From an uncultured Fidelibacterota bacterium (GTDB taxonomy: Bacteria > Fidelibacterota > Marinisomatia > Marinisomatales > Marinisomataceae), in assembly GCA_902578385.1 (NCBI GenBank), contig CACHCR010000004.1, forward strand, positions 47,501-104,940: a stretch of DNA of 57,440 nt, in the 5' to 3' direction. Position numbers and translations under genes: made by a program. Positions 1 through 57,440 of this stretch are shown piece by piece. Position 1 is the first letter of the stretch. Each line of letters opens with the position of its first letter. The notes under the pieces are model-generated. The model was not told the origin of the DNA, made no database searches, and saw only the letters and a program-made list of their open reading frames with translations.

Positions 1-402
1 TGTCCTGAAGACACTATTCAGTTTGCTAAAGATTTGTCCACGACTATTTCGTATGGATCTACAATTTTTATGATTGGAGATTTAGGTTCTGGTAAGACAA
101 CATTTACTAAAGGTTTTGCCGCTGGTTTAGGCTATTCAAATGAAGTTCAGTCACCAACTTATCCTATTTTGAATGAATATTCAAATTCAAATAATTTTAT
201 TTATCATTTTGATTTGTATCGTTTAAAATCAGTTTCAGAATTTTTAGAAATTGGTGGCATTGAATATCTTTCTAGTCAAAATGGAATATGTATAATTGAA
301 TGGCCTGAACTTATCGAAGGTTTTGATATTGATAATAAATTTAAAATTTCTTTTTCAGTTAATGACGATATTTCAGGTAGAAAAATTGAGGTTTATAAAT
401 GA
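1..402 (+). CDS. tsaE: tRNA threonylcarbamoyladenosine biosynthesis ATPase TsaE (5' partial)
   Basis: TsaE is the small P-loop ATPase that works with TsaB and TsaD in making the universal t6A37 modification of ANN-decoding tRNAs in the cytoplasm. The reading frame is open from base 1 and the first residues (CPEDTIQFAKDL) match the usual TsaE N-terminus, so the gene begins upstream of the window and the in-frame TTG at 34 is not the start. A Walker A motif (GDLGSGKTT) lies near bases 79-105, followed by the family's SPTY and FDLYRL segments. The 3' end overlaps tsaB by 4 bases (ATGA). This pairing with tsaB is common in bacteria. Identification is firm; only the start is missing. Confidence 0.93.
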   Translation, partial: CPEDTIQFAKDLSTTISYGSTIFMIGDLGSGKTTFTKGFAAGLGYSNEVQSPTYPILNEYSNSNNFIYHFDLYRLKSVSEFLEIGGIEYLSSQNGICIIEWPELIEGFDIDNKFKISFSVNDDISGRKIEVYK

Positions 403-1031
403 TTCTTTTGGGTATAGAATCTTCAAGTAGAAAATTATCAGTAGGTTTAATGAAAGACAAAATTTTTTCTGAGCTTTCTTCAGAAAAAATTAATGATACA
501 GCAAATAGCCTGCCAATATTATCAAAGCAAATAATTAATAAAGCTTTATTAAGCTTTGAAGATCTAAATGCGATTTGTATTTCAGCTGGTCCAGGTTCTT
601 TTACAGGTTTAAGGATTGGTATGAGCTATGCAAAAGGTATTGCTTTAGCTTTAAATATTCCGATTGTACCAATATCAACTTTTGATTCTTTGGCACATGA
701 TAATACTGTTAAAAAACTATCAGTTCTAATTTATTCTCATGGAAATACATTTTATATATGTGAATATAATTTAGATAATGGAAAACTCTCAAAATCCACG
801 GAGCCTAAAGTTATTTTAAAAGAAAATGTTTTAAAATTATCTCATAATATAGTTTTCAATGGACCTCAAAATATTTTCGAAGATTTAAAAGCACATAATT
901 TAAAAATAGAATTCAAAGAGCTTAGTGTAGAAAATATTATTAAAATTTCTCAAAAGAATTTTAGGTTGTTAAAAACAAAATCTTTGGACAATTTAGTTCC
1001 TGAATATGTTGGTAATTTTGAGGTGAAATAA
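399..1031 (+). CDS. tsaB: tRNA threonylcarbamoyladenosine biosynthesis protein TsaB
   Basis: TsaB is the ASKHA-fold, catalytically inactive paralogue that dimerises with TsaD to transfer the threonylcarbamoyl group in t6A synthesis. The 210-residue protein opens with MILLGIESSS, the usual phosphate-1-like strand, and carries the signature SAGPGSFTGLRIG near residues 62-74. The C-terminal half is weakly conserved, as is usual for the family, and the length is slightly under the typical 220-240. The ATG lies inside the end of tsaE (4-base overlap), and accD follows after one base, so the genes are probably co-transcribed and translationally coupled. Confidence 0.93.
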   Translation: MILLGIESSSRKLSVGLMKDKIFSELSSEKINDTANSLPILSKQIINKALLSFEDLNAICISAGPGSFTGLRIGMSYAKGIALALNIPIVPISTFDSLAHDNTVKKLSVLIYSHGNTFYICEYNLDNGKLSKSTEPKVILKENVLKLSHNIVFNGPQNIFEDLKAHNLKIEFKELSVENIIKISQKNFRLLKTKSLDNLVPEYVGNFEVK

Positions 1032-1032
1032 G

Positions 1033-1857
1033 ATGAGCTGGTTTACCCGAAAAAAACAAAATATAGAAAAAAATCCTAAGAAAGATTTGCCGAGTGACTT
1101 ATGGATTAAATGTCCAAACTGTGGCGAAATTCTTTATATACCAGAATTAGAAGCTAATAACTTCATTTGTCATCATTGCAATTTTCACTTTCCTATAACT
1201 AGTGAAAAATATCAAGAGATTATTCTTGATGAAAAAGCTGATAATCTTTTTTCTGAAGTAACTTCTATTGATATGTTAGGATTCAAGGCCAATAAATCTT
1301 ATGAAGAGATACTGGAAAAGGTTCCTAATAATAAAGAAGCAGTTGATTGTTTTTTTGGTAAAATTCAAGAAAGAAAAGTAGTGTTATGTATTATGAACTT
1401 TAAATTTATAGGCGGTAGCATGGGAAGTGCTGTTGGTGAAAAAATTTCAAAAGCTATTAACCTGGCAAGTGAAAAAAATTGTCCAATTATAATTTTATGT
1501 CAATCAGGTGGAGCAAGAATGCAAGAAGGAGCTCTATCATTAATGCAATTATCTAAAATTAGTACTCATCTTGCGAAGTTTTCCAAAAAGGGTGGATTAT
1601 ACATTTCAATTTTAACTTATCCTACTACCGGTGGTGTTACAGCTAGTTTTGGTATGCAAGCAGATGTTACAATTGCTGAACCAAAAGCGTTGATTGGATT
1701 TGCTGGACAGAGAGTAATTAAACAAACTACAAGTCAAGAATTGCCTGACCATTTTCAAACATCTGAATTTTTAAAAGAAAAAGGTTTTATTGATCTTGTA
1801 GTTGATAGAAAAAATCTAAAAAATAGCATTTCAAATGTATTAGAAGTTTTAACATGA
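1033..1857 (+). CDS. accD: acetyl-CoA carboxylase carboxyltransferase subunit beta
   Basis: AccD is the beta half of the carboxyltransferase of acetyl-CoA carboxylase. It transfers carboxyl from biotin to acetyl-CoA to give malonyl-CoA for fatty-acid synthesis. The 274-residue protein has the N-terminal zinc ribbon with Cys27, Cys30, Cys46 and Cys49, then the crotonase-like core with GGSMGSAVGEK, SGGARMQEG and the PTTGGVTASFG stretch. Its length is close to normal for AccD. It starts one base after the tsaB stop and its stop overlaps the guaA start (ATGA). The accA subunit is not in this window. Malonyl-CoA made here would feed the fab genes at 53622-56726. Confidence 0.96.
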   Translation: MSWFTRKKQNIEKNPKKDLPSDLWIKCPNCGEILYIPELEANNFICHHCNFHFPITSEKYQEIILDEKADNLFSEVTSIDMLGFKANKSYEEILEKVPNNKEAVDCFFGKIQERKVVLCIMNFKFIGGSMGSAVGEKISKAINLASEKNCPIIILCQSGGARMQEGALSLMQLSKISTHLAKFSKKGGLYISILTYPTTGGVTASFGMQADVTIAEPKALIGFAGQRVIKQTTSQELPDHFQTSEFLKEKGFIDLVVDRKNLKNSISNVLEVLT

Positions 1858-3401
1858 AAAATAAAGACAAAATATTAATTTTAGATTTTGGCTCTCAATA
1901 TACTCAACTTATTGCTCGCAGAGTTAGAGAGATAGGTGTTTTTTCAGTAGTAGAACCATCTTCTTTGTCTGTTGATAAAATTATCGAGATGAATCCATCT
2001 GGTATTATACTTTCAGGAGGACCTGAAACTGTAACAATAAGTTCTTCGCAAAAAGTTGATAAATCTTTATTAGAAGCAAACATACCAATTTTAGGAATAT
2101 GTTATGGAATGCAAACCATTGCTAATGAGCTTAGCGGTTCAGTAGTTACATCAAACGTAAGAGAATTTGGTCATGCTAAAATTTCTTGTGTTAATCAATC
2201 TGTTTTATTTAATAATATAAGCTTCGATTCAAACAAACTTGATGTTTGGATGAGTCATGGTGATAAGGTAGATTTGCTTCCTAAAAATTTTGAAATCATT
2301 GCTTCTTCAAAAGATTGTCAAATAGCTGGATTTCAAAATGAAAAGCTAAATATTTTTGGCTTACAGTTTCATCCTGAAGTAACTCATACTGATCAAGGAA
2401 AAAAGATTCTAAAAAACTTTATTTTTGAAGTTTGCAAGTGCAGAAAAAATTGGTCTACTTCAGATATTATTGATTCTATGGTTAATAGCGTTCAAGATAA
2501 AGTTAAAGATGAAAAAGTCTTATTAGGGCTTTCAGGTGGTGTTGATTCATCTGTAGTTGCAATGTTATTACATAAAGCTATAAAAAATAATTTAATTTGT
2601 ATTTTTGTAGATCATGGCTTGCTCAGATTAGGAGAAGTAGATGAGGTAATGTCAACCTTTGAAGCTTTAGATATTGATATAAGATTAGTTGATGCATCTG
2701 AATTATTTCTTTCAAAACTTTCCGGTGTAACTGATCCAGAACAAAAAAGAAAAATTATTGGAAATACTTTCATTGATGTTTTTGAAATTGAAGCTAATAA
2801 AATAAAGGATGTAGATTGGTTAGCTCAAGGAACTATCTATCCTGATGTAATAGAATCTTCTTCTGATGATCATAATTCAAGCGTAATTAAATCACATCAT
2901 AATGTTGGCGGTCTTCCTGATCGAATGAACTTAAAGTTGTTAGAACCTATCAGAGAGCTTTTTAAAGATGAGGTTAGAAAAATTGGTGCTGAATTAAATA
3001 CCCCAGAACATATTCTTTTGAGACATCCATTTCCAGGTCCTGGTTTAGGAATTAGAATTATGGGGGACATCAATAAAGAAAGAATTGATATTTTACAAAA
3101 AGCAGATAAAATTTTTATTGATGAGCTTAAAGCTAATAACTTGTATGATTCATTGAGCCAGGCATTTGTAGTCTATCTTCCAGTTAAATCAGTTGGTGTT
3201 GTTGGAGATGAAAGAAGATATGAAGATGTTTTAGCATTGAGAGCTATAGAAACAGTTGATTTTATGACCGCAAATTGGGCGCACCTACCATACGATTTCA
3301 TCGGAAAAGTCTCTAATAGAATCGTTAATGAGATTTCTTCAATAAGTAGAGTTGTCTATGACTGTACTGGTAAACCTCCTGCTACTATTGAATGGGAGTG
3401 A
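1854..3401 (+). CDS. guaA: GMP synthase (glutamine-hydrolysing)
   Basis: GuaA converts XMP to GMP using ATP and glutamine, the last step of guanine nucleotide synthesis. The 515-residue protein has the class I glutamine amidotransferase domain, with nucleophile Cys83 in GICYGMQ and the His173/Glu175 pair in QFHPEV. The ATP-pyrophosphatase domain follows with its PP-loop SGGVDSS near residues 227-233, then the dimerisation domain with PFPGPGLGIRIMG and the terminal KPPATIEWE. All key residues are present and the length is normal. The ATG overlaps the accD stop by 4 bases. Confidence 0.98.
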   Translation: MKNKDKILILDFGSQYTQLIARRVREIGVFSVVEPSSLSVDKIIEMNPSGIILSGGPETVTISSSQKVDKSLLEANIPILGICYGMQTIANELSGSVVTSNVREFGHAKISCVNQSVLFNNISFDSNKLDVWMSHGDKVDLLPKNFEIIASSKDCQIAGFQNEKLNIFGLQFHPEVTHTDQGKKILKNFIFEVCKCRKNWSTSDIIDSMVNSVQDKVKDEKVLLGLSGGVDSSVVAMLLHKAIKNNLICIFVDHGLLRLGEVDEVMSTFEALDIDIRLVDASELFLSKLSGVTDPEQKRKIIGNTFIDVFEIEANKIKDVDWLAQGTIYPDVIESSSDDHNSSVIKSHHNVGGLPDRMNLKLLEPIRELFKDEVRKIGAELNTPEHILLRHPFPGPGLGIRIMGDINKERIDILQKADKIFIDELKANNLYDSLSQAFVVYLPVKSVGVVGDERRYEDVLALRAIETVDFMTANWAHLPYDFIGKVSNRIVNEISSISRVVYDCTGKPPATIEWE

Positions 3402-4621
3402 ATTATTTTACTTATTGGATACTTGCAGCTGTTTTAATTGCTGTTGGATCAAATGACATTCTAGGTTCAATCGAAGGAATTTTTTGGGCATTGATTTTTT
3501 CATTTGTTTTGATTTTTGGAAGTAAGAACAGTGAGCGATTCACTCTTGTAGCACCTTATCTACTTTTTTTTACTATTTCATTTACATCGTTAATAGGATT
3601 GACAGAAACCTTAACTGGTTCTCATGCAACATCATCAACCCCCATGTTGTATGGATTATCATTTTATACAGCAAGTATTGCTTATTTACACAAAAAAAAG
3701 TTATTGATGTTGGTAGATGTTTGGAAGGTATCTAATCCGATTATGCTTTTTACTGGTCCAATGACTTTATTTATTAAAGATATACGTCATCGAGGAATTA
3801 GACATAGGATTAATTTTTATTTACCTTTTTTTATTATCGGTTTATTTTATTTTAAAATTATTGGAGGACCGCTTATATCATTTATGTTTTTAATAAACGA
3901 AACTGATATAGTTTCTTCTATTGTTTTTGCAATTATTTTTGAGATATTTGTTTATGCTAATTTTTGTGGACTTTCTCTTATGATTTATGGTATCTCTGGC
4001 ATTGTGGGTTATCAAATTCCACTTAATTTTAAACAGCCTTTTTCTGCAAGTAATATCATTGATTTTTGGAGAGGTTGGCATACTTCACTTTCTGCTGTAC
4101 TTAAAGAATTGTTTTACAATCCATTGAGAAAAAAAATTGGAATTTTAGGTACTTTGATTGTAGTCTATCTTGCATCTGCTATGTGGCATGGAATAGCATT
4201 CAATTTTTTTCTCTGGGGAGTTTTTCATGCATTATTATTTTATATAACAATCTTGATTAATCAATATCAGGTAATATGGAAAAACTTTTTTTCCGTTTCA
4301 ATTATGTTTTTAGCCATTATTTTTGGAAGATTTTTGTTTGCAGATAGTAATGTGAACAGATTAATTGAAAAGTTACATTTTAAGTTTATTGACTTCAGTG
4401 TTTTTGAAATATTTTTTTCTGTGCCTAAGATTTCATTGATTGCACTATCTATTGGAATATTTCTTATTGGTATAGAGTTTCTTTTTAGAAAAAATCATTA
4501 TGTAAATAAACGTACTTATAAACACCTTAGATTACCTATAAGTCAGTTTATAATTATGTTACTATTTTTATTATTGGCAATGAGTTTTGGAGGAGAATAT
4601 GCTATATACGGTCAACGTTAA
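3392..4621 (+). CDS. MBOAT-family membrane O-acyltransferase (AlgI/DltB type)
   Basis: This integral membrane acyltransferase probably moves an acyl group across the membrane for O-acylation of a surface glycan or another envelope polymer. The 409-residue protein is hydrophobic with roughly ten membrane segments. It carries the MBOAT signature FWRGWHTSLS (His230) and the catalytic-type His266 in MWHGIAFNFF. AlgI, DltB and PatA share this pattern. The gene starts inside the 3' end of guaA; an in-frame GTG at 3398 is an alternative start. The downstream SGNH-like gene overlaps its end, giving the classical pair of membrane acyltransferase plus exported esterase-like acyltransferase. The acceptor polymer cannot be read from the sequence. 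Confidence 0.85.
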   Translation: MGVNYFTYWILAAVLIAVGSNDILGSIEGIFWALIFSFVLIFGSKNSERFTLVAPYLLFFTISFTSLIGLTETLTGSHATSSTPMLYGLSFYTASIAYLHKKKLLMLVDVWKVSNPIMLFTGPMTLFIKDIRHRGIRHRINFYLPFFIIGLFYFKIIGGPLISFMFLINETDIVSSIVFAIIFEIFVYANFCGLSLMIYGISGIVGYQIPLNFKQPFSASNIIDFWRGWHTSLSAVLKELFYNPLRKKIGILGTLIVVYLASAMWHGIAFNFFLWGVFHALLFYITILINQYQVIWKNFFSVSIMFLAIIFGRFLFADSNVNRLIEKLHFKFIDFSVFEIFFSVPKISLIALSIGIFLIGIEFLFRKNHYVNKRTYKHLRLPISQFIIMLLFLLLAMSFGGEYAIYGQR

Positions 4622-5504
4622 ATCTTCTATTATTTTTTATATGTTTTTATTCTTCTTGCTAATGTATAGTTCTTATCTAATATATGATCATAATCATCAA
4701 AATATGGAACATATAAAAGACTTTGGTTTAGCGAAAAGAACTCTATCAGAAGAAGTAAGCTTTGATTCTGTTTTGCTAGGCGGATCAAATGTTGCATATA
4801 GTCTAAGTGCTGAACAATTAACTCTTGAATCAAATAATTTTTGGTTTAATTTTGGTCTTTCTTCTGAGGGTTTTAAGGATGAAAACTATTGGAGTTATAT
4901 AGAAGAGACAATCGATAAAGATAAGCGTTCAAAAATAAAGTTTGCTGTTTACAGTAGCATATCACCATTTAAGAGTGGACATATATTATATAGAAAAAGT
5001 AGTATTCAAAATATTTGGGGTGAAATCCCGTTAAGCTTCTTTCCATCACTTTCATTGGCACATCGATTAAAATCATTTTTTGATAATAAAAAAACTTTAA
5101 TATATCCTATGCCATTATTACGTGGTGACTTCAATTTTAAGAATAAAGAATGCAATCAGAACTATATTGTTAGATTTGAACGTGAGATGAAAGAAATTGT
5201 ACTTCAGGAATGGGTTGAATCTCAATCAAAAGATATCAGTAGAATTTTTCCTAATGCAAAGATTATTTTTGTAATGCCTAGCGAATTCTATGGTAGTAAG
5301 TATGATAGGGAGCTAGCAGACTCGATGAGCAATGTTTTAAAAAATATAGTTTTATCAAATCCTAGATTAGAAATCATTTATTTTTCTCAGAATCCTTTTC
5401 CTTCACAAAAGATTACATGCGATTCTATGCTTCATGGAAACTCTGAAGGACGTCAATGGCGTACCAAAGAACTTTCACAGTTCCTTTCTACAATACCTAA
5501 ATAA
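4599..5504 (+). CDS. membrane-anchored SGNH/DltD-AlgJ-like acyltransferase partner
   Basis: This is probably the extracytoplasmic partner of the MBOAT protein encoded just upstream. I chose the ATG at 4599 because GGAGGAG directly precedes it at suitable spacing; an in-frame TTG at 4587 would add four residues. The roughly 301-residue product has one N-terminal membrane anchor (about residues 9-29). The block LLGGSNVAYSL looks like SGNH motif I, with candidate nucleophile Ser63, and a C-terminal DSMLHGNSEG segment could supply the Asp/His pair. DltD, AlgJ/X and PatB proteins have this architecture. Overall similarity is weak, so the class is inferred from motifs and context. It overlaps the MBOAT gene by 23 bases. 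Confidence 0.6.
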   Translation: MLYTVNVKSSIIFYMFLFFLLMYSSYLIYDHNHQNMEHIKDFGLAKRTLSEEVSFDSVLLGGSNVAYSLSAEQLTLESNNFWFNFGLSSEGFKDENYWSYIEETIDKDKRSKIKFAVYSSISPFKSGHILYRKSSIQNIWGEIPLSFFPSLSLAHRLKSFFDNKKTLIYPMPLLRGDFNFKNKECNQNYIVRFEREMKEIVLQEWVESQSKDISRIFPNAKIIFVMPSEFYGSKYDRELADSMSNVLKNIVLSNPRLEIIYFSQNPFPSQKITCDSMLHGNSEGRQWRTKELSQFLSTIPK

Positions 5505-5628
5505 TTTTTTCCATTTAGTCGTTGGCTTTAGCTCATTCATTTATTTAAGTTTATTAATAAAAGTAGTATCATACGTGTAAATACATCAAAAAGCCTAAAG
5601 TAGCTGGCTACAATTGAATGGAAATATA
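5505..5628. other. intergenic gap before the sulfatase gene
   Basis: This is one of the longest non-coding stretches in the window, at about 124 bases. It separates the acyltransferase pair from the sulfatase gene and probably holds the sulfatase promoter. I saw no clear tRNA, strong hairpin with U-tract, or convincing promoter hexamers. A short AGCC/GGCT inverted repeat around 5591-5608 is too weak to call. Confidence 0.4.
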
Positions 5629-7275
5629 ATGAAAAAAATAATTTTTCTTTTTTTAGCTATTATAATAAGCTTTATTATTTGGCAAAACAGAGTAAACGTA
5701 GTCATATGGTCCATTCCAAAAATTCTAAATATTATTAAACCGATTTCATCCGAAGGAAGCTCAAATTGGGAACAAGGTCCAATTGAAAAAAATAATTCAG
5801 ATCAAAGGCCAAATATCATATTAATATTGGCTGATGATTTAGGTTTCAATGATATTTCTTTTTACAATGGAGGAGCTGGAAGTGGATCTTTAATGACTCC
5901 CAATATTGATAAAATTGCTACGGATGGAGTTATTTTTGAAAATGGATATGCAGCAAACGCAATGTGCGCCCAATCAAGAGCATCTATAATGACAGGCCGT
6001 TACTCTACAAGATTTGGTTTTGAATTTACTCCTTTATTTCCTGGAGCAAATAAATTAATGGAATGGATTATCAATATTGAAGATCCAGAACTTAAAGTAG
6101 AATTTCAAAAAGACGCCTATGCAGAATTAGAGAACGTTTTTTCAGCTGGAGTACCATCATCAGAAATTACCATAGCTGAAGTATTAAAAAATTCTGGTTA
6201 TTATACTGCCCATGTAGGAAAATGGCATCTTGGAAGGGTTGATGGAAGTCATCCTAATGATCAAGGTTTTGATGATAGCCTATTAATGGAAGGTGGATTA
6301 TATCTTCCTGAAAACGACAAATCAGTAGTTAATGCTAAATTTGATAATCCTGTTGATAATATGGTTTGGGCAAGATCTCAGTTCAGCGTATCTTTTAACA
6401 AAGGTCCAATCTTTAAACCTGGAGGATATCTTACTGATTACTATACCGATGAAGCAATTAATGTAATTGAGAAAAACAAAAATCGTCCGTTTTTTCTTTA
6501 CTTGGCACATTGGGCTGTTCATAATCCTTTACAAGCCTTGAAAGAAGATGTAGATGCCGTAAGCCATCATACAAAACCTCATAATCTTCAAGTTTATTCT
6601 GCTATGATTAGAGCTTTAGATAGGAGTATTGGAAGAATTCTTGATACATTGGATCAAAATGGTATTTCGGAAAATACACTTATAATTTTAACTAGCGATA
6701 ATGGCGGCGCTAGCTATATTGAACTTTCTGATATAAATAAACCATATAGAGGATGGAAGTTAACTCATTTTGAAGGTGGGATGCATATACCTTTCATGGC
6801 TAAATGGCCAAGAGAAATTGATGCTGGTACTTCTTTTACGCCAGTAGTACATCATAATGATATTTTTCAAACCATTGCAGCAGCTGGAAAAGCTGATATA
6901 CCAAAAGATAGAAAGTTAGATGGGTTTAATTTTCTCCCTTATGTTAAAGGCGAGAAAAATGGAAAAATACACCAAACTATTTTTTGGAGACAGGGTCATC
7001 AGCAGACAGTTTTACACAATGGATGGAAATTGATTAGAACTAATAAAGAAGATCAAAAATGGTTGTTCAATCTCAATGAAGATCCAACCGAAAAAAATAA
7101 TTTAGTTAAAAATTTTCCTGACAAAGTTAATTTATTAGATAGTCTTCTTGACGATCATAATTCTGAACAATTAAAATCAATGTGGCCAAGCGTAATTAAT
7201 TCTCCAATTTTAATAGATAAGCATTTTGGAGAAGAATATGAAGAGGGCGATGAATACATTTATTGGCCAAATTAA
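5629..7275 (+). CDS. membrane-anchored sulfatase (arylsulfatase family)
   Basis: This is an alkaline-phosphatase-superfamily sulfatase that would hydrolyse sulfate esters, possibly from algal polysaccharides or sulfated lipids, outside the cytoplasm. I prefer the ATG at 5629 (MKKIIFLFL) over the in-frame TTG at 5614. One N-terminal hydrophobic segment suggests an uncleaved anchor. Metal-binding ADD follows NIILIL, and the maturation motif reads CAQSR (Cys near residue 113, bases 5965-5967), then TGRY, VGKWHLG, DQGFDD and SDNGG. The canonical motif is CxPxR; here the Pro is Gln, which is unusual for formylglycine formation. The roughly 548-residue length is normal. The stop overlaps the following GNAT start by one base (TAATG). 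Confidence 0.9.
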   Translation: MKKIIFLFLAIIISFIIWQNRVNVVIWSIPKILNIIKPISSEGSSNWEQGPIEKNNSDQRPNIILILADDLGFNDISFYNGGAGSGSLMTPNIDKIATDGVIFENGYAANAMCAQSRASIMTGRYSTRFGFEFTPLFPGANKLMEWIINIEDPELKVEFQKDAYAELENVFSAGVPSSEITIAEVLKNSGYYTAHVGKWHLGRVDGSHPNDQGFDDSLLMEGGLYLPENDKSVVNAKFDNPVDNMVWARSQFSVSFNKGPIFKPGGYLTDYYTDEAINVIEKNKNRPFFLYLAHWAVHNPLQALKEDVDAVSHHTKPHNLQVYSAMIRALDRSIGRILDTLDQNGISENTLIILTSDNGGASYIELSDINKPYRGWKLTHFEGGMHIPFMAKWPREIDAGTSFTPVVHHNDIFQTIAAAGKADIPKDRKLDGFNFLPYVKGEKNGKIHQTIFWRQGHQQTVLHNGWKLIRTNKEDQKWLFNLNEDPTEKNNLVKNFPDKVNLLDSLLDDHNSEQLKSMWPSVINSPILIDKHFGEEYEEGDEYIYWPN

Positions 7276-7751
7276 TGAAAATAAATAATTCTAATATTTG
7301 CATTAATGAGTATGAAACAAAATTTGATAAAGATTTTTTTGTTTTAAATAAGGCATGGATAGAAGAAAGTTGGATTTTAGAAGAGTCTGACAAAAAAGAT
7401 TTACTAAATCCAAAAAAAATTGTTGATAACGGTGGACAAGTTTTCTTTGCCGTAGAAAGTCAGAGTGCAGTTGGCACAGTGGCAATGATTAAGAGCTCAG
7501 AGTGTAAGTTTGAATTAGCTAAAATGACAGTAAAAGAAAATTATAGAGGAAAAGGAATTGCTAATATGCTAATGGATCAGTGCCTTGATTTTGCAAAGCA
7601 AAAAAATGCTAAAGAAATTTTTTTAATATCAAACGATTCATTAACTATAGCTAGGAACCTTTATGATAAATATGGTTTTAAAGAAGTAGATTTAGATTCT
7701 CAGAAATATGATAGGGGAAACGTTAAAATGACACTTAAAATAACAAATTAA
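7275..7751 (+). CDS. GNAT-family N-acetyltransferase
   Basis: This is a predicted acetyl-CoA-dependent N-acetyltransferase of unknown substrate. The ATG at 7275 shares its A with the last base of the sulfatase stop, so I used it rather than the in-frame TTG at 7263. The roughly 158-residue protein has the GNAT core. Motif A is AKMTVKENYRGKGIANMLM, with the acetyl-CoA pyrophosphate loop RGKGIA, and the later LYDKYGFKEVD is the usual C-terminal strand. It could be a protein, amine or small-molecule acetyltransferase; nothing in the sequence decides. Coupling to the sulfatase suggests co-expression only. Confidence 0.85.
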   Translation: MKINNSNICINEYETKFDKDFFVLNKAWIEESWILEESDKKDLLNPKKIVDNGGQVFFAVESQSAVGTVAMIKSSECKFELAKMTVKENYRGKGIANMLMDQCLDFAKQKNAKEIFLISNDSLTIARNLYDKYGFKEVDLDSQKYDRGNVKMTLKITN

Positions 7752-7780
7752 AAATTAATGCATTTAATGTATATTTAATC

Positions 7781-9622
7781 ATGTGTGGAATAGTTGCATA
7801 TAAGGGCCCAAAAAATTGTTATCCAATCTTAATAGATGGATTGCATCGTTTAGAATATCGAGGGTATGATTCAGCAGGTGTTGCTTGTCTTAATGATGGA
7901 AAAATTTCAATTACAAAAAGAAGAGGAAAGGTTATTCAGCTAGAGCAAGGGCTTAAAACCGACGGAAAATTTCAAAATTGTGATGGACCAGGCATTGCAC
8001 ATACACGCTGGGCTACACACGGAAAGCCAAATCAAATCAATGCTCATCCACACAAAGATCAATCAGGAAATATTGTATTAGTTCATAATGGAATTATAGA
8101 AAATTATAATCCAATTAAAAAATTTTTAAAATCAAAAAAGATAAAATTTAAATCTGAAACTGATACAGAAGTATTAGTTCAATTGATTGGCTATTTCTTT
8201 AACAAAGGAAAACTGAATTTTGAACAGTCTGTAAGAGCAGCCCTTCAAAGAGTAGATGGGGCTTATGCGATTGTTGTCTTAAATAAGAAAGAGCCTGATG
8301 TTATGATCGCAGCTAGAAAAGGTAGTCCGCTAGTTTTAGGTGTAAAAGATAATGAATTTTTTGTTGGTAGTGATATTTCCCCAATTATTAAACATACTCA
8401 GCAAATTGTATATCTTGAAGATTCTCAAATGGCAATTATTAAAGACGATGAATATAAAATAACTTCAATTGATAAAGACGTGAGCCTTCCAAAAAAAGTT
8501 GAAAAAATAGATTTCAAAATTGATGATTACGATAAAGGGAAGTTTAAATACTTTATGCATAAAGAAATCCATGAACAAATTGATACGATCTCAAACACTA
8601 TTACAGGTAGAGCAAAAAAAGATAGGGTTTACCTTAATGGATTACTTGAATATTGGGCTCAAATCAAAGAAGCAGATAAGATATTTATTACTGCTTGTGG
8701 TACCTCATGGCATGCTGGACTCATAGGTAAAAATTTAATTGAAAGATTTGCAAAGATACCTGTTCATGTTGAATATGCTTCTGAGTTTAGATATAATAAA
8801 ACTTTAATTGATAATAATAGCGTTGTAATTGCTATTTCACAATCTGGTGAAACAGCTGATACTCTTGCTGCAATAAAAAAAGCTAATGAGCATGGAGCAA
8901 TTACAGTTGGTATTTGCAATGTTCCTGGAAGTTCAGTATCTAGAGAAACAAATTGTGGAATTTTTACAAGATGCGGTCATGAAGTGGGAGTTGCATCAAC
9001 TAAAGCATTTACTGCACAAATAAGTATTCTATATCTTTTAGCGCTTAAATTAGCAGCTTCCAACGATGCTATTAGCAAAGCATCTCTTAGGTCTCATTTA
9101 GATTTTAGCGAGAACATAAAAAAAATTAAAAATGTGCTTAAAAAAGAAAATGAAATCAAAAAAATTGCTTTAAAATATAAAAATGCTAATGATTTTTTGT
9201 ATTTGGGAAGAGGTCTTAATTTTCCTATAGCTTTAGAAGGAGCGCTAAAATTAAAAGAGATATCTTATATCCATGCAGAGGGCTATCCAGCTGCTGAAAT
9301 GAAGCATGGTCCAATTGCTTTAGTTGATAAGAATATGCCGAATGTCTTCATTGTACCAAAAGACAAAACTTATGATAAAATCATCTCAAATATTGAAGAA
9401 ATAAAATCTAGAAAAGGAAAAATTATTATCATTACAGATTCAAAAGATAAGATTTTAAGAGATCTTGCAAATGATTTAATACTCGTTCCAAAAACAAATC
9501 ATTTCATGTTTTGTCATTTAGCAACAATAGTTCTTCAATTGTTTGCATATTATATAGCAGTTGGTAAAAATCTAAATGTAGATCAACCAAGAAATTTAGC
9601 AAAATCTGTAACTGTCGAGTAG
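7781..9622 (+). CDS. glmS: glutamine--fructose-6-phosphate aminotransferase (isomerising)
   Basis: GlmS makes glucosamine-6-phosphate from fructose-6-phosphate and glutamine, the entry step to UDP-GlcNAc for peptidoglycan and lipopolysaccharide. The 613-residue protein begins MCGIVAYKG, with Cys2 as the N-terminal nucleophile after Met removal. It contains HTRWATHGKPN and the HNGIIENY segment of the amidotransferase domain, then two SIS domains with SQSGETADTLAA and ISYIHAEGYPAAEMKHG, and ends with QPRNLAKSVTVE. This is typical and complete. I saw no glmS ribozyme or leader in the 29 bases separating it from the upstream GNAT gene. Confidence 0.98.
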   Translation: MCGIVAYKGPKNCYPILIDGLHRLEYRGYDSAGVACLNDGKISITKRRGKVIQLEQGLKTDGKFQNCDGPGIAHTRWATHGKPNQINAHPHKDQSGNIVLVHNGIIENYNPIKKFLKSKKIKFKSETDTEVLVQLIGYFFNKGKLNFEQSVRAALQRVDGAYAIVVLNKKEPDVMIAARKGSPLVLGVKDNEFFVGSDISPIIKHTQQIVYLEDSQMAIIKDDEYKITSIDKDVSLPKKVEKIDFKIDDYDKGKFKYFMHKEIHEQIDTISNTITGRAKKDRVYLNGLLEYWAQIKEADKIFITACGTSWHAGLIGKNLIERFAKIPVHVEYASEFRYNKTLIDNNSVVIAISQSGETADTLAAIKKANEHGAITVGICNVPGSSVSRETNCGIFTRCGHEVGVASTKAFTAQISILYLLALKLAASNDAISKASLRSHLDFSENIKKIKNVLKKENEIKKIALKYKNANDFLYLGRGLNFPIALEGALKLKEISYIHAEGYPAAEMKHGPIALVDKNMPNVFIVPKDKTYDKIISNIEEIKSRKGKIIIITDSKDKILRDLANDLILVPKTNHFMFCHLATIVLQLFAYYIAVGKNLNVDQPRNLAKSVTVE

Positions 9623-9642
9623 AGTTTGAAGTGGATTAAAAT

Positions 9643-10089
9643 ATGAATAATAAAATTCCACCTCCAATAGTCACTTTCATTTGCGGTATTGCAATTTATT
9701 TTTCAAAATCATTCTTTAATCAATTTTTTAGTTACGGTAATAATAAAATTAGTCTATTTCTTTTAATTTTAGGATTGGTTGTATTTATATCAGCTGTAAG
9801 ATCATTTAATAAACAAAAAACAACTATTAATCCTTTAGAACCTCGCAAGGCATCTTCTTTAGTTGTTTCTGGGATATTTAAATTTTCAAGAAATCCAATG
9901 TATCTTGGAATGTTGATTATTCTATTATCCATATCTTTTAAGTTTAATCTTTTTGGAGGTCTGACTATATCTTTGTTTTTCTATATGTTCATAACAAAGT
10001 TTCAAATTCTTCCAGAAGAAGAAGCAATGAATGATTTATTTGGTGATGAATTCATTAATTATTCCAAGAAAACTAGAAGATGGATTTGA
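9643..10089 (+). CDS. isoprenylcysteine carboxyl methyltransferase/PEMT-like membrane methyltransferase
   Basis: This is a small integral membrane methyltransferase of the ICMT/PEMT superfamily. The 148-residue protein has three to four membrane segments. It carries the family's SAM-binding signature: the segment SGIFKFSRNPMYLGM near residues 77-91, and the C-terminal EEEAMNDLFGDEFINYSKKTRRW, in which the paired Glu and terminal RRW are typical. Bacterial members methylate lipids or unknown targets; the substrate here is unknown. It lies 20 bases after glmS and 18 bases before an SMR exporter gene, so it may be in the same operon. Confidence 0.8.
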   Translation: MNNKIPPPIVTFICGIAIYFSKSFFNQFFSYGNNKISLFLLILGLVVFISAVRSFNKQKTTINPLEPRKASSLVVSGIFKFSRNPMYLGMLIILLSISFKFNLFGGLTISLFFYMFITKFQILPEEEAMNDLFGDEFINYSKKTRRWI

Positions 10090-10107
10090 TGATAAAAGGA
10101 TAACTTT

Positions 10108-10431
10108 ATGAATTTATATTTAGCCCTACTTTTTGCAATTTTATTTGAAGTAATTGGAACGATGTTACTTCCATTAACTAAAGAATTTTCAAAATTAATT
10201 CCTACTAGCTTGGTTATAATTTTTTATTCCTTATCTTTTTATTTATTATCTGTTGCTGTTGTAAAATTGCCATTATCAATTGTTTATGCCTCTTGGGCAG
10301 GGTTGGGTGTTTTTTCTGTAGCTATATTAAGCTATCTTTTTTACAAACAGCCGTTAAACTTTCCAACAATTATTGGACTATTCTTAATTGTAATTGGTGT
10401 TGTTCTGGTAAATGTGTTCAAAACTGATTAA
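10108..10431 (+). CDS. SMR-family small multidrug/cation exporter
   Basis: This is a four-helix small multidrug resistance transporter, probably a proton-coupled exporter of organic cations or related compounds. The protein is 107 residues, the standard SMR size. The essential membrane Glu14 lies in LFEVIGT, as in EmrE, and YASWAGLGVF corresponds to the conserved Tyr60/Trp63 region. It is encoded as a single gene and so probably acts as a homodimer; I saw no paired SMR gene nearby. The exact substrate (quaternary ammonium, guanidinium or polyamine) is not decidable here. An SD-like AAAAGGA precedes the ATG. Confidence 0.93.
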   Translation: MNLYLALLFAILFEVIGTMLLPLTKEFSKLIPTSLVIIFYSLSFYLLSVAVVKLPLSIVYASWAGLGVFSVAILSYLFYKQPLNFPTIIGLFLIVIGVVLVNVFKTD

Positions 10432-10451
10432 ATAACCTTATATTTCAGATA

Positions 10452-12239
10452 ATGAGATTAATTGCATACATAATATTTTTTACTAGTTTATTTGCTCAAA
10501 ATATTGATAATGAAGCCAGTGAAATATTTATTGAATCACTTGTTGATGATTTAAATCGTCAAAGGAATAATTCCGTTATTAAAAGAGTAGATGATAGTGG
10601 AATTTTAGAAACTATTTATGCGAATCATGCACAAGTAATTAAAATTAAGGCTTTATACAATCTTGAAGAATTTGATTTAGCTCTAAATGAAGCAAAAAAT
10701 ATTAATCCTCTAAGTTTCCCTGCAAATTTAAAAACATCTTTTTATATCACCATGGGAGATATTTATTCATCTAAAGGTTACTATAATTTTGCTTTTCAAA
10801 ATTATATAGATGCAAGAAGATCTAATAATGATTCTCGTTCAAAAAAACCTATTAATAGGAGAATTGCAAAAATCATACCATTAGATCTTGACTACAAAAA
10901 TTTAGAATTAATGAAAATTTTAGAAGAAGATAAAGGAAATGTAAATATTATTCTCTTAGCTCAATCTTTTTCGTTGGTTTATGATAATTCGGATAATGTA
11001 TTAAATAAATTTAATGAAATTGATCAAAGCTTTTTAGAAAGAGAGTTCAGATCAAATTATAACTTTTTAAAAAGAAATATTGAATCAAAAACTTCATTTT
11101 CTAGGAAAGTTGGAGTTGTTCTTCCATTATCTGGAGAAAAGCTAGAAATTACTAATGCTTTTTTGAAAGGGTTGTTACAAGCAAATCTTAATTCTCAGTT
11201 TAGAGATAAAATACAATTTATTATAATTGATAATTACAAAGATCCTATATTGACTGTGGAAGCATTTAAGGATTTGGTTGAAAGGCATAATGTTAGTGCT
11301 ATAATTGGTCCTTTATTGGATAAAAATTTAATTGCTGGAGCAAGCTCTATTTCTTCAACAAACATCCCAATTTTCGCTCCTTTTACTTCATTAAATAATC
11401 TTGATAATGTTAATAAAAATATTTATTTACTTAATTCATCTATTGAGTTTAAAAATCAACTGTTAGCAAATCATTCATTAAATAATTCAGAATTAAATAA
11501 TATTGCAGTAATTGCGCCAAGAACAGAACTTGGAATTAAAGAGGTTGATTCATTTCTAACTGCATTAGATAAACTCAACAAAGAGCCAGTATATATTGGC
11601 TGGTATGAGGAAAATTCTGCTATAGATCTTCGCCCTAATTTTAGAGAATTAAGGCAAATAGCTTGGGATATAGAGACAAAAGATGAATATCAAGAATTCC
11701 TAGGTGTAGAAATTGATGTTTTAGATTCTATGTTTGATGTTGATAGTGATGAAGTATATGACATGTTTAATATAGAGCAAGAAGAATCAATAGATTCAAC
11801 AAAAGTTATTTTAGAAACTATTGATGGATTATTTTATCCTGTAAGCGAAAGTGCTTTAGAGTTTGTTGCATCTCAAGTTTCTCTATCAAATTTAGAAACT
11901 CAATTATTAGGTAATGAAAATTGGTTAGATATTGATTTGCTCAGGCAAGAAAATATATCTCCACATATTTCAGATATGTTGTTTGTTTCAAATTACATAC
12001 CTAAGTATTTAAATGATAGCGAGTTTGATTATGATAATTCTTTGAATAATGTATTTCATTTTGGAATAGATTTTTCAAATTTTCTAATTAACTCAAGTTT
12101 TCAAAATTCTAAATTTATTTTTAATTCTAATTCAAGCTATGATGGAATAACCAGAAATTTTGATTTTTCAAATTCAAATTCAAATCAAGCATCAAAGGTT
12201 ATTAGGTTTTCAAATAGAAAAATATTTAACTCTAATTAA
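10452..12239 (+). CDS. LpoA-like periplasmic protein with type 1 periplasmic-binding domain
   Basis: This is an exported protein combining an N-terminal helical, TPR-like half with a C-terminal Leu/Ile/Val-binding (Peripla_BP_6-like) fold. E. coli LpoA, an activator of penicillin-binding proteins, has this order. The signal peptide covers about residues 1-15 (MRLIAYIIFFTSLFAQ). A repeat-like stretch, LYNLEEFDLALNEAKNINP, appears early, and from about residue 215 the binding-protein fold begins with RKVGVVLPLSG, then NVSAIIGPLLDKN. An acidic insertion near residues 410-460 is unusual. No transporter genes accompany it, which argues against an ordinary ABC uptake role. Function in cell-wall synthesis is inference. 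Confidence 0.65.
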   Translation: MRLIAYIIFFTSLFAQNIDNEASEIFIESLVDDLNRQRNNSVIKRVDDSGILETIYANHAQVIKIKALYNLEEFDLALNEAKNINPLSFPANLKTSFYITMGDIYSSKGYYNFAFQNYIDARRSNNDSRSKKPINRRIAKIIPLDLDYKNLELMKILEEDKGNVNIILLAQSFSLVYDNSDNVLNKFNEIDQSFLEREFRSNYNFLKRNIESKTSFSRKVGVVLPLSGEKLEITNAFLKGLLQANLNSQFRDKIQFIIIDNYKDPILTVEAFKDLVERHNVSAIIGPLLDKNLIAGASSISSTNIPIFAPFTSLNNLDNVNKNIYLLNSSIEFKNQLLANHSLNNSELNNIAVIAPRTELGIKEVDSFLTALDKLNKEPVYIGWYEENSAIDLRPNFRELRQIAWDIETKDEYQEFLGVEIDVLDSMFDVDSDEVYDMFNIEQEESIDSTKVILETIDGLFYPVSESALEFVASQVSLSNLETQLLGNENWLDIDLLRQENISPHISDMLFVSNYIPKYLNDSEFDYDNSLNNVFHFGIDFSNFLINSSFQNSKFIFNSNSSYDGITRNFDFSNSNSNQASKVIRFSNRKIFNSN

Positions 12240-12245
12240 TTATCT

Positions 12246-12869
12246 ATGATTTTTGATTTTTCAGACAAAATCAATGTAAAAGGTTTGAAGATTATTTTTT
12301 CAAATGATGAATTAGATAGTCATTTTACTACAAGAGATGTTTTTTCAATGTCACAAACTCATTCAACAAATCTGAAAGTTGTTAATGAAAAAAAAGTAGA
12401 TTATAATAATACAGATGGAATTTTTTCTACTAAAAAATTTAATGTTTTAAAAATTAAAACTGCAGATTGCCTACCAATTTTCTTTTTCCACAAAAATCAT
12501 AATATTTTTGGAGTAGTTCATGCAGGTTGGAAGGGTCTTAAAGATGGAATCATTGAAGAATCAATAAATCTAATTAAAAATCATGTTGATAATATAATTG
12601 ATATTGAAGTACTTATTGGTCCTTCAATTTCAAAGAAAAATTATGAGGTTCAAAAAGAATTTTTTGACTATTTTGGAAGTGAATTCATTGATGAAATTGA
12701 TAATAAATTATTTTGTGATTTAAAAGGTATTGCAAAATCTAAATTAAAAGCATTCGGATTAAAAAATATTATCGATATTAATCAATGTACTTACGAAAAT
12801 AAAAATTTCCACTCTTTTCGAAGAGATAGAACTTCAAAGAGAATGATTGGACTAATTTATTATGAATGA
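12246..12869 (+). CDS. pgeF: PgeF/YfiH-family laccase-domain protein
   Basis: The YfiH/PgeF family has been linked to peptidoglycan editing (removing misincorporated L-Ser from UDP-MurNAc) and to purine nucleoside phosphorylase/adenosine deaminase activity in the related FAMIN/LACC1 proteins. The metal-site residues are visible: His39 in SQTHSTN, Cys75 in KTADCLPI and His92 in VHAGWKG. The family's C-terminal FHSFRRD is also present. At 207 residues it is shorter than the usual 240-260, with the loss mainly at the N-terminus. Its stop overlaps the uppP start by 8 bases, consistent with a cell-wall role. Confidence 0.88.
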   Translation: MIFDFSDKINVKGLKIIFSNDELDSHFTTRDVFSMSQTHSTNLKVVNEKKVDYNNTDGIFSTKKFNVLKIKTADCLPIFFFHKNHNIFGVVHAGWKGLKDGIIEESINLIKNHVDNIIDIEVLIGPSISKKNYEVQKEFFDYFGSEFIDEIDNKLFCDLKGIAKSKLKAFGLKNIIDINQCTYENKNFHSFRRDRTSKRMIGLIYYE

Positions 12870-13605
12870 ATTGATTAATTATATTATTCTGGGAATAATT
12901 CAGGGATTAACTGAGTTTTTTCCAGTCAGTAGTTCAGGACACCTTGTTCTTTTTCAAGACTATTTAAAAATAACTAATGAAGGAGCCTCTGCTGAAATTA
13001 TCGCACACTTTGGAACACTTTTTAGTATTTTGTTGTTCTATAGATCTTCTTTTTTTTCTTCTACCAATGAAGATGATTTTTTCAATATTAAGACTATTAA
13101 ACTTTTAGCAATATCAACAATACCTGCTATTATTTTTGGGCTTATATTTGATTTTGAACAATTTTTTAATTACAGTTTTGTCCAATACTCATTAATGGCT
13201 AATGGATTTTTAATAATCTTTATGAGTCTTCTTAAAAATTCATTTTCTTTTGATTTAAATCTTAAATCAGCATTACTCTTAGGACTTTTTCAATCAGTTG
13301 CCATTTTTCCTGGTATATCAAGATCTGGAATGGTAATTAGTTCTGCTTTAATGTTAGGGTTAAATAAGGAAAAATCTATTCAATATTGTTTTTTTATGGT
13401 CGTTCCAATAATTATTCTTTCTATTGTATATGAATTACTCTTTTCTTCAGGCTTTGAAGCTATCAATATTGTTGATGGAATAGGATTGTTTGTATCATCA
13501 TTTATTTTTGGATATTTAAGTCTATATTTTTTGGTTCAATTTTTGAAAAAATTTGACTTTTGGTGGTTTGGACTATATTGTATAATTGTGAGCATAATTT
13601 CATGA
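12862..13605 (+). CDS. uppP: undecaprenyl-diphosphatase (BacA type)
   Basis: UppP dephosphorylates undecaprenyl diphosphate, regenerating the lipid carrier for peptidoglycan and other surface polymers, and can confer bacitracin tolerance. The 247-residue multipass protein has the two inverted-repeat signatures: GIIQGLTEFFPVSSSGHLVL, with Glu18 and His27, and FPGISRSGMVIS near residues 148-159. The catalytic Glu, His and Arg are all present. It is slightly shorter than E. coli UppP (273). It overlaps pgeF upstream and the sodium symporter gene downstream by 4 bases. Confidence 0.96.
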   Translation: MNELINYIILGIIQGLTEFFPVSSSGHLVLFQDYLKITNEGASAEIIAHFGTLFSILLFYRSSFFSSTNEDDFFNIKTIKLLAISTIPAIIFGLIFDFEQFFNYSFVQYSLMANGFLIIFMSLLKNSFSFDLNLKSALLLGLFQSVAIFPGISRSGMVISSALMLGLNKEKSIQYCFFMVVPIIILSIVYELLFSSGFEAINIVDGIGLFVSSFIFGYLSLYFLVQFLKKFDFWWFGLYCIIVSIIS

Positions 13606-15089
13606 TTGAAGTAATATTTATTTTATATCTATCATTAATTATCTTTGTTGGGATTTTATCAAACAAATTTGTTTCATCTCAACTTGATTTTCTATTAGCA
13701 GGAAGAAAGCTTGGACCATGGGTAACTGCATTTTCTGAAAGGGCATCTGGAGAATCTGCGTGGCTACTTTTAGGGTTACCAGGAGCAGCAATTGCTGTTG
13801 GTTATGGAGAAATCTGGGCAGTAATTGGAATTACAGTTGGAATTATTTCATCATGGTTCTTAATTGCAGAAAAGTTACGATATGAAACAGAAAAACTTAA
13901 TTCATTAACAATCCCTGACTTTCTTGAAAAAAAATTTAATGACTCTTCTGGATTAATTAGGACAATATCAGCTTTAATAATTGGTATATTTTTTACTTTT
14001 TACGTTTCTGCACAGTTTCATGGATCTGGAAAAATTTTGAATACTATTTTTGGAATTGAACCATTATATGGCATTACTCTTAGCGCAATCATAATAATAA
14101 TATATACTATTTTAGGAGGTTTATTAGCAGTTGCGTGGACCGATTTGATTCAAGGTATATTAATGATTGGTACTTTAGTTATTTTACCACTTGTTGGAGT
14201 TTTTGAGCTTTTATCATTTGATCAAAGCTTATCAGAGTTATTAAGATTTAGCGATTTAGAACGCAATTCAGTTTTTGCTGGTTTATCAGGTCTTGGTGCA
14301 GTTTCCGTTGCTCTTGGAGGAATGAGTTGGGGATTAGGATACTTTGGTCAACCGCATTTGCTTATAAGATACATGGCAATCAAATCAGTTTCTGATATCA
14401 AAAAAGCAAAATGGATTGCTGCTTTTTGGGCTATTCCAGGTATTTCTGGAGCTTTCATGGTAGGAATTATTGCAGTTGGTTATTTTGGAGAAGATTTTTT
14501 TATAGGAAAGGATACTGAAATTGCGATGCCTTTATTGGCTCAAACATTACTTCCTGCTTGGATAGCTGGATTATTGATTTCAGGGGCTGTAGCAGCAATG
14601 ATGTCTACAGCAGATTCTCAACTTTTGGTTTCTACTTCAGCAATTAGCGAAGATTTAAGGTTAAATAAAATCATTAAAACCAAAAATTCTGATAAATTAA
14701 CAAACACAAGATACATCACAATTATTCTTGGTTTATTTGCATATTGTACTGCAATATATTCTGAGGTTTCTGGAGATACTATATTTGGAATTGTGAGTTT
14801 TGCATGGAGTGGATTAGGTTCATCTTTTGGTCCTGCAGTAATTTTATCACTTTGGTGGTCAAAAACAACTAGGAAGGGTATCATCGCTGGTTTATTAACT
14901 GGCTCTATAGTTACAATTATCTGGGGAAGTAGTACATTCTTACAATCAATTATTACTGAAAGGTTAACAAGTTTTGTATTTGCATTTATTGCTGTTATTA
15001 TTGTTAGCTTAATGTCGAAGAAAGAAGAAAATTTTAATATAGAAGAGTCAGATTCACAAATTCAATCAGGGAGTTATGGAATCTCTTAG
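13602..15089 (+). CDS. putP: sodium/proline symporter (PutP-like, SSS family)
   Basis: This is a Na+-coupled solute symporter of the SSS family, closest in appearance to PutP (sodium/proline). I used the ATG at 13602, which forms an ATGA overlap with the uppP stop; an in-frame upstream TTG would place 14 extra residues inside uppP. The roughly 495-residue protein has about 13 membrane helices. The PutP-like early segment reads LAGRKLGPWVTAFSERASGESAW, shown here in pieces: AGRKLGPWVT and SERASGESAW. The Na+-site region STADSQLLVSTSAISED is in helix 9. Proline specificity is likely but not proven. Confidence 0.85.
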   Translation: MIEVIFILYLSLIIFVGILSNKFVSSQLDFLLAGRKLGPWVTAFSERASGESAWLLLGLPGAAIAVGYGEIWAVIGITVGIISSWFLIAEKLRYETEKLNSLTIPDFLEKKFNDSSGLIRTISALIIGIFFTFYVSAQFHGSGKILNTIFGIEPLYGITLSAIIIIIYTILGGLLAVAWTDLIQGILMIGTLVILPLVGVFELLSFDQSLSELLRFSDLERNSVFAGLSGLGAVSVALGGMSWGLGYFGQPHLLIRYMAIKSVSDIKKAKWIAAFWAIPGISGAFMVGIIAVGYFGEDFFIGKDTEIAMPLLAQTLLPAWIAGLLISGAVAAMMSTADSQLLVSTSAISEDLRLNKIIKTKNSDKLTNTRYITIILGLFAYCTAIYSEVSGDTIFGIVSFAWSGLGSSFGPAVILSLWWSKTTRKGIIAGLLTGSIVTIIWGSSTFLQSIITERLTSFVFAFIAVIIVSLMSKKEENFNIEESDSQIQSGSYGIS

Positions 15090-15109
15090 AAATTCATAAA
15101 ATAATAAAA

Positions 15110-16108
15110 ATGATTAAAGCATTAAAATTCTTATCTGGACAAAAAAAATCTTTAAATGAAGACCATCTTTTAGTTGGAGATAATGATTTTCTGTATTTAT
15201 TTATTAAAAATCAAATTTTAGATAATTCACAAAATGACAGAGAAACATTTATATTTGATTGTGCTGATAAAAGTGAATCAATAGATCAGTTAATTAATGT
15301 TTTAGGATCACAAGATTTATTCGCCAGTGAAAAATTCATTATAATAAAAAATATAAACAAATTAAGTAAAAAGAATTCAGAGATTTTGTTATTAAATATT
15401 AAATCTGACAATCCAAATCAAATTCTTTGTATAGATAATAGTTTTTTATCATTTAACTATAAAACAAAAGAAAATGTAATCAAAAGCACTTCAACAAAAG
15501 AATTTTCAAAAATACTTAATGTAATTGACATTTCAACACCTTTTGAAAGTGAAATGAAACAATGGATTGAATTATTTGCTCAAAAGCTTGACATGAAAAT
15601 AAGTAATAATTATTCACAAAAAGTTATTGAGATCTTTGGTAACAATTTTTCTGAAATATTTAATGAAATGTCAAAATCAAGTTTAGTATCTGATAATGAA
15701 AATGATCTAGTCAACTCCTTAGAAAAAGCAGGTAATATTCATAAAGATAAGCAGTTATGGGAATTAAATTATGCAATATGTGATAGAAGTGTTGATAAAA
15801 TTTTCGAAAATGGATTATCAATTATGAAGCAATATGGTCTTCCATTCGTTATAAATTCCATATTCAATATTATTGAAGCAATTTTTTTGACAAAGAAAAA
15901 TAATGGAACATTATTTGAATCATCTAGTAGAAGTATTAGAGGAAATGTTATTAAGAGAATCAGTTCAGCATCTAATAATTATTCTCTTTTAGAGCTTGAA
16001 CATGCTATTAATGCACTTTCTAAAATTGATATTAAAATAAAAACACAAAAAGTTATTGATGAGACAGAATTTGCAAATATTATCAACGGAGTCTTCAGAG
16101 GTGAATGA
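15110..16108 (+). CDS. holA: DNA polymerase III subunit delta
   Basis: HolA is the clamp-loader delta subunit that opens the sliding clamp during replication. The 332-residue protein has the typical length, an N-terminal P-loop-derived AAA+ fold lacking a functional Walker A (LVGDNDFLYLFIKNQI) and the family's C-terminal helical collar, in which the ALSKIDIKIKT segment matches the delta signature around LxxxDxxLK. Conservation in this family is generally low, so the call rests on these features and overall length. The final bases overlap the sigma-factor gene. Confidence 0.8.
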   Translation: MIKALKFLSGQKKSLNEDHLLVGDNDFLYLFIKNQILDNSQNDRETFIFDCADKSESIDQLINVLGSQDLFASEKFIIIKNINKLSKKNSEILLLNIKSDNPNQILCIDNSFLSFNYKTKENVIKSTSTKEFSKILNVIDISTPFESEMKQWIELFAQKLDMKISNNYSQKVIEIFGNNFSEIFNEMSKSSLVSDNENDLVNSLEKAGNIHKDKQLWELNYAICDRSVDKIFENGLSIMKQYGLPFVINSIFNIIEAIFLTKKNNGTLFESSSRSIRGNVIKRISSASNNYSLLELEHAINALSKIDIKIKTQKVIDETEFANIINGVFRGE

Positions 16109-16670
16109 TAAGTTCAAATTTTCTGATGAGAAATTAATTCTCAGATTTCAAGAAGGTGATATAAATGCTTACAATGAGCTTGTAAAGAGGTATAAAGATA
16201 GATTATTAAATTTCGTCTTTAGATATTTCAATAATGTTGAACAAGCCGAAGATGTTGTTCAAGATACTCTTATTAAATTATATACCCATGCAAGTTATTA
16301 TAAAAATGTTGCAAAATTTTCAACATGGATTTTCACTATAGCAAAAAATAATGCTTTAACAGAATTAAGAAAAAATAAAAGAAAGAAGACCGATTCTCTT
16401 TGGACTGATGATGGAAAGTTTATTGATATAAGTTCAAAGGAAGAATCGCTAGAATCTAAAGTGCAAAACGAAATAGCAATAGATCAATTAAACAAGTTTT
16501 TAGACGAGATTCCTGAAAATTTTAGAATTGCAGTAGTTTTAAGAGATTTTCAGGAACTTTCGTATGAAGAAATAAGTAAAATATTGGAAATACCAATTGG
16601 TACGATAAAATCAAGAATTAATAGAGGTCGTATACAGTTGGCTGAAAAAATGAAACATTTTAAGGAGTAG
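16101..16670 (+). CDS. ECF-type RNA polymerase sigma factor
   Basis: This is an extracytoplasmic-function sigma factor that would direct RNA polymerase to a stress or envelope regulon. Region 2 is visible as FRYFNNVEQAEDVVQDT with TWIFTIAKN, and region 4 as ELSYEEISKILEIPIGTIKSR. I chose the GTG at 16101 because GGAG lies about 9 bases upstream and it overlaps the holA stop by 8 bases. In-frame TTG/ATG codons at 16056/16059 would add about 15 residues inside holA that do not resemble a sigma N-terminus. The protein is about 189 residues, normal for ECF. A likely anti-sigma gene follows after two bases. Confidence 0.92.
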   Translation: MNDKFKFSDEKLILRFQEGDINAYNELVKRYKDRLLNFVFRYFNNVEQAEDVVQDTLIKLYTHASYYKNVAKFSTWIFTIAKNNALTELRKNKRKKTDSLWTDDGKFIDISSKEESLESKVQNEIAIDQLNKFLDEIPENFRIAVVLRDFQELSYEEISKILEIPIGTIKSRINRGRIQLAEKMKHFKE

Positions 16671-16672
16671 AT

Positions 16673-17140
16673 ATGGATTATAATAAATTTGAAGATAGAA
16701 TTTCTGATTGGATTGAAAATTCAATGGATATCAAGGATCGCAAGGAATTTGAAAAATTTCTTGCTGAAAACCCAGAATATCAGTCCAAAGTTGATTCTGT
16801 TAGAAATTCAATTAATATTATGAAGTCTGCTCCTTCTTTAAAAACTTCCGAAGCTTTTGATAGCAAACTTCAAGACCGTATTAATTCTATTAATAATAGT
16901 GAAAAATCAAGTACTGGCATTCTAGGTTTTTCAAGGCAAAATTTTGCTTACTTAACTTTATCAGTTTTTTGTATTTTTATGCTATCAGCTTACTTGTTAC
17001 AACCTTCTGAATCAAATTACTATATAGCTGATGAAGATACCGCTTCAGAGGAATCTGCTTCCGATCAAGACGACACTGAACTTAAAGAAGTAGAGTTGCT
17101 AAATGATGTAAATGGTTCATTTGTTAGCGATAAAGATTAA
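16673..17140 (+). CDS. probable membrane anti-sigma factor
   Basis: This protein is probably the cognate anti-sigma factor of the ECF sigma encoded two bases upstream. A strong AAGGAG ribosome site precedes the ATG. The 155-residue protein has an acidic N-terminal domain with the pattern DRISDWIENSMDIKDRKEFEKFL, seen in zinc-finger-like anti-sigma proteins but without the HxxxCxxC zinc motif. One membrane helix follows near residues 88-108 and then a very acidic Ser/Asp/Glu-rich exported tail. The role is inferred from gene order and topology; I do not recognise a named family. Confidence 0.7.
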   Translation: MDYNKFEDRISDWIENSMDIKDRKEFEKFLAENPEYQSKVDSVRNSINIMKSAPSLKTSEAFDSKLQDRINSINNSEKSSTGILGFSRQNFAYLTLSVFCIFMLSAYLLQPSESNYYIADEDTASEESASDQDDTELKEVELLNDVNGSFVSDKD

Positions 17141-17188
17141 TTTTCATAGAATTGTAAATCTCCAATCTGAGATGTAATTTGCATAGTT

Positions 17189-18799
17189 ATGCGTATAAAG
17201 TATATATTAACTATTATTACACTATTTTTGGTGAACTGTTCTTCTAGTAGACCTGAATTATCTCCAGAACCTAAAAAAGTATCATCTCAGTTAGATACAA
17301 TTCAAAACACTAAAAAAAATCCGTTCGAAGGAGTCCAATTTTTTATGGACGGTATGATGTTTTTTGAGCAGGGTGATTACGCTAGAGCCATTTTAGAATT
17401 TCAAGATGCTATTGATGCTGGATCAAATTCAGCCGAGGTAATTTTTAATATGTCTGAAGCTTACTGGATGCTACAGAAATTTGATAAAAGTATTTTTTAT
17501 GCACGACAAGCCATTTCATTGGATAATAGTGCTTTAGATTACAAAATATCTTTAGGTAAAAAATTTATTGCTTTGGATGATTATGAATCCTCCTTAATTA
17601 TTTTTAATCAAATAGTTGAGGCAGATCCTAATAATGCTGATATATTGTTTATTATTGGAGACTTAAAGGCTGAATTGAATGATATAGATGGTGCCCTTCT
17701 TTATTATCAAGAAGCTTATAATAAAAATAATGAATTAATTCTAGCTCTTGAAGTTGCTGCTCAGTTAGCATATAATTCTAAACATAGAGATTTAGCTAAA
17801 ATATTTAAAAAACTTCTTTTAGCAGATCCCTCAAACTCAGAATATATGAGAGGATATTTGGAATCTAAAGATGGTGGAAATATTGATGAACTTCTTGAAT
17901 TATTAACTGTTGAATCAATAAAAGCTAATCCATTTTATAATAACTTATATAACCAAATTGCTTTAGAATATATTCGTTTAGGTAGGTTTGATGTTGCTGA
18001 AGAATATTTAAAAAAGTCTCTATCAAAAAAAGATAATGATAGATTTGCATTATATTATCTTTCATTAGTTTATAGGGATGTTGGTAGAAATGATCTCGCT
18101 CTAGAAGTTTCTAAAAAACATAGTTCATACTATCCAAATGACAAAGAAGGATATATTAATTCTTCAATTTCATTAATTAGCTTACAAAGATATGCTGAAG
18201 CCATAGAAGAATTAAATATTGCAGTTTCAATTTTTCCTGATGATTTCGAAATAAATTATTTTTTAGGATTAGCAAATTACTCAAATAAAGATTTTGTAGA
18301 TGCGGAGATATTTTATTCAAAATCTCTATCAATAGATCAAAATTCCATCGCTGCTATGCATGGACTAGCAATGACATACGATCAAAATGAAGAATGGAGT
18401 AAGTCTGATGAGCTCTATACAAAATTAATAGCATTAAATGATCAAGATGCTCAAGCATACAATAATTATGCTTATAGCTTAGTAGAAAGAGGTGAAGATT
18501 TAAACTATGCTTTAGCATTGGCAAAAAAAGCTATTACTATTAGTCCAAATATTTCAGCTTACTTAGATACAATTGGATGGATTTATTATAAATTATCAGA
18601 ATTTGAAAAGGCTAAAGAGTTTATTAGTCAGGCATTATTATATGAGGATACGAGTCCAGTAATACTTGAACATTATGGAGACGTATTAATTAGCTTTAGT
18701 GAGATTAAAGAAGCGCTCATATTTTACAATAAAGCACTTCTTCTTGATGAAAATAATGACAAGCTTAAATCAAAAATTTCTTCATATGAATCTCAATAA
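17189..18799 (+). CDS. tetratricopeptide-repeat lipoprotein
   Basis: This is a predicted lipoprotein of 536 residues built almost wholly of TPR units. The N-terminal signal ends in LVNC (Cys17), an acceptable but imperfect lipobox because Asn occupies -1. At least ten TPR-like repeats can be followed from about residue 50 to the end, for example GDYARAILEFQDAIDAG, ANYSNKDFVDAEIFYSKSL and LDTIGWIYYKLSEFEKA. Such proteins scaffold envelope complexes. The following small lipoprotein gene starts within its last codons, an order familiar from FCB bacteria. A specific function is not readable. Confidence 0.85.
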   Translation: MRIKYILTIITLFLVNCSSSRPELSPEPKKVSSQLDTIQNTKKNPFEGVQFFMDGMMFFEQGDYARAILEFQDAIDAGSNSAEVIFNMSEAYWMLQKFDKSIFYARQAISLDNSALDYKISLGKKFIALDDYESSLIIFNQIVEADPNNADILFIIGDLKAELNDIDGALLYYQEAYNKNNELILALEVAAQLAYNSKHRDLAKIFKKLLLADPSNSEYMRGYLESKDGGNIDELLELLTVESIKANPFYNNLYNQIALEYIRLGRFDVAEEYLKKSLSKKDNDRFALYYLSLVYRDVGRNDLALEVSKKHSSYYPNDKEGYINSSISLISLQRYAEAIEELNIAVSIFPDDFEINYFLGLANYSNKDFVDAEIFYSKSLSIDQNSIAAMHGLAMTYDQNEEWSKSDELYTKLIALNDQDAQAYNNYAYSLVERGEDLNYALALAKKAITISPNISAYLDTIGWIYYKLSEFEKAKEFISQALLYEDTSPVILEHYGDVLISFSEIKEALIFYNKALLLDENNDKLKSKISSYESQ

Positions 18800-19349
18800 T
18801 AAAATCTTAATAATATTATCTCTAATAATTTTTATTTCATGTTCTTCTAATAATAATTTTCAAATAATTAATTCTGATAAAAATGTTAAAATTGAGGAGC
18901 TTGAAAAGAAATATAGTAGAGTGATTGGTAATGGGGTTCTTCAAGGAAAAGGTAAATCAAATTTTTCCTCCACATTCATATTTGAATCTTCAGATAATAA
19001 TTCAATTATTGTTTTTAAGGATTTTCTTGGAAGAAGGCAATATATGATTGAAATAAAAGATGATTATAAGAGGTATTTAAATGTTCGAAAGAAAATTGAG
19101 ATATCAGAAGATGAGTTTTCAAGATTCTTTCCAATATCTAATCAATTAAATTCAAATTTTTATAGAAGTATTCTTTGGGGGGATGTTGAAGCTCTTAATA
19201 CAATCGATATTCGATTTAAAAATTCTTATGTTATATCGACAAAGATGATTTTAATTGATGGTAGTAATTATCTAAACGAGATTGTATTTTTACTAAATAA
19301 TGAAAAGCAAAATTATACAATGAAGTTTAATAGAAGAAATTTTGAATAA
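18786..19349 (+). CDS. small outer-membrane-type lipoprotein (DUF4292/LolB-like candidate)
   Basis: This is a predicted 187-residue lipoprotein. I chose the ATG at 18786 because it gives a clean lipoprotein signal ending FISC (Cys19); translation from further upstream would put 29 unrelated residues before it. After the signal the protein is mostly beta-strand-like with alternating polar and hydrophobic residues. This resembles the LolB/DUF4292 lipoproteins that follow TPR proteins in FCB genomes. No catalytic motif is visible. It overlaps the TPR gene by 14 bases, and its stop touches the next glycosyltransferase start (TAATG). The family assignment is tentative. Confidence 0.6.
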   Translation: MNLNNKILIILSLIIFISCSSNNNFQIINSDKNVKIEELEKKYSRVIGNGVLQGKGKSNFSSTFIFESSDNNSIIVFKDFLGRRQYMIEIKDDYKRYLNVRKKIEISEDEFSRFFPISNQLNSNFYRSILWGDVEALNTIDIRFKNSYVISTKMILIDGSNYLNEIVFLLNNEKQNYTMKFNRRNFE

Positions 19350-20272
19350 TGAAAAGTTTATCAATTTTAATACCTGTTTTTAACGAAGAAGAGTCCCTTT
19401 TAGCTTTATTTGGCGAACTTAAAAATCATTTTGAAAATAATTCTGCTATAGAAGTAATATTTATTAATGATGGATCCTCAGATCAATCACAATATTTAAT
19501 TGAAAAAGAAATAACTTATCACTCTTCATGGAAGCTAATCAATTTGTATAGAAACTATGGAAAATCTGTTGCTTTACAGTCTGGAATTGATATTTCAACT
19601 GGAGAGTTAATAGCTACATTAGATGCCGATCTTCAAGATGACCCAAAAGAGATTATAAATCTAGTAGATGAATTAAAGAACTTTGATATCATAGTAGGTT
19701 GGAAAAAGAATAGGTTAGATCCAATTGAAAAAAGAATTGCTTCAAAAGTATTTAATTTTTTTATTAGAATTTTTAGTGGTTTAAAAATAAAAGATTCCAA
19801 TTCTGGTATAAAAGTTTTAAAAAGAGAACTTGCAAAATCATTAAATCTTTATGGAGGAAGACACAGATATATACCTCTTTTAGCTCATCAAAAAAGTTTT
19901 AAAGTAAAAGAAATACCTGTTAATCATAGAGAAAGAAAATTTGGAAAATCAAAATATGGAGCTGAAAGATATAAGCATGGTTTTTTTGATTTTTTAACTA
20001 TTTTATTTCTTGGCAAGTACATGGATAGACCCCTTCATTTCTTTGGCATGATAGGTTTTTTATCAATACTAGCTGGAGTAACAGCTGAAATATACGTGCT
20101 TTACCTGAAGTATGTTTTATTTCATTCATTCCAGCAGCACATCGCCATGATTATTTTTGGAAGTTTACTTATTATAACTGGAGTTCAATTATTTACTTTT
20201 GGATTAATAGGAGAAATAATTGTAAATAAAAATCATAAAACAAAAAATTTCATAAAAGAAGTAATTGAATAA
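19349..20272 (+). CDS. family 2 glycosyltransferase, polyprenyl-phosphate type (DPM1/ArnC-like)
   Basis: This is a GT-A glycosyltransferase that probably loads a sugar onto undecaprenyl phosphate at the inner membrane. The 307-residue protein has the GT2 start SILIPVFNEEESL, the nucleotide-binding INDGSSD near residues 39-45 and the metal-binding DADLQDDP at 92-99. Two C-terminal membrane helices (about residues 228-250 and 262-285) match GtrB/ArnC proteins. The sugar is unknown. It begins a run of overlapping glycan genes reaching to 25812, which suggests work on a surface polysaccharide or glycolipid. Confidence 0.9.
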   Translation: MKSLSILIPVFNEEESLLALFGELKNHFENNSAIEVIFINDGSSDQSQYLIEKEITYHSSWKLINLYRNYGKSVALQSGIDISTGELIATLDADLQDDPKEIINLVDELKNFDIIVGWKKNRLDPIEKRIASKVFNFFIRIFSGLKIKDSNSGIKVLKRELAKSLNLYGGRHRYIPLLAHQKSFKVKEIPVNHRERKFGKSKYGAERYKHGFFDFLTILFLGKYMDRPLHFFGMIGFLSILAGVTAEIYVLYLKYVLFHSFQQHIAMIIFGSLLIITGVQLFTFGLIGEIIVNKNHKTKNFIKEVIE

Positions 20273-21377
20273 TAATCTTAAAATTGTTTCCATTGGTCCA
20301 TACTCACCTTTTAGAGGCGGTATTTCAGATTTTAATAAATCTTTAATAAATCAATTAAATCATAATAATAATGTAACAATTCTAAATTTTCAAAAATTAT
20401 ATCCCAACATTTTTTTTCCTGGAAAATCCCAATATAATACCGATTTAGAAGAAGCTTCATCTTTGAGAATTTTAAATCCATTAAATTTTTGTTCGTGGAA
20501 AAAAGCTATTAAAAAAATCAATCAATCAAATACTGATATAGCAATTTTTTCTTATTGGCATCCATTTTTTTCACCTATGTATTCATTTATTGCGAAAAGA
20601 ATTAAAGTAAAAAAAATATATTTTTTAATGCATAATGCTAAATCTCATCAATTTTTCCCTTTTCAAGATTTTTTAATGAAAAAAATGATTAAGCATGCTA
20701 CTCATTTAGTTGTGATGAACAAAAATGAAATGCGCGCACTTAAAAAAATTAATTTTGAAGGAAAGATTATCGATTCATTCCATCCAATATATCAAATTGA
20801 TTATAACAATGATGATCGAAATAGATTCAAAAGTGAGTTTGGTATAAAATCAGAACCAACAATACTTTTTTTTGGATTGATTAGACCTTACAAAGGGCTC
20901 GATATTTTAATTAACGCTGTAAATAAAATTAAATTTCGAATTCCAAATATTAAAGTCCATATAGTTGGAGAGCCTTACACTAATATGTCAAATTATATAT
21001 CACTAATTCAAAAATATGACCTAAAAAGTTTTTTTAAAATTGATACTAACTTTGTTAATGAAGCAAAGTTAAAAAAATATTTTCTTAGCTCTGATTTAAT
21101 AGTACTCCCATATAAAAAAGCTACCCAGAGTGGAATCCTTTCTCTTTCAATGAACTTTAACCTTCCATCAATAGTATCCACAAAAGGAGGACTCAAAGAT
21201 TATGTGATTAATAATAAAACAGGATTTATTGTAAATCCAAATCAAGATGATTTGTCATCTGCGATTCTTACTTTCTTTGAAAATAAATTGTATTATCAAA
21301 TGAGCTTAGAAATTGCAAGACACAAAAAGAATTTTTCTTGGGAAAAATTTGAAGAAACTTTAGAGCTAAATGAGTAA
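20265..21377 (+). CDS. family 4 glycosyltransferase
   Basis: This is a retaining GT-B glycosyltransferase. The TTG start at 20265 overlaps the previous stop, and the product opens NNLKIVSIGPYSPFRGGISDF, where the Gly-Gly loop is the usual acceptor-site start. The C-terminal donor-site half has ILFFGLIRPYKGLDILINA and PSIVSTKGGLKDYVINN, close to the GT4 E-x7-E region though the exact Glu pair is altered. At 370 residues the length is normal. It probably adds a sugar in the cytoplasmic assembly of the surface glycan; donor and acceptor are unknown. Confidence 0.85.
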   Translation: MNNNLKIVSIGPYSPFRGGISDFNKSLINQLNHNNNVTILNFQKLYPNIFFPGKSQYNTDLEEASSLRILNPLNFCSWKKAIKKINQSNTDIAIFSYWHPFFSPMYSFIAKRIKVKKIYFLMHNAKSHQFFPFQDFLMKKMIKHATHLVVMNKNEMRALKKINFEGKIIDSFHPIYQIDYNNDDRNRFKSEFGIKSEPTILFFGLIRPYKGLDILINAVNKIKFRIPNIKVHIVGEPYTNMSNYISLIQKYDLKSFFKIDTNFVNEAKLKKYFLSSDLIVLPYKKATQSGILSLSMNFNLPSIVSTKGGLKDYVINNKTGFIVNPNQDDLSSAILTFFENKLYYQMSLEIARHKKNFSWEKFEETLELNE

Positions 21378-22218
21378 AAATATCCATATGCAAAAAGCTC
21401 ATATCATTGTTCTAACTTGGAATAATGAGAATCTTCTAGAAAGATGTCTAAAATCAATAAATAATGTGGATTATAGCGATTTTACAATTACTGTTATTAA
21501 TAATAACTCTTCGGATAATACAGTAAGCATAATAGCTGAAAAATTTCCAAACGTTTCAATAATTAATAATAATAAAAATTTGAAATTTGCTGCAGGATAC
21601 AATTCTGGATTAAAAAAGATGAATATTGAAGATGATGATTTCATGATTTTATTAAATGATGATACAATTGTAGGCAAGGACTTCATTGATGAGTTAATTA
21701 AACCATTCTTAGATGACAAAAAAGTAATTATTACAGTTCCTAAAATATTGTATTCATCTAATATTAATAAGGTTTGGTATGCCGGAGGAAAAATAGATCT
21801 TTGGAGAGGATTGATTTATCATATTGGAATAAGAGATTTTGATGGACCTAAGTACTCATTTTTAAGTGAAACTCAATATGCTACAGGATGTTGTATATGT
21901 TTAAAAAATGATGATCTAAAAAAACTTAACTACTTTGACGAAACTTTTGATATGTACTGCGAGGATGTAGACTTATCACTAAAAGCTCATCAATTAAATA
22001 GAAAAATTATTTATGCTCCAAAGTCAGTTATTCTTCATAATGTATCTCAGTCATTAGGGGAACATTCATTTAAAAAAAATTCATTAAAGTTGAAAAATCA
22101 TTTAAAAATTTTTTGGAAGCATGCATCTGGGATACAGTTAATTTCAATTTCTTTTTATTGGATATTTTTTCATTTACCATATCAACTTATAAGATGGTTA
22201 TATTTAAGAAATAAATGA
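21370..22218 (+). CDS. family 2 glycosyltransferase (rhamnosyltransferase-like)
   Basis: This is a cytoplasmic-face GT2 enzyme resembling WbbL-type rhamnosyl- and related transferases. The 282-residue protein begins the fold at IIVLTWNNENLLERCLKS, with VINNNSSDNT and the metal-binding LLNDDTIV near residues 96-103. A later MYCEDVDLSLKA segment matches the ED motif that binds acceptor or catalytic base. The C-terminal end is amphipathic and hydrophobic, suggesting membrane association. It overlaps the GT4 gene by 8 bases and the flippase gene by 4. Confidence 0.87.
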   Translation: MSKNIHMQKAHIIVLTWNNENLLERCLKSINNVDYSDFTITVINNNSSDNTVSIIAEKFPNVSIINNNKNLKFAAGYNSGLKKMNIEDDDFMILLNDDTIVGKDFIDELIKPFLDDKKVIITVPKILYSSNINKVWYAGGKIDLWRGLIYHIGIRDFDGPKYSFLSETQYATGCCICLKNDDLKKLNYFDETFDMYCEDVDLSLKAHQLNRKIIYAPKSVILHNVSQSLGEHSFKKNSLKLKNHLKIFWKHASGIQLISISFYWIFFHLPYQLIRWLYLRNK

Positions 22219-23726
22219 GTAATAAATCGTCCAGTCAGAAAACAATTCTTAGTGAAGCTTTCTTGTCATTCTCAGGAATGACACTTGGTTCTGTTTTTAG
22301 ATACATTTTTTCAATAGTAATGGCAAGATTCCTAGGTGCACAAATGTTGGGTATTTATTCCCTAGGAAATGCTGTAACTAGAATTGCTGAAATATTTGCG
22401 CTCATGGGTCTTGATAATGGTGTTTTAAGATTTGTAAGTAGAGATACTGAAAATAAAGAGAACGTTAAAAATTCTATTTACTCGTCTTTAAAGCTTGGAT
22501 TCCTATCTAGCATTATAATTTCAATTATTTTATTTTGCTCTGCTGAATTAATAGTAAATAATTTGCTTAATGAAGATAATTTTTTAATTATAGTAATTAA
22601 GATATTTGCACTTAGTCTACCTTTCTCCGTTTTAACATTAATATCATCATTTGCCACTCAGGCTTTTAAAATTTTGAAGTATAAGATTTTTGTAAACCAA
22701 ATTGTGAATCCACTAACACTTCTTATTGCTTTTTTAGCATCATATCATTTTCTTGGAACCAAGCTATCAATTTTGATTCCAACAGTAATATCTGCAGTTG
22801 TAGGGTTAGTTTTTATAACAAAATTTTTAAGTAATTTTTCTGATATTAATTTTAATCATCTCATAAAATCAGATGTTAATAAAGAAATTTTAAGATTTTC
22901 TATACCTTTAATGTTTGTTTCAGCTATTGGTATTATAATGCATTGGGTGGATATAATAATGTTAGGAGTTTTATCTAATGCTATAGATGTCGGAATGTAT
23001 CATCCGATTGATCGTACCGCTGGATTAGTTAGGATGATATTATTTGCTTTTGCTGGAATTTTTGCACCAATATTTTCAGAGCATTATTTTAAAAATAATA
23101 TTTCTGGCATGAAAGAATCATATCAATCATCCTCAAAATATATCCTAATGTTTTCTTTTCCAGTATTTATTTTCTTATTTGTTTTTGCAAACCCAATGTT
23201 ATTGCTATTTGGATCAGAATTTCAAAATGCTGATGCATTAAAGATTTTATTAATTGGAATTTTCATTCAAACAATTTTTGGTTTAGGTTCTTCAACACTC
23301 TCCATGAGTGGAAACACTAAATTTAATTTATTCAATGTTTTAATTGCTCTTATTTTAAATATATCTTTGAATTATATATTAATTCCCCAGTATGGTATAG
23401 TGGGAGCAGCCCTTGCAACTACTTTAGCATTATTTATTTTAAGCATTTTAAGATTTGTCGAAAATATAGTTTTAATGAAACTAAATTTATTTTCTATAAA
23501 GCTTTTAAAACCTATTATATCAGGCTCAATAACATTTTTATCTATTAATTACCTAAGAATTATATTTTCAAATTTATTTAACTTAGAAAGCATTTTTAAT
23601 TTAATTGTTTATTTGGCATGTCACTTTATGCTAGTATGTACTATTTATTTCACAATTTATTATTTAATGGGCTTTGACAAAGAGGATAAAGATTTAATAA
23701 GCTCTTTTAAAACAAGATTGACTTAA
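22215..23726 (+). CDS. polysaccharide flippase (Wzx/MATE-like)
   Basis: This is a 503-residue multipass protein with about 14 hydrophobic helices, the size and topology of oligosaccharide flippases of the MOP superfamily. It probably carries undecaprenyl-linked oligosaccharide to the periplasmic face. The N-terminal helix has the family-like GSVFRYIFSIVMARFLGAQMLGIYSLG (given here as VMARFLGAQMLGIYSLG), and a second half-repeat appears near residue 220. Its position between glycosyltransferases and a YfhO-family gene supports a surface-glycan role. Substrate is unknown. Confidence 0.87.
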   Translation: MSNKSSSQKTILSEAFLSFSGMTLGSVFRYIFSIVMARFLGAQMLGIYSLGNAVTRIAEIFALMGLDNGVLRFVSRDTENKENVKNSIYSSLKLGFLSSIIISIILFCSAELIVNNLLNEDNFLIIVIKIFALSLPFSVLTLISSFATQAFKILKYKIFVNQIVNPLTLLIAFLASYHFLGTKLSILIPTVISAVVGLVFITKFLSNFSDINFNHLIKSDVNKEILRFSIPLMFVSAIGIIMHWVDIIMLGVLSNAIDVGMYHPIDRTAGLVRMILFAFAGIFAPIFSEHYFKNNISGMKESYQSSSKYILMFSFPVFIFLFVFANPMLLLFGSEFQNADALKILLIGIFIQTIFGLGSSTLSMSGNTKFNLFNVLIALILNISLNYILIPQYGIVGAALATTLALFILSILRFVENIVLMKLNLFSIKLLKPIISGSITFLSINYLRIIFSNLFNLESIFNLIVYLACHFMLVCTIYFTIYYLMGFDKEDKDLISSFKTRLT

Positions 23727-23727
23727 G

Positions 23728-25812
23728 ATGCATATTCTTACTTTAATTCTAATATATTCATTGACTGTTTTATTCCTTTTTTATGATGTAATCATTTTAA
23801 GTAATACATTTGCTTCAGGAGATTCATTCAATCCTTATGCAATTCACCATATTCTTGATAAGATAAGGCTCAGCAGCTTAGAATGGCCACAATGGCAACC
23901 CTGGATTTTTTCAGGAATGCCAACTCTTGAGGCTTTTACTTATGTTAATCTTCTTTATTTACCTAGTTTCTTTCTAAATCTTCTAGGTACTTCAGATTTA
24001 AATATTCAATTCATTCATCTAGTTTTTTCTGCAATAGGAATGTTTTTTTTAGTAAGGAGACTTATTTATAATGAGCAAATTGCATTTGTTTCAGGATTAC
24101 TTTGGATGCTCAATCCTTTTTTGATTACAATGATTGTATTTGGACATGGGAGTCAAATGATGACTGCAGCTTATTTCCCAATTACATTATACTTTCTTTT
24201 AAGGTTAAAAGATGAGCAATCAATTTCTAATATGCTTTTATTTGCACTGTTTCTTGGATTTCAACTACAAAGAGCACATGTACAAATAGCTTACTATGCA
24301 TGTATGTTATTAGGATCATTTTTTGTTTATGCATTTTTTCAAAATAAAAATAGGAAATTTGCCTCATTTTTTTGTGTTGGACTAATTATTGCATTTTTAA
24401 TTGCTGCACACATTTATATACCGTCTTTAGACTATCGCGCAATGTCAATTCGATCTGGTGATATGGGTAGTTTTGCTTATGCAACCAATTGGTCTATGCA
24501 TCCAAAAGAGTTATTGACTTATATTATGCCAAATTATTTTGGATTTGGTGGTTCATCTTACAGTGGATTTATGCCGTTTACAGATTTCCCAAACTATGTT
24601 GGGTTATTTGTACTATTATTTGCTTTTTTATCACTTAAAAATCTAAACAAAGAAACAATCTTCTTTTGGAGCATATTAATAATTTCAATTTTTCTATCTT
24701 TAGGAAAATATTTTGAAATTTTTTATCAATTTTTTTACAACTATTTGCCTTTTTTTAACAGTTTCAGAGTTCCTAGCATGATTCTCATCCTATCAAATTT
24801 TTGTATGTATATCCTATGTGCTTATGGAGTTAAAGATGTTATCGAAATTTTTAAAAATAAATTTAAAGATTTTAAGCCCGAATTAATTATTTTTACATTT
24901 TTGATATTTTCTTTAATAGATATTTATAGAATTGATAATCGTATTATCAATCCAGATGAAGATTCTGGACAGCAAAATCAAATAACATCAATTAATAATT
25001 TTGAATCAGTGTTTGAACAAGATGAAACAATTTCTTATTTAAAAGACAATCTTGGATTAAATAGGATTTATCCTGCTGGATCTTTATTTACAGATCCTAA
25101 ATTTAAATATCACGGAATTGAATCAGTTGGAGGTTATCATCCAGCAAAATTTGGACATTATTCTGAGTTATTGAAGAATTCAAACAATTTACTTTCAATA
25201 CCAGTACTACAGCTCTTAAATGTAAAATATATAATAAGTTCTGTTGAAATTACTCATTCAAAATTAATTCTTGAAAAGGAGACAATTTTTCAATCTGTTA
25301 ATGGAATGAAAAATGTATATATTTATCATTTGGATTTAAGTAATCCAAGGGCATGGTTTGTAAGAGATGTAATTAAGGAAGACCAAAACTTATATAATTA
25401 TTTAAATGCATCAGCATTTAATCCATTAAAAACCGCAGTTGTAGATAATTTAGAAAATTCAAGATATTCAGTAGGTAAAATTTTAAATATTGACTGGGAT
25501 ACTGAAAAAATTATCATTGATTATGAAGCTCAAGAAAAAGGAATATTAGTTCTCAGCGAAATTTACTATCCAGAGAGATGGAAAGCTTATATTGATAATG
25601 AAGAGGTTGAAGTATTAAAAGCAAATGGAGTTTTAAGAGCAGTAGAGATAGAAGCTGGAGCGAATAAAATAATTTTTAAATATGATAACTCTTTGTTTAA
25701 AATTTTACACACAATTTCTAATCTAGTAATACTTTTTATTTGTATTTATCTTTTGCATCCAAAAGTTATGGGCTTGTTAAAGAACTTAAGGAAGACTAAT
25801 TTTAATCCATGA
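23728..25812 (+). CDS. YfhO-family membrane protein (probable lipid-linked sugar glycosyltransferase)
   Basis: This is a 694-residue protein with about 12 membrane helices and a C-terminal extracytoplasmic beta-rich domain. Early signatures FASGDSF and WPQWQPWIFSGMPTLE correspond to the acidic loop after helix 1 in GT-C-like YfhO proteins. The C-terminal domain contains LSEIYYPERWKAYIDNEE, the family's most recognisable stretch. In Firmicutes YfhO modifies lipoteichoic acid with sugar; in this Gram-negative-type genome it more likely decorates an exported glycan. It starts one base after the flippase stop and its stop overlaps yajC. Confidence 0.82.
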   Translation: MHILTLILIYSLTVLFLFYDVIILSNTFASGDSFNPYAIHHILDKIRLSSLEWPQWQPWIFSGMPTLEAFTYVNLLYLPSFFLNLLGTSDLNIQFIHLVFSAIGMFFLVRRLIYNEQIAFVSGLLWMLNPFLITMIVFGHGSQMMTAAYFPITLYFLLRLKDEQSISNMLLFALFLGFQLQRAHVQIAYYACMLLGSFFVYAFFQNKNRKFASFFCVGLIIAFLIAAHIYIPSLDYRAMSIRSGDMGSFAYATNWSMHPKELLTYIMPNYFGFGGSSYSGFMPFTDFPNYVGLFVLLFAFLSLKNLNKETIFFWSILIISIFLSLGKYFEIFYQFFYNYLPFFNSFRVPSMILILSNFCMYILCAYGVKDVIEIFKNKFKDFKPELIIFTFLIFSLIDIYRIDNRIINPDEDSGQQNQITSINNFESVFEQDETISYLKDNLGLNRIYPAGSLFTDPKFKYHGIESVGGYHPAKFGHYSELLKNSNNLLSIPVLQLLNVKYIISSVEITHSKLILEKETIFQSVNGMKNVYIYHLDLSNPRAWFVRDVIKEDQNLYNYLNASAFNPLKTAVVDNLENSRYSVGKILNIDWDTEKIIIDYEAQEKGILVLSEIYYPERWKAYIDNEEVEVLKANGVLRAVEIEAGANKIIFKYDNSLFKILHTISNLVILFICIYLLHPKVMGLLKNLRKTNFNP

Positions 25813-26120
25813 ATCAAAAAATAATATTAATGCAACAAAGTGAAGCATCTTTCTTAGATATTTTTCTTTCTCAATTACCAATCTTTCTAATTTTTTTAGT
25901 TATATACTATTTCATATTAAGACCAAATTCTAAAAAACAAGAATCAGTAAAATTAATGCAGGAAAATTTAGCTAAAGGAGATAAGGTTGTTACTATTGGA
26001 GGTATTCATGGAAAAGTAACTTCGCTTAAAAATTTAACTGTAGTAATTAAAGTATCTAATGAAAATGAAATGACCGTTGATAGGGTTGCAATAGCAAAAG
26101 TTAAAAATTCTTCTAAATAA
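25809..26120 (+). CDS. yajC: preprotein translocase subunit YajC
   Basis: YajC is the small accessory subunit that associates with SecDF at the Sec translocon. The 103-residue protein has one membrane helix (about residues 22-41, LPIFLIFLVIYYFILRPN) followed by the cytoplasmic Sm-like region with LAKGDKVVTIGGIHGKV, which is the family's signature. A second ATG at 25839 would give a start closer to the common length; the first overlaps the YfhO stop by 4 bases and is kept. Neither secD nor secF is in the window. Confidence 0.95.
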   Translation: MNQKIILMQQSEASFLDIFLSQLPIFLIFLVIYYFILRPNSKKQESVKLMQENLAKGDKVVTIGGIHGKVTSLKNLTVVIKVSNENEMTVDRVAIAKVKNSSK

Positions 26121-26123
26121 TTT

Positions 26124-26633
26124 ATGGCAGTTCAAAAAGTAGTCACATATGGTCATCCTGCTCTAAGAGCTATTTCAAAGAATATAACGGATTTTTCAAA
26201 TATTAGAAGTTTAATTGACGATCTTTTCGATACAATGTACGAGTTTGATGGCATTGGACTTGCAGCAAATCAAATTGGACTAAATAAAAGAATTTTTGTT
26301 GTAGATATTTCTCATACTGAAGATTGTGACTCTCCTTTAGTATTTATAAATGGTAAAATTATTAGTGGAAAAGGTTCCTGCGTTGATTCAGAAGGTTGTC
26401 TTTCATTACCTGAAATTAGAATTAACGTTGAAAGATATGATTCTATAACATATGAATATTTAGACCATAATCTTAAAAAACATACCAAGGAGTTTAATGG
26501 ATTTCTTGCAACAGTAATTCAACATGAAAATGATCATCTTGATGGTAAGTTGATTACTGACTATGCTACACCTTCTGACCTTTTAAAGTATGATAAAGCA
26601 CTTAAATCAATGAAATCACTCAATGCCAAATAA
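26124..26633 (+). CDS. def: peptide deformylase
   Basis: Def removes the N-formyl group from nascent proteins. The 169-residue protein carries all three motifs: GIGLAANQIG (residues 43-52), EGCLSLP with metal ligand Cys92, and QHENDHLDG with His134, Glu135 and His138. It overlaps fmt by 11 bases, giving the usual def-fmt pair that handles formyl-methionine from both ends. All key residues are intact. Confidence 0.97.
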   Translation: MAVQKVVTYGHPALRAISKNITDFSNIRSLIDDLFDTMYEFDGIGLAANQIGLNKRIFVVDISHTEDCDSPLVFINGKIISGKGSCVDSEGCLSLPEIRINVERYDSITYEYLDHNLKKHTKEFNGFLATVIQHENDHLDGKLITDYATPSDLLKYDKALKSMKSLNAK

Positions 26634-27561
26634 ACAAATAAATATAATTTTTTTTGGAAATACTAATTTTTCTAATCCAACTCTTTTGGCCTGTAATAAG
26701 AATTTTAATCTTAAAGCTGTTGTTACAAATAAGTCAAAGAAAATGGGTCGCGGTCAAAAGATTATTGATACTCCTGTAATGACCTTAGCAAAAGAAAAAA
26801 GTTTTAAAGTCATTGAAGGAGAGGATTTAAATGATAAAAGTTTCATAAATGAACTTAAAAATTTAAATCCTGATTTTTTTGTAGTTGTTGCATATAGAAT
26901 TTTACCAAAATCTTTACTAAAGATTCCTAAGTTCGGTTCGATTAATATCCACTCCTCATTATTGCCAAAATATCGAGGAGCTGCACCGATTCAACATGCA
27001 TTATTAAATCAGGAAAAATTGACAGGAATTTCTACTTTTTTAATAGAGCCTAAGGTTGATACCGGTAAAATTATAGATCAATTTCAAGTTGAAATAAGCC
27101 CTGAAGACAACTATGGTTCTTTGTCAAAAAAATTAAGCGAAGCTGGTGCTGAGCTTATTGAATCCTCTGTAACTAAATGCTATACAAATTCTGCCGATTT
27201 GATTAAACAAAACGATAGTGAAGCAACACTAGCTCCTAAAATTTTAAAGGATGATTTAAAAATAAATTGGAATCAAGATTCTAAAGTAATATTAGCAATG
27301 ATAAAGGCTTTTTCTCCAACTCCAGGCGCTTTTACAACAATTAATTCTAAAAGATTAAAAATTTTTAAAGCAGAAGTAATTGATTGTAATAGCAATAATG
27401 ATGTAGGAGTAATATATAACGTTTCTAAAAATTATTTTGATGTTCAATGTAAACATAATTCTTTAAGAATACATCGCACGCAGCTTGAAGGTAAAAAGGT
27501 TATGGATTCAAAAGATTTCATTTTAGGCTATCAAAACTTAGATTCAAGTTCTCTGTTATGA
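26623..27561 (+). CDS. fmt: methionyl-tRNA formyltransferase
   Basis: Fmt formylates initiator Met-tRNA with 10-formyltetrahydrofolate. The 312-residue protein opens with a formyltransferase Rossmann fold (IIFFGNTNFSNPTLLA). The active-site region reads SINIHSSLLPKYRGAAPIQHA, with the conserved Asn, His and SLLP, and the later Asp lies in EPKVDTGKI. The C-terminal tRNA-binding domain starts near residue 206. Its ATG lies inside def, and its stop overlaps the next gene by 4 bases. Confidence 0.97.
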   Translation: MPNKQINIIFFGNTNFSNPTLLACNKNFNLKAVVTNKSKKMGRGQKIIDTPVMTLAKEKSFKVIEGEDLNDKSFINELKNLNPDFFVVVAYRILPKSLLKIPKFGSINIHSSLLPKYRGAAPIQHALLNQEKLTGISTFLIEPKVDTGKIIDQFQVEISPEDNYGSLSKKLSEAGAELIESSVTKCYTNSADLIKQNDSEATLAPKILKDDLKINWNQDSKVILAMIKAFSPTPGAFTTINSKRLKIFKAEVIDCNSNNDVGVIYNVSKNYFDVQCKHNSLRIHRTQLEGKKVMDSKDFILGYQNLDSSSLL

Positions 27562-28277
27562 AAAATTTAATTAAAAATTTATTGATTTTTGTTCTAACAG
27601 GTCTTTTAGTGTTAATGGCATTTAATTTTATTTTGATGCCATTATATATAAATGCTCGAAATATTGTTGTTATTCCTGATTTAGAAGGTTTAACTCTTGA
27701 AGAAGCAAATCAGTTATCAAAATCAGAGGGAATTGAGGTAGTAGTGGCTGACACTATTTTCACAAACGATTTGAATCCAAATATTGTTCTAGAACAATTT
27801 CCTTCTTCTGGAAAAGAAGTAAAGTTAGGCAGATCAATAAAAGTAAAAATTACCCAGTTTAATCAAAAAATTATTGTTCCATCATTATTGGGAAAGACTT
27901 TAAGAGCTGCAGAAATAGAACTAGATCAGGAGGGTATAGAATTAGATTCAATTTATTACTCTTTTAGTTCAAAATATCCCAAAGGAATTGTTTCTTGGCA
28001 AAGTCCAACGGAAAATGATAGCATAAGAAAAGGATTTGGTGTAAGAATTGAAGTTAGCAATGGATTAGCTCCTAATGATTTAGTAGATGTACCTGATTTT
28101 CAAGGAATTTTTCTTAACGAAGCACTAAAAATTATCCAAGAAAAAGGATTTTTTGAAGGAAAGATTCAATATGTTGAGAACAAAAAGTTCTTACCTAATA
28201 CCGTATTAAATCAAAGCCCTAAAGAGGGAACTAAAGTGTCTCAAGGTTCAAAGATTAATCTTGTAATAGTAAAATGA
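27558..28277 (+). CDS. membrane-anchored PASTA-domain protein
   Basis: This is a 239-residue protein with one N-terminal membrane helix (about residues 8-29) and three exported PASTA domains, near residues 36-102, 104-171 and 177-239. Each shows the usual pattern: IPDLEGLTLEEANQL, VPSLLGKTLRAAEIEL, and VPDFQGIFLNEALKII with a later NQSPKEGTKVSQGS. PASTA domains bind peptidoglycan fragments or beta-lactams in PknB kinases and PBPs. There is no kinase or transpeptidase domain here, so it may be a cell-wall sensor or scaffold. It is coupled to fmt and to the following lipoprotein gene. Confidence 0.88.
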   Translation: MKNLIKNLLIFVLTGLLVLMAFNFILMPLYINARNIVVIPDLEGLTLEEANQLSKSEGIEVVVADTIFTNDLNPNIVLEQFPSSGKEVKLGRSIKVKITQFNQKIIVPSLLGKTLRAAEIELDQEGIELDSIYYSFSSKYPKGIVSWQSPTENDSIRKGFGVRIEVSNGLAPNDLVDVPDFQGIFLNEALKIIQEKGFFEGKIQYVENKKFLPNTVLNQSPKEGTKVSQGSKINLVIVK

Positions 28278-29233
28278 TTAGAAGTTTATATTTATCATTA
28301 ATTTGTTTTTTTCTGATTTCTTGCAATCAGAATAATGATTTAAAAGATAATGTCTTGTTGTCAAACGAAATTACATTTGATGTTTTTGTAAATGATTACA
28401 AACTCATTGATTCAGATTCTTTACAAGTTAAGCTTAGTTTTATCAATACTGATTCAAGTAAAGTAGTTCTTGATTGGTCTACAAACGATATTATGAATGG
28501 ACAATTTGATTTGGGAAGAGACTCGCTAAATACTCATATAAAAAATATTCCTGTAAGCCAAGGAGCAGATTCAGTTTTTATTGATATAAAACAAAATGAT
28601 ATTTCAATAAATAGTTTTTCAATAAAAGTGGAGCCCAGAAATCAACAAAAAGTAGTTATAGTATCCGATAGTGAAAGTAATTTCTCAGGTTTATTGAATG
28701 AAAATAGATTATTTACTTATGATTTGATAAAAACTGAAAGTTTTAAAAAATATGATTTTTCAGGATATGATATTATGATAGTAGAAAGTGTCAAAGAATT
28801 TTCTGATAACTTAATTAGAGAAATTCAGAAGTTCATGTTACGTAAAAAAACAATATTATATTTTATGGAAAATGTAAATACAGCATATTTATCTCAAACT
28901 CTTGATTACCCTACTATTAAAGCAATAAGAGGATCATCAAAGAATCAATTTTTTAAGCTTGATTTTGAGTATCCAAATAAATATTTATCAAGTAACAGTA
29001 AAGAATTTCAAATATTTAGATTTTTTGAATTAAAAAATTACAAATCTGATGAAGCCTTTTTCAAAATATCAACAAATGATCCAATAGTTATCAAAAAAAA
29101 TATTTTTGGTTCAAATGTTTTTTTTCTAGCTACAAAAATGGATGATGACTGGAATAATGAACTATTCAATGAATTCATATATGATATTTTCTTAGACCTT
29201 GTATATAGTAAGATTGTAGTAAATGAATCCTAA
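28274..29233 (+). CDS. uncharacterised lipoprotein
   Basis: I do not recognise this gene firmly. The 319-residue product has a good lipoprotein signal ending LISC (Cys17), so it is probably anchored on the periplasmic side of a membrane. An N-terminal beta-rich region (residues 30-125) is followed by a Rossmann-like part with KVVIVSDSE and YDIMIVESVKEF. This is distantly like the amidotransferase-like domains at the ends of BatA-type aerotolerance proteins, though no catalytic residues are seen. It overlaps the PASTA gene by 4 bases and hflX by 11 bases, which suggests envelope-related co-expression. Confidence 0.6.
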   Translation: MIRSLYLSLICFFLISCNQNNDLKDNVLLSNEITFDVFVNDYKLIDSDSLQVKLSFINTDSSKVVLDWSTNDIMNGQFDLGRDSLNTHIKNIPVSQGADSVFIDIKQNDISINSFSIKVEPRNQQKVVIVSDSESNFSGLLNENRLFTYDLIKTESFKKYDFSGYDIMIVESVKEFSDNLIREIQKFMLRKKTILYFMENVNTAYLSQTLDYPTIKAIRGSSKNQFFKLDFEYPNKYLSSNSKEFQIFRFFELKNYKSDEAFFKISTNDPIVIKKNIFGSNVFFLATKMDDDWNNELFNEFIYDIFLDLVYSKIVVNES

Positions 29234-30329
29234 AGTCGAGACAGCACTTATCGTTGCCCCAAGAATGTGGAAAAGCAGCAAAAATTACCATAATAGTATC
29301 GAAGAAATTTCCTTACTTTCATCAACATTAGGAGTCAAAGTCAAAGGGGTCATAGAGCAAAAAATAAATACAATCAATCCAACTTATTTTATAGGTAGTG
29401 GAAAAGCAAAGCAAGTTGTAGAACAAGCTAAGCTGCTTGGAGTAAACTATATTATTTTTGATGAAGATTTGAGTCCAGTTCAAACTAAAAATTTTCAAAA
29501 ATTAAATAAAGATATTAAGCTACTTGATAGACCTGGTGTAATACTTGAAATTTTTTTTAGAAATGCTAAATCAAAGGAGTCTAAAACTCAAGTAGAATTA
29601 GCTAGGTTGCAATATCAACTACCAAGATTGACTAGATTGTGGACTCACCTAGAAAGACAGATGGGAGGTTTTGGTACAAGAGCAGGTGCTGGTGAAACTC
29701 AAATAGAGGTTGATAGAAGAATCATTAGAAAAAAAATTTCTTTGCTGAAGAAAAAACTAAAAAGCATTGATTCAGAGAGGCAAGTGCAAAGTAAAAAAAG
29801 AAAATCCTTTTTTAGAACATCTTTTGTTGGATATACAAATGTTGGTAAATCCTCTTTAATGAAATCTGTTACTAAAAGTGATGTTTTGATTCGAAATCAG
29901 TTATTTGCAACATTAGATACAACTGTTAGAAGACTTTTTATTGGAAATAATAACTATGTTCTTTTAAGTGATACTGTTGGATTTATTAGAAATCTTCCAG
30001 ATAATTTAATTGCTAGTTTTAAATCTACTCTTCAGGAAGTAGTTGATTCAGATTTACTGTTAATTGTTCTTGATGCAAATTCAAAAGATCTTTTCAATGA
30101 AATAGAAACAATTAAAAGCGTTTTACAAGAAATAAATGCTAATGAAATTGATTATAAATATGTTTTTAATAAAATTGACTTAGTTGACGCTGACAAGATC
30201 TCCTATCTGAAACAGTCTTTTCCAGATAGTTTGATGGTTTCCGCGACTAGATCATTACAGGTTTCAGATATTAAAGATACTATTTCAGAAAAATATCATA
30301 AATGGATTAGCGCTCTAAAGAGTCCATAA
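29223..30329 (+). CDS. hflX: ribosome-associated GTPase HflX
   Basis: HflX is a GTPase that splits stalled or hibernating ribosomes under stress. The 368-residue protein has the N-terminal HflX domain with YFIGSGKAKQV and VIFDEDLSP-like elements (here IIFDEDLSPVQTKN), and the coiled-coil linker preceded by GFGTRAGAGETQIEVDRR. The G domain has G1 GYTNVGKSS and G3 DTVGFIRNLP, with an NKIDL G4. Its 3' end overlaps the convergent symporter gene by 23 bases, so no terminator fits between them. Confidence 0.97.
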   Translation: MNPKVETALIVAPRMWKSSKNYHNSIEEISLLSSTLGVKVKGVIEQKINTINPTYFIGSGKAKQVVEQAKLLGVNYIIFDEDLSPVQTKNFQKLNKDIKLLDRPGVILEIFFRNAKSKESKTQVELARLQYQLPRLTRLWTHLERQMGGFGTRAGAGETQIEVDRRIIRKKISLLKKKLKSIDSERQVQSKKRKSFFRTSFVGYTNVGKSSLMKSVTKSDVLIRNQLFATLDTTVRRLFIGNNNYVLLSDTVGFIRNLPDNLIASFKSTLQEVVDSDLLLIVLDANSKDLFNEIETIKSVLQEINANEIDYKYVFNKIDLVDADKISYLKQSFPDSLMVSATRSLQVSDIKDTISEKYHKWISALKSP

Positions 30330-31569
30330 CACTAGCTACAGTAGCATCCCCAGTAACATTCGTAGCAGTCCTAATCATATCAAGAATTCGATCAACTCCT
30401 AATATTAGTGCAATTCCTTCACTTGGAACATTAATAGCTTCTAAAATAATAATAAGCATAATAATTCCAGCTCCAGGTACAGCGGCTGTACCGATTGAGG
30501 CTAAAACTGCTGTTGCTACGATTGTAAATTGATTAGCCAAGGTTAAATCCATACCAACTGCTTGTGCAATAAATACTGCTGCTACTCCCTGGTATAATGC
30601 AGTTCCATCCATATTAATTGTTGCACCCAGGGGAAGAACAAATGATGAAATTTCTTCAGAAATGCCAAGATCTTTTTCACAGCGTTTCATTGTTACTGGC
30701 AAGGTCGCTCCACTAGAGCTAGTTGAAAAACCAACAAGTTGAACAGGAGCCATAGATTTGAGGAAATGTTTAATATTCATAGAAGTAAATACTTTCAATA
30801 AGGTCATATAGGTTATTCCCATATGAGCAAATAAACCAAGTATGACTACACCCATATAAAAAACTAAAGCTGAAAGTATTTCGCTAATTTGAGAAATATC
30901 TCCAGTGACAGAGCTTATTGTTTTTGCAATTAATGCAAATACTCCAAATGGAGCAAAATACATGATCATTTCAACAAGCTTAATAATCATTTGGTTAATT
31001 CCTTCTAAAAATTCTAAGACAGGTCTTGAATATTTTCTATCAATTCCTATTAATGCAATTCCAAATATCAATGAAATAAAAACAACTTGAAGCATATTTC
31101 TATTATTTGATGCAGCAGAAAAGATATTTCCTGGAACCATATCTACAAGAGGCTGAAGAGGACCTCTGTTTTGCTGGATAGATGCCGCAGCTTCCTGTTT
31201 ATCAGCAGCAGTATTAAAATATTCACTCGATAAGCTTTCTTGATAGCTTTCAGGGATAGCATTTCCAGGTTCAAGTACATTAACTAGAATTAGTCCAATA
31301 CTTACAGCAACAGCAGTAGTAGAAATATAAAGTGCTATTGTTTTCCAACCAATTCTTGATAACTTTCTAGTATCAGATAGTGATGCTACTCCAGTTATTA
31401 ATGAAGAAACAACTAAAGGAACTGCGATTAATTTTAAAAGATTTAAAAATATTGTTCCGAATGGAGAGATAAAGTCTGAAGTAAATTCATTCCAGCCATT
31501 TATAGCACTTAAGATGCCATATATAGTACCTAAAACTAATCCAATAATTATTTTCCAATGTAATTGCAT
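30307..31569 (-). CDS. dicarboxylate/amino-acid:cation symporter (GltP/DctA, SLC1 family)
   Basis: This is a sodium- or proton-coupled uptake system for glutamate, aspartate or C4-dicarboxylates. The 420-residue protein has the SLC1 architecture with re-entrant loop HP1 (FSTSSSGATLPVT), the helix-7 NMDGT motif, and HP2 in IGTAAVPGAGIIML. The helix-8 substrate region reads GVDRILDMIRTATNVTGD, where the Asp and Arg favour an acidic substrate. A 30-residue insertion rich in Glu/Gln near residues 108-140 is an unusual extra loop. It runs opposite to its neighbours and overlaps hflX at the 3' end. Confidence 0.92.
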   Translation of the reverse strand: MQLHWKIIIGLVLGTIYGILSAINGWNEFTSDFISPFGTIFLNLLKLIAVPLVVSSLITGVASLSDTRKLSRIGWKTIALYISTTAVAVSIGLILVNVLEPGNAIPESYQESLSSEYFNTAADKQEAAASIQQNRGPLQPLVDMVPGNIFSAASNNRNMLQVVFISLIFGIALIGIDRKYSRPVLEFLEGINQMIIKLVEMIMYFAPFGVFALIAKTISSVTGDISQISEILSALVFYMGVVILGLFAHMGITYMTLLKVFTSMNIKHFLKSMAPVQLVGFSTSSSGATLPVTMKRCEKDLGISEEISSFVLPLGATINMDGTALYQGVAAVFIAQAVGMDLTLANQFTIVATAVLASIGTAAVPGAGIIMLIIILEAINVPSEGIALILGVDRILDMIRTATNVTGDATVASVMDSLER

Positions 31570-31608
31570 TTGTAAAAATAATATATGTATTATGTGTAAA
31601 CTATTACA
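31570..31608. promoter_or_regulatory. divergent promoter space between the two symporter genes
   Basis: Thirty-nine AT-rich bases separate the divergent start codons of the SLC1-type and SSS-type symporter genes, so promoters for both must lie here or extend into coding sequence. TA-rich hexamer-like strings such as TATTAT occur in both directions, but base composition makes them uninformative. The location is structural inference; no operator was identified. Confidence 0.35.
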
Positions 31609-32997
31609 ATGATTTATTATCTAATTATATCAATTTATCTTATTGCATTACTTTGGATCGGTTTTAGTAAATCAGATTCAATAAAAAATCAGGAAGATTT
31701 TTCAGTTGCAGGAAGATCGTTATCGCCATGGATATTAGTTGGGACTATGGCAGCAACTTGGATGGGTACAGGTTCAGTGCTTGGTAATGCAGGAAAAACA
31801 TTTGAAATAGGCGCAGCTGGTTTTTTACTTCCAATTGGAGGAATGCTTGGAGTTTTAGCGCTTACAAAAATTGCAGGAAAAGCAAGAGCGTCAGAAAAAT
31901 TAACAGTTCCTGAAATTATTGGATCACGTTTTGGTGATGTTGCAATGATTTTATCTGTTATTGCACTCTTAACTGCTTATTTAGTGATTGTTAGTTATCA
32001 GTTTAACGCTGGTGGAGCAGTTATTTATACCATTTTCCATGACAACTTAGGTTCAAACTTATCTTTAGATCAGGCAACTATTATTGCAGCATTATTCATT
32101 GTTGCTTATACAGTTTTGGCTGGACTACTTAGTGTTGCTTATACTGATGTTGCTAATGGCATTTTGATGATTACTTGTTTTATTATAGCATTACCGATTT
32201 TATTTTTTCAAGCTGGAGGATTTGAAGGAATGGCAATGAGCTTTGAAAGTAAAGACATGCCAAATAACATGTCTTTATTTGGTGTTCTATCATTTAGAGA
32301 TGTAATTAATTTTACATTACCTTCTTTCCTATTGATTCTTGGAGATGCGAACATGTATCAAAGATTTTTTGCAAGTGAATCCGTTAAGTCTGCACAGAAA
32401 GCAACCTTCCTTTTATTTTTTGCTGTAGTCATTTTAGAATCTTTAATTATTGCAAATGCTTGGATTAGTTCAAGCATGATTACAGATATCGCTAAAGAAT
32501 CACATGTATTAATCTACGCTGCATATAATTTCCTTCCACCAATTGTAGGTGCAATTATGCTTGCTACAATTATAGGAATTATAATTTCGACAGCAGATTC
32601 TTTTTTATTGGTGCCTACAACTATTTTGATTAATGATATTTATTTAAAGTATTCTAATAAAAAATATTCAGATAAAATGATTGTTACTCTTAGTAGAATG
32701 TTAGTACTAGCATTAGGATTCTTTTCCTATTGGGTTTCAAGAATGTTTGCCGCTGATACAACTATTTTTGAAAAAGCACTATATGCATTTACAATTTATG
32801 GAACTGCAATTACTCCAACTCTCCTTGCTGCATTCTTTTGGGATAAAGCAACAAAGTATGGAGCCATATCCTCAATTATATCAGGAATAGTTGCTACAGT
32901 TTATTTTGGAAATCAATGGAGCCTTGATGAAGCTGTTATTCCAGCATTAGCTATTTCATCTTCTGCATTGGTATTAGTAAGTCTTATAAAAAAATGA
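31609..32997 (+). CDS. sodium:solute symporter (SSS family)
   Basis: This is a second SSS-family Na+ symporter, unlike the PutP-type protein at 13602. The 462-residue protein has about 13 helices. It starts with the typical FSVAGRSLSPWILVGTMAATWMGTG (given here as VAGRSLSPWILVGTMAATW) and has the Na+-site segment STADSFLLVPTTILIND in helix 9. Substrate is not decidable; monocarboxylate, sugar or amino acid are all possible. The stop overlaps the start of a small two-helix protein gene by 4 bases. Confidence 0.9.
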   Translation: MIYYLIISIYLIALLWIGFSKSDSIKNQEDFSVAGRSLSPWILVGTMAATWMGTGSVLGNAGKTFEIGAAGFLLPIGGMLGVLALTKIAGKARASEKLTVPEIIGSRFGDVAMILSVIALLTAYLVIVSYQFNAGGAVIYTIFHDNLGSNLSLDQATIIAALFIVAYTVLAGLLSVAYTDVANGILMITCFIIALPILFFQAGGFEGMAMSFESKDMPNNMSLFGVLSFRDVINFTLPSFLLILGDANMYQRFFASESVKSAQKATFLLFFAVVILESLIIANAWISSSMITDIAKESHVLIYAAYNFLPPIVGAIMLATIIGIIISTADSFLLVPTTILINDIYLKYSNKKYSDKMIVTLSRMLVLALGFFSYWVSRMFAADTTIFEKALYAFTIYGTAITPTLLAAFFWDKATKYGAISSIISGIVATVYFGNQWSLDEAVIPALAISSSALVLVSLIKK

Positions 32998-33194
32998 AAA
33001 AAGTAACTTTATTATTTGTAGCATCCTTTTCGTTTTTTGTTTTAGGACAGATTTTATGGTCAATTAGATTATTTAATCAATCCCCAGTATTTGGAATAGG
33101 GCATATTGATGACTGGGTAGTGAATATTATGTTTTCCTTATGTTCAGTATTTGGTTTAATTGCTAGTTATAAGTGGTATTCAGTTACTAAATAG
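32994..33194 (+). CDS. small two-helix membrane protein coupled to the SSS symporter gene
   Basis: This 66-residue protein has two predicted membrane helices (about residues 4-24 and 41-62) joined by a short loop containing GHIDDW. I do not recognise a family. Its ATG overlaps the symporter stop (ATGA), which supports a real, co-translated gene. Several SSS transporters depend on a small membrane partner, such as the DUF4212, DUF485 and DUF997 types, so an accessory role is plausible. The gene order here is the reverse of the usual small-protein-first arrangement. Function is inference. Confidence 0.7.
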   Translation: MKKVTLLFVASFSFFVLGQILWSIRLFNQSPVFGIGHIDDWVVNIMFSLCSVFGLIASYKWYSVTK

Positions 33195-33789
33195 TAATTT
33201 CTAAAGGAGGGCTAAAAATAGAACTCTCAACTCCATCATCAAAAGATCTTCTATAGTATTCAAAAGATTTTCCAGTACCTTGCCAATTTTCTTCAAAAGA
33301 TATTATCTTTATACTGTTATCTTTGGTATCAGCAGTTCCAGATAAAACATGACCTGTAATATAACTTATTCTATCTCGTTTCTGCGCCCAGCTTAAATAA
33401 ACTCTTTTTAACATTTTAGCATATCCATTGGACTTATATTTTTCCATTATAACAAAAGCATAGGTATACAAGGTGTTGTGTTTACCATAGTTCTCATCAT
33501 TTAATGCCCAAGGTTCCATTGTTAGTTCTTCTAATGGGATACCAATTATGTATCCAATAATTTCATTTTGATATCTTGCAATAAAAGGAAGGGATTTTTC
33601 AGTATTAAAGTATTTTTCAATTGAAGCTTTTGTGAAAACTGCCTGTTTACCGTATTCTTTTGCAAGGTGTAATGATATTTCAATAAGCTTTGGATAATCA
33701 GCTTTACCAATCTTCTCAATTTTTTCTATTTGAAAAACATTTGTTGAAGCAATAATTCGAGTTTCTGATTGTCTAGTAGATGTTTCCAT
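33187..33789 (-). CDS. GNAT-family acetyltransferase
   Basis: This is a 200-residue predicted N-acetyltransferase. The GNAT core is seen from FIARYQNEIIGYIIGIP, the motif-D strand, to TYAFVIMEKYKSNGYAKMLKRVY, where KSNGYAKML aligns with the acetyl-CoA-binding loop. The Q/RxxGxG/A pattern is only partly kept. A C-terminal stretch ENWQGTGKSFEYYRRSF resembles the final strand and helix. Substrate is unknown. The gene is convergent with the small membrane protein gene (8-base overlap) and divergent from pyrF. Confidence 0.75.
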   Translation of the reverse strand: METSTRQSETRIIASTNVFQIEKIEKIGKADYPKLIEISLHLAKEYGKQAVFTKASIEKYFNTEKSLPFIARYQNEIIGYIIGIPLEELTMEPWALNDENYGKHNTLYTYAFVIMEKYKSNGYAKMLKRVYLSWAQKRDRISYITGHVLSGTADTKDNSIKIISFEENWQGTGKSFEYYRRSFDDGVESSIFSPPLEITI

Positions 33790-33863
33790 ATTCCAATATT
33801 AAAAATTTTTAATTCTAGTATGAAGCCATTTGTTTGCTATGACAGAATAGCTTAAATTTTGTT
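33790..33863. promoter_or_regulatory. divergent promoter space between the GNAT gene and pyrF
   Basis: Seventy-four non-coding bases lie between two divergent genes, so they should hold the promoter of the pyrF-led operon and that of the GNAT gene. I see no clear inverted repeat, attenuator or PyrR-type leader. The call rests on gene orientation alone. Confidence 0.35.
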
Positions 33864-34640
33864 GTGCTTTCATTCATCGATAAACTAAAAACAAATATTT
33901 CTGATAAAAATTCAAATCTTTGTGTTGGGCTAGATATTGATAAAAAATATTTTCATGATGATGTATCCATTGATGAATTAATGGATTATTCTATGATGGT
34001 AGTCGATGCAACGAGAGATTTAACTTCTGCTTATAAACCAAATCTTGCTTTTTTTGAAGAGTGGGGTTCTAAAGGATTTTATTGGCTGGAGAGTCTCATT
34101 AGTCATATTGGAGATGAACACATTATTATTGCTGATGCTAAAAGAGGTGATATAGGAAATACTGGATTACATTATGCTAATGCATTTTTTAATCATTTTA
34201 GATGCGATGCTATAACTGTTAGTCCATATATGGGAAAAGAATCTATAGAACCATTTATTACAGATTCATCAAAAGGTACTTTTGTATTATGCAGGACCTC
34301 AAATGAATCTTCAACCTTCATTCAAGATGATATTTTTTCAAAAGTTATATCAGTGTGTGAACAATTGAATGATAAACAAAATATAGGTCTAGTTGTTGGT
34401 GCAACTAACGATGAAGCACTTAAAGATGTTAGAAGCTTAAGTGATTTACCCTTTTTAATTCCTGGAATTGGAGCGCAAGGAGGAAGTCTTGAAAATGTTC
34501 TTAAAATTAATGGGAATCATTTAGATACTACTTTGATTAATATTTCAAGGGGAATTATTTTTGCAGGAAATAAAGATCACGATTCAATTAGAAGTAAAAC
34601 AAATGACTATTTAAGTCAAATGAGGGGATTCAATGGATAA
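33864..34640 (+). CDS. pyrF: orotidine 5'-phosphate decarboxylase (type 2)
   Basis: PyrF decarboxylates OMP to UMP, the last step of UMP synthesis. The GTG start at 33864 gives MLSFIDKLKT; no strong ribosome site is visible, so the start is uncertain by a few codons. The 258-residue protein has LCVGLDID near the start, and the catalytic DAKRGDIGNTG, with the Asp-Lys-Asp network, near residues 93-103. The length and the pattern around this motif fit the longer subfamily 2 enzymes rather than the E. coli type. It overlaps pyrE by 8 bases. Confidence 0.95.
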   Translation: MLSFIDKLKTNISDKNSNLCVGLDIDKKYFHDDVSIDELMDYSMMVVDATRDLTSAYKPNLAFFEEWGSKGFYWLESLISHIGDEHIIIADAKRGDIGNTGLHYANAFFNHFRCDAITVSPYMGKESIEPFITDSSKGTFVLCRTSNESSTFIQDDIFSKVISVCEQLNDKQNIGLVVGATNDEALKDVRSLSDLPFLIPGIGAQGGSLENVLKINGNHLDTTLINISRGIIFAGNKDHDSIRSKTNDYLSQMRGFNG

Positions 34641-35199
34641 AGATTTCATAAAAATATTTCAAGAAACTAAAGCATTAATGCATGGACATTTTATCCTATC
34701 TTCTGGTTTACACAGTGATACATATTTTCAGTGCGCTAAAGTTCTTCAATATCCTGAACATTTATCTATGTTTGGAACTATGCTTTCAGACCACTTTTCC
34801 GATTTAGAGATTGATAAAGTTATTTCTCCTGCAATTGGAGGAATCGTTCTTGGAACTGAGGTGGGACGACAGTTAAACAAAAGAACTATATTTTCTGAAA
34901 GATCAAATGGAAAAATGGAATTAAGAAGAGGATTTAATATTAAGGAAAATGAGAAAATACTTTTAATTGAAGATGTGCTCAGTACAGGTGGGTCAATTAA
35001 GGAAGTCATTGAACTGATTTCAAAACATAAGGGTAATGTTGTTGGAGTTGGAGTAATCGTTGATAGAAGCTTATCTCCATTATTTATTCATGATAATTTT
35101 TATTCTATTACTACTCAAAAAGCAAAAATTTTTGATAAAGATAATATTCCAGAAGAATTAAAAGGAATTCCTGCAATTAAACCTGGAAGCAATGTATAA
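34633..35199 (+). CDS. pyrE: orotate phosphoribosyltransferase
   Basis: PyrE joins orotate and PRPP to give OMP. The 188-residue protein has the type I phosphoribosyltransferase fold. Its PRPP-binding motif is LLIEDVLSTGGSIKEV, and SGLHSDTYFQ near residues 24-33 is a typical N-terminal pyrimidine-binding segment. Overlaps on both sides (8 bases each with pyrF and the patatin gene) place it in one transcription unit that completes the last two UMP steps together. Confidence 0.96.
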   Translation: MDKDFIKIFQETKALMHGHFILSSGLHSDTYFQCAKVLQYPEHLSMFGTMLSDHFSDLEIDKVISPAIGGIVLGTEVGRQLNKRTIFSERSNGKMELRRGFNIKENEKILLIEDVLSTGGSIKEVIELISKHKGNVVGVGVIVDRSLSPLFIHDNFYSITTQKAKIFDKDNIPEELKGIPAIKPGSNV

Positions 35200-36127
35200 A
35201 AGCTTAAAAATTGGATTAGCATTAGGCGGAGGTGGCGCCAGAGGTGCGTGTCACATAGGGGTATTGAAAGTTCTTGAAGCTAATGGTATTGTTCCTGATA
35301 TCGTTGCAGGAACCAGCGCTGGTTCAATGATTGGAGCTATGTATGCATCCCATCATAATGCAAAAGTTGTTGAATCAAAATATCTTGAACATATTAAAAG
35401 TGAAAATTTCAATGAATTAGGATTTAGATATATTGCTAATTCAGAGGAAGATGAGTCTATTTTTTCCCAAATTATGAAACAAATAAAAAATCAATATGTT
35501 TTGATGGTGAGTTCAAATAGGAAATCAATTGTTAAAAACGAAAGATTAGCAAAAGCAGCAGAAATTCTATTTGGCAGTAAACAGTTCAGTGATTTAAAGA
35601 TACCTCTTTTGGTTACAGCTACTGATTTAATGTCTGGAAATTCTATTATCTATAAATCTGGAAATCTAATTGATGCTGTAGTTCAAAGCTCATCCATTCC
35701 TGGATTTATAGAACCAACATTAAAGGATGACCGTATGCTTGTAGATGGGGGAGTTGCTTTGCCAACACCAGTAACACCTCTTATGAATTATTGCGACTTT
35801 ATAATTGCAGTTAATATTACCAGAGGGGTAGATAATCAACCCGAACCATCAAATATTGTGGAGATTTCTACAAGATCAAGAGATGTTTCTGTTTCACATT
35901 TGAATTCATATCTTTTAAGCAAAGCAAATTTTGTTATTAAGCCTAAACATGATAATCTTCATTGGTCTGCTTTTGATCAGACTGAGCAGTTTATAGAGTC
36001 TGGTGAATTAGCAGCAAATTATTCAATTAATAATCTTCTTGAAGAGCTTGAAAATGCTCTGAATGTTCCAGTTGAAACAAAAAAAGAAACTTTTTGGACA
36101 AGAATTAAGAAAAGATTATTTTCATAG
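35192..36127 (+). CDS. patatin-like phospholipase (RssA/YchK type)
   Basis: This is a predicted serine lipase or phospholipase with a Ser-Asp catalytic dyad. The 311-residue protein has the oxyanion loop GGGGARG (residues 12-18), nucleophile Ser42 in GTSAGS and Asp185 in VDGGVALP. No signal peptide or outer-membrane barrel is seen, so it is likely cytoplasmic or peripheral, like RssA. Small bacterial patatins hydrolyse membrane lipids or act in stress signalling. Its link with pyrE is only positional, by an 8-base overlap. Confidence 0.92.
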   Translation: MYKSLKIGLALGGGGARGACHIGVLKVLEANGIVPDIVAGTSAGSMIGAMYASHHNAKVVESKYLEHIKSENFNELGFRYIANSEEDESIFSQIMKQIKNQYVLMVSSNRKSIVKNERLAKAAEILFGSKQFSDLKIPLLVTATDLMSGNSIIYKSGNLIDAVVQSSSIPGFIEPTLKDDRMLVDGGVALPTPVTPLMNYCDFIIAVNITRGVDNQPEPSNIVEISTRSRDVSVSHLNSYLLSKANFVIKPKHDNLHWSAFDQTEQFIESGELAANYSINNLLEELENALNVPVETKKETFWTRIKKRLFS

Positions 36128-36133
36128 CCCAAT

Positions 36134-37933
36134 ATGAAAAAGTTTTTTTTAACATTATCATTCTTAAATATCCTTTGGGCTCAGTTTACTGATCCAGCTC
36201 AATTTACTGTAAATATTGAAGATGTGAATCAGGGTGAAGTTGCAATTATTGATGTAAACGCTGAACTTGACTTTACATGGAGGATTTATGCTGTATATAA
36301 TGTACCTGAAGGTCCATCTCCAACAAAATTTATAATTGAATCTGACATTGTTAATAAATCTGGAAGAGTCATCGAACCAGAACCAATTGAAAAATTTGAT
36401 GAAGGGTTTAGTAATATCACCAAATATCATGAAGGCTCTCCTCAATTTAGTATTCCATTACAATTAAAAGATAATTTACCTAACGGTACATATAATGTAG
36501 ATGTAATTATTGATTATCAGGTTTGTAATAATAGTTTATGTTACCCACCCAACCAGATTATTAAAACAGCAACTTTTGATATTAAATCAGGGCCCATAAG
36601 ATCTAATCTTGTATTAGATAATTTTGATTTTGATAAAGACTCTATTCTAGCTATTGCTGATAATAATATAAGTTCATTTCTTGTTCTTGCTATGAGTATG
36701 GGCTTTCTTGCTCTTTTAACACCATGTGTTTTTCCTATGATTCCAATCACTATTTCCTTTTTTATGCATAGAAGCGAGAATACAAATTCCTCTCCAGTAA
36801 AAAGTGCTACTGTTTATATGTTAGGTATTGTTTTAACATTTACTTTTTTAGGAATGTTGTTAGCAATTCTTTTAGGAGCATCCGGTGCAAATCAACTTGC
36901 TGCAAATCCAATAGTGAATATGTTTATAGCATTTTTATTTATTTATTTTGCAATGTCTTTATTTGGTTTTTATGAAATTGAAGTACCAGAATCTTTAAGA
37001 AGACTTTCTCTGCAAAAAGAAAATTCGGAAGGTTATATTGGCATTTTATTTATGGCTTTAACCTTTACTTTAACTTCATTTACCTGCACCGTTCAATTTA
37101 TGGGATTAATTTTGGTTGCTGCCTCACAAGGGGAATGGTTTTGGCCAATAATTGGAATGTTAATTTTTAGTCTAGCTTTTGCTTCTCCATTTTTCTTATT
37201 AGCACTCTTTCCACATTATTTAACAAAATTGCCACAGTCTGGTGGATGGCTTAATTCTGTAAAGGTAGTAATGGGTTTCTTGGAACTTGCAGCTGCTTTT
37301 AAATTTATTAGTAACACCGACTTGGTTTGGAATTGGAATATTTTCACATATGAAGTTGTTTTATATTTATGGGCATTAATAATGCTATTAACTGGATTAT
37401 ACATTTTTGGATTAATAAAGTTTAAAAATGATTCTCCAGTTACATTATCAATTCAACGATCGTTATTTGGTCTTACTTTTATATTTTTTGCTACTTATTT
37501 GGCAGCAGGAAATCATGGTTATGATATTAATGGGAATATTAAATCTTATCTACCTCCTAAGAAATATCAATCCAATTTGGTATGGAATAATAATTTAGAT
37601 GATGCATTTATCATTGCTGCAGAGCAAAATAAAAATATCTTTATTGATTTTACAGGAGTTACATGTACAAACTGTAGATGGATGGAAACAAATATTTTTA
37701 GTATAAAGTCTGTAGAAGAACTCATGTCAGAATACGTTTTAGTTAGTTTGTATACTGATGCCGGAGAAGGATATTTGGAAAAAAGAGCGTATCAAATCAA
37801 TCGATTTGAAACAGCTGCTCTTCCATATTATGTAATTTTAGATAGTAATGATAAAGTTTTATCTGAGTTTCCAGGCTTAACAAGAAACGTTGAAGGTTTT
37901 AAAGAATTTTTAAAAATAGGATTAAATAATTAA
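36134..37933 (+). CDS. dsbD: thiol:disulfide interchange protein DsbD
   Basis: DsbD carries electrons from cytoplasmic thioredoxin across the inner membrane to periplasmic thiol proteins. The 599-residue protein has a signal peptide and an N-terminal alpha-like domain with Cys131 and Cys136. The eight-helix core has Cys198 in LTPCVFPMIP and Cys318 in FTCTVQF, and a C-terminal thioredoxin-like domain carries Cys511-Thr-Asn-Cys514. All six redox cysteines are present. The CTNC motif and the loss of the usual PCT context at Cys318 fit the FCB-type reductases. It is likely involved in cytochrome maturation or disulfide isomerisation. Confidence 0.92.
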   Translation: MKKFFLTLSFLNILWAQFTDPAQFTVNIEDVNQGEVAIIDVNAELDFTWRIYAVYNVPEGPSPTKFIIESDIVNKSGRVIEPEPIEKFDEGFSNITKYHEGSPQFSIPLQLKDNLPNGTYNVDVIIDYQVCNNSLCYPPNQIIKTATFDIKSGPIRSNLVLDNFDFDKDSILAIADNNISSFLVLAMSMGFLALLTPCVFPMIPITISFFMHRSENTNSSPVKSATVYMLGIVLTFTFLGMLLAILLGASGANQLAANPIVNMFIAFLFIYFAMSLFGFYEIEVPESLRRLSLQKENSEGYIGILFMALTFTLTSFTCTVQFMGLILVAASQGEWFWPIIGMLIFSLAFASPFFLLALFPHYLTKLPQSGGWLNSVKVVMGFLELAAAFKFISNTDLVWNWNIFTYEVVLYLWALIMLLTGLYIFGLIKFKNDSPVTLSIQRSLFGLTFIFFATYLAAGNHGYDINGNIKSYLPPKKYQSNLVWNNNLDDAFIIAAEQNKNIFIDFTGVTCTNCRWMETNIFSIKSVEELMSEYVLVSLYTDAGEGYLEKRAYQINRFETAALPYYVILDSNDKVLSEFPGLTRNVEGFKEFLKIGLNN

Positions 37934-37941
37934 GGAACTTT

Positions 37942-39357
37942 ATGGTAATTAAATCATATCAGATAAATATGATTAAAAAACTAACATTTATCTTATTATT
38001 TGTTTCAACTTCGTTTGCACAATCAAAGGCATTTGAATTTTTTAACTCTTTTGCAGACATTGCAGAAGAAGTAAATGAATCAGTAGTTACTATTACTACA
38101 ACAAATACCGTTCAAATGGACAGAGATGTTCAAAACTTTTATAGGTATTGGGGTAGAGAGATTCCAGACGAGTATGAAAGCAAATCTCTTGGCTCAGGTG
38201 TTATTGTTGATGATAAAAATGCATATATAGTCACTAACCACCATGTAATTTTTGATGAAAGATCTCAAAAACCTGTTGAAGAAATTAAAGTACAATTACT
38301 TGATAAACGCATCTTCGATGCTACAGTAATAGGTTTAGATAAAGCCACTGATTTAGCTGTGCTTCAAATAGAAGCAGATGGCATTAAAGCTGTTGATTTG
38401 GGTGATTCTGAAGCAGTTAGAGTAGGAGAGTGGGTAATAGCAATTGGAAGTCCTTTTTCTGCATCATTAAGCCATACTGTCACAGCTGGAATTGTAAGTG
38501 CATTAGGCAGAAATGATGTAATGAACAACTTAAATACTTATCAAAATTTCATTCAAACAGATGCTGCCATAAATCCTGGAAATAGTGGAGGTGCTCTTCT
38601 AAATATGAAAGGTGAGCTAATTGGTATTAATGCTGCTATCGCTTCAGGAGGTGGAAGGGCTAATGCTGGTATTGGCTTTGCTATTCCTTCAACAATGGTT
38701 AAAAAAGTAATGAACGATCTTATTGTAAAAGGTTATGTTGTAAGATCTTTCCTAGGTATTTACATGCAAGATATTAATGAAGACCTATTTGAGACATTGG
38801 ATCTTCAAACTCGCAATGGAGCCATTGTTAGTGATATTGTTGAAGGAAGTCCAGCTTCAAAATCTGATCTTGAAGAAGGAGATGTAATCGTTTCTTTTGA
38901 AGGAAAAGAAATAGGTAATGGTTCTGAACTTAAAAACCTTGTATCAAGTACTGATCCAGGTTCTAGAGTAAAGCTTGGAATTTACAGAGATAATAAAAAG
39001 AAGAATATTTTTGTTACACTCGAGGAAAGAGAAGATATAATAGCTGCTACAACAAATGTAAACTATGAATTCGGATTATTGCTTGAGAATCCAAGCGAAG
39101 ATTTAATTAGTAAATATAAATTAAATGAAAAAAATCCTTCAAATATTCAAGGAGTAATTGTTACTGGAGTCGAAGATGATAGTCCAGCAGAGGAATCAGG
39201 ACTTCAAGAAGGAGATATCATAACACGTGTTGGTCGTAAAAAGATTTATAACACAAAAGATTTTCTTTCTGAAATGTCAAAGTTTGATGACGAATCAAAA
39301 GTACTTTTTCTTGTCAAACGCGGTTCTTCATCAAGATTTATTACTATTACAAGATAA
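37942..39357 (+). CDS. periplasmic HtrA/DegP-family serine protease
   Basis: This is a trypsin-like periplasmic protease-chaperone with two PDZ domains. An AAGGAA ribosome site favours the ATG at 37942; an in-frame ATG at 37969 would give a more compact signal peptide (MIKKLTFILLFVSTSFAQ). The catalytic triad is His101 (TNHHV), Asp137 (KATDLAV) and Ser215 (NPGNSGGAL). PDZ domains lie near residues 275-365 and 385-470. This is the usual DegQ/DegS size, so it probably degrades misfolded envelope proteins. It lacks a large LA-loop, as in DegQ-like enzymes. Confidence 0.94.
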   Translation: MVIKSYQINMIKKLTFILLFVSTSFAQSKAFEFFNSFADIAEEVNESVVTITTTNTVQMDRDVQNFYRYWGREIPDEYESKSLGSGVIVDDKNAYIVTNHHVIFDERSQKPVEEIKVQLLDKRIFDATVIGLDKATDLAVLQIEADGIKAVDLGDSEAVRVGEWVIAIGSPFSASLSHTVTAGIVSALGRNDVMNNLNTYQNFIQTDAAINPGNSGGALLNMKGELIGINAAIASGGGRANAGIGFAIPSTMVKKVMNDLIVKGYVVRSFLGIYMQDINEDLFETLDLQTRNGAIVSDIVEGSPASKSDLEEGDVIVSFEGKEIGNGSELKNLVSSTDPGSRVKLGIYRDNKKKNIFVTLEEREDIIAATTNVNYEFGLLLENPSEDLISKYKLNEKNPSNIQGVIVTGVEDDSPAEESGLQEGDIITRVGRKKIYNTKDFLSEMSKFDDESKVLFLVKRGSSSRFITITR

Positions 39358-39408
39358 TTTCTATACAATTGCAATAATTCCCCTTTTCTTATAAGTTCAT
39401 AGTTAATT

Positions 39409-42400
39409 ATGAGCATAAAGAAAGAAAATCCAAAAGTTGATTTTGTTAAAAATGAACATGAAATACTCGATTATTGGTCAAAAAATAAAATCTTTGAAAA
39501 ACTAGTCAAAAAAAACTCCAGCGGTCCAAAATGGAGTTTTCTTGATGGACCTATAACCGCTAATAATCCTATGGGTGTTCATCATGCTTGGGGAAGAACT
39601 TTAAAAGATCTTTATCAAAGATATAAATCAATGAATGGATATCAATTGAGATATCAAAATGGTTTCGACTGTCAAGGTCTTTGGGTAGAAATTGAAGTTG
39701 AAAAAGAACTTGGAATTAAATCAAAGAAAGAAGTTGAAGATTTAGGCATTGAAAAGTTTGTAAATCTTTGTAAAGAGCGTGTTGAGAAATTTTCTGAAGT
39801 CCAAAAGGATCAATCTATAAGACTAGGATATTGGATGGATTGGGATAATTCTTATTTCACCATGTCCGAAGAAAACAATTATGCGATTTGGGCTTTTTTA
39901 AAAAAATTGCACGAAGATGAGAAAATCTATAGAGGAACTGATGTAGTTCCTTGGTCAGGAAGATCTGGTACTTCCTATTCGCAGATGGAGATTATTGAGG
40001 GAAGAAAGCTTACAGTGCATAAAGGTGTTTTTGTAAAGTTTCCTATAAAAGATAAAGAAAATGAAAATATTTTAATTTGGACAACTACTCCTTGGACTCT
40101 ATCATCCAATATTGCTGTTGCGGTAAACAAAAAAATAAATTATGCAAAAATAAAAGCCCATGATGGAAAAATATATTTTGTAGCTGAAACAAATTTGAAA
40201 TATCAAAGATTGAATAAAGAATTTTCAGAGAAAAAAAATTGGGTAGATGGTGTTCCAAAACTAAAAACATTAGATCAAATTTTTAAAGAACGTGGTGGAT
40301 ATGAAATTTTAGAAGTCATTAAGGGTGAAAAGTTAATTGGCTTAATATATCAAGGCCCATTCGATCATTTAGAACCTCAAAGCTCTAAAGGGGGTTATCC
40401 AATTCATGATACAAGCAACTTACAAGATAAATCAGCCATAGATTGCCATATCATTATTGATGGTGGAAAAGATTCTGAAGGTAACGATATGGTAGTAGAG
40501 GGAGAAGGAACAGGATTTGTTCACATGGCTGGTGGATGTGGTGCTATCGACAATAAAATATGTAAAAGAGAAGGTTTTGTTGAAATTTCCCCAATTGATA
40601 ATCAAGCAAATTTTATTCAAGGTTTTGATTTTATGTCTGGTTTAAACGTTACAGATCCAGAAACTGCTCAAAAAATTATTTCTAATTTAAAAGAAAGAGA
40701 CCTTCTTTTATATGTTGAAGATTATCCTCACATATACCCTCATTGCTGGAGATCTGGTGATGAATTAGTTTTTAAACAGGTTGATGAATGGTATATCAAT
40801 ATGGACTGGAGAAATAAAATCAAATCTGTTGTTGATGAAATTAATTGGATTCCTAGCTGGGGAAGAGATAGAGAGCATGATTGGTTAGATAATATGGGCG
40901 ATTGGATGATTTCAAAGAAGAGATTCTGGGGATTAGCCTTACCGATATGGACTTTTGAGGATGGAACATTTCATGTTGTAGGTTCAAAAGAAGAGCTAAA
41001 AGAGTTAGCGGTTGAAGGATGGGATAAATTTGATGGAAATACCCCACATAGACCTTGGGTTGACTATGTTAAAATTAAACATCCTAAATCTGGACTTATT
41101 GGAACAAGAATTGAAGATGTAGGAAATCCGTGGCTTGATGCAGGGATTGTACCTTTTTCGACAATGAAGTATTTTGAAGATAAAAGCTACTGGGAAGAAT
41201 GGTTTCCTGCTGATTTCATTACAGAGTGTTTTCCTGGACAGTTTAGAAACTGGTTTTACTCATTATTAGCAATGTCATCTTTCTTAGAAGGTAAATCACC
41301 ATTTAAAACTTTACTTGGACATGCTTTAGTAAAAGACGAAAAAGGTGATGAAATGCATAAATCTGCTGGAAATGCTATTTGGTTTGATGATGCAGCTGAA
41401 AAAATGGGTGTTGATGTAATGAGATGGATGTATTCAAAACAAAATGTAGAAAACAACTTATTATTCGGATATGATAAAGCTGATGAAGTTAGAAAAAAGT
41501 TGATTAGTCTGTGGAATATTTATTCGTTTTTCTGTACCTATGCAAGTCTTGATAATTTTTCTCCAAACTCACAAAAAATAAATAATAAAGATTTAACTTT
41601 ATTAGATAAGTGGATCATTTCAAAATCACAGCAACTAAATGATAGTGCAAAATTGAATTATGAAAATTTTGAAGTTGATAAGCTTTTAAAAAACGTAGAA
41701 ACCTTCTTAGATGATTTATCAAATTGGTATATAAGAAGAAATAGAAGAAGATTTTGGAAAAGTGAGAATGATTCAGACAAATATATAGCTTATCAAACCC
41801 TTTATGATGTGATATTAGATTTAATTAAAGTCTTATCGCCTATTCTTCCTTTTGTAACAGAAAGAATGTATTTGAATATTACTTCTGCGGATAAAAATGA
41901 GAACAATGACAGCATTCATTTATCAGATTTTCCTAAATGCGATAATGATAAAATTGATAACAAATTAATTGACAAAGTTGACTCGCTTAAAAAAGTAATC
42001 GAGTCTGGAAGAGCAGTAAGAAAAAAAGCTAATATAAAAGTTAGACAACCGCTTCAAAGCTTAAGAGTTTTGCTTAATAATGATGAAATAGCTTCATTTA
42101 TAAAAGAGCAAACAGAAACTATCTTAGATGAGTTAAATATTAAAGAAGTACTATTTTCTGATGAAATCGAAGAATTTGGAACTTTGACTTTGAAACCAAA
42201 TTTCAAAAATATAAAAATGAAGTTTGGAGATGAAATGCAGGATGCTATGAAAGCAATTGGTAGTTTTGATCCTATAAAAGTCACAAAAAATGTATTGAAT
42301 GGATTGGCAATTCCTGAAAATGAACATGAATTGACAAAAGATGATTTAATAATAGATTTAAAAGCAAATGATGGAAGCGAATCGTTCTTAGGGAATGATT

Positions 42401-42696
42401 TAATTGTATCGTTAGATACAACTATAAGTGATTCTTTAAGATTAGAAGGGGTTTTGAGAGATTTAATAAGGCAAATACAATTAATGAGAAAAGAAGCAAA
42501 TTTTGAGATTGATGACAGAATTATTATCTCTGCTAATTTTTCTGATGAGTTGAAAAACATTGTTGAGAAAAATAAAGAATATTTTATGAATGAAGTATTA
42601 TGTACAGATATTGTGGCAAATTTGGAAAATTTTGACTATAATTCTTCATTCAATTATGAAAACAATGAAATTGAAATTTACTTAAAGAAACTATAG
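39409..42696 (+). CDS. ileS: isoleucine--tRNA ligase (divergent type)
   Basis: This is a class I synthetase that charges tRNA-Ile. The 1095-residue protein has the long eukaryote/archaea-like length. The HIGH motif reads HHAWG (residues 58-62) and the KMSKS motif reads MHKSAGN (649-655), both variant. The CP1 editing domain shows TTTPWTLSSN and a degenerate GTGFVHMAGGCGAID, with the key Asp apparently kept. The anticodon-binding part is seen at SNWYIRRNRRRFWKS. There is no C-terminal zinc site. The SAGN/HHAWG variants resemble a bacterial lineage often labelled only class I tRNA ligase, so the amino-acid call is likely but not certain. Confidence 0.85.
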   Translation: MSIKKENPKVDFVKNEHEILDYWSKNKIFEKLVKKNSSGPKWSFLDGPITANNPMGVHHAWGRTLKDLYQRYKSMNGYQLRYQNGFDCQGLWVEIEVEKELGIKSKKEVEDLGIEKFVNLCKERVEKFSEVQKDQSIRLGYWMDWDNSYFTMSEENNYAIWAFLKKLHEDEKIYRGTDVVPWSGRSGTSYSQMEIIEGRKLTVHKGVFVKFPIKDKENENILIWTTTPWTLSSNIAVAVNKKINYAKIKAHDGKIYFVAETNLKYQRLNKEFSEKKNWVDGVPKLKTLDQIFKERGGYEILEVIKGEKLIGLIYQGPFDHLEPQSSKGGYPIHDTSNLQDKSAIDCHIIIDGGKDSEGNDMVVEGEGTGFVHMAGGCGAIDNKICKREGFVEISPIDNQANFIQGFDFMSGLNVTDPETAQKIISNLKERDLLLYVEDYPHIYPHCWRSGDELVFKQVDEWYINMDWRNKIKSVVDEINWIPSWGRDREHDWLDNMGDWMISKKRFWGLALPIWTFEDGTFHVVGSKEELKELAVEGWDKFDGNTPHRPWVDYVKIKHPKSGLIGTRIEDVGNPWLDAGIVPFSTMKYFEDKSYWEEWFPADFITECFPGQFRNWFYSLLAMSSFLEGKSPFKTLLGHALVKDEKGDEMHKSAGNAIWFDDAAEKMGVDVMRWMYSKQNVENNLLFGYDKADEVRKKLISLWNIYSFFCTYASLDNFSPNSQKINNKDLTLLDKWIISKSQQLNDSAKLNYENFEVDKLLKNVETFLDDLSNWYIRRNRRRFWKSENDSDKYIAYQTLYDVILDLIKVLSPILPFVTERMYLNITSADKNENNDSIHLSDFPKCDNDKIDNKLIDKVDSLKKVIESGRAVRKKANIKVRQPLQSLRVLLNNDEIASFIKEQTETILDELNIKEVLFSDEIEEFGTLTLKPNFKNIKMKFGDEMQDAMKAIGSFDPIKVTKNVLNGLAIPENEHELTKDDLIIDLKANDGSESFLGNDLIVSLDTTISDSLRLEGVLRDLIRQIQLMRKEANFEIDDRIIISANFSDELKNIVEKNKEYFMNEVLCTDIVANLENFDYNSSFNYENNEIEIYLKKL

Positions 42697-42704
42697 AGAC
42701 AAAA

Positions 42705-43088
42705 TTGGCTAAAAAGAAAACAAAATACACAAAAGCAGAACTAAAAAAATTTGAAGCTAACATTTTAAAGAAAATAGCTGAAGTTAATGATAGTATTGAG
42801 GGTGTAAGATCAACTACAAACCCAACAAACTCTGTTTTTATGAACGAAAGATCTGAAGACTTTAATGAAGGTACTGAAGCTCATGAAGTTGAAAAGAATT
42901 TTCTTTTAATGTCTCGTGAGTCAGAATATTTAGTTAATCTCGAAAAAGCACTTCAAAGAATTAAAGATGGTACATATGGAATATGCGAAGTATCTGGTGA
43001 ATTGATATCAAAAGAAAGATTAATGGAAGTTCCAAATGCCACCAAAAGTGTTATTAATAAAGAAAAGAAAAAACTAAACCTTATATAA
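42705..43088 (+). CDS. TraR/DksA-family regulator with degenerate zinc finger
   Basis: This is a DksA-like transcription factor that would bind the RNA polymerase secondary channel. The start is TTG at 42705. The 127-residue protein has the N-terminal coiled-coil region with a SEDFNEGTEAHEVEKN segment, and the C-terminal zinc-finger-derived domain GICEVSGELISKERLMEVPNA. Only the first of the four expected cysteines is present; the second is Ser and the other two are lost. Similar finger-lacking versions occur in FCB bacteria. The stop shares bases with the lspA ATG. Confidence 0.88.
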   Translation: MAKKKTKYTKAELKKFEANILKKIAEVNDSIEGVRSTTNPTNSVFMNERSEDFNEGTEAHEVEKNFLLMSRESEYLVNLEKALQRIKDGTYGICEVSGELISKERLMEVPNATKSVINKEKKKLNLI

Positions 43089-43531
43089 TGAAATATTTAT
43101 CATTTTTGATTGTTGTTTTTGATCAACTTTCAAAATTCATTGTTCATTCCACAATGAACCTATACGACTCTTTTTCTGTTATACCTTATTTACTCAATTT
43201 TACTTATATCCGCAATGAAGGTATTGCCTTTGGGATTTATTTTGAGGGTGCAGAATTACTATTTATAATTTTGCCAATTATTATAACAATCTATCTTTTT
43301 TACTTATTAAGCAATGATGATTTTCAAGATAAATCATCTCAGATTGCACTTTATTTAATTATAGCTGGAGCAATTGGAAATATAATTGACAGAATATTCA
43401 GAGGCTATGTAGTTGACTTTATTGATTTCCATTTAAACGGAATGCATTGGTACGTGTTTAATATAGCAGACTCTTCAGTTACAATAGGATTGATATTCTT
43501 ATTGTATAGTTCTATACTTGTAAATAAATAA
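43088..43531 (+). CDS. lspA: lipoprotein signal peptidase (signal peptidase II)
   Basis: LspA cleaves prolipoprotein signals at the diacylglyceryl-Cys, and it would process the lipoproteins seen at 17189, 18786 and 28274. The 147-residue protein has four membrane helices, the N-terminal VFDQLSKF and NEGIAFGI blocks and the catalytic Asp pair in GNIIDRI and NIADSSVTIG. It overlaps the DksA-like gene by one base and lies 4 bases before rluD. This DksA-lspA-rluD order is widespread in bacteria. Confidence 0.96.
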   Translation: MKYLSFLIVVFDQLSKFIVHSTMNLYDSFSVIPYLLNFTYIRNEGIAFGIYFEGAELLFIILPIIITIYLFYLLSNDDFQDKSSQIALYLIIAGAIGNIIDRIFRGYVVDFIDFHLNGMHWYVFNIADSSVTIGLIFLLYSSILVNK

Positions 43532-43535
43532 TATT

Positions 43536-44507
43536 ATGACAATATCTGTTTCATCATCTGATGAATTAATTAGATTAGATGCCTTTTTATCTTCAAGATT
43601 AATTCAATTTTCAAGGAGTAAAATTCAAAAACTTATAGTTGATGGTAGGATTACTGTCAATGATTCAATAGTAAAGAAAAATTTGAAACTTTCTTATGGA
43701 GATATTATAAAGGTTGATACTGAAAGTTTTAAATCGCATAATACTTTTCCAAAGCTAAAAAAGTGGGATTACCCTCTTGAAGTAATATATGAAGATGACA
43801 ATTTTGCCATTATCAATAAACCATTTGGAATTATATCTCATCCTACTGCAAATAATTCAGATAAAACATTAGTGAATATTATTTTAAATAGATTTCATAA
43901 CAAACTTATGAATCATCCTGACGCTTTAAGACCTGGAATTGTTCATAGGCTTGATAAAGATACAACTGGAGTAATGATTATACCATTTAATGAATACTCT
44001 CATTGGAAGATAGCAGATCAGTTTAAAGCTCGTTCTATTCAAAAGGAATATATTGCATTAACATGGGGAGAATGGAAAGAGAATAAAGGTATTATTGAAA
44101 ATAAATTATCCAGAAGTAAAAAAAATCCACTAAAATTTGAGTCATCATCAAATGGAAAAGTAGCTACTTCAGAATTTAAACTTATAAAAAGAGGTAGAAA
44201 TTTTTCATCAATTAATTTCTTTCCAAAAACTGGAAGAACTCACCAAATCAGAGTCCATTGTTCAGAATTAGGCCATCCAATTATTGGTGATGAGCTTTAC
44301 GGTGGAGGATGGAAGAAGTTAAATGAATATTTACCTGAGGTTAAGAGAAAAATAAAAGAAAGAATAGATATTCAAATCGGACATTATCTTCATGCATCTA
44401 AAATATCTTTTATGCACCCAATTTCAGGAAAGAAAGTAGTTTTTAAAGCTGAGCCCAATGAATCATTTATAAATTTATTAAATACGATAAATAATGAAGA
44501 AGTTTGA
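43536..44507 (+). CDS. rluD: RluD-family 23S rRNA pseudouridine synthase
   Basis: RluD-type enzymes convert uridines in helix 69 of 23S rRNA to pseudouridine. The 323-residue protein has an N-terminal S4 RNA-binding domain ([21 protein letters not shown]) and the catalytic [14 protein letters not shown], with the essential Asp in HRLDKD. The later [25 protein letters not shown] (shown as GRTHQIRVH and IIGDELYGG) is also canonical. Which of the RluA/C/D paralogues it equals functionally is less certain than the family. Its stop overlaps the recombinase start by 14 bases. Confidence 0.92.
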
Positions 44508-45408
44508 TACAATAAAAAAAGAGTTTTTTGAATTTCTTAAATATGATAAGGGATATTCGGTAAGAACTATTGAAAATTATGAAAGAGATATTAAAAAGTT
44601 TGAAGTTTATAGTAGAGAATTTTCAATAGATTATAAAAAATTATCTAAAGAAAATATTTTTGATTTTCATTCAGATTTAAGTTCTTCAATAGGGCCAAGA
44701 TCTTTTTCAAGAATACTTTCTTCATTAAGGACATTTTATAAATATTTATTTTCTCAGAACATAGTTAATGATCTTGTTTTAAACAGCGTTCAAACATATC
44801 CATCACCAAAATTCAAGAAATCTATTCCGTCATTTCTTTCTCAAGAAAAAATTTATGAAGTTTTAGATAAAATTGATTTATCAGATAAGCATGAATTAAT
44901 TAAAGTAAGAGATAAAGCGATAATAATGCTTTTTTTTACATCCGGTTTAAGGCTAGAAGAAATGACTTCTTTAGTTCTTGGCGATATTGATCTAGATAAT
45001 AACTCTATCAAAGTTCTAGGGAAAGGTGGAAAAGAAAGATATTCAAATTTTGATAAATTTACAAATGAGTTGATAATAAAATATCTAGCAAAAATCAAAA
45101 AATATCCATTGTTAAAATCAAACATAAATAATAACTTGTTCGTCGATAAAGACAATAAGTCTTTAAGCAGAAATAACATTCAGTATATTGTAATGAATAA
45201 TTTAAAAGGACTATCTTTGAGCTCATATGGTCCTCATACTTTGAGGCATTCATTTGCTACGCATTTATTGAATAAAGGTGTTGGAATAAGTGCAATTCAA
45301 TCATTGCTTGGTCATGCAAAACTTTCATCAACTCAAATTTATACACACGTAAGTCTAGAAAAACTTCAAAATACAATCAATAAAGCTCATCCAAGAGGAA
45401 AAAAATGA
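44494..45408 (+). CDS. xerC: tyrosine recombinase XerC/XerD
   Basis: This is a site-specific recombinase that resolves chromosome dimers at dif. The 304-residue protein has the SAM-like core-binding N-domain and the full catalytic set: Arg153, Lys180, His248, Arg251, His274 and nucleophile Tyr283, in [43 protein letters not shown]. The length is that of chromosomal Xer proteins, not phage integrases, and no att-like repeats or cargo flank it. XerC versus XerD cannot be told apart here. Confidence 0.9.
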
Positions 45409-46988
45409 TAAAAAATCAAGATTTTAAGAGAAATCTCCATATTGATGATTTAATCAAAGATGCTGTTGAAAATAAAGAGGGTGTAATTGGACTTAACGGA
45501 GCTTTGATGGTTGATACAGGTGAATTTTCAGGTAGAATCCCAAATGATAAGTTTATTGTTGATGAGGACTCTTCAAATGAAGATATTTGGTGGGGTGAAG
45601 TAAATCAAAAGCTTTCTCAAAATAATTTTGACTATTTATTAAAAAAAGTTTTAGAGACATATGAAAATCTTCCTTCTAGTTATTATGTTTTTGATGGTTT
45701 TGCGGGAGATGATAGCGATAATTCTTTAAACGTAAGAATGATTACAAAAAAAGCTTGGCAGTCGCTATTTGTAAATAATATGTTTATTCGTCCTTCAAAA
45801 GAACAATTAAGCAATTTTTCTCCAGATTTTACTATTATAAATGCCTATGATGTGAAAGAAGAGAATTGGGATAAGTATGGATTAAATTCTGAAAATTTTA
45901 TCGTTTTTAATATTAAGAAAAAAATTGCAATTATTGGAGGTACGGAATACGCCGGTGAAATGAAGAAAGGAATTTTTTCTATGATGCACTACTATTTACC
46001 ATTAAAAAATGTTCTTTCAATGCATTGTTCTGCAAATGTATCTGTATCACATAATCAATCTACTGTATTTTTTGGTCTTTCTGGAACAGGAAAAACAACT
46101 TTGAGCACTAATGCTAATCGACCATTGATTGGAGATGATGAACATGGCTGGTCTGATAACGGAATTTTCAATTTTGAAGGTGGATGCTATGCAAAGGCTA
46201 TCAATCTTGATAAAGATAAAGAACCAGAAATTTTTAATGCTATAAAGCATGGAACTCTTCTAGAGAATGTTGTATATGATTTAGATACAAAAGAGGTTGA
46301 TTTTGATGACAACTCAAAAAGTGAAAATTCTAGAATTTGTTATCCAATTGAATTTGTTCAAAATTCATTAGGATCTAAAGGGTTAAAAAGTGCTGGTCCT
46401 CATCCTGACTCTATTATATTTCTTACTTGCGATGCATATGGTATAATGCCCCCTTTAGCAAGAATGACAAGAAAACAAGCAATGTATCATTTTATAAGCG
46501 GATATACAGCTAAAATGGCTGGAACAGAAACTGGTGTTACAGAACCAGTTGCTGCTTTTTCACCATGTTATGGAGGCCCTTTTTTGACATTACATCCTTT
46601 AAAATATGCTGAACTTCTAGAAAAAAAATTAAACGACCATAATTCTTCTGTTTATTTAGTAAATACTGGATGGTCTGGATCAAGCGCAACTAGTGGATCT
46701 TCAAGAATTGATTTAAAACTAACTAAACATATTATAAATCTAATTACGGAAGGAAGTTTAGACTTTAGTCAATCTGTATATGATAAATTTTTCAACTTAG
46801 AAATTCCAATGAATGTTGAAGGTTTAGAAAATGATTTTCTAATTCCTCATCTAAGCTGGAGCAATCTAGAAGAATATTTTTCAACCGGGAATATGCTTAC
46901 AAGGTTATTTAATAATAACTTTGAAAAATTCAATATAAAAGACCCTGATATCCTTGCTGCTGGCCCTAAAACAGATTTAAGCGCATAA
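45405..46988 (+). CDS. pckA: phosphoenolpyruvate carboxykinase (ATP)
   Basis: PckA interconverts oxaloacetate and PEP with ATP, in gluconeogenesis or anaplerosis. The 527-residue protein has the kinase-1a P-loop [12 protein letters not shown] and the metal-binding [22 protein letters not shown] (split here: GDDEHGWSD and [10 protein letters not shown]). The substrate-binding [10 protein letters not shown] and the C-terminal adenine-binding region are also present. The length is that of the ATP-dependent type; a GTP enzyme would be about 600 residues with different motifs. It overlaps the recombinase gene by 4 bases and is followed by a 78-base gap. Confidence 0.97.
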
Positions 46989-47066
46989 TTCAGCTCAAAA
47001 CTATACTATTTGATATGTTTATTTTGCACATGTAAATTGATTTTTATTTTTAAAAAGGAACAATAA

Positions 47067-47546
47067 ATGGCAACTTTGATTTTAAAAGAAACGCATGTGG
47101 CTTTAGAGGAAGAAATTAAATCACTTGAAAAGCTTAAAAGAGAAACATCTGAAAAAATTAGTGAAGCAGCAGATCATGGCGATTTAAAGGAAAATGCAGA
47201 ATATCATGCTGCTAGAGAAAAACAAAGCCTTATTGTATATAAAATTCAATTAATGCAATCACATGCTCCATTTAGAATAATTGAACATGGAGATATTAAC
47301 ATAGATCAGGCTGGTTTTGGTAACAAAGTTGCAATTCAAGAAGAAGGAAAAGATAAGCCAGAAGATTATTATATCTTAGGACCAATTGAAGAGGAATTAG
47401 ATTTATACCCTTTCATTGTAACTTATCATTCTCCATTTGGAAGAGAGGTTTCAGGAAAGAAAGTTGGAGAAAGTTTTACACTGGATATTAGAGGTGAAGA
47501 GGTTAAGTTTACCGTTAATTCAATTGATAAAATTTCTTCGGAGTAA
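47067..47546 (+). CDS. greA: transcription elongation factor GreA
   Basis: GreA rescues backtracked RNA polymerase by stimulating cleavage of the nascent transcript. The 159-residue protein has the N-terminal coiled coil with the acidic tip DLKENAEYHAAREKQS, and the C-terminal FKBP-like domain with SPFGREVSGKKVGESF. An AAGGAA ribosome site lies 6 bases before the ATG. The 78 bases upstream probably hold its own promoter. Its end faces the minus-strand unit at 47553 with only 6 bases between. Confidence 0.96.
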   Translation: MATLILKETHVALEEEIKSLEKLKRETSEKISEAADHGDLKENAEYHAAREKQSLIVYKIQLMQSHAPFRIIEHGDINIDQAGFGNKVAIQEEGKDKPEDYYILGPIEEELDLYPFIVTYHSPFGREVSGKKVGESFTLDIRGEEVKFTVNSIDKISSE

Positions 47547-47552
47547 AGATTT

Positions 47553-47666
47553 TTAATTACCTGCAAATCTTGTCCCGAAAATCCCTACGCCAAGTTCAGC
47601 CCAAATAAGAAATAGAATTATAATAATGATTGATATAATTATTTTTTTATATAGGCTTGAAAACAT
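47553..47666 (-). CDS. 37-residue single-helix membrane protein
   Basis: This tiny gene encodes a predicted inner-membrane peptide: a short basic start (MFSSLYKK), one strongly hydrophobic helix (about residues 9-25) and a conserved-looking tail AELGVGIFGTRFAGN. The ATG at 47666 lies inside the last codons of the upstream gene (20-base overlap), and the sequence GAAGGA sits just before it as a ribosome site. An in-frame ATG at 47744 would add 26 residues lying in the other gene. I believe similar short helix-plus-tail proteins occur in FCB genomes but cannot verify it. Function is unknown. Confidence 0.62.
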   Translation of the reverse strand: MFSSLYKKIIISIIIIILFLIWAELGVGIFGTRFAGN

Positions 47667-48525
47667 TTTTTCCTTCGAATAATTTTGTGCCATTAACATA
47701 GCTATAATATTTTCTGCATTCGCAGGATAAATATTCAATATCAATAGGTTGAAATTTTCGCTTAGCTTCTGGCCAGTACTCTTTTTGTAATTCGATCATC
47801 TTTTCACATGTTTCTTGATGATTTTTTAAACCTAAATATTTTTGTAATCTATCAAGATAGGCTACTGCTCCAATTCCTGTAGGAACACGGCTATTTGGAT
47901 ATATAATATCTGGTCTAAACCACGCTAAGTCTATAACTGCCATAAAAATAGGAAAGTCATTTTGCATTTTAAATTCAGAGTTTATTCCAATTGTTGCTGT
48001 AATTACATCACCTTCAGCATTTTTTACCATATCTGCTAGAGATTCTTTGATATCCAAAAATAATGTTACTGCCGTATCAAATCTTGAATATTTAATTCCT
48101 TTCCAATTTACTGCTTCAACCGGATATGCGTTAAGATTGCACCAATTTTCTAAAGATTTTAATTTTTTAGATAATTTTTCTGGTTTTAGCAGAATATCAG
48201 GAGATAATTCATCTAATGTTTCTTGCCTATTGCACCATCGAGCGAAGAACAAAGCCTGAATTAACAATGGAATATCATCCTTTAATTCTCGAGCAAAGCC
48301 TAATATTGATTTACTTGTACGATCATCTTCTCTAAAAACATTCAAGAATCGTCCTTTTTGAAATATTTGATCTTTTGTCCAAGGAGAGGGATAAGCTTTT
48401 TCTCTTAATCGACGAATATTTTCTCTTTCTTTACAAAAATTAAAAAAAGCCTCCACCGGATTATTTAATTTTAATCCATCTAGTGATTTTGCATATGGAT
48501 TATTCACAATTTTACTTTCTTGCAT
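47647..48525 (-). CDS. protein resembling the HMUDK/aGPT-PPlase helical domain (thymine-hypermodification type)
   Basis: This 292-residue soluble protein is Trp/Arg/Cys-rich and has no signal or membrane helix. Its N-terminal third, RENIRRLREKAYPSPWTKD then FQKGRFLNVFREDDRTSK and ARWCNRQETLDEL, strongly recalls the helical domain of 5-hmdU DNA kinases and alpha-glutamyl/putrescinyl-thymine pyrophosphorylases, which phages use to hypermodify thymine. Later Cys and Trp residues (WCNL, YLSCECRKYY) could form a site. It overlaps the permease gene by 14 bases and the small membrane gene by 20. Eight of 16 Arg codons are CGN, against 1 of 13 in the adjacent permease. This suggests transfer. The family link comes from memory and needs a profile search. 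Confidence 0.55.
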   Translation of the reverse strand: MQESKIVNNPYAKSLDGLKLNNPVEAFFNFCKERENIRRLREKAYPSPWTKDQIFQKGRFLNVFREDDRTSKSILGFARELKDDIPLLIQALFFARWCNRQETLDELSPDILLKPEKLSKKLKSLENWCNLNAYPVEAVNWKGIKYSRFDTAVTLFLDIKESLADMVKNAEGDVITATIGINSEFKMQNDFPIFMAVIDLAWFRPDIIYPNSRVPTGIGAVAYLDRLQKYLGLKNHQETCEKMIELQKEYWPEAKRKFQPIDIEYLSCECRKYYSYVNGTKLFEGKNVFKPI

Positions 48526-49606
48526 TAAGCATAAGATAAGTTCCTATTCCAATAAATACAAAATTAGACATCCAAGCTCCTAAAAATGGAGTCAATACAC
48601 CTCCATAAGCTAAAGATTGACCAAACTTTAGTAGAATTACATAAGAAAATATGGTTGCTAAACTCAAGCCTCCCCCAAAAGCTAAAGTTGTGTTTGATCT
48701 ATAAACTGAAAGAGGAATTCCACAAAAAATTACTATAATCGAAATAAATGAATATGCAATTTTGTAGTTTAGATCAACTTCCCATCTTAAAGTATTAACA
48801 CCATTGTTTTTTAACGACTGTATTTGTTTTTTAAGTTCTAAATATGATACTTCTTCCGAAGAACTAGCTGTATTTATGATATCTTTTGGAGAAAAATTCA
48901 AATATATTAGTGAGTCATTTTTTGAAATGACAACGTTTTTCTCTAAACCATTATTATCAAAATTTCTTATAGAAAAATCTTTTAAATTCCATTTATTAAT
49001 TTCTGTATCCCAAATAGCTTTTTTTGAATCTATTCTTCTTAAAAGCATTCCATTTTCTACTTCAATAAAATTTAAATTAACAGCAACATTATTATTACTG
49101 TTGAACTTTTCTAATGCAATTAAATCTTTTTGGTTTTTTTGAAAATATACATTTTCAAATACACTTTTATCTCTTATTCTATTCTTATTTTTTGACATAT
49201 ATAAAGACTTAATACTATTCTTTTTTTTGTTATTTTCGATAACAATAGAATTATCAAAATAAAATGATCCAACGCTCAATAAAAATCCAAATAATAAGAC
49301 AGGTATAGAAAGTCTATACAAGCTTAAACCAGAAGATTTCAAAACTAGCCACTCTTTTCTTTGAATCATCATTCCATAGGTGAATACTGACGAAACAAGA
49401 CATGATACAGGTATTGTTACACTTACCATTGAGGGTAGAGATGCTCTATAATACTCTAGTAGAGTATTATATGAAACTTGATTATCTATAAAGCGATTTA
49501 AGTTTTCAAATACATCTACAATTAATGATATAAGAGTAAAGAATATAGAAACTATAATAAAAGTAGTTAGAAATTCTCTGAGAATATAATAGTCAATTTT
49601 TTTCAT
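48512..49606 (-). CDS. LptF/LptG-family lipopolysaccharide export permease
   Basis: This is an inner-membrane permease subunit of the Lpt exporter that moves LPS toward the outer membrane. The 364-residue protein has the YjgP/YjgQ layout: two or three N-terminal helices starting MKKIDYYILREFL, a large periplasmic jellyroll region (about residues 125-270) and three C-terminal helices. The early YYRASLPSMVSVTIPVSCLV is typical. Only one of the two paralogues lies here, and F versus G cannot be told. It heads a minus-strand unit whose downstream genes overlap it. Confidence 0.88.
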   Translation of the reverse strand: MKKIDYYILREFLTTFIIVSIFFTLISLIVDVFENLNRFIDNQVSYNTLLEYYRASLPSMVSVTIPVSCLVSSVFTYGMMIQRKEWLVLKSSGLSLYRLSIPVLLFGFLLSVGSFYFDNSIVIENNKKKNSIKSLYMSKNKNRIRDKSVFENVYFQKNQKDLIALEKFNSNNNVAVNLNFIEVENGMLLRRIDSKKAIWDTEINKWNLKDFSIRNFDNNGLEKNVVISKNDSLIYLNFSPKDIINTASSSEEVSYLELKKQIQSLKNNGVNTLRWEVDLNYKIAYSFISIIVIFCGIPLSVYRSNTTLAFGGGLSLATIFSYVILLKFGQSLAYGGVLTPFLGAWMSNFVFIGIGTYLMLNARK

Positions 49607-49627
49607 TATATTGTAACTTACTTAATC
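49607..49627. promoter_or_regulatory. 21-base divergent start region
   Basis: Only 21 bases separate the start codons of the minus-strand LptF/G gene and the plus-strand symporter gene. Both promoters must therefore reach into the opposite coding sequence. No hexamers can be assigned with confidence. Confidence 0.3.
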
Positions 49628-50992
49628 ATGGATATAATTAATAATTTTTTTGCAGACTTATCAAATTTCCTATGGGGTAATTTTGGAGTAGCTAATTTAG
49701 TAATCGGTGGTGGAATTTTCTTTCTAATTTATTCTAGACTCACTCCTTTCAGGTATTTTAAGCATGCATTTGAAATTCTTCTTGGAAAACATGATAATCC
49801 TGATGATGAAGGGCAAATTTCACACTTTCAAGCCCTATCAACAGCTTTATCAAGTACTGTTGGAATTGGGAATATTGCTGGAGTAGCTGTAGCAATTTCT
49901 TTGGGTGGTCCTGGAGCATTATTTTGGATGTGGATTAGTGCAATTGTAGGAATGGCAACAAAATTCTTCACATGCTCTCTAGGAATTATGTACAGAGGTT
50001 ACGATTCAGAAAATGTTTTACAAGGTGGACCGATGTATGTTATAGAATATGGCATGGGTAAAAAATTTAAGTTTTTATCTTATTGGTTTAGTATTGCAGG
50101 TTTAGTTGGATGTTTATCATTATTACAGGCTAATCAATTGACTCAAATTATGTCTGATTACGTAGTTAAATCAACTGCTTTAGAGCAATCATTTAATTTA
50201 AATCTATATATTGGAGTTATTATAGCTATACTTGTATCATTAGTAATTTTTGGAGGCTTGAGCAGAATAGCAGAAGTTGCTTCAAGAATAGTTCCATTTA
50301 TGGTAATTGTCTACTTAATGTCTGGCTTATTCATTGTAATATCAAATCTTTCTTTAATTCCATCCATTTTTTTTAATATAATTTCAAGCGCATTTAATGG
50401 AAGTTCAGTTGCTGGAGGCTTTGCTGGTACCGCAATTGTTATTAGTCAAGGATTTAGAAGAGCAGCATTTTCAAATGAAGCAGGAATGGGAACTGAAGTT
50501 ATGGCTATAGGAGCTTCAAAGAATAATCAACCTATAAAATCAGGATTAGTTGCCATGATTGGACCATTAATTGATACATTAATAGTTTGTACAATTACAG
50601 GCTTAGTAATCCTTCTATCAAGTGACTGGATTGAGGGAACCTATACAGGAGTTTCTTTAACTCAAAAATCATTTTCTAACTATCTTGGATCAGTTGGTGA
50701 TTACATTCTTATATTTTCTGTAGCAACTTTCACATTATCTACTATGTTTGGATATTCTTATTATGGTTGCAAATGTGCTTCTTATCTCTTTGGAGCTAAA
50801 TCAAAATTTTATTATAGAATTTTTTATGTCTTAACATTAGTTCTTGGATCAGTTTTATCATTAGATTTGGCAGTAAATATTGTTGATGCAATGTTCGCTT
50901 TAATGGCTTTTCCGACAATGATTTCTGCTTTATATTTAGCTCCTAAAATAAAAAAAGAAGCAAATAGATATTTTACAACATTAAAAGGATAA
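49628..50992 (+). CDS. alanine/glycine:cation symporter (AGCS family)
   Basis: This is a Na+-coupled uptake protein for alanine or glycine in the inner membrane. The 454-residue protein has about 11 helices. It carries the AGCS blocks ALSTALSSTVGIGNIAGVAVA, given in part as STVGIGNIAGVA, then FWMWISAIVGMATKF and GFRRAAFSNEAGMGTEV. Trp-Met in the second block and the NEAGMG stretch are family hallmarks. The following phosphomannomutase gene begins 4 bases later, so it may share a transcript with unrelated glycan-precursor genes. Confidence 0.95.
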   Translation: MDIINNFFADLSNFLWGNFGVANLVIGGGIFFLIYSRLTPFRYFKHAFEILLGKHDNPDDEGQISHFQALSTALSSTVGIGNIAGVAVAISLGGPGALFWMWISAIVGMATKFFTCSLGIMYRGYDSENVLQGGPMYVIEYGMGKKFKFLSYWFSIAGLVGCLSLLQANQLTQIMSDYVVKSTALEQSFNLNLYIGVIIAILVSLVIFGGLSRIAEVASRIVPFMVIVYLMSGLFIVISNLSLIPSIFFNIISSAFNGSSVAGGFAGTAIVISQGFRRAAFSNEAGMGTEVMAIGASKNNQPIKSGLVAMIGPLIDTLIVCTITGLVILLSSDWIEGTYTGVSLTQKSFSNYLGSVGDYILIFSVATFTLSTMFGYSYYGCKCASYLFGAKSKFYYRIFYVLTLVLGSVLSLDLAVNIVDAMFALMAFPTMISALYLAPKIKKEANRYFTTLKG

Positions 50993-50995
50993 TAA

Positions 50996-51739
50996 ATGAA
51001 AACTATTTATATTTTTGATATGGATGGAACTCTTACTCCATCAAGAAGAGAAATGACCCCAGATTTTGAAGAGTTTTATAGCAATTGGGCTAACAATCAT
51101 ACTTTCTTTTTAGTAAGCGGAAGTAATCTTGAAAAAATTAAAGAACAGGTTCCTGAGTATATATTAAATTTATCAAAGGGTGTTTTTACGTGTGGTGGTA
51201 ATCAGCTATGGCTTAAGGGTGAGCTTTCATATAATCATGAGTTTAAACCTGAAAATGATTTAATCAATTTTCTTGAACAAAAGCTTAAAGAAAGCCCGTA
51301 CCCACTAAGAGCTGGTAATCATATTGAAGATAGAGGGTCTATGCTCAATTTTAGTGTTGTTGGTAGAGACTGTACATTAGATGAAAGATTAGATTACTTT
51401 AAATATGATAGCGAATCTAATGAAAGAAATATGATTGCAGATGAAATTATAAGAAGATGGAGTAATCTTGATGCAGTTATTGGTGGACAAATATCAATTG
51501 ATATAACTCCAAGAGGCATGAACAAATCACAAGTTTTAGAAGAAGTAAGAAAGTTTTATCCAGATGAAAAATATATTTTTATTGGAGATAGAACTATGAA
51601 AGGTGGAAATGATTATCCTTTAGCAAGAATTATGCAGGAAGAGGAAAACTGTTCTGTTTTTCAAGCTGGAGCTCCATCAGCAGAGGATGGGTATAAAGAT
51701 ACTCAAAGAATTTTAGAAAAATTAGATACAAATGAATAA
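50996..51739 (+). CDS. eukaryote-type phosphomannomutase (HAD-IIB)
   Basis: This is a HAD-superfamily enzyme resembling PMM1/PMM2, which interconverts mannose-6-phosphate and mannose-1-phosphate for GDP-mannose. The 247-residue protein has the nucleophile motif DMDGTLTPSR, GNQLWLKG-like cap features, and the cap-domain GGQISIDITPRGMNKSQVL. The late FIGDRTMKGGNDYPLA is the usual metal-binding loop. Bacteria usually use the unrelated ManB/AlgC type, so this form is notable. The downstream isomerase gene would supply mannose-6-phosphate. It overlaps the prenyl synthase gene by 8 bases. Confidence 0.85.
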   Translation: MKTIYIFDMDGTLTPSRREMTPDFEEFYSNWANNHTFFLVSGSNLEKIKEQVPEYILNLSKGVFTCGGNQLWLKGELSYNHEFKPENDLINFLEQKLKESPYPLRAGNHIEDRGSMLNFSVVGRDCTLDERLDYFKYDSESNERNMIADEIIRRWSNLDAVIGGQISIDITPRGMNKSQVLEEVRKFYPDEKYIFIGDRTMKGGNDYPLARIMQEEENCSVFQAGAPSAEDGYKDTQRILEKLDTNE

Positions 51740-52688
51740 GCTTAAAGATTTAAAAAAAGATTTTTTAAATGAATTTGAAAAAATTCAAGAATTAGAAGGA
51801 CCATCATATTTATATGACCCTATAAAATACTTTGTCAAGTCTTCTGGAAAGAGATTAAGACCAATTATTGTTTTATTTTTAGGAGATCTTTTTAATAATA
51901 ATAAAAAAGATTCAATTAACGGAGCTTTAGGAGTTGAGCTGCTCCATAATTTTACACTTGTTCATGATGATATCATGGATGAAGATGATTTGAGACATAA
52001 TGTAGCTACCATTCATAAAAAATGGGATAATGCTCATGCGGTGCTTTCTGGAGATGGATTAGGTGCATTAGGACCTTTATTTATTGGAAAAATTCAAAAA
52101 AATACATTATCCATCCTAATAAGATATAATGAAGTCATTTTAGAAATATGTGAAGGTCAAGCTTATGATATGGAGTTTGAAAATAAAAGCTTTGTAAGTG
52201 TATCTGAATATTTATTAATGAGTTCTAAAAAAACAGGATCATTATTTGAACTATGTTTTGAAATATCCTCTCTTATTAGCGATAAATATCAAGAACATGT
52301 TAAAGACCTAAAAAAACTTGGAAGAAACCTTGGAATTATTTTTCAAATCCAGGATGATATTCTTGAACTTGTATCAGATGACGATAGAATGGGTAAGAGC
52401 ACATATTCTGATGTTGAAAGACATAAAAAGACCATATTGACATGTCTTGCAATGGAAAAAAATCTAAGCGATTGGAACAAATTAATTAATTCAATAAATA
52501 ATCAAAAAACATTAGATAAGAAAAAATCTATCTATAATTTTTTAGTTAAAAATAATTTAAAAGAAGAATCAGACAAGCTTTTAAATAAGTACATTGATGA
52601 ATGCAATGAAATCATAATGAATCTTCCTAAAGAGATTCAAAGTGGATTGAATGAATTAATTAGCTATATTATTAAGAGAAGTAAATGA
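51732..52688 (+). CDS. polyprenyl diphosphate synthase (divergent motifs)
   Basis: This is a trans-prenyltransferase that condenses isopentenyl diphosphate units, giving farnesyl, geranylgeranyl or longer diphosphates. The 318-residue protein has the first motif DDIMD, but the usual RRGxPTVH after it reads LRHNVATIH. The second motif is DDILE rather than DDxxD. A GKSTYSD block and the KT pair near ERHKKT are normal. Product length cannot be read from the sequence. It is tightly coupled with the phosphomannomutase and isomerase genes, so it may serve a glycolipid or carotenoid-type pathway. Confidence 0.85.
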   Translation: MNKLKDLKKDFLNEFEKIQELEGPSYLYDPIKYFVKSSGKRLRPIIVLFLGDLFNNNKKDSINGALGVELLHNFTLVHDDIMDEDDLRHNVATIHKKWDNAHAVLSGDGLGALGPLFIGKIQKNTLSILIRYNEVILEICEGQAYDMEFENKSFVSVSEYLLMSSKKTGSLFELCFEISSLISDKYQEHVKDLKKLGRNLGIIFQIQDDILELVSDDDRMGKSTYSDVERHKKTILTCLAMEKNLSDWNKLINSINNQKTLDKKKSIYNFLVKNNLKEESDKLLNKYIDECNEIIMNLPKEIQSGLNELISYIIKRSK

Positions 52689-53641
52689 TTGATCATATAG
52701 AGAACTTTCCAAAACATATTCAAGATTCTTTAAAAAATCTGAAGGAAACTGATCTAAAGCTAGAGGAAATTAGTAAAGTAGTTATTGCTGGCATGGGCGG
52801 TTCAGCAATTGCTGGGTTAATTTTGAAGGATTTATTTCCCGAAATGGAAATAGTAGTTGAAAGAAATTATTTTCCAAACACAACAATAGATGAATATACA
52901 TTAGTGATTGTATGCTCCTATTCGGGAAATACGGAAGAGACATTGTCTTATTACGACTATGCAGTTAGATTAACTGAGCATGCAATAGTTCTTACAACAG
53001 GGGGAGAGCTTCTAAAAAAAGCTAAATCTGATAACATTGAATTTTACCTACTACCTGAGGGTTATCCTCCAAGATCAGCTCTAGGGTTTTCATTAACTTT
53101 TCTTATATCTCTGTTTGATAAAGAAGGGATTTCAAATGTAGATTTTGATTGTCTTGAGTCTTTTTCAAAAGAATCATCATCAAAAAAATCTGAAGTATAT
53201 GCTTTAGCAAAAAAAATTCATAAAACAATGCCCATTATTGTTACTGAAGAGGACCTTTCATCGATTGGATTTCGTTTGAAATCTCAATTAAATGAAAATA
53301 GTAAAATGTTATCATACAATATTACAATTCCAGAAATGAATCATAATGAGATAATAGGTTGGGAAAATAATAATATTGATAAAAAATCTTTTTCAATGAT
53401 TTGGATTCACATTGGTTGGCCAAAAAATATTGAACGAATGAAAATCACAAATGAAATTTTATCAAAAAAAGTTTCCAATGTTGTTCATTTATCAGTTCCT
53501 GATAAGGTGCCAAAAAATCTAACATCATTATTTTTCTTAATAAATTATATTGATTGGCTTAGTTATTGGTGCGGTATTCTAAATGATGTCGATATTGATG
53601 CTGTGGAATCAATTGATTTACTTAAGAAGAAAATTTCTTAA
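52685..53641 (+). CDS. bifunctional phosphoglucose/phosphomannose isomerase
   Basis: This is a SIS-domain sugar isomerase interconverting glucose-6-phosphate, mannose-6-phosphate and fructose-6-phosphate. The 318-residue protein has the first SIS site VVIAGMGGSAIAG and the CSYSGNTEETL loop near residues 79-89. The later IPEMNHNEIIGWEN is typical of the archaeal/bacterial PGI/PMI type, whose Glu/His act in catalysis. At about 320 residues it is the short, dual-specificity form rather than classical Pgi. It overlaps the prenyl synthase gene by 4 bases and its end overlaps the convergent fabF by 20 bases. Confidence 0.93.
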   Translation: MIDHIENFPKHIQDSLKNLKETDLKLEEISKVVIAGMGGSAIAGLILKDLFPEMEIVVERNYFPNTTIDEYTLVIVCSYSGNTEETLSYYDYAVRLTEHAIVLTTGGELLKKAKSDNIEFYLLPEGYPPRSALGFSLTFLISLFDKEGISNVDFDCLESFSKESSSKKSEVYALAKKIHKTMPIIVTEEDLSSIGFRLKSQLNENSKMLSYNITIPEMNHNEIIGWENNNIDKKSFSMIWIHIGWPKNIERMKITNEILSKKVSNVVHLSVPDKVPKNLTSLFFLINYIDWLSYWCGILNDVDIDAVESIDLLKKKIS

Positions 53642-54848
53642 AAATTATAACTGAGTTATGTCCACCAAACCCAAATGAATTACTCATTGAAATATTTATA
53701 TCCTTTTTGAGTGCTTCATTTGGAGTATAATCTAGATCGCATTCAGAATCAGAGTTGTTGTAATTGATAGTTGGTGGAATAATTCCATTATTTAGAGTAT
53801 TTATACATGCAATAGCTTCAATAGCTCCAGCAGCTCCCAGTAGATGGCCTGTCATAGATTTTGTTGAGCTTATAGGTACATTTGTAGCATCTTTACCAAA
53901 AACCTTTTTAATGGCTTGAGTTTCTAGCATATCGTTAAAATATGTTGATGTACCATGAGCATTAATATATCCCACTTCAGATGTATCAATTTCAGCATTA
54001 TTCAGTGCCATAGTTATTGCGTTTGATGCACCAGTACTTTCATTATCAGGTTGAGTAATATGAAAAGCATCATTCGTGATTCCATAACCAATAATTTCTC
54101 CAATGATATTAGCGCCACGTTTTTTTGCTTCATCACAATCTTCTAACATTAACATCCCTGCACCTTCTGATAAAATAAATCCATCCCTATCTTTATCAAA
54201 TGGCCTTGAAGCACCTTGAGGATTCTCATTATTTTTTGATAAGGCTTTCATATTAGCAAATCCTGAAAGAGTAAGAGGGGTGATGCTTCCCTCAGCTCCA
54301 CCACAAAGAATAGCTTTGGAATAACCATTGGATATTAATCTATATGCCATCCCAATTGCATCAGTAGCTGAAGAACAAGCAGTAGACATTGAAAAGTTTA
54401 AACCATGTAAATTATGTTTGATAGCAATTTGTCCACCAGCTATGTTTGGAATCATTTTTGGAACATAAAATGGTGATACGCCACGTTGACCTTTTTTAAT
54501 TAGTTTTTGATGTTCTTCTTCAAGTGTATGCATACCTCCAACACCTGTTCCAACAATAACTCCAGCTTCAGAGGAACTATAATTAGAATTTTTAAGTGCT
54601 TGATCAGCTGCTATTAAACCAAACATTGTAAACCTATCAAGCTTGCGAACCTCTTTAGCTTCAAAGAAATTATTTGGATCAAATTCTTTGACTTCTCCAG
54701 CAATTTTTACTGAAAAATTTTCCGTATCAAAGTTAGAAATATAGTCAATGCCTGATATGCCATTTACTAAATTATCCCATAAAGATTGGGAATTAAGACC
54801 TAATGGAGAAATTGATCCTTCTCCAGTTATAACTACTCTTTTTTTCAA
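53622..54848 (-). CDS. fabF: 3-oxoacyl-ACP synthase II
   Basis: FabF elongates acyl-ACP by condensation with malonyl-ACP. The 408-residue protein has the active-site Cys in STACSSATDAIG and the two His residues in NAHGTSTYFND and MTGHLLGAAGA, plus the terminal NSFGFGGHNS. This is the standard length. It lies two bases downstream of acpP in a minus-strand unit with fabG, fabD and rpmF. The gene end overlaps the convergent isomerase gene, so any terminator would lie inside coding sequence. Confidence 0.97.
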   Translation of the reverse strand: MKKRVVITGEGSISPLGLNSQSLWDNLVNGISGIDYISNFDTENFSVKIAGEVKEFDPNNFFEAKEVRKLDRFTMFGLIAADQALKNSNYSSSEAGVIVGTGVGGMHTLEEEHQKLIKKGQRGVSPFYVPKMIPNIAGGQIAIKHNLHGLNFSMSTACSSATDAIGMAYRLISNGYSKAILCGGAEGSITPLTLSGFANMKALSKNNENPQGASRPFDKDRDGFILSEGAGMLMLEDCDEAKKRGANIIGEIIGYGITNDAFHITQPDNESTGASNAITMALNNAEIDTSEVGYINAHGTSTYFNDMLETQAIKKVFGKDATNVPISSTKSMTGHLLGAAGAIEAIACINTLNNGIIPPTINYNNSDSECDLDYTPNEALKKDINISMSNSFGFGGHNSVIIFKKFSS

Positions 54849-54850
54849 AA

Positions 54851-55084
54851 TTATTTTGCGTGATTGTTGATGTATTCTAATGCAGCGCCAACAGTAGTAA
54901 TTTTTTCTGCATCTTCATCAGGAATTTCAAGGTCAAATTCTTCTTCAAACTCCATAATAAGTTCTACAGTATCTAATGAGTCTGCTCCAAGATCATCAAG
55001 AAAGCTTGCTTCAGGAACAACTCTTGATTCATCTACACTTAATTTATCTACGATTATATTTGTTACTTTTTCATTTAATGACAT
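54851..55084 (-). CDS. acpP: acyl carrier protein
   Basis: ACP carries growing fatty-acyl chains on a phosphopantetheine arm. The 77-residue acidic protein has the attachment Ser in [11 protein letters not shown]. An excellent AAGGAG ribosome site (minus strand, bases 55094-55099) sits between the fabG stop and the ATG, which fits the need for very high expression. It lies between fabG and fabF, the common order. Confidence 0.98.
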
Positions 55085-55100
55085 AATTAATATCTCCTTA

Positions 55101-55832
55101 TTAATTTAATGACATTCCACCGTCAATATAAAATGTTTGCCCTGTAATATAACTGGCTTCATCGGAACATAAAAATAAAATCATATTACCAATATCTTTT
55201 GGTTTTCCAAGTTTTTTTAGAGGAATTCTTTCTAAATATCCCTGTTTCACTGTGTCAGAAAGGTGTGAGATCATGTCAGTTTCAATTAATCCCGGTGCAA
55301 TGCAATTTACTGTAATATTTCTACGACCAACTTCTTTTGCTAGAGATTTTGTTAAAGCCAATAGACCACCTTTTGAGGCAGCATAATTTCCTTGTCCTTT
55401 ATTACCATCTGTTCCAGAAATAGAAGAAATATTAATAATTCTTCCATTTTTGTTCTTTACCATATCTTTTAAGACTGTTTTTGTTAAATGAAATGGACCA
55501 TTAAGATTAACATTCATGACTTGATTCCATTCTTCAGATTTCATTCTTAGTAGAATATTATCCATATGAATACCAGCATTATTGACAAGAACATCTGCAT
55601 GACCAAATTTTGAAATAACAAATTCATATAGTTTTTCAATTGATTTTTCATTAGAAATATCACTGCAAAATGGATGAATATTTTCTATGTCTCTGATTGA
55701 ATCTAAAGATTTTTCACTCGTAGCAACTGCTACAACATTAAAATTATTTTGAGCAAGAATAAGAGAAATTTCTTTCCCAATTCCTCTAGATCCTCCAGTT
55801 ACAATTGCTGTTTTTGTTGAAAAGTTAAGCAT
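55101..55832 (-). CDS. fabG: 3-oxoacyl-ACP reductase
   Basis: FabG reduces 3-oxoacyl-ACP to the 3-hydroxy form with NADPH. The 243-residue short-chain dehydrogenase has the cofactor loop [10 protein letters not shown], the NNAG motif, and the catalytic Ser, Tyr and Lys in ISSISGT and YAASKGG. It ends with the usual [12 protein letters not shown]. It lies 9 bases after fabD and 16 bases before acpP. Confidence 0.96.
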
Positions 55833-55841
55833 AAAACAATT

Positions 55842-56726
55842 TTATAAGTTTTCAATACTATTATAGGTTGTAATTGTTAATGAATCATCAATTTTTTTGA
55901 TAATATTGCTTAAAACTTTTTTTGGGCCAATTTCTACAAATTTGTTAGACAATTCGCCTAGCGATTTAATACTTTTTGACCATTGAACTGGATTATCTAT
56001 TTGTTCAATAAGAGCATTTTTAATTTCTTCAATACTTCTATTTGGTTTTGCATTAAAATTTGAAACAATTGGGAAAGATACTTCATTAAACCTTGAAATA
56101 TTTATTATATCTGAAAGCTTGTTTTTTGCTTCGGACATTAGTTTGGAATGAAATGCTCCGCTGACACTTAATGGTATTACTTTTGAACCAATACTTTTTA
56201 GACTATCCGATGCTAAGTCGATTGATTCTTTACTTCCAGAAATAACAATTTGAGAATCAGAGTTGATATTTCCAATTTGACAATCAAAAGAATCACAAAT
56301 AGTCTGTATTTTATTAATTGATGTGCCTATAACAGCACTCATTTTACCTGGATTATTCAATTCACATTCATGCATTGCTTTAGCACGAACATCTACAATC
56401 TTTAACCCAGTTTCAAAATCAAAAAAATTATTTGCATACAATGCGCTAAACTCACCAAGACTATGTCCAGCCACAGCAACACATTCTTTTTGGTCTTTGA
56501 TTAAATCAAAAATTATAGTTGAATGTATAAATATAGCTAGTTGAGCATATTGTGTTTGTCTTAATACATTCTCTTCAGCAGAAAACATTATTTCTGAAAT
56601 ATCGAATCCTAAAATTTTATTAGATAGTTCAATCCTATCTTTTGCAATTTGGAATGTATTATAAAGATTTAAGCTCATTCCAGGTCGGTGAGAACCTTGC
56701 CCTGAAAAAATGAAACAATTCTTCAT
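55842..56726 (-). CDS. fabD: malonyl-CoA:ACP acyltransferase
   Basis: FabD loads malonyl groups onto ACP. The 294-residue protein has the N-terminal FIFSGQGSH, nucleophile Ser in AGHSLGEFSALY, and the conserved His in SGAFHSKLM. Gln and Arg substrate residues are in place. Its ATG overlaps the rpmF stop by one base. In many bacteria plsX and fabH sit between rpmF and fabD; here they are absent from this position. Confidence 0.96.
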   Translation of the reverse strand: MKNCFIFSGQGSHRPGMSLNLYNTFQIAKDRIELSNKILGFDISEIMFSAEENVLRQTQYAQLAIFIHSTIIFDLIKDQKECVAVAGHSLGEFSALYANNFFDFETGLKIVDVRAKAMHECELNNPGKMSAVIGTSINKIQTICDSFDCQIGNINSDSQIVISGSKESIDLASDSLKSIGSKVIPLSVSGAFHSKLMSEAKNKLSDIINISRFNEVSFPIVSNFNAKPNRSIEEIKNALIEQIDNPVQWSKSIKSLGELSNKFVEIGPKKVLSNIIKKIDDSLTITTYNSIENL

Positions 56727-56902
56727 TAGTTTTGATCTACAGGTTTTCCTTTATAATAAAGAATTCCATCATGATAGTATGCATGATGAGGTAGATGTTC
56801 TACACCTGTATTCTTACATTTTACTGTATGAACAAGAGTGGACTTATAATGAGTCCTTCTCTTTTTAGAACGCGTTTTTGATTGTCTTTTTTTTGGTAAC
56901 AT
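56726..56902 (-). CDS. rpmF: 50S ribosomal protein L32 (zinc-free type)
   Basis: L32 is a small large-subunit protein near the peptidyl-transferase region. The 58-residue product starts MLPKKRQSKTRSKKRRTHYK, the typical basic head of L32. It ends with VKCKNTGVEHLPHHAYYHDG and a YYKGKPV tail. Only one of the four cysteines of the zinc-binding form remains (Cys29), and the CxNTG...HLPHHAY pattern matches the FCB-type variant. An AAGGA site precedes the ATG. Its stop overlaps the fabD start by one base, so it heads the fatty-acid unit, a common link of ribosome and lipid synthesis. Confidence 0.93.
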   Translation of the reverse strand: MLPKKRQSKTRSKKRRTHYKSTLVHTVKCKNTGVEHLPHHAYYHDGILYYKGKPVDQN

Positions 56903-56959
56903 TTTTTTCCTTAACCAGGTGGCAATATAAACAAATTAATCTTTCTTGTGAAATATTTT

Positions 56960-57334
56960 TTATAATTCAGTTTTGTCAATCCAGCAATTATATCCAAGCT
57001 CAAAATTTATATTTTCAGCTAATTTAACAGCATCATCTCTCGAAGAGAAATTTCCATATCTTACTCGGTATTTATATTCTGAATTAGCATCATTTTTTTG
57101 AATGAAAGCATCAATATTTGAAGCATTCAATGCTTGAACAACTTCCATTGCTTCATCAAAAGTTTTTTTAACAGCAATTTGGATTGTATAGTAAAATTCA
57201 TTATCTATATTTACTGAAGAAGTTTCAGATATTTCTTCTTTGTCTTCTTCAATAACATAATCAAGCCAACTTTCTGTTTGTACCTGCGAAAATAATGCTG
57301 AACTGAAAACTAATATTATAATTAATCTCAACAT
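56960..57334 (-). CDS. exported SPOR-domain protein
   Basis: This is a small periplasmic protein of 124 residues with an N-terminal signal peptide (MLRLIIILVFSSALFSQ). An acidic linker follows, then one SPOR domain near residues 45-122. The domain pattern YYTIQIAVKKTFDEAMEVVQAL and YRVRYGNFSSRDDAVKLAENI fits the family, which binds glycan strands lacking stem peptides at division sites. There is no further domain, so it may be a stand-alone septal factor. It lies 57 bases upstream of rpmF and 5 bases after the ndk end. Confidence 0.85.
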   Translation of the reverse strand: MLRLIIILVFSSALFSQVQTESWLDYVIEEDKEEISETSSVNIDNEFYYTIQIAVKKTFDEAMEVVQALNASNIDAFIQKNDANSEYKYRVRYGNFSSRDDAVKLAENINFELGYNCWIDKTEL

Positions 57335-57339
57335 AAAGC

Positions 57340-57440
57340 TTAGAAAAAGAAGTTTATTTCAATTTTTGCATTTTCATTACTATCGGAGCCATGCGTAGCA
57401 TTCATTGAAATATCTGTTCCATATTTTGCTCTTATTGAAC
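57340..57440 (-). CDS. ndk: nucleoside diphosphate kinase (3' end only)
   Basis: This is the C-terminal 32 residues of Ndk, which equalises nucleoside triphosphate pools. The visible tail reads SIRAKYGTDISMNATHGSD and then ENAKIEINFFF, with the catalytic-site His in NATHGSD. This tail is highly conserved, so the call is strong despite the truncation. The 5' part lies beyond the window edge. Confidence 0.93.
   Translation of the reverse strand, partial: SIRAKYGTDISMNATHGSDSNENAKIEINFFF

Follow-up and report, generated by a model that had tools for sequence, protein, structure and literature searches.

The HMUDK_hel module of phages has a P-loop kinase as its working partner, which phosphorylates 5-hmdU residues of DNA. 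Proteins acting on bases are also used in defense: the DNA glycosylase Brig1 is a known anti-phage defense (PMC11078745) and Brig2, as cited in PMC13160076, acts against modified thymines. A 5-hydroxymethyluracil kinase domain has been validated in a defense system, and aGPT-Pplase is predicted to be defensive (PMC13092281). Here, we describe HEL, a stand-alone protein of the HMUDK_hel family, encoded in a DNA stretch of 57,440 nucleotides (the whole of which is called the window) from a host genome of 0.95 Mb that is 76% complete. HEL has in common with the PF18723 phage proteins a full-length profile match, a predicted fold, and an invariant core. It differs from them in forming its own deep clade, in having neither fused nor adjacent kinase, in its GIG turn, and in its chromosomal location in two phyla. 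Its likeness to Brig1, Brig2, and Brig3 would be the idea of recognizing modified bases in phage DNA, but Brig1 and Brig3 are UDG-superfamily proteins, unlike the HEL family.

The Pfam-A search gave PF18723 HMUDK_hel (5-hmdU DNA kinase, helical domain) as the sole match of HEL, with a score of 71.3 bits (curated cut-off, 25 bits) and E=1.2e-19, covering residues 23-273 of the protein and positions 4-272 of the 281 of the profile. HEL also matched PHROG 2396, whose function is unknown (E=3.5e-21), and tblastn retrieved 81 phage records, mostly from Pseudomonas phages. Membership of HEL in the HMUDK_hel family is therefore firm. The original prediction, made by reading the sequence, had compared the N-terminal third of the protein with both HMUDK and aGPT-PPlase helical domains, and had named a profile search as a check. 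That search was significant for HMUDK_hel and supports the prediction; the match spans the whole protein and is not restricted to its N-terminal third. HEL has no match to PF18724, the Pfam ADDT (aGPT-Pplase2) model. An ADDT identity was rejected on the same ground. The HMUDK_hel member of phage SN1 still bears the older label aGPT-Pplase1, and the SN1 protein labeled aGPT-Pplase2 scores as Pfam ADDT. The view of the gene as thymine-hypermodification-like needs a further correction. HEL itself showed no P-loop kinase domain in the Pfam search; it lacks the kinase portion of a 5-hmdU DNA kinase, and therefore a complete hypermodification enzyme is absent. The Pfam search gave no match to PF00730 (HhH-GPD), NCBIfam and PADLOC gave nothing convincing, the PDB sequence search with either HEL or a phage profile yielded chance-like matches only, and the plasmid collection contained one weak partial match only. 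Because HEL falls in a known family and a single Pfam scan suffices to find the match, it is not categorically new. The kinase-less, chromosomal, near-core subfamily in two ocean bacterial groups is new as far as the sources searched show, and no description of it was found in the literature searched, most subscription literature lying outside that search.

Table 1. Features of the HEL locus, in window coordinates
Feature	Position	Strand	Basis or remark
HEL, HMUDK_hel-family protein, 292 aa, stand-alone	48525..47647	-	Pfam PF18723 and AF2 model
lptF/G-type permease gene	48512..49606	-	named from sequence
greA-like gene	47067..47546	+	converges on HEL
37-aa single-pass membrane ORF	47553..47666	-	overlaps HEL 3' end
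Motif 1, residues 48-69 (PWTKDQIFQKGRFLNVFREDDR)	48319..48384	-	P48 W49 D52 F60 N62 R65 D68 conserved, phage and bacterial
Motif 2, residues 96-99 (RWCN)	48229..48240	-	R96 and N99 nearly invariant, phage and bacterial
Residues 189-206 (NDFPIFMAVIDLAWFRPD), candidate helix-hairpin-helix and Asp segment	47908..47961	-	alignment, weak hhalign
Residues 214-220 (VPTGIGA), counterpart of phage GPG(A/S)xRGL turn	47866..47886	-	103-sequence alignment
Motif 4, residues 268-273 (CECRKY)	47707..47724	-	C268 E269 K272 Y273 conserved in both groups

The HEL ORF opens with ATG, and its predicted position and length proved exact (Table 1), as did the cited motifs, which are found at residues 48-52 (PWTKD), 55-71 (FQKGRFLNVFREDDRTS), and 95-107 (ARWCNRQETLDEL). 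The gene order is pckA and greA, facing HEL, lptF, an AGCS transporter, and onward. The housekeeping chromosomal setting announced for the gene was borne out by these neighbors, no phage genes being apparent near HEL in the window, and the flanking LptF/G permease gene and tiny membrane ORF are as described. The final 14 nt of the upstream lptF/G-type gene overlap the HEL start, for which reason the two genes are probably co-transcribed. Canonical LexA box patterns were absent near the window HEL gene. The membrane ORF, of 37 codons, lies downstream of HEL and is followed by greA; its C-terminus is WAELGVGIFGTRFAGN and it gave E=0.038 with Pfam DUF7248, under that model's cut-off. Copies 84-90% identical were found in two relatives (L065 and L086), and it was missing beside HEL in the other congeners checked. 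Since most HEL-bearing relatives do without it, we rejected it as a HEL partner.

We aligned 103 sequences, 64 viral and 39 bacterial. Residues R34, W49, D52, F60, R65, D68, R96, F191, D199, G217, G219, C268, E269, and K272 were conserved in 98-100% of the viral and at least 95% of the bacterial sequences; P48 was likewise kept across both sets, and N62, N99, Y134, and Y273 were mostly kept. In the segment 189-206, F191 and D199 are invariant and the phage counterpart reads GxFMA...D...APD; D206 may be a catalytic-type Asp, if this segment is rightly equated with glycosylase residues. The bacterial clade has its own features, with GIG in place of phage GPG, loss of the RGL that follows the turn, N189/D190 at the phage G-x position, and many clade-specific invariant residues. 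In HEL, 85 of the 292 positions are conserved at 95% or more, and pN/pS was 0.14-0.31 in eight within-genus and several outside pairs. Selection on HEL is purifying. As the core residues are kept and clade-specific invariant residues are found besides, bacterial HEL is a distinct, constrained subfamily and not a decaying remnant.

The AlphaFold2 model of the window HEL was confident, with a pLDDT of 91 and a pTM of 0.86. Searched with Foldseek against BFVD, it matched proteins of SP10, phiRSL1, and PhiW-14 with a probability of 1.00, the SP10 5-hmdU DNA kinase being among them, and with a TMq of 0.68-0.69 for the best two. This agrees with the fold expected from the original prediction, namely that of phage 5-hmdU DNA kinase helical domains. 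Matches to the PDB were non-significant, the plausible ones being PUGT (a phage glycinyltransferase), Qng1 (an enzyme of queuine salvage), and AGOG (an 8-oxoguanine glycosylase from archaea). PUGT and Qng1 have a DNA-glycosylase-like fold in common. PUGT (gp46 of PaMx11, 8z2m), the highest-probability PDB match, showed weak fold likeness (TM 0.30); it belongs to ADDT (PF18724), a family set apart from HEL by its catalysis (amino acid:DNA transferase). We also modeled a phage HEL, from a 49-sequence alignment, and this second model reached a pLDDT of 93. Its first PDB match was the 8-oxoguanine glycosylase (Ogg) of M. jannaschii (3knt; probability 0.80-0.82, TM 0.52-0.53 by target), accompanied by T. 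maritima Ogg (3n0u; TM 0.54 by target), MUTYH, Qng1, PUGT, and clostridial Ogg, such that all eight PDB matches with a probability above 0.1 fell in the glycosylase-like group. Foldseek E-values of the HEL-family models to glycosylases were about 0.9 and above, so that single matches are weak; because they agree with each other, an HhH-GPD-type, DNA-glycosylase-like fold is likely from these models. Profile comparisons by hhalign were non-significant against Nth and MutY and also against ADDT (P 0.013), with which the C-terminal motif is colinear. The best, weak alignment to Nth placed NDFPIFMA opposite the hairpin LPGVGxxTA, which would make residues 189-206 a hairpin with a candidate Asp. 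HEL likely has the overall fold of HhH-GPD glycosylases (archaeal and Thermotoga Ogg, MutY, AGOG), from which it differs in that it escapes sequence-level detection, has no evident counterpart of the catalytic Lys of bifunctional glycosylases, and carries the extra conserved PW, FREDD, and CExxKY motifs.

Phage and bacterial loci differ in their partner genes. Among 75 viral HEL contigs, a TS-like gene was nearby in 61, a recognized P-loop kinase in at least 18, and an ADDT gene in 8; SN1 and Lucjan are phages with the kinase encoded by a separate gene adjoining HEL. None of these three partners was found at some 40 bacterial HEL loci of the plankton clade. A genome-wide profile search with PF18748 found no kinase in 26 HEL-bearing plankton genomes, under conditions in which the SN1 kinase was detected (E=1.8e-19). 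PF18748 does not detect all partners, as it misses a P-loop and HEL fusion in the non-plankton genome G481, and partner detection is incomplete to that extent. The phage-type TS (dUMP hydroxymethylase) was absent from the 18 HEL-bearing plankton genomes tested, 13 of which were without any PF00303, and ThyA in the window's own genus is canonical (336-347 bits vs 64-88 for phage-type enzymes). With kinase and phage-type TS found neither at the loci nor genome-wide, these bacteria lack, by the searches used, the pathway that surrounds the module in phages. Other bacterial HMUDK_hel proteins (e.g., L294-L301, from non-plankton members of the Actinomarina class) belong to the same Pfam family and also lie on chromosomal contigs, but they are of the canonical form, with 299-375 bits and ORFs of about 350-600 aa, vs about 46-88 bits for the plankton clade. 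One of them, L294 (G481:C20), is the 561-aa P-loop and HMUDK_hel fusion and has a TS-like gene as its neighbor; the pair is a candidate 5-hmdU system, whether chromosomal or carried by a prophage.

HEL scored above the Pfam cut-off in 38 of 245 Marinimicrobia genomes, as a single copy in each, and in 35 of 42 Actinomarinales genomes; it is near-core in the latter, whose streamlined genomes measure about 1 Mb. The closest named loci are from Marinimicrobia (81% and 77% identical), which assigns the window to Candidatus Marinimicrobia (SAR406), and HEL of Candidatus Actinomarina is 60-61% identical to that of the window. HEL-bearing relatives in the window's genus keep the greA/lptF position. 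In genomes G004, G006, G007, G010, G012, G013, G018, and G015, which have no HEL, greA and lptF abut, a few bases apart, and likewise in the more distant G003 and G009; at least seven of the sister genomes without HEL had no visible replacement between greA and lptF. This shows that HEL is dispensable and comes or goes cleanly as one piece. An apparent degraded copy in G003 (E=9e-4, with stops) was taken as spurious, as the window protein had no tblastn match there. In L033 (G001:C2), many frameshifts were seen in HEL, lptF, pckA, and other housekeeping genes; since lptF is also affected, we rejected them as a pseudogene signal, and they look like assembly errors.

In the order's other families, HEL was found at different sites, flanked by kbl- and tdh-like genes, next to an NADH:flavin oxidoreductase or a sulfatase, or elsewhere (several neighbor names being assigned by reading of the sequence), with no consistent partner gene in the loci examined. 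Identity does not track families: the f5 copy (L071, from genome G027) is 70-71% identical to the window HEL, as congeners are, and in the tree it joins an f7 copy on a fully supported node. With phages as outgroup, the Actinomarina clade was nested among Marinimicrobia sequences with moderate support, and the whole plankton clade sat on a long branch, deeply separated from the phage HMUDK_hel members. Because identity is not bound to family and Actinomarina is nested in Marinimicrobia, these sequences show horizontal transfer of HEL between marine plankton lineages. A contig labeled Pelagibacteraceae (L024, CAJXBA010000050.1) carries HEL and an adjoining helicase gene that match the Marinimicrobia G027 locus, and it is probably misbinned.

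Three HEL sites were found among the 24 distinct Actinomarinales genomes examined. In eight genomes, HEL lies 34 nt behind umuC (PF00817/PF11799/DUF4113, IMS), with a divergent umuD encoding an S24 peptidase. In 13 genomes, one of them cut by a contig end that leaves just the part from the small ORF on, HEL ends a run of carA-carB-pyrF-pyrD-like genes and a small PRTase-like ORF; the reading frames overlap and the small ORF carries the PRPP-binding motif LLIADDVYTTGTSM. This ORF (e.g., L276:5027-5413) encodes 118-129 aa without a Pfam match and is possibly a minimal orotate phosphoribosyltransferase. In the remaining three genomes, HEL follows an ABC transporter operon (Bmp, ABC, and two BPD_transp_2). 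At the umuC-HEL promoters, canonical LexA box patterns were absent, and a conserved 18-bp palindrome, GAATAGTGTACAGTATTC, was found in the umuD-umuC promoter (about 4666-4683 in L028, for instance). Each of the five genomes searched had a single perfect copy, in every case at umuDC. As it is also present where HEL sits elsewhere, we rejected it as a HEL element; it belongs to umuDC. HEL follows umuC behind this palindrome-bearing promoter, and for this reason it is probably co-regulated there with the DNA-damage polymerase. The N-terminus of the umuD-like protein is extended by a basic stretch, which suggests a self-regulating, non-canonical SOS-type repressor. Besides, a PNP_UDP_1 phosphorylase adjoins HEL in G027. 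The umuC and pyr linkages point to DNA or pyrimidine chemistry, though not uniformly, and they may be incidental, since neighbors vary by lineage (kbl-tdh, lptF, ABC transporters).

As HEL has spread between two ocean groups, with some copies in DNA-repair or pyrimidine operons, it is probably a DNA-base-handling enzyme. Our best, though tentative, explanation is that HEL is a base-flipping, HhH-GPD-type DNA protein that serves host DNA maintenance and recognizes, perhaps excises, 5-hmU-type thymine lesions. A role in host DNA maintenance is suggested by the loss of kinase and hydroxymethyl-dUMP synthase while the conserved core is kept. HEL would bind DNA and recognize a base derived from thymine after flipping it from the helix, the expected substrate being 5-hydroxymethyluracil or another, related uracil substituted at position 5. 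The phage module would present 5-hmdU to the kinase; in Marinimicrobia and Actinomarinales, 5-hmdU would come only from thymine oxidation or from infecting phages. HEL may then recognize and perhaps excise oxidized thymine, with processing of the abasic site or translesion synthesis downstream. Base flipping, substrate, excision, and repair role are what we infer, and the position behind umuC favors damage handling. HEL as a stand-in for a missing glycosylase was rejected: UDG and Nth/MutY-type glycosylases were present in all genomes tested, with or without HEL, so that it fills no gap in base excision repair. The UDGs themselves vary. In the window's genus, most members encode a divergent UDG-superfamily protein of about 268 aa (60-76 bits; G000:C5:49339-49803 and congeners), and canonical UDGs of about 225 aa (116-141 bits) are found in G003 and G009, congeners without HEL, and in most other families.

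A different possibility was that HEL is an anti-phage sensor or effector for 5-hmdU-derived bases in marine phage DNA, with a Brig-like logic and domesticated from phage hypermodification genes. Its core residues are the same as in phage proteins, its presence is patchy with clean loss and with transfer between families and phyla, and both glycosylases and a 5-hydroxymethyluracil kinase domain have precedents in defense, as noted above. However, PADLOC gave no match, no defense genes were noted beside any HEL locus examined, and near-core status in Actinomarinales and slow evolution do not fit well; we find this role unlikely, and the option of a defense component in the original prediction received no direct support. 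Nor does HEL have to act on DNA. It could be a nucleotide-pool or pyrimidine enzyme for the salvage or hydrolysis of a free or RNA-borne modified uracil nucleotide, comparable to Qng1 for queuosine. The position at the end of the carAB-pyrFD operon with its overlapping PRPP-binding ORF, the phosphorylase neighbor in G027, and the presence of Qng1, a nucleoside glycosylase, among the fold matches would all suit such an enzyme, which we nonetheless deem quite unlikely given that phage members sit with DNA-level modification genes, that HEL is linked to umuC, and that Marinimicrobia HEL lacks a consistent metabolic partner.

That HEL is a non-catalytic remnant, retained for DNA binding or regulation and spread because the gene is neutral or of slight use, strikes us as decidedly unlikely: the polar core is kept, pN/pS is low, and the gene persists in streamlined genomes of about 1 Mb, even if the kinase partner is lost, many relatives do without HEL, and places invariant in phages have changed (GPG to GIG, RGL lost). 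Finally, HEL might be a host 5-hmdU DNA kinase acting with an unrecognized cellular P-loop kinase, in which case host DNA would carry modified thymine. The separate kinase genes of SN1 and Lucjan and the fusion missed by PF18748 in G481 leave some room for it, but the lack of phage-type dUMP hydroxymethylase in the 18 plankton genomes, and of any kinase or TS adjoining plankton-clade HEL, renders it highly improbable.

Returning to a base-recognizing DNA protein for host DNA maintenance, its boldest form would make HEL the founder of a new family of stand-alone enzymes for thymine lesions of the 5-hydroxymethyluracil type, either DNA glycosylases or repair enzymes that flip bases. Such a family would be widespread in two abundant plankton groups, and the base-recognition module of phage 5-hmdU DNA kinases would be its source or its descendant; put in these terms, we consider the proposal rather doubtful. 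If HEL did recognize 5-hydroxymethyluracil-type bases alone, the role of the helical part in the phage 5-hmdU DNA kinases would be revealed. If true, it would also tie the HMUDK_hel family to the DNA-glycosylase fold and point to an unrecognized function, in DNA maintenance or phage sensing, in ocean bacteria that are abundant and have streamlined genomes.
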